IMG/VR virus record: IMGVR_UViG_3300007960_000216
Coordinates: 1-22,555 of that record
Length of the DNA: 22,555 bases
Direction: 5' to 3' (one strand)
Origin: a virus
The translations under genes and the position numbers were made by a program. The notes beneath the pieces were generated by a model, which saw nothing but the letters and a program-made list of their open reading frames with translations, did no database searches and had not been told where the DNA came from. How positions within the stretch are numbered: position 1 is the stretch's first letter; each line of letters begins with the position of its first letter. This document shows, piece after piece, positions 1 to 22,555 of the stretch.

Positions 1-3000
1 GGTTGGTTGGAGCACCAGTTGATGTGGCTACAATAGCAAGTACGGCCTCCGGCCCAAATGTATCGAAGAACTCTGCATAGGCTTTATTCCTATCTGCAGT
101 CTTTACTTCAATTTCCTTGAACTTATTATATAACTCAGTAGTCAAAAGAGTGTTTCCATCATCAAGGGTTGTAACACCCTGAGTCAAGAATGGGAATGGA
201 GACACAGTTCCAAAGAGTCCACGCATAACTGTAAACCATTGTGAAAACTTATTGGTATCCCCTATGAGCCTAGTTTGGTCTTCTGGGTCCATCAAATCAT
301 AGTTTCCACCAGAAGCTAGGTAATTCATAACCGGAGCAAATGCTGAAGAATAAGCTTCTTCTGGTAATAATGGGGCAAGGATGCGCCTCCAGTTACCAGG
401 AAGTTGAGCTTCTATAAAACCAGCTTTTAAGTCTGGCTCACCGAATGGAAATACTAGGTTGTATGCAGCTAGTCGCATATCCTTTGGTAGTAGATTTAAA
501 GGATTACCAAAGTATCTATCTAAAATCTGTATACCAATACTTAATCCTGGACCTACGCCAGGTATAATACTGCCCGAAGCAAAGGCAAAGTTAAACGACT
601 GGGGAGTAGCGCCTATGGCAAATGGTCCACCAGCAAATGGATTCTTTCCGGATATAAGATTTGGAATAAAATTCAATCCAGTTGATGCAAATGGAATAAA
701 GAACTTGCGCTGTCCATCCAATGGGTCCCTAAAGAAGAATCCTTGGTTAGGGTCATAGTAGTCTCTAGCATCAGTTAGTTGATACAAAGCAGATGACTCT
801 GGGTTGTTCAACCATGATAGTGGACGAATTCCCTTGTAAATCTGTGCCGGGTTATTAAGTGCAATATTACCCCAGGCTTTAATAGTATCTTCCCATGCTT
901 GTCCGAATGGTGCTATAAGACGAAGCTGATGGAATAGAAGGCGCTTCTTAGAAGCATCATAGAACAACTCAGCTACGTGACGACTAGCCACCATTGAGGC
1001 ATACTCATGGGCCTCTTCGACGCTAATATTACCGCCAGGCTTAGTTCTTTCAAAAGCCTTCCAAACTTTATGTTGCTGCCCTACTGGCTCGCCCTTCCAG
1101 CTCTTAAGAGGAGTAAGAGATTCTCTTGCAGTAGCGCTTAGCTTAGCAACAGCATTCTCGTCTAGCGCAGATGAGATGTCATATATAGCATCCCAGTACT
1201 TCTGTCGCCACTCTGGGCCCATTGTGCTTGTTTTTTCAAATCGTATAGCAGCGCTAAAGAAGCCATCAACAATTCCGTTAATTATGCCGCGCTCATCTTT
1301 TTGCTTACGACCAAACTTGGAAATTGGCACTATCATAGATAGGCCTTCCCAATCACCTTTACCATTAAAGGCTTGTTTAAGCTGGTCGGCAAATTCTTGA
1401 TTTATATCTTTTAGTTGTTTCTTGCCAGCAGAAACTTCTTTAGCATTCTTAATTGAATTGTCGGCACCATTAACTCCCTTAGGTACGGCAATCTTAAGTC
1501 CCGGTTGCTCAATATTTCCGTATGCAATAAGATTCTTTAGTGCCTGTGATGCTTCGCCTCCACGGCCAGTAGCCTCATCCACACGGGCGCGTACAGAAGT
1601 TAGCACTTCGCGTCCAGAAGGTGTTACTGATTTACCAGTAAACAGATAAGTCATAGCGCCTTCGTCCGTAAGAAGCCAGTCCCTTATCTCTTTTGGTTGT
1701 CTTTCGGCAAATTTAGTCCACTCATCTTTGCCTCCACCACGAAGAACAAAGTCAACTCCACCTTTTTCAAAGCCAGGAGCCGTACGAGCAACTACTCTAC
1801 CGGCTAAAGAGTTAGAAAGAATACGAACTTCGGAAGCTAAGCCTTCCCACCAGCGCTCATGGCCGTAGTCAACTCGCCCAAAACCAGCAAATTTTACAGA
1901 GGTACGAACATCTCTATCAACTGATGTAATAGTATTAGCTGCCATAAAGGCTGAATAGGATTCTCTTGCATCATGCGCTAGTACTTCTGCTGCAAATTCA
2001 TCCGCTGCGGAGCCTAGTTTTAGATTTGTACCCATTATTGTATTTCTATATGGGTCAAATGAATTCAAGAGTCTACGCCAAGCAGGGCCATTATCTCTAC
2101 CTAGCCACATTGCTACTGCGGTTACCGGGTTATTAAAGAAAGAAACATGACCTGTTCCAACAACGCGAATCTGCTCTTCAGCAATATTACGAATAATGTA
2201 CGCAGGACGTACTAAAACCATCTTTTTCCAGAGGTTGCTGGTTAAAAAGTCGGCAGCATCAATTGCGCCTCGCAGGTTTAACTTATTGAAAGATGATATA
2301 GTTCTTAGTAATTCATCCGCTGGAGGGAAATAAATCATTGAGTTAAGAAACTCAGAGTCTAAATGGGGACCGGATATGGTATATTTCTTACCACCGGGTC
2401 CAATTAGATAATCAAGTTTAGCTCCGTCAGCATGGCGCTCGGCCCAATACATGGACATCTTCTCGCGGCCACCTTCAAAAAGCCTAGTTACCTTTTCAAG
2501 TTCTGCCTTGTCTACGCCAATTCTTTCAGCATGACGAGCGAATATAGAATTGAATAACTTACCGCTAGCATCATAGCCAGCCTTGGAGGCATCTTCGGCA
2601 AATGCTACGCTATCTGCAATATCTGCTATTGTCTTTTCATCAAGTTTCGCAGCACGACCATAAGAATACACCATATCAACTAGGCCATCTACATCTGCCG
2701 CATGTACGAATGTTCCGCCAGGTAAAATTGTATTATAATTCTTAGAAAGGGTATTCATTATCTTAGGCAGGATGGGAGTCTTCCGATATCCTTTTGCCGC
2801 TAAACCTTTAATAGAGCGAGCCATTTGAACAGCCGTGCCAGGAACAATTCGACTATTGGCGATTCTAGTGGCAGTACCTGAGATAGCTTTACCGACCTTT
2901 GTGCCAGTCTCTAAAACATCCGCTACTACATTTCCACCAGCGATAAAAGGAGCGATGGCTGCAAGAACTTCATCACGAGTCTTTGCCGCAGCTAATACTT

Positions 3001-4267
3001 TTGACTGCTCAACTGTTAAGCCAGCACGCTTCTTTCCCTTTTTACCAAGAGCATAGATGTCCTGCCAGTTATCAATATTTGCAATAGCGCTAATTAGAGG
3101 CTCAGCAGCTTTGCTGCCTAAAAATCCTGCAACGAGATTGACATCATAAACCATGTTGTCATACTCATCTGCCATCTTCGTAAGGGAATCAAAAGCTTTA
3201 TCATACTCTTCTTGCTTTACAAACTTCTTAAATCCTGTAGCCTTATTGAGTTCTTCTAAAGCTTCCTGAGCATTCTTTGCAGCTTCGTCAAGTTCAATAT
3301 CTAATAAAGCTTTTCTTTGTATCGCTTTAGAAGTTTGAAGTCCGCCTGATATTCTAGCAGCCCTTTCGGCTTCTTTAGCAGCTCTTCTAAGCCTAGCATA
3401 AATTATACCAGGGTCAGTGCGTAGCATGACGAGTAAGTCACCTAGTGCGCTTACTACTGTACCAACAGTATCTTCTGGCTCTACAAAAGGAAGGACTTCA
3501 GTTACTGGGTCAATCACCGAATAAGGGCGATAATAAACCTGGCCATTGTCCAGCTTAATTGCAACCTTATAAGCATCAAGCTGTGCTTGGCGAGCTTTAA
3601 ATCCCTGGCCCGTTTCTTCGGAAGGGAAGAATCCTTCACCCAAATCAATCTTATTGCCATTAATTAAATCTTTGGCAATCTGAAATGCTTTAGTTTGTGA
3701 CACGATGTACTTTAGACCTGATTCATCCTCTGGTCTATTTAGTACTTGATTTATTGTTTTATTTGGGTCGGTTGGTTGCTCGGTAAACCAAGTAAGTTCT
3801 CCGGCCATTTTAGCGTCAAGACGCGCCCTAAAACTTCTAGCCCCACTGCCTAGTAACTCTAAACCTGTTTCAGGAAGTATGGATAATCCGCGAATTGAAG
3901 CTTTAAGAATATTCCAAAATCTACCACGGTATGAGTTTTTAAACTTTTCATTAGCAATTCGCTGACCTTCAAGAAACATATTTTTCTCGCGCTCTTGGCG
4001 GGTCATTTTGTCAATCTCAACAAGAGTCTTAGTCAAATCATTGTCGGGAACTGCACCATATTGAGCAAGTGCAGCTATTAGACCAGCAGAAGCAGACGGA
4101 TTATTTTTTATTAAGTTACGAACTTGTATACCTTGTTCGCCGGTAATAAGCTGCGAGGCTTTAACTAGGTCTTCATAATCGGCTTGAGTCTGATTAAGCA
4201 CTCTATCATTAGAGCCGGTTACTTCCCAAGTGCCATCCTTGCGCTTGCGGATTCCGGGTTGTGTCAC
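1..4267 (-). CDS. Giant putative virion protein, partial (C-terminus beyond left edge)
   Basis: An open frame of 1,422 codons has no stop before the window edge. It starts at a GTG that overlaps the stop of the upstream gene (GTGA). I recognise no catalytic domain. The N-terminal few hundred residues are helical and rich in Lys, Glu and Ala. The middle has an Arg-Pro-Ala-Tyr...Arg-Asn type segment typical of large phage structural proteins. The last ~250 visible residues are rich in Gly, Pro and Phe, with hydrophobic stretches (for example around FIPFAST and IIPGVGPGL) that could touch membranes. Its place after terminase, portal, a protease-like protein and two small proteins points to a virion component. 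By analogy with large internal virion proteins of short-tailed phages, a DNA-ejection role is possible, but this is inference. A tape-measure-like or polymerase-related function cannot be excluded. Confidence 0.75.
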   Translation of the reverse strand, partial: MTQPGIRKRKDGTWEVTGSNDRVLNQTQADYEDLVKASQLITGEQGIQVRNLIKNNPSASAGLIAALAQYGAVPDNDLTKTLVEIDKMTRQEREKNMFLEGQRIANEKFKNSYRGRFWNILKASIRGLSILPETGLELLGSGARSFRARLDAKMAGELTWFTEQPTDPNKTINQVLNRPEDESGLKYIVSQTKAFQIAKDLINGNKIDLGEGFFPSEETGQGFKARQAQLDAYKVAIKLDNGQVYYRPYSVIDPVTEVLPFVEPEDTVGTVVSALGDLLVMLRTDPGIIYARLRRAAKEAERAARISGGLQTSKAIQRKALLDIELDEAAKNAQEALEELNKATGFKKFVKQEEYDKAFDSLTKMADEYDNMVYDVNLVAGFLGSKAAEPLISAIANIDNWQDIYALGKKGKKRAGLTVEQSKVLAAAKTRDEVLAAIAPFIAGGNVVADVLETGTKVGKAISGTATRIANSRIVPGTAVQMARSIKGLAAKGYRKTPILPKIMNTLSKNYNTILPGGTFVHAADVDGLVDMVYSYGRAAKLDEKTIADIADSVAFAEDASKAGYDASGKLFNSIFARHAERIGVDKAELEKVTRLFEGGREKMSMYWAERHADGAKLDYLIGPGGKKYTISGPHLDSEFLNSMIYFPPADELLRTISSFNKLNLRGAIDAADFLTSNLWKKMVLVRPAYIIRNIAEEQIRVVGTGHVSFFNNPVTAVAMWLGRDNGPAWRRLLNSFDPYRNTIMGTNLKLGSAADEFAAEVLAHDARESYSAFMAANTITSVDRDVRTSVKFAGFGRVDYGHERWWEGLASEVRILSNSLAGRVVARTAPGFEKGGVDFVLRGGGKDEWTKFAERQPKEIRDWLLTDEGAMTYLFTGKSVTPSGREVLTSVRARVDEATGRGGEASQALKNLIAYGNIEQPGLKIAVPKGVNGADNSIKNAKEVSAGKKQLKDINQEFADQLKQAFNGKGDWEGLSMIVPISKFGRKQKDERGIINGIVDGFFSAAIRFEKTSTMGPEWRQKYWDAIYDISSALDENAVAKLSATARESLTPLKSWKGEPVGQQHKVWKAFERTKPGGNISVEEAHEYASMVASRHVAELFYDASKKRLLFHQLRLIAPFGQAWEDTIKAWGNIALNNPAQIYKGIRPLSWLNNPESSALYQLTDARDYYDPNQGFFFRDPLDGQRKFFIPFASTGLNFIPNLISGKNPFAGGPFAIGATPQSFNFAFASGSIIPGVGPGLSIGIQILDRYFGNPLNLLPKDMRLAAYNLVFPFGEPDLKAGFIEAQLPGNWRRILAPLLPEEAYSSAFAPVMNYLASGGNYDLMDPEDQTRLIGDTNKFSQWFTVMRGLFGTVSPFPFLTQGVTTLDDGNTLLTTELYNKFKEIEVKTADRNKAYAEFFDTFGPEAVLAIVATSTGAPTN

Positions 4268-4731
4268 AGATTAAACCCTTCTGAATTAACCCCATCTGAA
4301 TATTCTAACATTCTGCGCAAATCTTCATTGTTTGGGTCCCGCAAATACATTGCTCGTATTGCTTGAATTCCACTATCGTATCTATCGGCATTATCAGGAG
4401 CGGGCGGTAGCATCAACGCTTCTTCTCCATTGCCATCTCCGAGCCTACCACCAGAAGATACTGGCATGTCAGGATAATTAGTTGGTGCCGAAAGTGTAGT
4501 AAGTTCTGCTAAAGATGCAACGGCAGCAGGAGCTGTGCCTACAACGCCTTCTGCTCCCTTTATCTGCTCCACTTGAGCTTTAGTAGCGCCAAAGGCTCCA
4601 CCACCAGATGGGCGAAGTTGCATTGCCTTTTGAGCTTTTTTACCACTTTGACCAGCTCCACCAACAGCAGAAATATTCATAGGATTATACTGTGGACCGC
4701 CATTAGGACCTCCGCGATTTTCAACTTCCAC
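4264..4731 (-). CDS. Gly/Pro/Ala-rich small virion-operon protein
   Basis: 155 codons with a GTG start inside the end of the upstream gene (11-bp overlap); the stop overlaps the GTG of the giant gene. The first ~65 residues are of low complexity (Gly, Asn, Pro, Gln, Ser, with GGAGQSGKKAQKAMQ-like character) and are probably disordered. The middle is Ala/Pro-rich. The last ~45 residues look folded and helical (DSGIQAIRAMYLRDPNNEDLRRML). No enzyme motif, signal peptide or membrane segment is visible. The tight coupling suggests it is made with the giant protein, perhaps as a scaffold, chaperone or internal virion protein. Function is unknown; that it is a real gene is well supported by the start/stop overlaps on both sides. 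Confidence 0.7.
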   Translation of the reverse strand: MEVENRGGPNGGPQYNPMNISAVGGAGQSGKKAQKAMQLRPSGGGAFGATKAQVEQIKGAEGVVGTAPAAVASLAELTTLSAPTNYPDMPVSSGGRLGDGNGEEALMLPPAPDNADRYDSGIQAIRAMYLRDPNNEDLRRMLEYSDGVNSEGFNL

Positions 4732-4960
4732 GCTTATCCTCCTCTGGATTATAAGAATATTCTTCTGCGCTTGCTAACATACCTTTAGCTAGCCATGGGT
4801 TCATGTTTTCACTTACATCTGTCATTAGGTATCTTGTACCTTCGAAGTCACTCCACTCGCTAACAAGTACCCAGCCTGTACAAATCTGACTATCAGAATC
4901 ATCTAGCTCTTCTGCTAGTATTCTCATAGCCTTATCTATGGCTTCTGTGAACTTGTTCAC
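4721..4960 (-). CDS. Small acidic hypothetical protein
   Basis: 79 codons with a GTG start that overlaps the stop of the HslV-like gene (GTGA), so it is probably translationally coupled. The protein is acidic. It has an N-terminal helix (FTEAIDKAMRILAEEL), then a probable beta segment around TGWVLVSEWSDFEGTRYLMTD, and a C-terminal helix with MNPWLAKGMLASAEEY. No metal-binding cysteines, signal peptide or membrane segment. I do not recognise a family. The strand pattern with tryptophans suggests a compact alpha/beta fold rather than disorder. It lies between a protease-like gene and structural genes, so a head-assembly or virion role is likely. Confidence 0.7.
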   Translation of the reverse strand: MNKFTEAIDKAMRILAEELDDSDSQICTGWVLVSEWSDFEGTRYLMTDVSENMNPWLAKGMLASAEEYSYNPEEDKRGS

Positions 4961-5502
4961 TTTGGTTGTTCTTCTATTTGGTAGGGGGCTGCTGTGTATG
5001 CACTAACTCTTGCGGCAACTTCCATTGCTGCGAGGGCATCAGCGCCTGCATAAAGAGCGCCAAGTGCGTAAGCACCTCCGCTGCCGATGGCATAGAATCC
5101 TGCTTCACTCTTCATCACCGCCAAGTCTTGGTCGACATCAAAGAGTTCGCCACCAACCGCGATTAGAAATTGGAATCTTAATCCATCTTTATCTTTGTCA
5201 TGAGGTTCATCAAAATTATATCCATTAGTAGTAAGACATTTGCGAAGGGAAGGCATAGCCTTAACTATCATGTAGCGATATGCGTCCTTTTTGTCTTTTG
5301 CTGTGAAAGCTGGAGGTGTCCAGATATTCTGTGCTATATCGCAAGGAGCTACTTCTCCTGCTCCTGCTATTAACAATGCACCACGTGCTGTTATCTTCTT
5401 CATTACCGGGTGTGAATATACCTTACCGCCGTCATCAGTTATCCGGCTGTCTGCAACGATAACTGACTTCTTATCATATTCAACGCCAATGATTGTTGTC
5501 AT
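4957..5502 (-). CDS. HslV/proteasome-beta-like Ntn-hydrolase (threonine peptidase), candidate maturation protease
   Basis: 181 codons starting MTTIIGV. Removal of Met would expose Thr1, the nucleophile of proteasome-fold peptidases. Counting from that Thr, Asp17, Arg19 and Thr21 (ADSRIT) fall exactly where HslV and proteasome beta subunits have D/E17, R19 and T21. A Lys-Lys-Ile at 34-36 fits catalytic Lys33 with a two-residue insertion. The later IGSGGAYALGALYAG matches the HslV Ser129-region signature, and the C-terminal YTAAPYQIEE resembles the HslV end. Length is close to HslV (~175 aa). A strong ribosome site (AGGAGGGG) precedes the ATG. There is no HslU/ClpX-type ATPase nearby. Its place right after the portal gene is where phages usually carry a prohead protease, so a capsid-maturation role is a reasonable inference. 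A defence or host-protein degradation role is also possible. Confidence 0.85.
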   Translation of the reverse strand: MTTIIGVEYDKKSVIVADSRITDDGGKVYSHPVMKKITARGALLIAGAGEVAPCDIAQNIWTPPAFTAKDKKDAYRYMIVKAMPSLRKCLTTNGYNFDEPHDKDKDGLRFQFLIAVGGELFDVDQDLAVMKSEAGFYAIGSGGAYALGALYAGADALAAMEVAARVSAYTAAPYQIEEQPK

Positions 5503-5516
5503 CGTCCCCTCCTGGG

Positions 5517-7286
5517 TTATCTACGTCGAATAGTTCTCACACTAGAGCGGGCTTCGCCAGCTCCGGTTAATCCTGATAATAAACTCATTATATCTGATTG
5601 TCCGCCACCTTGAGGTGTTGGTGGAAGAGCGCCTCCTACCGAAGCGCCAGCGGGAGCAGGGGACGGTTGCTCAACCATTTGTTCAGCAGCTCCAGTAGGA
5701 GGAACCTGTTCCTCAGGGGTAAAGATATCTTCAACGACATCTTCGATTGCCTGTCCCTTTTGGCGAGCTTTAATCACCTTTGCAATCTTCATTACAATCT
5801 CGCTAGCATCGCCACCTTGGGCTGCAATCTGCGGAATTGCCTGAGTGTAAGCCTGTAGAGATGCAAGTAATGCGGTGCGCATATCTTCAATCTCAATCTT
5901 CTCAAGCTCTTGCGTCACATTAACACTGAAAGGAAGTTCTCTCATTGCCATATCGCGGGAGATGAGCTTACCACCTAAGGCTTGCAACATAAATATCAAA
6001 CCTTGGGCTGGATTTAAACCTGCAAGCATGCCGTAGCGCACATCAGCGCTATAGTCATTCTTAATATCTTTTCGTGGACTATATGTAATTTCATACGGTG
6101 CACCAGCATCGACACCACGAATTGTCTTTTCTATCGGGAAAATCTTTTCATCTACTTCAAAACAAATCTGAATAACGTCACGGAGGGCGCTAGCAAAGAT
6201 AGCTTGAGCAGATTTGACCTGGGTATCAAAAGCACCCATGAGAGCCTGAACGCCCTGGCCCGTGATAATCGATGCGTCGATGTTGCCAGTACGTCCTTCA
6301 GGATAACGAGCACCAACACGCAATTCTTGATTAAGTAGTGTTTGCTCAGTGAATGCTCCAGTTGGAAGCGTGAGTTCTACGCGGCGAACGCCGGCAGGGT
6401 TTGAGGTACGTATGACAGCATCTCCACCAAGCTGTAGCTCTTGTACATCTTGTGGGAGTACAATTGGAGACTGTACAGATTTTTCTGCTGCTTCCATTGC
6501 AAGAAGAGCAAAACGATTGCGAAGCAATTGGATACCTAGGATATCATCAAATTGTCCACGGAGCTCACCATCAACGGATGGCTTGCGTGCAATTACTACC
6601 ATCATCTTGCCAAGAGGATTCTTGGCTCGAGAAAGTATTAGATTGCTTTTCTCTGGCATGTAAATTACTGACTGGTCCTTGTCGTAGTAACGAACAACCT
6701 CAGTCATTGAATTCATATCCTGGTCGTAACCATCGCGGCCAAGAAGCTGAGCATCATACTCTGGGAACTGGCTTACCAATTCTCCAAGGGTTAGGTAGTA
6801 GCGCTTTGCAAAAGCAACGCAGCGTCCGTATCTATCAAACTCAGGATAGGCGTGAATTGGATTTTCAAGACGAATGCGTGGTAAGTTAGCTTCTGTGTCT
6901 ATTTCGACGACAAACGGGAGGAACCCGTATGTGATGTACCAGTCAGCACCCGAATACATCTGTACAGATAAGTCACTATGGGCGAAATAATTACTAGCAA
7001 TGCGAGTACGCTTATCAGCAAAAGCTCTAGCTCTGTCGCTCGTTTGATTTGCCGCGGAGCAGTTGACGGCCGGGAGAGGTGCCATAACTTCCGACAAGTC
7101 TCTCGCAACAATATCCACAAAATTTGCAACGACATTAGCATCTACACCATCTGGAAAGAAGTCAGGATATACGGATGAAATCTGTCCTTTACGCACAGCA
7201 AGGACATCTTGGTTTCGTGCGTCCCTGTCTGCATTACGATAGCGCAGCGATTCAACTCGTGCAGCAATCTGTTCAATGGATAACAT
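5517..7286 (-). CDS. Portal protein
   Basis: 589 codons from the ATG of MLSIEQIAARVESL. This start lies just after the terminase stop and has a GGA Shine-Dalgarno overlapping that stop. An in-frame ATG 48 bases upstream lies inside the terminase gene and is less likely. Size, position directly after TerL, an N-terminal helical region, a central beta-rich wing and stem area (RIRLENPIHAYPEFDR, then YYDKDQSVIYMP) and a Gln/Pro/Gly-rich C-terminal tail fit a head-tail connector of the SPP1 gp6/T7 gp8 general type. It would form the dodecameric ring through which TerL packages DNA. The last ~70 residues are Pro/Gly/Ala-rich and end in basic RRR, probably facing DNA or the head interior. Assignment rests on family resemblance and synteny, not on a single diagnostic motif. 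Confidence 0.85.
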   Translation of the reverse strand: MLSIEQIAARVESLRYRNADRDARNQDVLAVRKGQISSVYPDFFPDGVDANVVANFVDIVARDLSEVMAPLPAVNCSAANQTSDRARAFADKRTRIASNYFAHSDLSVQMYSGADWYITYGFLPFVVEIDTEANLPRIRLENPIHAYPEFDRYGRCVAFAKRYYLTLGELVSQFPEYDAQLLGRDGYDQDMNSMTEVVRYYDKDQSVIYMPEKSNLILSRAKNPLGKMMVVIARKPSVDGELRGQFDDILGIQLLRNRFALLAMEAAEKSVQSPIVLPQDVQELQLGGDAVIRTSNPAGVRRVELTLPTGAFTEQTLLNQELRVGARYPEGRTGNIDASIITGQGVQALMGAFDTQVKSAQAIFASALRDVIQICFEVDEKIFPIEKTIRGVDAGAPYEITYSPRKDIKNDYSADVRYGMLAGLNPAQGLIFMLQALGGKLISRDMAMRELPFSVNVTQELEKIEIEDMRTALLASLQAYTQAIPQIAAQGGDASEIVMKIAKVIKARQKGQAIEDVVEDIFTPEEQVPPTGAAEQMVEQPSPAPAGASVGGALPPTPQGGGQSDIMSLLSGLTGAGEARSSVRTIRRR

Positions 7287-7293
7287 TAAGTTC

Positions 7294-9162
7294 CTATCCG
7301 TATGTTTCTTGCCATTGTTCTGAAATGGCTTCATCTAAGTTAATTGCCAGACGGCGTTCCTTCTGAGCTCTGGTAGCCCATCGGTTATTCATCCACCTAG
7401 CTGTATGCGAGTTCTGCTGCATCAATTCTCTTACCCTGATTACAGCAAACCATAGTGCCATAACGCAGTCGCTGGGATTTCTAGAATCAGGTTTCCAGGT
7501 AATCAACTGCTGCACTAAAGCCTTTAAGCCTTCGCTACCTTCATTGCTGGGTAGCTCAATCAGATTGTTATCCTGGAATCTTCCATCTCTAACAGTGCCG
7601 AAAAGACTTGCCATAGAAGCCACACCGAAACTAGTATCCCACTTATTTTTACCAGTGAAGTGAGAGTTGAGCTGACAGCCGTAGGCTGCGAGCCATTGTC
7701 GTAAGTCGTCATCTAAGGCGTAAGCTTTCTGGTGAGCATTTATTTCTATTCGTAATTCCTGAGGACGGTATTTCTCAACCCAGTCCTCAATCAAATCTCT
7801 AATCTTCATTGGACTTGGCTCAGTCATGTTGACTGCATCCAGCACATAAATCATACCGTCTACTCGGTTATAAGTCAAGACCACCGCTGCCGTGTTCCCC
7901 GTCATCGCAGGGTCTAGACCAATAACCGTATATGAGGATTCTAGGTTCTTGGGGTGGCCTGCAGCGCCTGGTTTAAGCGGTCCGCGCTTTCGCATACCGT
8001 TAACACATCCTGCAACTGCTGTTGGCGAGAATATGCTATCTTCGACGACATCTTCTTGTTGGTAGACCATCGCCCAAACAGACGGGGCAACCTCGCTTCG
8101 ACGCGTGAAAAGAGAAGGGCCGTCCCACTTGGGGTATAGTCCTTGTTCATTTGGTTCATCTTTATCGCCCTCGGGGCTATCGGTATATGGCCAGAGAGTT
8201 TTCCAACTTGCTGGCTTCTCGTCAAATTCTAATACTGCCGGCTGGGCAAAGTATGTAAAGGGGCTTTTGCCACCGGTCCATTGTTGACCGTCCCGTATCA
8301 TCTTATACAAGTCAACGGGTGCAACACGGGTCCCTACAATAAGCAGTTTCCCGTGTCGACCCAAACGCGTGATAACTTCTTTCTGAAGCCATTCAATTTG
8401 CTTCTCCCACTCATGGGCATTGGAGTTCATCACGACATCATCTAGGATAATCAAGTCAGCACGGGCACCATAAATCTGGCTACCAAAGCCGAGGGCTTGA
8501 ACGGAGGGGTCCTTTTCGCCGGAGTCCCTACCAGTACCTAGGTAAATCATATCGGCGCTCCATGTCTGGGAGTCAGCCTTATATCCTCCATTAGGGCCAA
8601 AGGCCGTCTGGAGCTTTATCCAATTGGGGTGGGAAAGCCTTGTCTTGATAGCGCTAAGAAACTTTCGGGCCATGCCCTGGGTCTTAGAGACAAGGATGAT
8701 TCTAACATTCGGATTAGTCGCCAGCATATAGGTCACGTAGTTAATCGTGATTACTGTCGACTTAGCATGCTCGGGGGGTACGTTAATCAGGACTCGGTTA
8801 GCCGCCCCTGGCTCGTATGTCATCGCCGGGTGAAGCCACTGGGGCTCGCGCCCCTCAATCAAATCTATCCAGTCCCTATGATGGTCAAAGAGCTGGGTGT
8901 CTAGAAACTGGGTCGAGAAGTCCTCAAAGCCAATCTCCTTGATATTCTTCAAGTCGGCCTTGATGCCCTTACCTTCTAGGCGGGCCGTATCGGCCCTTTC
9001 CTTGAACTCAGTATCCTTCATAGACCATTGCCTGAAGGTTACATCGTTTCGGTTAACCGAGGCCATAGCCTGGGTAATAGTCGCCCCCTGGGCTAGCTGG
9101 AGTAGGACACGCTCTTTGGCCTCAGCCATAGGGATGTCCACCTTGCCAGGCTTTCTACCCAT
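7294..9162 (-). CDS. terL: Terminase large subunit (TerL) with N-terminal HTH-like extension
   Basis: 622 codons with a GGGGGA ribosome site five bases before the ATG. Residues ~10-70 (ATITQAMASVNRNDVTFRQW) look like a helix-turn-helix unit of the type found in small terminase subunits. The ATPase core follows: Walker A PPEHAKST at 129-136, Walker B LIILDD at 237-242 and a coupling motif around VGTRVAP at 276-282. The nuclease domain (RNase H fold) begins near 412, with Asp417 in IGLDPAM, Glu473 in RIEINAH and a late Asp in NPSDCVM. It packages DNA into the prohead with the portal encoded next. No separate small terminase is seen in the window, so the N-terminal extension may take over DNA recognition. 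It is the first gene of the leftward operon and lies next to the long control region. Confidence 0.95.
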   Translation of the reverse strand: MGRKPGKVDIPMAEAKERVLLQLAQGATITQAMASVNRNDVTFRQWSMKDTEFKERADTARLEGKGIKADLKNIKEIGFEDFSTQFLDTQLFDHHRDWIDLIEGREPQWLHPAMTYEPGAANRVLINVPPEHAKSTVITINYVTYMLATNPNVRIILVSKTQGMARKFLSAIKTRLSHPNWIKLQTAFGPNGGYKADSQTWSADMIYLGTGRDSGEKDPSVQALGFGSQIYGARADLIILDDVVMNSNAHEWEKQIEWLQKEVITRLGRHGKLLIVGTRVAPVDLYKMIRDGQQWTGGKSPFTYFAQPAVLEFDEKPASWKTLWPYTDSPEGDKDEPNEQGLYPKWDGPSLFTRRSEVAPSVWAMVYQQEDVVEDSIFSPTAVAGCVNGMRKRGPLKPGAAGHPKNLESSYTVIGLDPAMTGNTAAVVLTYNRVDGMIYVLDAVNMTEPSPMKIRDLIEDWVEKYRPQELRIEINAHQKAYALDDDLRQWLAAYGCQLNSHFTGKNKWDTSFGVASMASLFGTVRDGRFQDNNLIELPSNEGSEGLKALVQQLITWKPDSRNPSDCVMALWFAVIRVRELMQQNSHTARWMNNRWATRAQKERRLAINLDEAISEQWQETYG

Positions 9163-9218
9163 CAGTCCCCCTATAAATCACACCAATAACGCTATTCAGA
9201 TAACGGCAGTACTCTCCC

Positions 9219-9250
9219 ATTATATATATTATTATATATATTATTATATA
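9219..9250 (-). promoter_or_regulatory. AT-only tract with candidate late promoter for the terL operon
   Basis: A run of TATATAAT/TATTAT units lies 60-90 bases before the terL start. On the minus strand it offers several TATAAT hexamers. For the upstream-most one (9243-9248) a TTTGTT sits 16 bases away, which is a poor -35. The tract strongly resembles the AT run at 21082-21180 in the other control region. It could equally be a DNA-unwinding element. The promoter call is weak. Confidence 0.35.
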
Positions 9251-9284
9251 GGAGCTTGCGTAGGAACAAACCGGAGCAAGCTCC
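9251..9284. terminator. Perfect 9-bp hairpin, possible terminator or insulator
   Basis: GGAGCTTGC (9251-9259) pairs perfectly with GCAAGCTCC (9276-9284) across a 16-base loop. AT-rich DNA flanks it on both sides, so it could act in either direction. It sits between the presumed late promoter area and the iterons. Confidence 0.45.
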
Positions 9285-9285
9285 G

Positions 9286-9309
9286 TATATGTAATTATTA
9301 TTACATATA
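9286..9309. repeat. AT-rich palindrome with 10-bp arms
   Basis: TATATGTAAT (9286-9295) and ATTACATATA (9300-9309) are exact inverted copies around a four-base centre. This could be a protein-binding dyad or a cruciform-prone site. It directly follows the hairpin ending at 9284. Confidence 0.5.
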
Positions 9310-9313
9310 TAGA

Positions 9314-9360
9314 AAACCTGTTCATTTCTGGAAACCGAACAGGTTTCCTTAATATATTTT
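9314..9360 (+). terminator. Intrinsic-type terminator hairpin
   Basis: AAACCTGTTC (9314-9323) pairs perfectly with GAACAGGTTT (9337-9346), a 10-bp stem with a 13-base loop. On the plus strand it is followed by an A/T-rich stretch ending in a run of five T (9356-9360). No plus-strand gene precedes it, so it may stop leftover rightward or antisense transcription. Confidence 0.45.
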
Positions 9361-9377
9361 TGGGGTTATACCTATAT

Positions 9378-9393
9378 CTGGGCAAAAGCCCAG
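9378..9393. repeat. Short perfect hairpin
   Basis: CTGGGC-AAAA-GCCCAG is a six-base-pair stem closed by an A4 loop. It is part of the series of hairpins between the two operons. No T-run follows, so a terminator role is not obvious. Confidence 0.5.
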
Positions 9394-9404
9394 TTCAGAG
9401 CTAT

Positions 9405-9462
9405 ATTTCTGGGGGGCTTATAACAGAAATTTTTGGGGTGAGACATAAAATCTTATAAGCCC
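9405..9462. repeat. Two overlapping, mutually exclusive inverted repeats
   Basis: ATTTCTG (9405-9411) pairs with CAGAAAT (9424-9430). Independently, GGGCTTATAA (9414-9423) pairs with TTATAAGCCC (9453-9462). The left arm of the second repeat lies in the loop of the first, so in RNA only one could be fully stable if tertiary clashes matter. A direct repeat, ATAAGCCYGCG, follows at about 9455 and 9471. This geometry resembles attenuator switches, but no leader peptide is seen. Confidence 0.5.
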
Positions 9463-9552
9463 GCGATTTAATAAGCCTGCGGTCAAAGTTTCCTGAGTGC
9501 TTCCTGAGTGTATCCTGAGAGCCTGACGGCTCATGGTTCCTGAGAATTACCT

Positions 9553-9569
9553 GAGAGCCTATGGCTCTC
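9553..9569. repeat. Perfect hairpin within the iteron array
   Basis: GAGAGCC-TAT-GGCTCTC is a seven-base-pair stem with a three-base loop. It begins inside the iteron at 9550 and ends just before the first SOS-type box. A smaller sister hairpin, GAGCC-TGAC-GGCTC, lies at 9519-9532. Confidence 0.55.
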
Positions 9570-9585
9570 TAGAACATTTGTTCTA
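9570..9585. promoter_or_regulatory. SOS/LexA-type operator 1
   Basis: TAGAACATTTGTTCTA contains GAAC-N4-GTTC, the core of the LexA box of Gram-positive bacteria and actinobacteria, inside a 16-bp dyad with seven-base perfect arms. It lies in the gap between iteron clusters. Either host LexA or a phage repressor with similar specificity could bind. Confidence 0.65.
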
Positions 9586-9678
9586 ATTTATAAACTGAGA
9601 ATTATCTGAGTTATTCCTGAAAGTTTTCTGAGTGAGTGACTATCCCCCCGCCACCTATCGGGCGTGTGGCGTAGGTCA

Positions 9679-9694
9679 TAGAACAAGTGTTCTA
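9679..9694. promoter_or_regulatory. SOS/LexA-type operator 2
   Basis: TAGAACAAGTGTTCTA is a second GAAC-N4-GTTC palindrome. It shares the outer TAGAACA and TGTTCTA arms with operator 1, 109 bp away. It is one base from the CRP-type box at 9696. Two near-identical palindromes argue for a true operator pair. Confidence 0.7.
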
Positions 9695-9695
9695 A

Positions 9696-9711
9696 TGTGA
9701 ATCGTGTCACA
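9696..9711. promoter_or_regulatory. CRP-type box 1
   Basis: TGTGA-N6-TCACA is an exact match to the consensus of CRP-family regulators, including actinobacterial Crp and GlxR. It directly follows SOS-type operator 2. Its right half is shared with another dyad, CACAAT-N6-ATTGTG (9708-9725). It lies about 33 bases upstream of the TTGACA at 9737, a spacing compatible with activation. Confidence 0.65.
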
Positions 9712-9736
9712 ATGTCTGAATTGTGGCGTGTCTAAA

Positions 9737-9765
9737 TTGACAAGAGAGGGCATGTCCTATCTATT
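9737..9765 (+). promoter_or_regulatory. Candidate early promoter (TTGACA, N17, TCTATT)
   Basis: A perfect -35 hexamer at 9737-9742 is followed after 17 bases by TCTATT, a weak -10. TATCTA at a 15-base spacer is an alternative. A transcript from here would carry a ~450-base, highly foldable leader before the ATG at 10225. The flanking CRP-type boxes and SOS-type box make a regulated start likely. Confidence 0.4.
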
Positions 9766-9809
9766 CCATTATGCCCGATTTATCCTATCTCTAAGCGTAA
9801 GAGGGAAAG

Positions 9810-9825
9810 TGTGACGCACTTCACA
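9810..9825. promoter_or_regulatory. CRP-type box 2
   Basis: TGTGA-CGCACT-TCACA is a second exact match to the CRP-family consensus, 114 bp from box 1. Both boxes are followed by AT, giving a shared TCACAAT right end. If transcription starts near 9772, this box lies downstream of the start and could act by repression or looping. Confidence 0.65.
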
Positions 9826-10023
9826 ATTCTTGAGCGTGATTCCGATTAGGTGAATTGGGGGGTGCGGGTTTAGGATTCTCTTATCGGTTGAAAGAACCAT
9901 CAACCTAGACCCAATTAGTCGGGTATCTGACTAGGCGGGGCAGTTCTAGGGGGGTCAGATTTTTTACCGAAGAACCCAAGCGAGAATTGTACCGCATGGC
10001 GAGCGCGATACCGCGCAACCTAT

Positions 10024-10039
10024 CCACGCTTCTGCGTGG
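10024..10039 (+). ncRNA. Leader hairpin A with GCTTCTGC apex
   Basis: CCACGC-TTCT-GCGTGG is a perfect stem with a TTCT loop in the leader before the first early gene. The apex GCTTCTGC recurs in hairpin B at 10184-10197, and both are preceded by CCTATCC. A further stem, GCGCG-ATAC-CGCGC (10003-10016), lies just upstream. GAACCC (9972-9977) could pair with GGGTTC (10058-10063) to close the region into a multibranched fold. Confidence 0.4.
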
Positions 10040-10150
10040 TCGGTAGGGGGGCAGTAAGGGTTCGCTAGTCATAATTCCACCTAGTAAGTAAGCGGGGAGC
10101 GATTCGGTTAGATGTACTTTCCGAATAGTATCCGCCGAACGCTTGGTGAG

Positions 10151-10197
10151 GGTAGGCGGGAGTCACTCTCGCGCCTATCCGCTAGGGCTTCTGCCCT
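10151..10197 (+). ncRNA. Leader hairpins B before the first early gene
   Basis: GGTAGGCG near 10151 can pair with CGCCTATC near 10172-10179 (one G-U pair). It is followed by AGGGC-TTCT-GCCCT (10184-10197), which repeats the GCTTCTGC apex of hairpin A. The structure ends about 27 bases before the ATG at 10225 and leaves the AGAGAGGA ribosome site free. A role in mRNA stability or translation control is possible. Confidence 0.4.
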
Positions 10198-10224
10198 TAA
10201 CCATGACTAGAGAGGATAAAGACC

Positions 10225-10509
10225 ATGGTTCGTAATGTCAGAGTACGCAAAGCATGGAAGCGCCAAACCGCGAAGGTGGCGTTCCCTGTGACGATTACCA
10301 AACCAAACGGCGAAACCTTCACGATAGCGCCCACGCCCAAGCGTGTCGCTAAGCGTAAGACAACCACCAAGCACACGCCCAAGCGTGTCGCTAAACTCCC
10401 CACGCCCGCCCAAGATAATCGGGCGATAGCACTAGAAGAACGCAAGAGAGCGTTCGCTGAAAGCCAACGCGCATTAGAATTAGAGATGCGTGGCGGTTCA
10501 TACAATTAG
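10225..10509 (+). CDS. Small highly basic protein with TPKRVAK repeats
   Basis: 94 codons with an AGAGAGGA ribosome site about eight bases before the ATG. The first ~60 residues are strongly basic and hold two copies of TPKRVAK, encoded by two 20-bp direct repeats (10333-10352 and 10375-10394; 42 bp apart). A PTPAQDN linker follows, then a charged C-terminal helix (IALEERKRAFAESQRALELEMR). This composition suggests a nucleic-acid-binding or nucleoid-type protein with a helical oligomerisation tail. There is no recognisable family domain. It is the first gene of the rightward operon, behind the long structured leader, so it may be an early regulator or chromatin-like factor. Confidence 0.75.
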   Translation: MVRNVRVRKAWKRQTAKVAFPVTITKPNGETFTIAPTPKRVAKRKTTTKHTPKRVAKLPTPAQDNRAIALEERKRAFAESQRALELEMRGGSYN

Positions 10510-10516
10510 TAGGATA

Positions 10517-10577
10517 GTCGCGCACACCTAGCGGGTGCGAGGGTTCATGACCCTAGCGCGACACGCGGAAAGTCCGC
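10517..10577 (+). ncRNA. Candidate three-way-junction RNA plus hairpin
   Basis: GTCGCGC (10517-10523) pairs perfectly with GCGCGAC (10556-10562). This closes two inner stems: CACC/GGTG (10525-10528 with 10534-10537) and AGGGT/ACCCT (10540-10544 with 10550-10554), each with a five-base loop. A separate hairpin, GCGGA-AAG-TCCGC (10565-10577), follows, then the AGGAGG ribosome site of the next gene. The compact fold resembles a junction or tRNA-like element, but it has no anticodon or T arm. It could control translation or RNA processing between the two genes. Confidence 0.5.
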
Positions 10578-10593
10578 ACAATTAGGAGGCAAC

Positions 10594-10716
10594 ATGGCAA
10601 CATTACCCGCCCGAATTATTCGGTGCGAGTGTGGCAAATTGATAACACTTGACGCGCTCACGCTTGAGGGTGTGAAGTGTCCGACATGTGGCGCAAGTCA
10701 CAAGCCTACTAATTGA
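10594..10716 (+). CDS. Small zinc-ribbon protein (40 aa)
   Basis: A 40-residue gene with an AGGAGG site and an ATG. It holds C11-x-C13 and C29-x2-C32 (RCECGK...CPTCG), the four ligands of a small zinc ribbon. Such single-ribbon proteins in phages usually bind nucleic acid or another protein. There are no other features. It follows the candidate structured RNA at 10517-10577, and a TTGACA hexamer overlaps its stop codon. Confidence 0.7.
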   Translation: MATLPARIIRCECGKLITLDALTLEGVKCPTCGASHKPTN

Positions 10717-10742
10717 CATGCCACAAAGGGGTGTGATAGTAT
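10713..10742 (+). promoter_or_regulatory. Promoter TTGACA-N18-TAGTAT overlapping a start codon
   Basis: The -35 is 10713-10718 and the -10 is 10737-10742, which covers the first ATG of the next gene (10741). A start about seven bases later would begin at or next to the in-frame ATG at 10750, giving a leaderless mRNA. The same TTGACA/TAGTAT pair recurs at 11247. Confidence 0.5.
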
Positions 10743-10887
10743 GGATAGCATGTTAGAGTTTAGCGTGACGAATTGGGGGATAACCTTCAATACCGCACCG
10801 CTTTACTTCAATCTATCGTGGGGCTTTACAATAGTGCTAATCGGCGCTATAATTGCCCGCAAGATAGTGAAAGCGAGGAATAAGTGA
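10741..10887 (+). CDS. Single-pass small membrane protein (48 aa, or 45 aa from 10750)
   Basis: From the ATG at 10741 there is a GGGGTG site upstream. However, the -10 of a good promoter overlaps this ATG, and a second in-frame ATG at 10750 falls at the predicted transcription start. Both forms may be made: the long one from readthrough mRNA, the short one from a leaderless message. Residues ~28-41 (LSWGFTIVLIGAIIA) form one membrane helix, followed by a basic RKIVKARNK tail that should remain in the cytoplasm. The stop overlaps the GTG of the next gene. Function is unknown. Confidence 0.65.
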   Translation: MDSMLEFSVTNWGITFNTAPLYFNLSWGFTIVLIGAIIARKIVKARNK

Positions 10888-11039
10888 GCAACTATTTCGG
10901 GCTACGGCTACGCGACTACGCATGGTACTACTTGTACCACGCGCCACGCACCGCGTTAGATAAACGCTACCGCAAACGCCATGAAGAATTGGAATCCCTA
11001 CTCAGGGAAGCCTACAAGAGAGGACTACTAGACAAGTGA
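10884..11039 (+). CDS. Small basic/aromatic hypothetical protein (51 aa)
   Basis: 51 codons from a GTG that overlaps the previous stop (GTGA); its own stop overlaps the next GTG in the same way. The N-terminal half is rich in Tyr and Arg (DYAWYYLYHAPRTALDKRYRKR). The C-terminal half is an amphipathic helix (HEELESLLREAYKRGLLD). No known family. The tandem start/stop overlaps are the main evidence that it is translated. Confidence 0.6.
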   Translation: MSNYFGLRLRDYAWYYLYHAPRTALDKRYRKRHEELESLLREAYKRGLLDK

Positions 11040-11269
11040 CACCTTTCCACCTAACAACTCATGAGGGTGCTAACCCTGATGATTTTATCCTAGTGATAAC
11101 TCCTAGTGAGATGGAGTACATACGCACTAGCCTACGCAACGAGAGCGCACGGCTACGCAAGCAAGGATTCACGGGGCTTCAAGCCTATGTGGATAATCTT
11201 AGAGATAAGATTTCCAACATGATGATTGAACAAGCACAAGATAGTTTTGACAAGCGCGCCAAAGTTTGA
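11036..11269 (+). CDS. Small hypothetical protein (77 aa)
   Basis: 77 codons from a GTG overlapping the previous stop. After a short N-terminus (FHLTTHEGANPDDFILVITPSE) the rest is predicted helical and charged (EYIRTSLRNESARLRKQG...DNLRDKISNMMIEQAQDSFDKRAKV). No cysteine cluster, membrane segment or recognised domain. Its 3' end contains the -35 of the promoter for the amidoligase gene, so it is probably the last gene of the first early block. Confidence 0.6.
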   Translation: MTPFHLTTHEGANPDDFILVITPSEMEYIRTSLRNESARLRKQGFTGLQAYVDNLRDKISNMMIEQAQDSFDKRAKV

Positions 11270-11275
11270 TAGTAT
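11247..11275 (+). promoter_or_regulatory. Promoter of the amidoligase/amidotransferase pair
   Basis: TTGACA (11247-11252), a 17-base spacer and TAGTAT (11270-11275). The expected start near 11282 leaves a 25-base leader that includes the AAGGGGGTG ribosome site. It lies in the last codons of the preceding gene and just after them. Confidence 0.6.
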
Positions 11276-11306
11276 CGGCAACGATAACACCTAAGGGGGT
11301 GATAGT

Positions 11307-12530
11307 ATGTCAGAAGAAGCAGAAGTAGAAGTCGGTACATGTATCTCATGCTCAACAGAGTATCCGATAGATGAACTAAATACCACAGAGGATAGCGACC
11401 TTGTATGCTCGGATTGTATCCAATCATGCGAGCGTTGCGGTATGGTAGGCACAAGTGATTACAGTTGGTATTCGGTAGATGATGAATCATGGTGCGAGCA
11501 TTGTTGGGAAAACGATTCCTTCCATTGTACTCGTTGCGAATACACCTACAATAGCAACAGGGTAGAGTATAGCATAGTACGCGGTAATAGTTGGAACGAG
11601 TCGTGGTGTGAGCATTGTATAAGTGACTATGCCACCTATTGTGACAACTGTAATGAATACTATGCTGACGATAGTGGCGAGTGCCCACAATGCGAGGGTA
11701 ATGGTGCGGGTAATGTCCATAATTATTCGCACAAGCCTAACCCTGTATTTCATGGTAGCGCACCGACCAACCTATTCATGGGCTTTGAGTTAGAGATGGA
11801 ACTCAACTCAATAGGTAGTGCTGAGTATCGTGAAGCGGTAGCCGGTGTCACAGAGTTAGAGTCTGATAGTGTATGCTATCTCAAGTCTGACTCAAGCATA
11901 CACGGCACGGGCTTTGAGCTAGTCACACACCCGCATACTCTCGGTGCTTATGAGCAAGCCGACAAGTTGTGGGAATACATAGAATTACTACGCACCCAAT
12001 ACAGAGCGCGTAGTTATGACACCGATTCATGTGGGCTACATGTCCATGTATCTCGGAGTGCGTTCAAGTCGGGCGCACATACTCACCGATTCCTCTCCTT
12101 GATTTACAAGAATCCTAAGGAGATGATGAAACTAGCAGGGCGTAAGAACTCTCGCTACGCACAATTCTCTGATGTCTATAAGCCTGATGAATGGGGTATC
12201 CCACGATTCAACTTACACGACAAGATACATGCTGGCTTCCGTACCGAGCGTTATAGCGCGGTCAATACCGGCAACGATTACACACTAGAATTGCGCTTCT
12301 TCCGTGGCAACATGAAGCGCGAGGGCGTTATGTCTGCCCTAGAATTGTGCCACGCTTCGGTAGAATACACTCGTGACATGAGCGTGTCTGATGTCAAGTT
12401 AGGTATGCTCAAGTGGGAGTGGTTCGCCGATTGGGTAGAAGCCAACAATGGTGTCTATCCTAACCTATACTTGCGCATGTCCAAAGTGCCAAGTGTATCT
12501 CTTGATAACCGACCACTAATCAACGCTTAG
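11307..12530 (+). CDS. GS-like amidoligase with N-terminal zinc ribbons
   Basis: 407 codons. Residues 12-129 hold a string of Cys pairs (C12/15, C34/37, C41/44, WCEHC at 62-66, C74/77, WCEHC at 100-104, C112/115, C126/129), probably several zinc ribbons. The second part matches the putative amidoligase family related to glutamine synthetase (carboxylate-amine ligase): GFELEME at 159-165, a central GTGFELVTHP at 200-209, SCGLHVHVSR at 241-250 and LELRFFRGN at 327-335. These supply the acidic and His residues for ATP/metal and substrate binding. Family members are thought to join an amine to a carboxylate using ATP. A glutamine amidotransferase gene follows ten bases later and could supply ammonia. 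The substrate (a host protein, peptide or cell-wall precursor) cannot be read from the sequence. Confidence 0.85.
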   Translation: MSEEAEVEVGTCISCSTEYPIDELNTTEDSDLVCSDCIQSCERCGMVGTSDYSWYSVDDESWCEHCWENDSFHCTRCEYTYNSNRVEYSIVRGNSWNESWCEHCISDYATYCDNCNEYYADDSGECPQCEGNGAGNVHNYSHKPNPVFHGSAPTNLFMGFELEMELNSIGSAEYREAVAGVTELESDSVCYLKSDSSIHGTGFELVTHPHTLGAYEQADKLWEYIELLRTQYRARSYDTDSCGLHVHVSRSAFKSGAHTHRFLSLIYKNPKEMMKLAGRKNSRYAQFSDVYKPDEWGIPRFNLHDKIHAGFRTERYSAVNTGNDYTLELRFFRGNMKREGVMSALELCHASVEYTRDMSVSDVKLGMLKWEWFADWVEANNGVYPNLYLRMSKVPSVSLDNRPLINA

Positions 12531-12540
12531 GGGGTGTTAT

Positions 12541-13455
12541 ATGTGTCTATTAGTTGTCTGTAAGCCTGGTGCTACACCAAAGCACGAGGAACTTACAGAG
12601 GGCGCGTGTGCTAATCCGCACGGCTATGGGTTCGCCATGGTAATTGACGGCAAGATTTTCCGCTATCGTACCATGTCTGCTCGTAAAGCCGTGTCCAAGT
12701 TTATCCACATGCGCCAACAAAATCCTCACGGCTATGCTATTTGGCATGCCCGTTATGCTACGCATGGCGTAAAGAACGAGGATAACTGTCACCCGTTCCA
12801 AGTGGGTGACGATACTGATACAGTACTAGCGCACAATGGTGTGCTAGATACTTTCATAGGGAAAGATGATAAGCGTAGCGATACGCGTATCTTCGCAGAG
12901 GATACCTTGCCTAAACTCGGCGGGGTATGTGCTTTGGAAGATGAGAATCTGTACCGCATGGTTGAAGGGTGGGCTTCGGGTAGTAAGATAGCCGTGCTCA
13001 CGACCAACCCTAACGCCCAGTACCAGTTGTATCTAATCAACGAGCGACTCGGTACATGGGACGACAATGGTGTATGGTGGAGTAATTCCTCGTACAAGCG
13101 GAATACCTACTCGTACAAGGATTACTACAAGTCAGACACCAAGCCCGCCACTACCACTATACATGAGTCAGACTACGCCGAGGAGCAGAAGCATTATGAA
13201 GAACTCCTTGACGCGCTAGATGAGCAAGTCACCATAGACATGTGCCCCTCATGCGAAGCCCTCATTGACATAGATAGGTCAGCAGAGTACTGCCAGTACT
13301 GTGACTGCTGTATGTCATGCTACGCCACATGGCAGGATTGTATGTGCTACACACCAGCAAGCGCACGCAAGCCCTACTCCAATGACTTTGACAATCATTG
13401 GGTAAGAGTGTATAATAAACACAACACAACTGAACACTTGAACTTGATTTACTAA
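12541..13455 (+). CDS. Class II glutamine amidotransferase (Ntn) with C-terminal Cys-rich ribbon
   Basis: 304 codons with a TAGGGGGTG ribosome site. The protein begins Met-Cys, so Met removal exposes the Cys2 nucleophile of class II amidotransferases. HGYGFAMV (27-34), WHARYATHG (68-76, glutamine-binding Arg) and AHNG (97-100, oxyanion-hole Asn/Gly) fit the family. A bulk-fold region to ~residue 170 is followed by a Ser/Thr/Tyr-rich linker and a C-terminal cluster with CPSC, CQYCDCC, SCYATWQDCMC, probably one or two zinc sites. It would release ammonia from glutamine for the amidoligase encoded just before. No synthase or phosphoribosyl domain is attached, so it is not PurF, GltB or GlmS. A perfect promoter for the next genes lies inside its 3' end. 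Confidence 0.85.
   Translation: MCLLVVCKPGATPKHEELTEGACANPHGYGFAMVIDGKIFRYRTMSARKAVSKFIHMRQQNPHGYAIWHARYATHGVKNEDNCHPFQVGDDTDTVLAHNGVLDTFIGKDDKRSDTRIFAEDTLPKLGGVCALEDENLYRMVEGWASGSKIAVLTTNPNAQYQLYLINERLGTWDDNGVWWSNSSYKRNTYSYKDYYKSDTKPATTTIHESDYAEEQKHYEELLDALDEQVTIDMCPSCEALIDIDRSAEYCQYCDCCMSCYATWQDCMCYTPASARKPYSNDFDNHWVRVYNKHNTTEHLNLIY
13388..13416 (+). promoter_or_regulatory. Consensus sigma70 promoter (TTGACA-N17-TATAAT)
   Basis: Both hexamers are perfect and the spacer is 17 bases. It lies in the last codons of the amidotransferase gene, with an expected start near 13423, and would drive the block 13478-15524 that includes whiB. Confidence 0.75.
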
Positions 13456-13477
13456 CCAACCTAACTAGGAGCAATAA

Positions 13478-13738
13478 ATGACCAAGCAAGAACTCGTCAG
13501 CTTTGCTGATGAACTACGCGACATCGCTTATCTACTTGAAGCCAAAGCAGATGAGCAAGACAACTACTACCCACGCGGTACTATTGTCAAAGCACTACCC
13601 GAGCAGACCCGCTTCAAGCCTAAGTCTATGTGGGTATCACTAGGCGACGGTACTTACCGCCACCTCAATGGCAAGAAGGGACTCGTCACTAAACATGACA
13701 GACTCGACGGATTCACAAGCGTTATCTTCAGCGCGTAA
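13478..13738 (+). CDS. Hypothetical protein (86 aa)
   Basis: 86 codons with an ACTAGGAGC ribosome site before the ATG. A charged N-terminal helix (KQELVSFADELRDIAYLLEAKADEQ) is followed by a region likely rich in beta strands (RGTIVKALP, KSMWVSLGDGTYRHL, LDGFTSVIFSA). No cysteines or membrane segment. The family is not recognised. It is the first gene behind the perfect promoter at 13388, and its 3' end overlaps the next gene by 44 bases in another frame. Confidence 0.65.
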   Translation: MTKQELVSFADELRDIAYLLEAKADEQDNYYPRGTIVKALPEQTRFKPKSMWVSLGDGTYRHLNGKKGLVTKHDRLDGFTSVIFSA

Positions 13739-13937
13739 AGACATAGCCGTAGCCGAGCCATCAGCAGGTATGCTGGTGGCTGGCTATGTAGTCCTTGTCT
13801 TTCCTAAGGAGACAGCAGAGAAGTCTGTGTTCTATGGAACATTCGACACGATAGACGAAGCCCGCAACTGGGCTGAGTTGCTAACCGGAATTGTAATTAT
13901 CCACCCAATACATAAACCTACTATGAATAGAGGATAG
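13695..13937 (+). CDS. Hypothetical protein (80 aa)
   Basis: 80 codons from the ATG of MTDSTDSQ. An in-frame ATG at 13668 has no ribosome site, and one at 13773 (MLVAGYVVLVFPK) would remove the polar N-terminus, so the start is uncertain. The core appears to be a small alpha/beta unit: strand GYVVLVFP, strand SVFYGTFDT, helix IDEARNWAELL, strand GIVIIHPIH. Proteins of this shape are common as unknown small phage proteins. The stop lies one base before the whiB start. Confidence 0.6.
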   Translation: MTDSTDSQALSSARKDIAVAEPSAGMLVAGYVVLVFPKETAEKSVFYGTFDTIDEARNWAELLTGIVIIHPIHKPTMNRG

Positions 13938-13938
13938 C

Positions 13939-14268
13939 GTGAGAGGACTATGTTCAACCCACCCTAACCCTGACCTATGGTTCCCTGAGGAACTGTCTAG
14001 TCAACGTGGTAGTGGGCGACCAAGCAGGAAGCAACATCAACAGATGGTAGAGAACGCACTCAAAGCCGTAGCGATTTGTGCTTTTTGTCCAGTTCGCGCA
14101 CGCTGTCTCGAAGAAGGTATGCGTGAGGAGAACATAGAGCATGGGATTTGGGGTGGACTACTAGCCGGTGAGAGAATACGCTTGTCAAGAACCCGCCGAA
14201 GTGGTACAATTAGGGAGCAAGCGATAGCGTTTGCGGAGGGAGTACGAGCATGGGAAAGTATCTCATAA
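13939..14268 (+). CDS. whiB-like: WhiB-family Fe-S transcription factor
   Basis: 109 codons from a GTG with an AGAGGA site. The four cluster cysteines are C5, C47, C50 and C56 (C...CxxCxxxxxC), and the G[IV]WGG turn is present (GIWGG, 69-73), followed by a basic region (RIRLSRTRR) for DNA contact. WhiB proteins occur only in actinobacteria and their phages. They bind a 4Fe-4S cluster, contact sigma factor region 4 and alter transcription, and phage members can block the host WhiB program. The loop between C5 and C47 is long and contains a Gly/Ser/Arg-rich insert. It is probably expressed from the promoter at 13388. A second promoter lies inside its 3' end. Confidence 0.92.
   Translation: MRGLCSTHPNPDLWFPEELSSQRGSGRPSRKQHQQMVENALKAVAICAFCPVRARCLEEGMREENIEHGIWGGLLAGERIRLSRTRRSGTIREQAIAFAEGVRAWESIS
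14182..14210 (+). promoter_or_regulatory. Promoter TTGTCA-N17-TACAAT inside whiB
   Basis: Each hexamer has five of six consensus bases and the spacer is 17. The expected start near 14217 is ~33 bases before the transglycosylase ATG and keeps its GGAGGG ribosome site. Confidence 0.5.
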
Positions 14269-14657
14269 GGATTCTACTAGCCATAGTATTTACCTTAGCT
14301 TTTTCTGTAATAGTAGTAGAACCATTGAAACCACCGCACCATTTCCCTGTCCAACTTGAAGAAGAGTGGACTAAGGAAGATAGTAAAGCCTATGCCTACG
14401 ACAAGTTAGGTTTATGGCGAGACAAACAGATGTCCTGCCTCGGTAAACTGTGGGGTAAGGAATCAGCATGGAATCCCAAAGCATACAATAAAATAAAAGT
14501 AATGGGTAGAAATGCTGGCGGTATCCCACAGATACTGGGGCTTGACCCTGCTACACCCCCCACCAAGCAGATAGACAGGGGGCTTGAGTACATCTATTAT
14601 AGATACTCAACTCCCTGTCGTGCTTGGGAACACTTCAGGAAGAAAGGTTGGCATTGA
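14250..14657 (+). CDS. Membrane-anchored lytic-transglycosylase-like protein
   Basis: 135 codons with a GGAGGG site; it overlaps whiB by 19 bases. Residues 5-23 (LIRILLAIVFTLAFSVIVV) form a signal anchor or signal peptide with no lipobox. The remainder matches the small SLT/lysozyme-like domain common in actinobacteria: C63-LGKLWGKESAWNP with catalytic Glu71, GGIPQILGL at 90-98, then a YIYYRY segment and CRAWEHFRKKGWH at the end. C63 and the late Cys may form a disulfide outside the cell. It would cut peptidoglycan glycan strands. It is far from the lysis cassette and sits among early genes, so it may serve wall remodelling, superinfection control or a host-takeover step rather than lysis. 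Confidence 0.8.
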   Translation: MGKYLIRILLAIVFTLAFSVIVVEPLKPPHHFPVQLEEEWTKEDSKAYAYDKLGLWRDKQMSCLGKLWGKESAWNPKAYNKIKVMGRNAGGIPQILGLDPATPPTKQIDRGLEYIYYRYSTPCRAWEHFRKKGWH

Positions 14658-14896
14658 AACCACGCAAGAAATCTAAACACATAACAGAATTAAAACCCGA
14701 CTACAAGTCTGCTATGGATATTCGTGGCACACCAACCACGATATGTCCATGCGGTAGTTTAGTTTGGAATCTCAAGGCTATGTTCGATAACGACACAGGC
14801 AATATCTCCATGTACTTTATGGATATGGAATGCGCCGAGTGCGGCACAATAGCCACCGCCCCAACACCGGAGGATTATAATGTCTCCGACCTATGA
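14654..14896 (+). CDS. Zinc-ribbon hypothetical protein (80 aa)
   Basis: 80 codons from a TTG that overlaps the previous stop (TTGA), with AGAAAGG upstream. A TTG thirty bases earlier is possible but lies deeper in the preceding gene. The N-terminus is basic (KPRKKSK). C31-x-C33 and C60-x2-C63 (ICPCGS...ECAECG) form a zinc ribbon around a beta-hairpin core (LVWNLKAMFDNDTGNISMYFMDM), ending in APTPEDYNVSDL. It is probably a nucleic-acid- or protein-binding accessory factor. Its end overlaps the next gene by 17 bases. Confidence 0.7.
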   Translation: MKPRKKSKHITELKPDYKSAMDIRGTPTTICPCGSLVWNLKAMFDNDTGNISMYFMDMECAECGTIATAPTPEDYNVSDL

Positions 14897-15059
14897 GTAT
14901 CGCTGTAATAAATGCGAAACAGTACAAGCTTTCTCTCGTCATGTAGATGAGAGAGACGAGCCAGTCAAGTGTATAACTTGCGGGCTTGAATCAACAAGAG
15001 TATATTACGCACCAGGTATTCAGTTCAAAGGAACTGGATTCTATAAAACAGGAGGATAA
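14880..15059 (+). CDS. FmdB-like zinc-ribbon protein (59 aa)
   Basis: 59 codons with a GGAGG ribosome site that lies inside the upstream gene. PTYEYRCNKC (C9, C12) and CITCG (C31, C34) match the N-terminal CxxC...CxxC ribbon of the FmdB family, followed by a conserved-looking APGIQFKGTGFYKTGG tail, also typical of that family in actinobacteria. FmdB-like proteins are described as regulatory or assembly factors, but their exact role is not settled. Its stop is followed directly by the ATG of the next gene, and the sequence coding for the final Gly-Gly supplies that gene's ribosome site. Confidence 0.8.
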   Translation: MSPTYEYRCNKCETVQAFSRHVDERDEPVKCITCGLESTRVYYAPGIQFKGTGFYKTGG

Positions 15060-15524
15060 ATGGTAACTTATGAATTGAACTTAGAGGAATTTGAGTCCTT
15101 ACTGAAGGACAAAATGTTCCCCGACATGGAAATAGAGCGTGGAAACTCGTTCTTTACTTTTACCAGCAAGCAGGAATCAGTATACGGATATGTAGAAATT
15201 ACTAATGGAAACACAGTGGTAATCAGTAAGATTCAACTCAACCCATTACTAGATGAGGCTAACGATAAAAAGTATACCCCTATGTTTATCTCAGCTACAC
15301 CTGAGGGAGTTTACATGTTCAACTTAGAACTGATAAACTATAAGTGGGAGTCGTACTCTGACCCTGATTATGGCATAGATGATATACTTATATCGGAGTT
15401 GCCACTAAGTGCCGGCACTAGAATCCTAGAGTGGTATCCTGAATTTGCTAGCGAAGAGGAATACCTAGACTCCCTGATGGGTGATGCCGAACCTAGCCAA
15501 TGGGATGAGAGTGACACTTGGTAA
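15060..15524 (+). CDS. Acidic hypothetical protein (154 aa)
   Basis: 154 codons; the ATG follows the previous stop directly, with GGAGG four bases before it. The protein is very acidic and ends in EPSQWDESDTW. Strand-rich stretches (SFFTFTSKQESVYGYVEITNGNTVVISKIQL, and MFISATPEGVYMFNLELINYKW) suggest a beta-sandwich or beta-barrel. Acidic phage proteins of this sort sometimes mimic DNA, but nothing here proves that. It is the last gene of the rightward operon. The next gene converges from the other strand after 38 bases, with no clear terminator hairpin between them. Confidence 0.65.
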   Translation: MVTYELNLEEFESLLKDKMFPDMEIERGNSFFTFTSKQESVYGYVEITNGNTVVISKIQLNPLLDEANDKKYTPMFISATPEGVYMFNLELINYKWESYSDPDYGIDDILISELPLSAGTRILEWYPEFASEEEYLDSLMGDAEPSQWDESDTW

Positions 15525-15562
15525 GTCTACTAAAAGTTTGGTTGGGATTTTCAACACTAGCC

Positions 15563-16252
15563 TTATTCGGTGGTGCTAATATCTCCTCCATCATGCTCGG
15601 ACTTTTCATTATCACTATCTTCATCTTGCTTTTTATCTAGGTCATAGTCTTGATAGGGCTTACTGCCTCCAAGTTTATTGACCAGCCTCCTAATGGCACG
15701 CTTGTGACGCATCCTCGCAGCGTCCTCTGTGCCAAGAGATAGATAGTTGGCTATCTCCTTGAAGTCCATAGACTCAGCGTGCCTGAAGAATAGAAGTTTC
15801 CTATCCTCCTTCGACAGCTTCCAGTATGCTGAGTCTACTTCAAGTAACATTACTTGTATGTTTCCGCCCTCCGCAGGAGGAGTGGGTCTAGTAACTCCAC
15901 TAAGATTTAACTTAGGTGCGATATGAAAGTTGCCAGCCAATACCGCAGGAAGTAATACCTCAACTAGTGCTGGTTCATAGTAATATAAATCTGATACATC
16001 ATAACCAATAGACTTAGCTTTCCAACGCTGGCAATAATCTAGAGCCTGATTCCTAAGGCTACGATAAATTAAATTCTTAGCATCCTTCTCGCCTATTGCT
16101 TCCCATGTATCTAACTTGTTAGGGTGCTCGGTGAACCATTGATAGAGCGACTGCTTGATATCTTCAATCTCGCATATAGGAAACTTCTTATGGTATTCTG
16201 TGGCTACAGCCACCACAATATAATCCCAACGCTCTATTCTATCCCAGTTCAT
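15563..16252 (-). CDS. Sigma-70-like factor (region 4 type)
   Basis: 229 codons from the ATG that overlaps the upstream stop (ATGA). A GTG 18 bases earlier would add six residues. The N-terminal ~80 residues are helical and could correspond to region 2 (DIKQSLYQWF...LRNQALDYCQRW). Residues ~146-195 (KLSKEDRKLLFFRHAESMDFKEIANYLSLGTEDAARMRHKRAIRRL) match sigma region 4, with a helix-turn-helix at DFKEIANYLSLGTEDAARMR. The C-terminal tail is acidic and disordered. The central part from ~85 to 140 is not like classical region 3. It may redirect host RNA polymerase to late phage promoters or act as an anti-host factor. It is the last gene of the leftward replication operon. Confidence 0.75.
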   Translation of the reverse strand: MNWDRIERWDYIVVAVATEYHKKFPICEIEDIKQSLYQWFTEHPNKLDTWEAIGEKDAKNLIYRSLRNQALDYCQRWKAKSIGYDVSDLYYYEPALVEVLLPAVLAGNFHIAPKLNLSGVTRPTPPAEGGNIQVMLLEVDSAYWKLSKEDRKLLFFRHAESMDFKEIANYLSLGTEDAARMRHKRAIRRLVNKLGGSKPYQDYDLDKKQDEDSDNEKSEHDGGDISTTE

Positions 16253-16641
16253 GGCTTGTCGTTCTTCCACTTTCTTGTGCCAGTTAATAAATCTTCTACT
16301 GTAATTAGATAACCCTTTGATTTATTAGGAGGAATCTCGCAAGAGATTTCCCTGCCTAGTTGCTCAACAGTTTTCTTTAATATGTGTGTCGGTACCATGA
16401 AGGTGGACTGTTCAAGTACGAACGCCCAGTACGCAGCCTCAGTCACCGACAATCCCGATGGCTCCCACGCTTGACTCTTGTTAAACCAACACTCAGTTTC
16501 AATGTAGATGTTGTTGGTTATCCACCACTTCCTGTCACGCTTGACTTCGACAGTGCGTCCGCCGGTCAATAACTCCTCGACCAACTGTTCACCCTTGCGT
16601 CCATACCCGAAGTCTAAATCAAACGAGGAGTTCTTTGCCAT
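16249..16641 (-). CDS. Putative PD-(D/E)xK nuclease-like protein (130 aa)
   Basis: 130 codons. FDLDFGYGRKGEQLVEELL is followed by VEVKRDRKWW (Glu32, Lys34) and IYIETECW (Glu48/Glu50). This order (helix with a conserved Glu, beta strand with E-x-K, then a strand with acidic residues) fits the restriction-endonuclease-like core. The first of the usual acidic pair could be Asp8 or Asp10. The C-terminal half (WAFVLEQSTFMVPTHILKKTVEQL) is typical of phage nucleases that act on branched or damaged DNA. It lies between a nucleotide-metabolism-like gene and the sigma-like gene. The exact substrate is unknown. Confidence 0.65.
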   Translation of the reverse strand: MAKNSSFDLDFGYGRKGEQLVEELLTGGRTVEVKRDRKWWITNNIYIETECWFNKSQAWEPSGLSVTEAAYWAFVLEQSTFMVPTHILKKTVEQLGREISCEIPPNKSKGYLITVEDLLTGTRKWKNDKP

Positions 16642-17043
16642 TTACTTATCCCACTTATCTCTCAGTACTAACATACCTATGATAGCGTAGTTCGCCATGT
16701 CAGCGAACGAATCTTCTAATGACTCATACTCAGGTTGATTGCTACCCTTATCTATAAGATTATTGATACGAGCCAGCTTGTCATGGATGCGCACACGCAA
16801 ACCATTAAGAGCGCCACCGGGGGCTTCAGCAATATTCTTCGGGCCATAGTCCTTATGCTTCTTAAGAAGGATAGACATGAGTTCATCATAAACTATTCTG
16901 ACATCTTCTTCGAACTGGGTGGGGTCACGGGGTAGCTCGTACTCAAGAGGGGAACCTTTAGGGTGACCGTAAGCATCCCGTCCTCTTTGTGTATTGATGT
17001 AATCTTGTAGCCTATCTCTGCGAGATGGGTTGTAATCTGCCAT
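16642..17043 (-). CDS. DUF1599-type (nucleotide modification associated) protein
   Basis: 133 codons with an AGGAG site. KKHKDYGPKN (61-70), RIHDKLARINNL (85-96) and SLEDSFADMANYAII (108-122) match the all-helical DUF1599/Nmad1 family found in phages and related to the MazG/dUTPase-like nucleotide pyrophosphohydrolases. The acidic residues in the last helix would bind Mg. Such proteins are proposed to cleave or sense modified or non-canonical nucleotides. The N-terminal ~45 residues are basic and extra. It is part of the leftward replication operon. The chemical role here cannot be fixed without biochemistry. Confidence 0.75.
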   Translation of the reverse strand: MADYNPSRRDRLQDYINTQRGRDAYGHPKGSPLEYELPRDPTQFEEDVRIVYDELMSILLKKHKDYGPKNIAEAPGGALNGLRVRIHDKLARINNLIDKGSNQPEYESLEDSFADMANYAIIGMLVLRDKWDK

Positions 17044-17049
17044 ATCTCC

Positions 17050-17394
17050 TCACGCTCCATTCTTGAATAGCTTCTTGAGTTCGTCATCAAAATCCTCCAT
17101 CGTACCCTCGACTATCATATCTTCAATCGTACCCGCTATCATCTCTGGACTTACCTCTGCCATAAACAAAGTACCATAAGCGTCTTGCGTTACTCTAGAT
17201 ATCATATCCGGTTCGTTACGGTGGTGATATAATGCTTCCAATAAAGAACCAACCATAAGTCTAAAACCACCAGGGAGTATCAACGCTGGGTCAAACTCCT
17301 CGTCATCTTCAACCATATGATTGACTGCTTCAAATACATCATTGAACTTCTGCCCACATTCAGGACAAGTAGGCACTTCGTTTCTATCAAACAT
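17050..17394 (-). CDS. Hypothetical protein with N-terminal Cys pair (114 aa)
   Basis: 114 codons from the ATG that overlaps the primase stop. A longer in-frame reading upstream runs through the primase gene in the wrong frame and is not used. C10-x2-C13 with His26 (CPECGQKF...NH) looks like a partial zinc finger. The rest is acidic and helical (MIAGTIEDMIVEGTMEDFDDELKKLFKNG). It may be an accessory replication factor. No clear family. Confidence 0.65.
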   Translation of the reverse strand: MFDRNEVPTCPECGQKFNDVFEAVNHMVEDDEEFDPALILPGGFRLMVGSLLEALYHHRNEPDMISRVTQDAYGTLFMAEVSPEMIAGTIEDMIVEGTMEDFDDELKKLFKNGA

Positions 17395-18010
17395 CCAACA
17401 ACCCTGCTTTCTGAAGAACTGCAGTCTCTCCATAGTTAGTATAGTAAGAGTTAGCATCCTCACCGTCGGGGAATTGAACGATAGTACACGGTAACTCACG
17501 AGCCAATGCGCTAGCAAATTCCTTACCAGGCTGGTCGCCGTCTGCAAATATATAAATTCTTTCAAAGTCAGCAAGTAAACGAGTGTAATGTTTCTTCCAG
17601 GAGTTAGCACCGGGCACACCGATACAAGGTATGCCGACACAAGCAGACATAGTGAGAGCGTCAAGCTCTCCCTCGCACACGCCAATGAAATCAGCAGCGC
17701 GTTCTATATCTAAGACATTGTACATCTTAGTCTCTGCTCCTGTTAGGCCCATGTACTTAGGCTCTACAGCAGGATTAAGACTACGAAAACGAAGGTCAAC
17801 GACACCAGACTTAGTAAGATACGGAATAGAAAGTCTTGATTGATATGCTTCATGGCCAACCTCAGGTTCTACGACTACGCCTAATCGCGCCAGCCGTGCT
17901 ACTTCCATTGGAATACCCCTGCTTTTGAGGTAAGCTTCTGCCTGATAAATGTTTGCCGCGTACTTCTCCGTGGCTTTCTCCAGTAATTCTTTTTGCGAAT
18001 TCTTTTGCAT
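17387..18010 (-). CDS. DNA primase catalytic (TOPRIM) part
   Basis: 207 codons. ANIYQAEAYLKSRGI, SIPYLTKSGVVDLRFRSL, then the TOPRIM motifs: CEGELDALT (E113, D117) and FADGDQPGKEFA (DGD at 157-159), followed by FPDGEDANSYY. This is the polymerase core of a DnaG/T7-gp4-type primase that lacks its own zinc-binding domain. That domain is encoded by the upstream gene, which overlaps by 149 bases in another frame. The two products probably work together, as in many actinophages with a two-gene primase. The start ATG has only a weak ribosome site, so coupling to, or a frameshift from, the upstream gene is possible. Confidence 0.85.
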   Translation of the reverse strand: MQKNSQKELLEKATEKYAANIYQAEAYLKSRGIPMEVARLARLGVVVEPEVGHEAYQSRLSIPYLTKSGVVDLRFRSLNPAVEPKYMGLTGAETKMYNVLDIERAADFIGVCEGELDALTMSACVGIPCIGVPGANSWKKHYTRLLADFERIYIFADGDQPGKEFASALARELPCTIVQFPDGEDANSYYTNYGETAVLQKAGLLDV

Positions 18011-18227
18011 CTCTTACTGTAATCCCTTCTTGTTGGGAAATGATTTGCAAACTATTTCCTTGAACTCCGCATGCAAAGCAGACGAAGAGTTGGCTGTCAA
18101 GATTGGCTGTCCCGCTTTGATGCGTATCACCGTGGAACGGACATCTGAGATTGACTTGCCCGTGGCTTCGTCCAAGCTTCGCACCGTAGTGGATAAGCAC
18201 ATCTCTAATACTTGGGAGGTCATTCAT
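17862..18227 (-). CDS. DNA primase zinc-binding (CHC2) part
   Basis: 121 codons. Residues 29-53 hold CPFH...CFAC (C29, H32, C50, C53), the primase zinc-ribbon ligands, in the context VNLRCPFHGDTHQSG...FVCFACGVQGNSLQII. A helical segment (VRDAKEFAKRI) and a basic, low-complexity tail ending RRSRRT follow. It would read template sequence and hand DNA to the TOPRIM part. It ends inside the TOPRIM gene, in a frame one base away. Its ATG overlaps the end of the nuclease gene upstream. Confidence 0.85.
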   Translation of the reverse strand: MNDLPSIRDVLIHYGAKLGRSHGQVNLRCPFHGDTHQSGTANLDSQLFVCFACGVQGNSLQIISQQEGITVRDAKEFAKRITGESHGEVRGKHLSGRSLPQKQGYSNGSSTAGAIRRSRRT

Positions 18228-18573
18228 ATCTCTCTCTCATCCATTGTTCTAAATCCTGTACAACCCATGCGTTCTTCACGCCATGATTCCTGCGCTTAAC
18301 TACAACGAAGGCAGGAGGTATGGTCGCCAACTTCCTAGCCTTCGCGTAGTTCTTTGCCTCAACCTGCGCCTCGTCCCAGAACGCAGGTAAGTCTAGCTTC
18401 TTGCGGTTCTTCAATTCAAGTATATAAGTTTCACCTTGAAGGAAGACATACAAGTCACCCTCATCTTTAGCGCCAGCTTTAGTGAGACGCTCTGCTATCG
18501 CTCCGTTATCACGAAGCCAATGCATTACATCAGTCTCGAACTGTGCACCTTTGCGACCATTAGGGTTTGCCAT
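18220..18573 (-). CDS. Holliday-junction-resolvase-like nuclease
   Basis: 117 codons. NGRKGAQFETDVMHWL (Glu13), AKDEGDLYVF (Asp40), YILELKNRKK (E53-x-K55) and EAQVEAKNYA (Gln70 region) follow the order of PD-(D/E)xK resolvases of the Hjc type. It would cut branched recombination or replication intermediates before packaging. It overlaps the 62-codon gene upstream (TAATG) and the primase zinc part downstream. A general VRR-NUC-like nuclease is an alternative reading. Confidence 0.75.
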   Translation of the reverse strand: MANPNGRKGAQFETDVMHWLRDNGAIAERLTKAGAKDEGDLYVFLQGETYILELKNRKKLDLPAFWDEAQVEAKNYAKARKLATIPPAFVVVKRRNHGVKNAWVVQDLEQWMRERYE

Positions 18574-18761
18574 TAGGAAGCGCTCTTATCTTTCGTTAGT
18601 ATTCTTATTGCCCAGTCAAGTCCATCGTGCACGCCTTGCGTGTACTCATCTTTGATAGGAACCTTAGCCTCATCAATCTTCTTTATGAACTTTGCCACCT
18701 GGTTCTTTACTTCTGCATACGCCATCTCTTTGGCGTGAATCTCTAGGTAATCGTCATCCAT
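18573..18761 (-). CDS. Small helical hypothetical protein (62 aa)
   Basis: 62 codons, joined to both neighbours by TAATG overlaps. Almost wholly helical and charged (HAKEMAYAEVKNQVAKFIKKIDEA, then GVHDGLDWAIRILTKD). The place between the DnaB-like ATPase and the resolvase suggests an accessory replication factor. No recognised family. Confidence 0.65.
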   Translation of the reverse strand: MDDDYLEIHAKEMAYAEVKNQVAKFIKKIDEAKVPIKDEYTQGVHDGLDWAIRILTKDKSAS

Positions 18762-19543
18762 TATACATTCTCCGGTATGTCGTCAACGAACATATATTCA
18801 GGATTGAAAGCAATCCATGTCATTAGCGTCCCGCCCGCGTCCGCTTTACCATATCGGTTTTTGACAGGGGCCACGCCCATTGATGTGCCCACAACACCAA
18901 GCGTGCAAATGAGTGCGGGGAGTTGCGCGACCTTTCCCTGAATCGCGGAACGAGGCTGACAAGGAGTACCAGGTACCGCTTCACTCGTATGATGTAATAC
19001 CAGAATCGCTGCATTGGTAGCCCTAGCAAGATACTTCAACTCCTTCATAATCGCACGCATAGATGCGAACTCTTCGCCACCATCTGTGGCTACATCCATC
19101 AAGTTATCTACCACAATCAGTTGTGGTGGGCAACCCCATAGTTCTTCGAAGGCTTGAACCTCTTCGTCTATATCTTGTAGCGTGGGTGCTGACTCGAATG
19201 ACCACACGATGTGAGCACCCTTCGCTAGTATTGCCCTAGTCCAACCCAAGTCAGCATTCAGTAGTTGTTCTACATCGCTCTGACTTTTGTTACTAATCAT
19301 TGAGGCAAGGCGCATAGCCATTGTATGTGCATTGGTATCTGCGCTGATATATAATGTTGGCACCTTCATCTTGAGTGCCAAGGCTAAGGCAAGTGTTGAC
19401 TTACCTACACCTGGTGCTGCTGCGAACATCGACACTTCGCTTCGCCTAAGAATAATCTTGTTCGATTCGAATGCCTTGAAGCAACTAGGTAGCGGTTCTC
19501 CACCGATACTTGGGCGACCAACGCTTCTGACAAGTGTGCGCAA
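18761..19543 (-). CDS. DnaB/RecA-like replicative ATPase (helicase)
   Basis: 260 codons from a TTG with an AAAAAGGAA ribosome site. Walker A APGVGKST at 43-50, Walker B LIVVDN at 142-147, and a following AILVLHHT (His184/185) fit the DnaB-like helicases and KaiC/RadA-like ATPases of actinophages. It lacks the DnaB N-terminal primase-binding domain, which is common in phage versions. It probably acts with the two-part primase encoded downstream. The gene follows the hairpin at 19564-19600. Confidence 0.85.
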   Translation of the reverse strand: MRTLVRSVGRPSIGGEPLPSCFKAFESNKIILRRSEVSMFAAAPGVGKSTLALALALKMKVPTLYISADTNAHTMAMRLASMISNKSQSDVEQLLNADLGWTRAILAKGAHIVWSFESAPTLQDIDEEVQAFEELWGCPPQLIVVDNLMDVATDGGEEFASMRAIMKELKYLARATNAAILVLHHTSEAVPGTPCQPRSAIQGKVAQLPALICTLGVVGTSMGVAPVKNRYGKADAGGTLMTWIAFNPEYMFVDDIPENV

Positions 19544-19563
19544 TTCTTTTCCTTTTTAAATAA

Positions 19564-19600
19564 GAGCCGTAGCCAGCGACGAATCATATGACTACGGCTC
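19564..19600 (-). terminator. Hairpin before the helicase gene (possible attenuator)
   Basis: GAGCCGTAG (19564-19572) pairs perfectly with CTACGGCTC (19592-19600) around a 19-base loop. On the minus strand it is followed by TTATTT, so it may be a partial terminator that lowers expression of genes downstream in the operon. It fills the only sizeable gap in that operon. Confidence 0.55.
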
Positions 19601-19616
19601 ATAGTTTATTTACTAT

Positions 19617-20003
19617 CTAGTTGACTGGCTTGCATTGGTCCGGTGTACCCTGTGGTGATGGGCATGCCCAGAACGCATATGGTTTGCCTGTGTTCTTGCT
19701 GATACCACTACGCCAAATGCGAGCACCGTGCTTACACGTAGGAGCGGCGGTACCTGATGCTTCCGACACCGGGGTTGGTGGCGAGGAGACTGGAGGCCTT
19801 GTGCTTGTAGTGGAATCGGTAGTGGATAAAGGGGCTACATTATACGCAGCTCCTATCATTTTGTTAACAGATACAATCTGTGTAGCGTAGTCGCCAATAC
19901 CTTCTAGCAGTACGCTCAACTCATCCGCAGTATTAGCGCGGATGTTTATCATGTCGCCTGTGCCAGTCTTGTAAGAGACTTGCAGTTTCCATTCTTCGGC
20001 CAT
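19617..20003 (-). CDS. Hypothetical protein with linker and C-terminal zinc-binding motif
   Basis: 128 codons, TAATG overlap with the gene upstream. A folded N-terminal ~55 residues (WKLQVSYKTGTGDMINIRA..LLEGIGDYATQIV) is joined by a Thr/Ser/Pro-rich linker (59-88) to a C-terminal C90-x-H92...C114...C124 unit (TCKHGARIW...YAFWACPSP...QCKPVN). The latter resembles the small zinc motifs of topoisomerases and single-strand DNA-binding factors. It is probably a DNA-binding replication accessory protein. Exact function unknown. Confidence 0.7.
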   Translation of the reverse strand: MAEEWKLQVSYKTGTGDMINIRANTADELSVLLEGIGDYATQIVSVNKMIGAAYNVAPLSTTDSTTSTRPPVSSPPTPVSEASGTAAPTCKHGARIWRSGISKNTGKPYAFWACPSPQGTPDQCKPVN

Positions 20004-20623
20004 TATGACCCTTTCTTAGATGTGAACTGGCAATGGTCGGTAAGACCACACCGGTTGCAGTTGTTTGTGTTGGGTAAGAATATACCAGCCCTGCGTGCTT
20101 TGTCAAAGTTTTCTACGAAGTAAGCAATATGTTCTTCGGTATACTTAGATAGGTCCACCATGGAACCAGTACCTGAGTGTCGTGCCATCCAGTAGTTACC
20201 CCACTTGACATCAGCACCGAAGACTTGTTGTATGCCAGCCTTATAGAAACCTAACTGTAAACTACTGGCAGGAGTTTGTTGTGATGTCTTTAAATCTACA
20301 ACAACCAAGTCACCATCTACTTCAAAGATTCTATCGATAACCATCTTAACTGGAACGCCAGCAAACTTAGGCATGATGCCTAGCTCAATCGCAGGAACGC
20401 CTTCAGCCGTCTTCCAAATCTTCCAATTCTTGTTGTGGGCACGCCAATCGATATAGGATTGTACCCACTCGGGTCCCTTAATACTCCAGAAGGTGGCATC
20501 TTCCTTGAAAGGAAATTCCTTCGTAGCCCTACCGCCAACCCTAAGCGTAGCGAGGTCTTTGTCTTTGGCGTATTCATCCCACGCCTCCTTCCAAAGTGAG
20601 TCTGCAGTGTTTCTTTGCGTCAC
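20003..20623 (-). CDS. Cas4/RecB-like nuclease, C-terminal part
   Basis: 206 codons from a GTG with AAGGAG upstream. It carries E80, D97 (MVIDRIF), D110-L-K112 (VVVDLKTSQ) and Q123/Y127 (LQLGFYKAG), the PD-(D/E)xK and QxxxY motifs of RecB/Cas4 exonucleases, then C189, C192 and C198 (CNRCGLTDHC), three of the four cysteines that bind the 4Fe-4S cluster. The fourth cysteine and the GGSAFH segment are encoded in the separate gene 20812-21009, with a small unrelated gene between. Related actinophage proteins are normally one chain of ~280 residues. It would process DNA ends for recombination or host-DNA breakdown if both parts assemble. Confidence 0.85.
   Translation of the reverse strand: MTQRNTADSLWKEAWDEYAKDKDLATLRVGGRATKEFPFKEDATFWSIKGPEWVQSYIDWRAHNKNWKIWKTAEGVPAIELGIMPKFAGVPVKMVIDRIFEVDGDLVVVDLKTSQQTPASSLQLGFYKAGIQQVFGADVKWGNYWMARHSGTGSMVDLSKYTEEHIAYFVENFDKARRAGIFLPNTNNCNRCGLTDHCQFTSKKGS
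20079..20106 (-). promoter_or_regulatory. Candidate internal promoter (TTGACA-N16-TATATT)
   Basis: On the minus strand TTGACA (20101-20106) and TATATT (20079-20084) are 16 bases apart, inside the nuclease gene. This would start a transcript before the gene ending at 19617. It may be chance inside coding sequence. Confidence 0.35.
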
Positions 20624-20822
20624 TTAAAATCTCCTTAACCTTATCGAATACCACCTGATGTTTCTCTGTGAACTCAGGATTAGATTCCTCTTGTTCTTTG
20701 ATGTAGTCATTCAACATTGAGATAAAGACTACAGTAATTTCAGCTTTACCAAAGCCATAAAAATCATTCAGCAATACCTTCTGAGTTTCCCAGTCCGTTG
20801 GGAACAGTTGGTCATTCGACAT
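20574..20822 (-). CDS. Small helical protein lying between two nuclease parts (82 aa)
   Basis: 82 codons from the ATG that overlaps the end of the N-terminal nuclease gene by 11 bases; it overlaps the start of the C-terminal part by 50 bases. After SNDQLFPTDWETQKVLLNDFYG the protein is mainly helical and acidic (FISMLNDYIKEQEESNPEFTEKHQVVFDKVKEILSDAKK). No nuclease, zinc or intein motif. A longer in-frame reading upstream (from 20933) runs through the N-terminal nuclease gene and is not used. In known one-chain relatives this position is a short linker, so the gene looks inserted. It could be a partner that helps join the two nuclease parts, but that is speculation. Confidence 0.6.
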   Translation of the reverse strand: MSNDQLFPTDWETQKVLLNDFYGFGKAEITVVFISMLNDYIKEQEESNPEFTEKHQVVFDKVKEILSDAKKHCRLTLEGGVG

Positions 20823-21009
20823 ACTGTCTGTCCCAATCTTCTGTTGCTTTGTGGAAGGCAGAGCCACCGACTGACCAGACAGCAGGTTGCTCGGGAATCT
20901 CAAGCAGTCGTCCGAGGTAGTAGAGATACCCACAGTCTATGTAGGTAGTCAGAGCTGAGTATGATACATGTTCCGGTATTGTATATTTTTCTGCTATGTA
21001 AACTGTCAT
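20812..21009 (-). CDS. Cas4/RecB-like nuclease, N-terminal part
   Basis: 65 codons. HVSYSALTTYIDCGYLYYLGR (Cys26) and WSVGGSAFHKATEDWDR match the N-terminal segment of actinophage RecB/Cas4-like nucleases, including the first Fe-S cysteine and the conserved Gly-Ser-x-x-His. The chain then stops at a TGA, and the nuclease core continues only in a separate gene at 20623-20003 in a different frame. The ATG is six bases downstream of a good -10, so the message is probably leaderless. It is the first gene of the leftward replication operon. Confidence 0.8.
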   Translation of the reverse strand: MTVYIAEKYTIPEHVSYSALTTYIDCGYLYYLGRLLEIPEQPAVWSVGGSAFHKATEDWDRQYVE

Positions 21010-21015
21010 AGGAGT

Positions 21016-21044
21016 ATCTTACCATTCAGTAAATATTTTGTCAA
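21016..21044 (-). promoter_or_regulatory. Leaderless-type promoter of the replication operon
   Basis: TTGACA (21039-21044), 17-base spacer and TAAGAT (21016-21021). The ATG at 21009 lies six bases after the -10, where transcription should begin, and no ribosome site can fit. This arrangement is frequent in actinobacteria. Confidence 0.75.
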
Positions 21045-21058
21045 GTAATAATAAATAC

Positions 21059-21087
21059 TTGACATATGTTCTTTCTTAGTATATAAT
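21059..21087 (+). promoter_or_regulatory. Consensus plus-strand promoter (TTGACA-N17-TATAAT)
   Basis: Perfect hexamers and spacer. It points right, where no plus-strand gene exists. The transcript would meet the hairpin at 21109-21127 after about 15 bases and the larger terminator at 21228-21285 if it reads on, so a small non-coding RNA is likely. Confidence 0.65.
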
Positions 21088-21108
21088 ATATATTATATAT
21101 AATATATA

Positions 21109-21127
21109 AAGACCCCGTAGGGGTCTT
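21109..21127. terminator. Bidirectional hairpin between facing promoters
   Basis: AAGACCCC-GTA-GGGGTCTT has an eight-base-pair perfect stem, with A/T-only DNA on both sides. The same AAGACCCC/GGGGTCTT stem bases recur in the terminator at 21228-21285. Confidence 0.6.
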
Positions 21128-21180
21128 ATAATATATATATTATTATATATATATTATATATTATATTATATATATTATAC
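21128..21180. repeat. AT-only tract
   Basis: About 50 bases with almost no G or C, built of TATATTAT/TATATA units like the tract before terL. A candidate DNA-unwinding element or spacer between promoters. No gene is present between 21010 and 21359. Confidence 0.6.
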
Positions 21181-21202
21181 TGACTGAAGGAGAAGCAGTC
21201 AA
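21174..21202 (-). promoter_or_regulatory. Minus-strand promoter upstream of the replication operon
   Basis: TTGACT (21197-21202), 17-base spacer, TATAAT (21174-21179). It would transcribe left through the hairpin at 21109-21127 toward the nuclease gene, so it may be an attenuated second promoter. It faces the plus-strand promoter at 21059. Confidence 0.6.
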
Positions 21203-21227
21203 GTATAACTACTTTCGGGCATGAAAA

Positions 21228-21285
21228 AAAGACCCCTCAAACTCCTGATACACGATATGTGTTATCACGAGAATGAGGGGTCTTT
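21228..21285 (-). terminator. Strong intrinsic terminator after the lysis cassette
   Basis: AAAGACCCCTCA (21228-21239) and TGAGGGGTCTTT (21274-21285) form a 12-base-pair perfect stem. The loop folds further through GATACAC/GTGTTATC. On the minus strand the stem leads into a run of seven T, so it ends late transcription. On the plus strand it may end the small RNA from 21059. Confidence 0.85.
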
Positions 21286-21359
21286 GCCTATTAGACTAGG
21301 GATTACCCTATCCTAGGCCTGAAAGTGCCTCAAATCGCCTGCTAGGGGCCTTTAAAGGG

Positions 21360-21545
21360 CTACTCTGAGCCTCTGCCGAACTCGCTCGCAGATGGGTCGA
21401 GCCACTTAAGTACTGGCCCGAGGAACCCTGCAAGGGCTGCCATTCCGAGAGTCTTAAGGTCGGTCTCGCCAGCGAGGTAAAGTGCTATGGCAGCAGAAGC
21501 TGCAGCACGGAACCAGGTGAGCGATACTTGCTTTAGTGTTTCCAT
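21360..21545 (-). CDS. Holin-like small membrane protein
   Basis: 61 codons; the ATG directly follows the endolysin stop, with AAGGA upstream. Two hydrophobic segments (about 11-26 FRAAASAAIALYLAG and 31-49 TLGMAALAGFLGPVLKWL) with a short polar turn (ETDLK) fit a two-helix holin. The C-terminus is short and polar. Together with the endolysin and the membrane protein at 22095-22298 it forms the lysis cassette. It is the last gene before the strong terminator. Confidence 0.75.
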   Translation of the reverse strand: METLKQVSLTWFRAAASAAIALYLAGETDLKTLGMAALAGFLGPVLKWLDPSASEFGRGSE

Positions 21546-22094
21546 TTAGATTGATTTCCTTTCGATACTCACAGACCAGGTGTGCACCTTGCAGCATGTA
21601 CAGGTACTAGCCTCTGGTTTAGAGGAGACAACCTTATCACGGCTGTCAACCTTTTTCTTTGGCTTGCCCTGTAATGCGGCGATTGCCTGGTTTGTAAGAC
21701 TTGGTTGATTCATCCACCAGAACCAAGGGCTAGTATCGTCAGCCTTATCAGCACGGATAGAAATATGTAGATGCTTAGTGTGAGGATTGCTCCCACTGTA
21801 AGGGCGATTGCCAGACTTAGCATACTTACGATTCCAAATCTTCTTATTGAAGATGAGATACTGAACCCTCTCGTCTTCTTTAAACTTTTCAAAGATAACT
21901 GCACAGTCAATCCCATTCTTCGGGTCGTGAGTTAGGTCAACAGCAAGACCCGTGTTGTGGTCCGAAGTCGGGTTCGCTTTCTGATGAGCAGCACTCGGTA
22001 ATAATCCGTCTGACAATTTCTTTCGCTTCGGTGACAATGCTGTCGCCTGACGGAGTACAGCAATAGCAGCAGGGCTTGCCTTCTTGGCTATCAT
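21546..22094 (-). CDS. Endolysin, M15-type (VanY/Ply500-like) peptidase
   Basis: 182 codons; the ATG directly follows the previous stop. SDHNTGLAVDLTHD (His46, Asp53) and HTKHLHISI (His108/His110) are the zinc-ligand motifs of M15 peptidases such as L-alanoyl-D-glutamate endopeptidases. It should cut peptidoglycan stem peptides at lysis. No N-terminal signal is present, consistent with holin-dependent release. The C-terminal region after ~125 has a Lys-rich linker and ends with CTCCKVH, an unusual Cys cluster that may bind metal or the cell wall. Confidence 0.9.
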   Translation of the reverse strand: MIAKKASPAAIAVLRQATALSPKRKKLSDGLLPSAAHQKANPTSDHNTGLAVDLTHDPKNGIDCAVIFEKFKEDERVQYLIFNKKIWNRKYAKSGNRPYSGSNPHTKHLHISIRADKADDTSPWFWWMNQPSLTNQAIAALQGKPKKKVDSRDKVVSSKPEASTCTCCKVHTWSVSIERKSI

Positions 22095-22298
22095 TCATTT
22101 CCTCAATGCTTCTTTAACTAATTCAGTTAGTAATTCTACTTTTTCTTCCAAGGCATTTACCTTGTCCTTGATACTTGACCCGCCATTGGGCTTGAGTTCA
22201 TATAGATAATGCTTAACTAGCCATCGCACCAATGATGCGAAGCCAACTACAAGTGTCATTATGGATACGGCTAGGGCAGCCCAGTTAGCAGGTGACAT
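22095..22298 (-). CDS. Membrane/coiled-coil protein of the lysis cassette
   Basis: 67 codons. One membrane helix (about 5-28, WAALAVSIMTLVVGFASLVRWLV), then a polar turn and a coiled-coil-like C-terminal helix (SIKDKVNALEEKVELLTELVKEALRK). This form is common beside actinophage endolysins as a second holin or spanin-like factor. The exact role is unproven. The ATG lies one base after the stop of the tail protein. Confidence 0.75.
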   Translation of the reverse strand: MSPANWAALAVSIMTLVVGFASLVRWLVKHYLYELKPNGGSSIKDKVNALEEKVELLTELVKEALRK

Positions 22299-22299
22299 T

Positions 22300-22555
22300 T
22301 TATACGGTCCTTAAGGTAACTTCAATGACACCACCGAAGCCGGAGAACCGCTTGTCAGGTGGAGTCAGACGGGTGAATGAGAGTTGTTCAATCGTTACTT
22401 GGCGTGACTCACCAGAGGTGAGGTCTTGCCAGTTGAGCACGTCACCGTTTGCTTCTGCATCTTCTAGTGCACGAAGTCTGGCTAGTGCTCTGTCCTCATA
22501 TCCTGTTGCGACATTGAATCTATCTGTCTCAACGTCATAGCAGAATACAGGAAAC
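22300..22555 (-). CDS. C-terminal part of a probable tail or virion protein (partial)
   Basis: 84 residues are visible, entering from the right edge (first full codon at 22554). The end (FGGVIEVTLRTV) and the strand-rich texture (VTIEQLSFTRLTPPDKRF) resemble minor tail or fibre-type proteins that precede lysis genes. The middle contains a helix rich in Ala, Leu and Glu (RALARLRALEDAEANG). The N-terminus is outside the window, so the assignment is tentative. Confidence 0.6.
   Translation of the reverse strand, partial: FPVFCYDVETDRFNVATGYEDRALARLRALEDAEANGDVLNWQDLTSGESRQVTIEQLSFTRLTPPDKRFSGFGGVIEVTLRTV

Follow-up and report, generated by a model that had tools for sequence, protein, structure and literature searches.

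To our knowledge, the way in which phages with direct terminal repeats (DTR) choose and cut their genome ends is poorly understood. In T7, a DTR phage, arrays of short direct repeats, SRL and SRR, adjoin the terminal repetition, and we know of no rule for their orientation relative to the cut site. In lambda, the R-sites of cosB are repeated sites bound by the small terminase TerS, and they adjoin the cut site. Clustered 11-bp direct repeats that are bound cooperatively are also found in the parC centromeres of ParR systems, such as that of plasmid R1, and iterons next to a fixed site are typical of replication origins. The pac sites of SPP1 and SF6 contain direct-repeat boxes bound by TerS; these repeats matter little for the affinity of the SF6 DNA-binding domain (PMC4737164).

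We compared our locus with the genomes of the Streptomyces Beephvirinae phages FlowerPower, Immanuel3, and WRightOn, which, as deposited, carry identical repeats of 253, 275, and 264 bp, respectively, at both ends. Literature searches for DTRs in Beephvirinae or for 11-bp terminase repeats found nothing among the papers covered. The locus lies in a 22,555-base IMG/VR virus fragment (IMGVR_UViG_3300007960_000216), hereafter the window, that is, the whole stretch of DNA analyzed. Its large terminase subunit, TerL, is about 45% identical to those of Beephvirinae and 79% identical to those of its freshwater kin LanE43-AprE7 and AprF5 (E7 and F5), two cultured 'Ca. Planktophila' phages (PMC10202952). 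The terL gene (7294-9162, minus strand, 622 aa; phrog_38, E 7e-68; PF17289) is followed in the same leftward direction by genes for a portal (5517-7334), an HslV-like peptidase (4957-5502), and a 1422-aa protein cut by the window edge. On the other side, the first rightward gene (10225-10509, plus strand) encodes a 94-aa basic protein for which no family match was found, and further rightward genes encode an amidoligase, a glutamine amidotransferase-like protein, and a WhiB-like protein. The amidoligase and class-II glutamine amidotransferase-like genes lie side by side (11307-13455); the pair is absent from E7/F5 and from a few relatives. Farther right, the genes run leftward again and encode a sigma-like factor, a primase, RusA, a DnaB-like helicase, an RNR-like protein, and an exonuclease. 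Near these replication genes, a gene-poor stretch carries long TATAT-rich inverted repeats (21080-21190) that might serve as an origin or a terminator.

An array of CTGAG repeats lies between terL and the 94-aa gene, in a divergent intergenic region of 1.06 kb. An earlier note had counted nine CTGAG iterons; eight are exact, starting at 9493, 9504, 9515, 9540, 9551, 9595, 9606, and 9628, and the ninth, previously placed at 9616, is a degenerate CTGAA at 9617. The steps of 11, 11 / 25 / 11 / 44 / 11, 11, 11 bp agreed with that note, but each of its positions was one base too low. Read on the plus strand, the units form three clusters: three CTGAG-headed 11-bp units (9493-9525), two such units (9540-9561), and four units including the degenerate one (9595-9638). 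Clusters 2 and 3 share a common 11-bp register, from which cluster 1 is shifted by 3. CTGAG is not enriched over the whole window (45 found versus 50 expected). Chance had already been judged an unlikely source of the phasing, and indeed the four step-11 pairs and eight copies within 140 bp were not matched in any of 1000 dinucleotide shuffles of this intergenic sequence; the test covered every 5-mer at all steps between 7 and 24 and gave shuffle maxima of two pairs and six copies.

Conservation in close relatives was the point on which the note had staked its proposal, and both the repeats and their spacing are kept. We took 80 TerL relatives from IMG/VR and pooled them with other loci, which yielded 102 dereplicated upstream regions. 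Upstream of terL, 54 of these have an 11-bp CTGAG array in either orientation. Within arrays, copies were mostly 11 bp apart (120 pairs) or separated by a multiple of that step (71 pairs at 22 and 24 at 33), and the unit consensus is CTGAGaGTTTC, with a constant CTGAG core, six variable spacer bases, interrupted clusters, and a copy number that differs among relatives. The three-copy pattern occurs in 23 of 35 related records, mostly in one intergenic neighborhood per genome. When IMG/VR was scanned for three CTGAG at 11-bp steps, at least 118 loci were found, and about 39 of the matches listed belong to this phage family (45 assigned by script minus 6 with distant TerL similarity alone), against 2 of the 120 matches listed in a control scan at 10-bp steps; both figures are to be read as proportions of a sample. 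The proposed phasing to a single face of the DNA is borne out inside clusters, while in relatives the phase frequently changes from one cluster to the next. We also considered a host genome as the source of the array and rejected it: the matches listed in a four-copy scan were unrelated minisatellites and chance matches.

The same intergenic region contains other elements. GAAC-N4-GTTC palindromes similar to the LexA (SOS) boxes of actinobacteria lie at 9572-9583 and 9681-9692 and recur around this place in relatives; upstream of terL, two relatives (L010 and L024) have Fur/Zur-like AATGATTATCATT palindromes where others have these boxes. CRP/GlxR-like TGTGA-N6-TCACA palindromes lie at 9696-9711 and 9810-9825, and in some relatives the spacing between such boxes and a TTGACA-N17-TATAAT promoter is constant. 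The stretch from terL to the predicted DTR edge described below also holds, at 9240-9350, two hairpins that look conserved, GGAGCTTGC...GCAAGCTCC and AAACCTGTTC...GAACAGGTTT.

Cluster 3 abuts a GACTATC site and is in register with it. A position weight matrix located the conserved GACTATCCCCC site across relatives, with a usable site in 87 loci; in the window, this site corresponds to GACTATCCCCCC at 9638-9649 (GGGGGGATAGTC on the TerL strand). Sorting the repeats by side of this site revealed an asymmetry. Phased copies numbered 163 CTGAG and 0 CTCAG on the TerL side, against 11 CTGAG and 89 CTCAG on the far side. Counting all copies, phased or not, gave 199 versus 5 on the TerL side and 11 versus 94 on the far side, compared with 14 CTGAG and 18 CTCAG in control sequence farther out. 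Thus, copies aim at the site from either side. Distance was constrained as well: on the TerL side, 64 of the 70 copies lying within 60 bp of the site were at 12 + 11n (±1) bp from it, and the nearest copy was exactly 12 bp away in 18 loci. The window obeys this register (9628 to 9640); the register of outside copies to the site is looser.

The side occupied by the array has switched repeatedly. On a TerL tree from which the helix-turn-helix (HTH) had been left out, parsimony required at least 6 changes for inside arrays and at least 13 for outside arrays, and orientation followed the side in nearly all cases. The sister loci L049 and L062, for instance, have their main phased arrays on opposite sides and in opposite orientation, and three loci (L004, L104, and L105) have arrays both inside and outside. 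Only three loci, L205, L227, and L258, break the orientation rule.

What the site might be was suggested by homology with the Beephvirinae DTR phages, which have a gene order like that of the window family. We built an nhmmer model of the conserved block lying between array and terL in 89 freshwater relatives and searched 233 kb of Streptomyces phage DNA, including two complete genomes. All six matches, in four Streptomyces phages, fell at the inner DTR boundary or at its other-end copy. The E-values are individually weak (0.007-4.2), and the result carries weight because the matches coincide in position in all four phages. In the window, the block (9419-9447, minus strand; TATGTCTCACCCCAAAAATTTCTGTTATA on the TerL strand) is the predicted inner edge of a terminal repeat, near 9443/9444. 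The GACTATC/GATAGTC site would then be the left genome terminus, with a predicted cut near 9640/9641, and the whole array would lie inside a predicted direct terminal repeat of about 197 bp (9444-9640). At the left boundary, the likeness is weak: the Streptomyces repeats begin with GTCCC, with AGTCCC following the repeat, and freshwater and Streptomyces phages have the short A|GTC motif alone in common. Contig starts gave a suggestive hint of a terminus: five lie up to 27 bp outside the site, the following 130 bp contain none, and a further three contigs or stretches start at the site itself. As expected of terminase-binding sites, the repeats are associated with, and oriented to, the predicted cut site.

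Other lines of enquiry were less fruitful. The two boundary sites did not covary within genomes (mean longest common substring of 4.92, versus 4.93 for shuffled pairing). Overlaps between contig ends were dropped as proof of DTRs, as they were just 127/99-bp k-mer overlaps, that is, assembly artefacts. The assembly ends show k-mer overlaps alone, and so the physical ends of the freshwater phages, including DTR-type ends at these sites in the window phage, are predicted ones. A lambda-type cos site, an idea prompted by the location of terL near the genome end in Streptomyces phages, was dropped in view of the identical terminal repeats there.

A candidate reader of the array is TerL itself. Its first ~66 residues gave weak Pfam matches to HTH_23 and to the Sf6 small-terminase family. 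An AlphaFold2 model of residues 1-110 had a mean pLDDT of 77, rising to ~84 in the HTH, and its best structural match was the Sf6 TerS structure 3hef (Z 8.0 over 59 residues, 2.3 Å), the next unrelated match being at Z 2.1; among structural matches to viral models, many were annotated as TerS. We therefore delineate a putative TerS-like HTH domain at residues 8-66 (8965-9141, minus strand). Across 20 records, PF20901 matched the TerL of E7/F5 only, below the curated cut-off, PF03592 matched nowhere, and profile matches revealed no separate TerS gene; a sequence search of the TerL N-terminus against the PDB gave no meaningful match. The predicted fold supports a TerS-like domain fused to TerL, and a divergent separate TerS is possible too. 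We also tried the HTH sequence as a predictor of the array and abandoned it, as near-identical N-termini occur with and without an array. Because of this failure, binding of the array by the TerL HTH is put forward as a hypothesis, for which we would give somewhat less than an even chance. The little sequence specificity with which SF6 TerS DNA-binding domains bind pac calls for the same caution (PMC4737164).

Of the three roles offered by the earlier note (origin of replication, regulator array, or packaging site), packaging fits best: arrays aim at one conserved site, the block beside them shares homology with a DTR inner edge, and TerL has a TerS-like domain. We consider it probable that this is a DTR-type (T7-like) actinophage whose terminase recognizes the array as one element of the signal for packaging and terminus processing. 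The phage would form concatemers, and a terminase carrying its own N-terminal TerS-like HTH in the large subunit would bind the 11-bp direct repeats with a subunit on every turn of the helix to give a directional complex. Because the array is in register with the GACTATC/GATAGTC site and points at it, this complex would place the nuclease there. A second cut ~200 bp inward, at the TCTCACCC-AAAATTTCTGTTATA block, would produce the direct terminal repeat and leave the array inside it at both genome ends.

Such a signal would have partial counterparts in known systems. Beephvirinae have a related TerL, a similar gene order, and the homologous inner block, and FlowerPower even has short phased repeats inside its DTR (ATGTC at 10-bp steps); in contrast, their repeat motif and spacing are different, they have no CTGAG array, and their DTR measures ~253-275 bp versus the ~200 bp predicted here. 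With SPP1/SF6 pac, the locus would share direct repeats beside a cleavage site, predicted in our case, and an HTH small terminase, but those phages package by the headful mechanism, with few boxes of other spacing and a separate TerS gene. Repeated terminase-binding sites by a cut site, both predicted here, recall lambda cosB, where packaging is of the cohesive-end type and the R-sites are longer, fewer, and not known to be helix-phased at 11 bp. The repeats of T7 differ in their unit and lie outside rather than inside the terminal repeat.

The strongest rival explanation is a regulator array, in which a phage or host transcription factor would bind the head-to-tail 11-bp direct repeats and control divergent late (terL) and early (94-aa) promoters. 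It ranks so because the intergenic region also has well-conserved operator-like palindromes and promoter-like sequences: TGTGA-N6-TCACA boxes are present at 61 of the 102 loci, in the same intergenic region as the array, GAAC-N4-GTTC palindromes occur near the array, and TTGACA-N17-TATAAT promoters are found at part of the loci. These phages also encode sigma-like and WhiB-like proteins. Nevertheless, the orientation and register of the array follow a GC-rich, non-promoter site and flip with its side, and no gene family tracked the presence of the array among 26 genomes, so that we regard regulation as unlikely. The array is moreover missing in about a third of relatives, a dispensability that suits a regulator and speaks against a replication origin at which an initiator bound to the iterons would open or nick the DNA at the nearby site. 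The intergenic location of the array, at a single place in most genomes, would suit an origin. Yet the helicase, primase, and exonuclease genes are ~8-11 kb away, no initiator family was recognized, and the site is a G/C run rather than an AT-rich opening element; we hold this explanation to be quite improbable.

The array might also be a neutral 11-bp minisatellite expanding and decaying in an unconstrained spacer. Ordinary CTGAG-containing 11-bp minisatellites do exist in bacterial genomes, and copy number does differ between relatives. However, the CTGAG core is constant while the six spacer bases vary, the clusters are interrupted, and slippage would give neither the orientation rule nor the register. 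This reading is disfavored, and we give it hardly any credence. As to the ParR/parC centromeres, no partition gene pair was recognized among the window genes scanned, and the array here, unlike parC, is tied to a terminus-like site.

The main difficulty for recognition by the terminase is that the array is not present in all phages sharing the enzyme: 31 of 84 relatives lack it, including both cultured phages, E7 and F5, which retain the boundary sites; terL is kept in these relatives and the boundary sites mostly so. Some of the array-less relatives bear other short phased repeats, for example, CGACATAT at 8 bp, and for this reason the array may either enhance cutting or provide a specificity that other elements can supply in its place. 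A more specific and rather doubtful version is that a single-protein terminase (TerS-like HTH-TerL) reads a polarized, helix-phased array that can sit on either side of the terminus provided that it points at it. The array would then be a directional ruler setting the cut in the concatemer, and lineages would gain, lose, and flip it.

The relatives form a natural comparative system for terminase positioning: the array may be inside, outside, on both sides, or missing, and it keeps to a strong rule of orientation and a fixed register. The analysis also yields predicted genome termini for a group of freshwater actinophages that is abundant and little cultured, and the modeled N-terminus of their TerL suggests that, in this group, a TerS domain may be fused to TerL.

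Follow-up and report, generated by a model that had tools for sequence, protein, structure and literature searches.

The window analyzed here is a virus record of 22,555 bases from a freshwater actinobacterial phage, and is itself a genome fragment. Two adjacent genes were found on its plus strand, at positions 11307–12530 (407 aa) and 12541–13455 (304 aa), separated by 10 bases, exactly as given in an earlier note on this DNA. The first encodes a glutamine synthetase (GS)-like amidoligase, and the second encodes a class II glutamine amidotransferase (GATase). Both belong to a plus-strand gene block, which is flanked on the left by minus-strand structural genes (terminase and portal) and on the right by minus-strand replication genes; whiB is located downstream. 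Two small plus-strand ORFs adjoin the pair: one of 77 aa upstream (11036–11269), conserved in closer relatives, and one of 86 aa downstream (13478–13738), present in closer relatives only. The best placements of the ligase and the GATase in PHROGs are families 22302 and 25883, both of unknown function. Neither Rfam elements nor tRNA were found within the window.

The first protein matches Amidoligase_2 (PF12224) with 28.4 bits against the curated cut-off of 22. The amidoligase motifs quoted in the earlier note were all found, with key residues that do not vary among 44 aligned sequences from related phages: E161 and E163 in GFELEME, H245, H247, and R250 in CGLHVHVSR, and E328 and R330 in LELRFFRGN. 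E204, R315, and N320 are likewise invariant. Based on the motifs of GS, we take E161, E163, E204, H245, H247, R315, N320, E328, and R330 to have catalytic roles. In the AF2 model (pLDDT 86.4), the ligase core (residues 152–399; 11760–12503) shows a glutamine synthetase fold. All 50 matches listed are chains of the GS superfamily, the best with a Z-score of 12.2 and 3.4 Å over 188 residues. They include glutamine synthetases, YbdK, plant glutamate-cysteine ligase, GmaS, and Dop, with which the core also shares the ExE, HxH, and ExR types of motifs. Unlike in these proteins, the ligase is paired with a separate GATase as the presumed source of ammonia and carries an array of CxxC motifs, and a sequence search against the PDB gave no match to GS-superfamily proteins.

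This array consists of eight CxxC motifs N-terminal to the ligase core, at residues 12–129 (11340–11693), and it corresponds to the long run of Cys pairs described earlier. It was recognized from the alignment, the model, and a PDB sequence match. Conservation of its Cys residues among the 44 relatives is complete or at least 90% in nearly all cases. The spacing is LIM-like, and the closest sequence match in the PDB is a LIM domain, although it is weak (E-value 0.013). LIM domains are protein-binding modules. The array is presumed to form four zinc sites. Almost every member of the freshwater phage and actinobacterial groups retains the array, and it is reduced to one to three CxxC motifs in mycobacteriophage Marvin, locus L033, and mycobacterial plasmids.

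The second protein matches GATase_6 (30.4, cut-off 27) and GATase_4 (27.1, cut-off 23). Its Met-Cys start and Cys-rich tail had been pointed out previously, and both M1-C2 and eight Cys residues of the tail are invariant among 38 aligned GATases. R71, T74, N99, G100, and D114 are also invariant. We assume that C2, R71, N99, G100, and D114 correspond to C1, R73, N98, G99, and D123 of GlmS. In the AF2 model (pLDDT 81.3), residues 1–189 (12541–13107) form an Ntn-type glutaminase domain, whose fold matches the GlmS glutaminase domain and EgtC with a Z-score of 13.9. The similarity to these two proteins includes the N-terminal Cys and the residues of the glutamine site. The GATase differs from them in being a separate subunit with a Cys-rich tail, whose partner is a GS-like ligase. 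The tail Cys residues (residues 235–269; 13243–13347) presumably constitute two zinc sites, and the tail is retained by nearly all Actinomycetota-associated members. The expected families are thus matched by both proteins, and the catalytic residues are intact.

A sigma-70-type promoter, TTGACA-N17-TAGTAT, is located at 11247–11275 on the plus strand, with a score of 10/12 and TG before the −10 box. A site with a score of at least 10/12 was found upstream of the ligase gene in 44 of 68 distinct relatives and in 1 of 77 control stretches; owing to the kinship among the relatives, this contrast is not a probability. The earlier note called this promoter dedicated. The site exists and recurs, but the word is too strong: the promoter falls inside the 3′ end of the 77-aa ORF, and stronger promoter-like sites are present at 10825 (11/12) and 13388 (12/12). 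The latter is a promoter of perfect consensus, TTGACA-N17-TATAAT (13388–13416, plus strand), in the 3′-terminal part of the GATase coding sequence. At the end of the GATase gene, a promoter of at least 11/12 was seen in 32 of 73 relatives, recurring in the closer ones, so transcription is not simply that of a single dedicated operon. The position and strand of the pair suggest that it would be expressed early.

The two genes are almost always neighbors. The first locus set yielded 106 loci with both genes; these mostly overlap or are separated by 10–12 nt, the modal gap. In a larger set, whose loci overlap and are not independent, the GATase adjoins the ligase in 186 of 187 viral rows with enough downstream room and in 105 of 113 genome rows. 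Overall, of the more than 200 viral and chromosomal loci, almost all have the two genes side by side. The mirror-tree comparison of ligase and GATase gave a rho of 0.865 (shuffle maximum 0.159), a correlation that by itself could be caused by shared ancestry. A sharper test was performed with 18 actinobacterial loci, nearly all from Nocardia, that contain two tandem pairs, by swapping partners within each locus. The rho was 0.922 for true partners, while it averaged 0.39 for the swaps, with a maximum of 0.71. For ligase and GATase alike, 36 of 38 nearest neighbors were from the same copy position. The loss of correlation upon swapping and the same-copy neighbors indicate that each ligase evolves with its own downstream GATase. 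As judged from this paralogue-specific co-evolution, the ligase and the GATase very probably constitute one enzyme. The functional pairing proposed by the earlier note is supported by adjacency and co-evolution together.

Several loci depart from the simple pair. Two Nocardia loci (L209 and L214) contain three tandem ligase-GATase pairs each. In an element from Sciscionella (locus L200, 9709–10986), an AbiLi-like ATPase defence gene adjoins the pair. Ligases lacking a GATase neighbor were found from the Clostridioides difficile phage AR1086-1, from giant Pseudonocardia proteins, and in eight genome rows, and thus the wider ligase family can do without the GATase. The ligase of AR1086-1 (locus L117, 3674–5863) has neither the CxxC array nor a GATase and is followed by an RlaP RNA-repair-type gene. 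The Pseudonocardia loci L252 and L253 include frames that run for more than 4,200 codons without a stop and contain this ligase domain, which appears twice in L253, again without the CxxC array or a GATase. Near the start of the frame in L252, the sequence looks FHA-like by eye.

Close relatives of the pair are encoded by metagenomic virus contigs. Named relatives are gp105/gp106 of mycobacteriophage Marvin, the pairs of the OM43 phages MEP401 and MEP402, and that of phage ctgrD200. The pair is also carried by plasmids of Mycobacteroides abscessus and Mycobacterium intracellulare, and was found in genomes of Nocardia, Actinokineospora, Actinoplanes, and other Actinomycetota. Neighbors at the genome loci were counted via named families; gene clustering is noisy from antisense frames in high G+C sequences. 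In 7 of 14 genomes tested, Prim-Pol lies within 6 kb of the pair on the same strand, with 0–7 Prim-Pol matches per genome. An integrase and an excisionase-like HTH gene are beside the pair in locus L232, and an integrase is at most about 4 kb from the pair in two further genomes. The loci of Nocardia and related genomes are read, from their gene content, as integrative or plasmid-like elements. FtsK/TraSA-type genes were absent beside the pairs among the matches listed, and therefore the label AICE was dropped and they are designated as integrative or replicating elements. The pair is not phage-specific; in Actinomycetota, plasmids and integrative elements carry it as well as phages.

The acI bacterium LanE-43 is the host of an isolated Planktophila phage, LanE43AprF5 (OX376641; PMC10202952). 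This phage has a backbone in common with the window, with identities of 79% for terminase, 78% for portal, and 83% for helicase. The host of the phage in the window is thus probably acI Actinobacteriota. No match to the ligase or the GATase was found in LanE43AprF5, even at the E-value of 10, which indicates that the pair is accessory.

Pairs of this kind are already known in phages, a point overlooked by the earlier note: they occur in Marvin, in OM43 phages, and in LUZ24/phiEco32-like podoviruses. In Marvin (Marvinvirus), which also has an actinobacterial host, the ligase gp105 and the GATase gp106 are adjacent in the same order and on the same strand, with identities of ~33% and ~29%, and the GATase has a Cys-rich tail. 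The Marvin ligase differs in having ~3 CxxC motifs instead of eight and a long C-terminal extension. The Methylophilales (OM43) phages MEP401 and MEP402 encode an adjacent pair near replication genes, to which their authors assigned PF12224 and PF13522 (PMC10580990); the identity is ~25–30%, CxxC motifs are few, and the GATase has no Cys tail. In the podoviruses phiEco32, LUZ24, UFV-P2, and PSA-HP1, an early gene cluster likewise holds Amidoligase_2 and a class II GATase, but their cassette adds a gamma-glutamyl cyclotransferase, an ATP-grasp enzyme, and a second ligase. In the LUZ24-like phage UFV-P2, an amidoligase, a GATase, an ATP-grasp enzyme, and a GGCT-like gene constitute one early cluster (PMC3890496).

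Such phage pairs have been annotated since ~2009, and no demonstrated product was found in the literature searched, in agreement with the earlier note, which knew of no biochemically solved phage example. The partner-specific co-evolution, the occurrence on plasmids and other mobile elements, and the accessory status are new here, and the mobile distribution is wider than stated in the literature searched. Because cultivable actinobacteria carry the pair on plasmids and in their genomes, an experiment to find the product is feasible. If the product is an amidated protein or wall component, the pair would represent a new way in which actinobacterial mobile elements modify their hosts.

Glutamine-dependent carboxylate amidation by the predicted two-subunit enzyme is well supported by anatomy, modeled fold, and co-evolution. 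The N-terminal Cys (C2) of the GATase would strip ammonia from glutamine and pass it to the GS-fold subunit, which would activate a carboxylate with ATP, through an acyl phosphate, and convert it to a carboxamide. The CxxC array and the Cys tail of the GATase may act as zinc modules that join the two subunits, dock a macromolecular substrate, or both. In the phage of the window, the pair would be expressed from host-type promoters. It is reasonably probable that this two-subunit amidating enzyme is a mobile accessory module of the phages, plasmids, and integrative elements of Actinomycetota, and its most likely use would be to alter an envelope component or a protein of the host during conflicts with it or with competing elements. 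The earlier suggestion that the Cys modules select the target, and that the putative target is a host protein, an RNA polymerase factor, or a wall precursor, is plausible. As a more doubtful extension, the pair would serve actinobacterial mobile elements as a general conflict module, based on zinc-guided and glutamine-fed amidation of a specific host or rival macromolecule; the tandem copies in Nocardia and relatives would then be paralogues acting on different targets. A known anti-phage defence system was rejected, since the search of both proteins against PADLOC-DB 2.0 gave no credible match to a defence family.

Envelope and protein targets appear about equally likely in our analysis, and either one is tentative. 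In the case of a protein target, a side chain or the C-terminus of a host or phage protein would be amidated, while the zinc modules dock protein or nucleic acid. The LIM-like spacing of the array, with its retention in nearly all freshwater phage and actinobacterial members, and the presence of Dop among the fold matches are consistent with this, although the reduction of the array in Marvin, L033, and the mycobacterial plasmids is not. No substrate gene is constantly linked to the pair. The 86-aa downstream ORF and the 77-aa upstream ORF are limited to closer relatives and have no invariant C-terminus among relatives, so a dedicated peptide substrate encoded next door is not supported. Pup-like ligation was also considered because of Dop, yet the near-constant GATase partner favors ammonia as the nucleophile, and the presence of family members in Methylophilales phages is a further argument against it.

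In the case of an envelope target, amidation or cross-link editing of peptidoglycan would block the adsorption of competing phages. Equivalent enzyme classes constitute the cassette of phiEco32/LUZ24-like podoviruses, a set itself proposed from comparative genomics to modify peptidoglycan and hypothesized to block superinfection (PMC5498523). Reports on OM43 phages and on clostridial prophages extended the proposal to the genes described there; the OM43 report repeats the superinfection idea with credit to Iyer 2009 and Mageeney 2012 (PMC10580990). No experimental test of the cassette proposal was found in the literature searched. Among 23 relatives of 38–41 kb, gamma-glutamyl cyclotransferase (GGACT, PF06094) was found in none, while 9 of 14 control genomes were positive, and the second COOH-NH2 ligase (PF14395) was found in none by a search that had no positive control. 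The full peptidoglycan cassette is therefore unsupported, and an envelope target is weakened to that extent. Neither protein has an obvious signal or membrane segment as read by eye, and thus the substrate would be a cytoplasmic precursor.

A role in making a small amide metabolite, or in scavenging nitrogen for nucleotides during infection, seems unlikely. GATase and GS folds are commonly associated with the amidation of small molecules, and the pair was annotated among auxiliary metabolic genes (PMC10580990), but Cys-rich arrays are unusual for a small-molecule enzyme, and the occurrence on plasmids and integrative elements and in tandem copies does not suggest a simple nutrient role. DNA base hypermodification that shields the phage genome is very improbable: some phage thymidine hypermodification pathways use amide-forming ligases, but among the ORFs of the window and those listed for a 39-kb relative, part of which were searched against family libraries, none was recognized as a modification gene, and the acI phage LanE43AprF5 infects its host without the pair.

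Other features were recognized outside the pair. A minus-strand gene at 4957–5502, adjoining the portal gene, encodes a Proteasome/HslV-like Ntn hydrolase (Pfam Proteasome, 22.2 bits, just below the cut-off of 22.4), which is possibly a capsid maturation protease. Two perfect palindromes, TAGAACA-NN-TGTTCTA, are present at 9570–9585 and 9679–9694 within 1 kb of repeat-rich sequence that lacks long ORFs, against 0.12 expected by chance. They contain the core GAACN4GTTC and are similar to LexA/DinR boxes. A cluster of CCTGAG-containing direct repeats (9487–9637) lies upstream of the plus-strand block and is a possible control or origin region.
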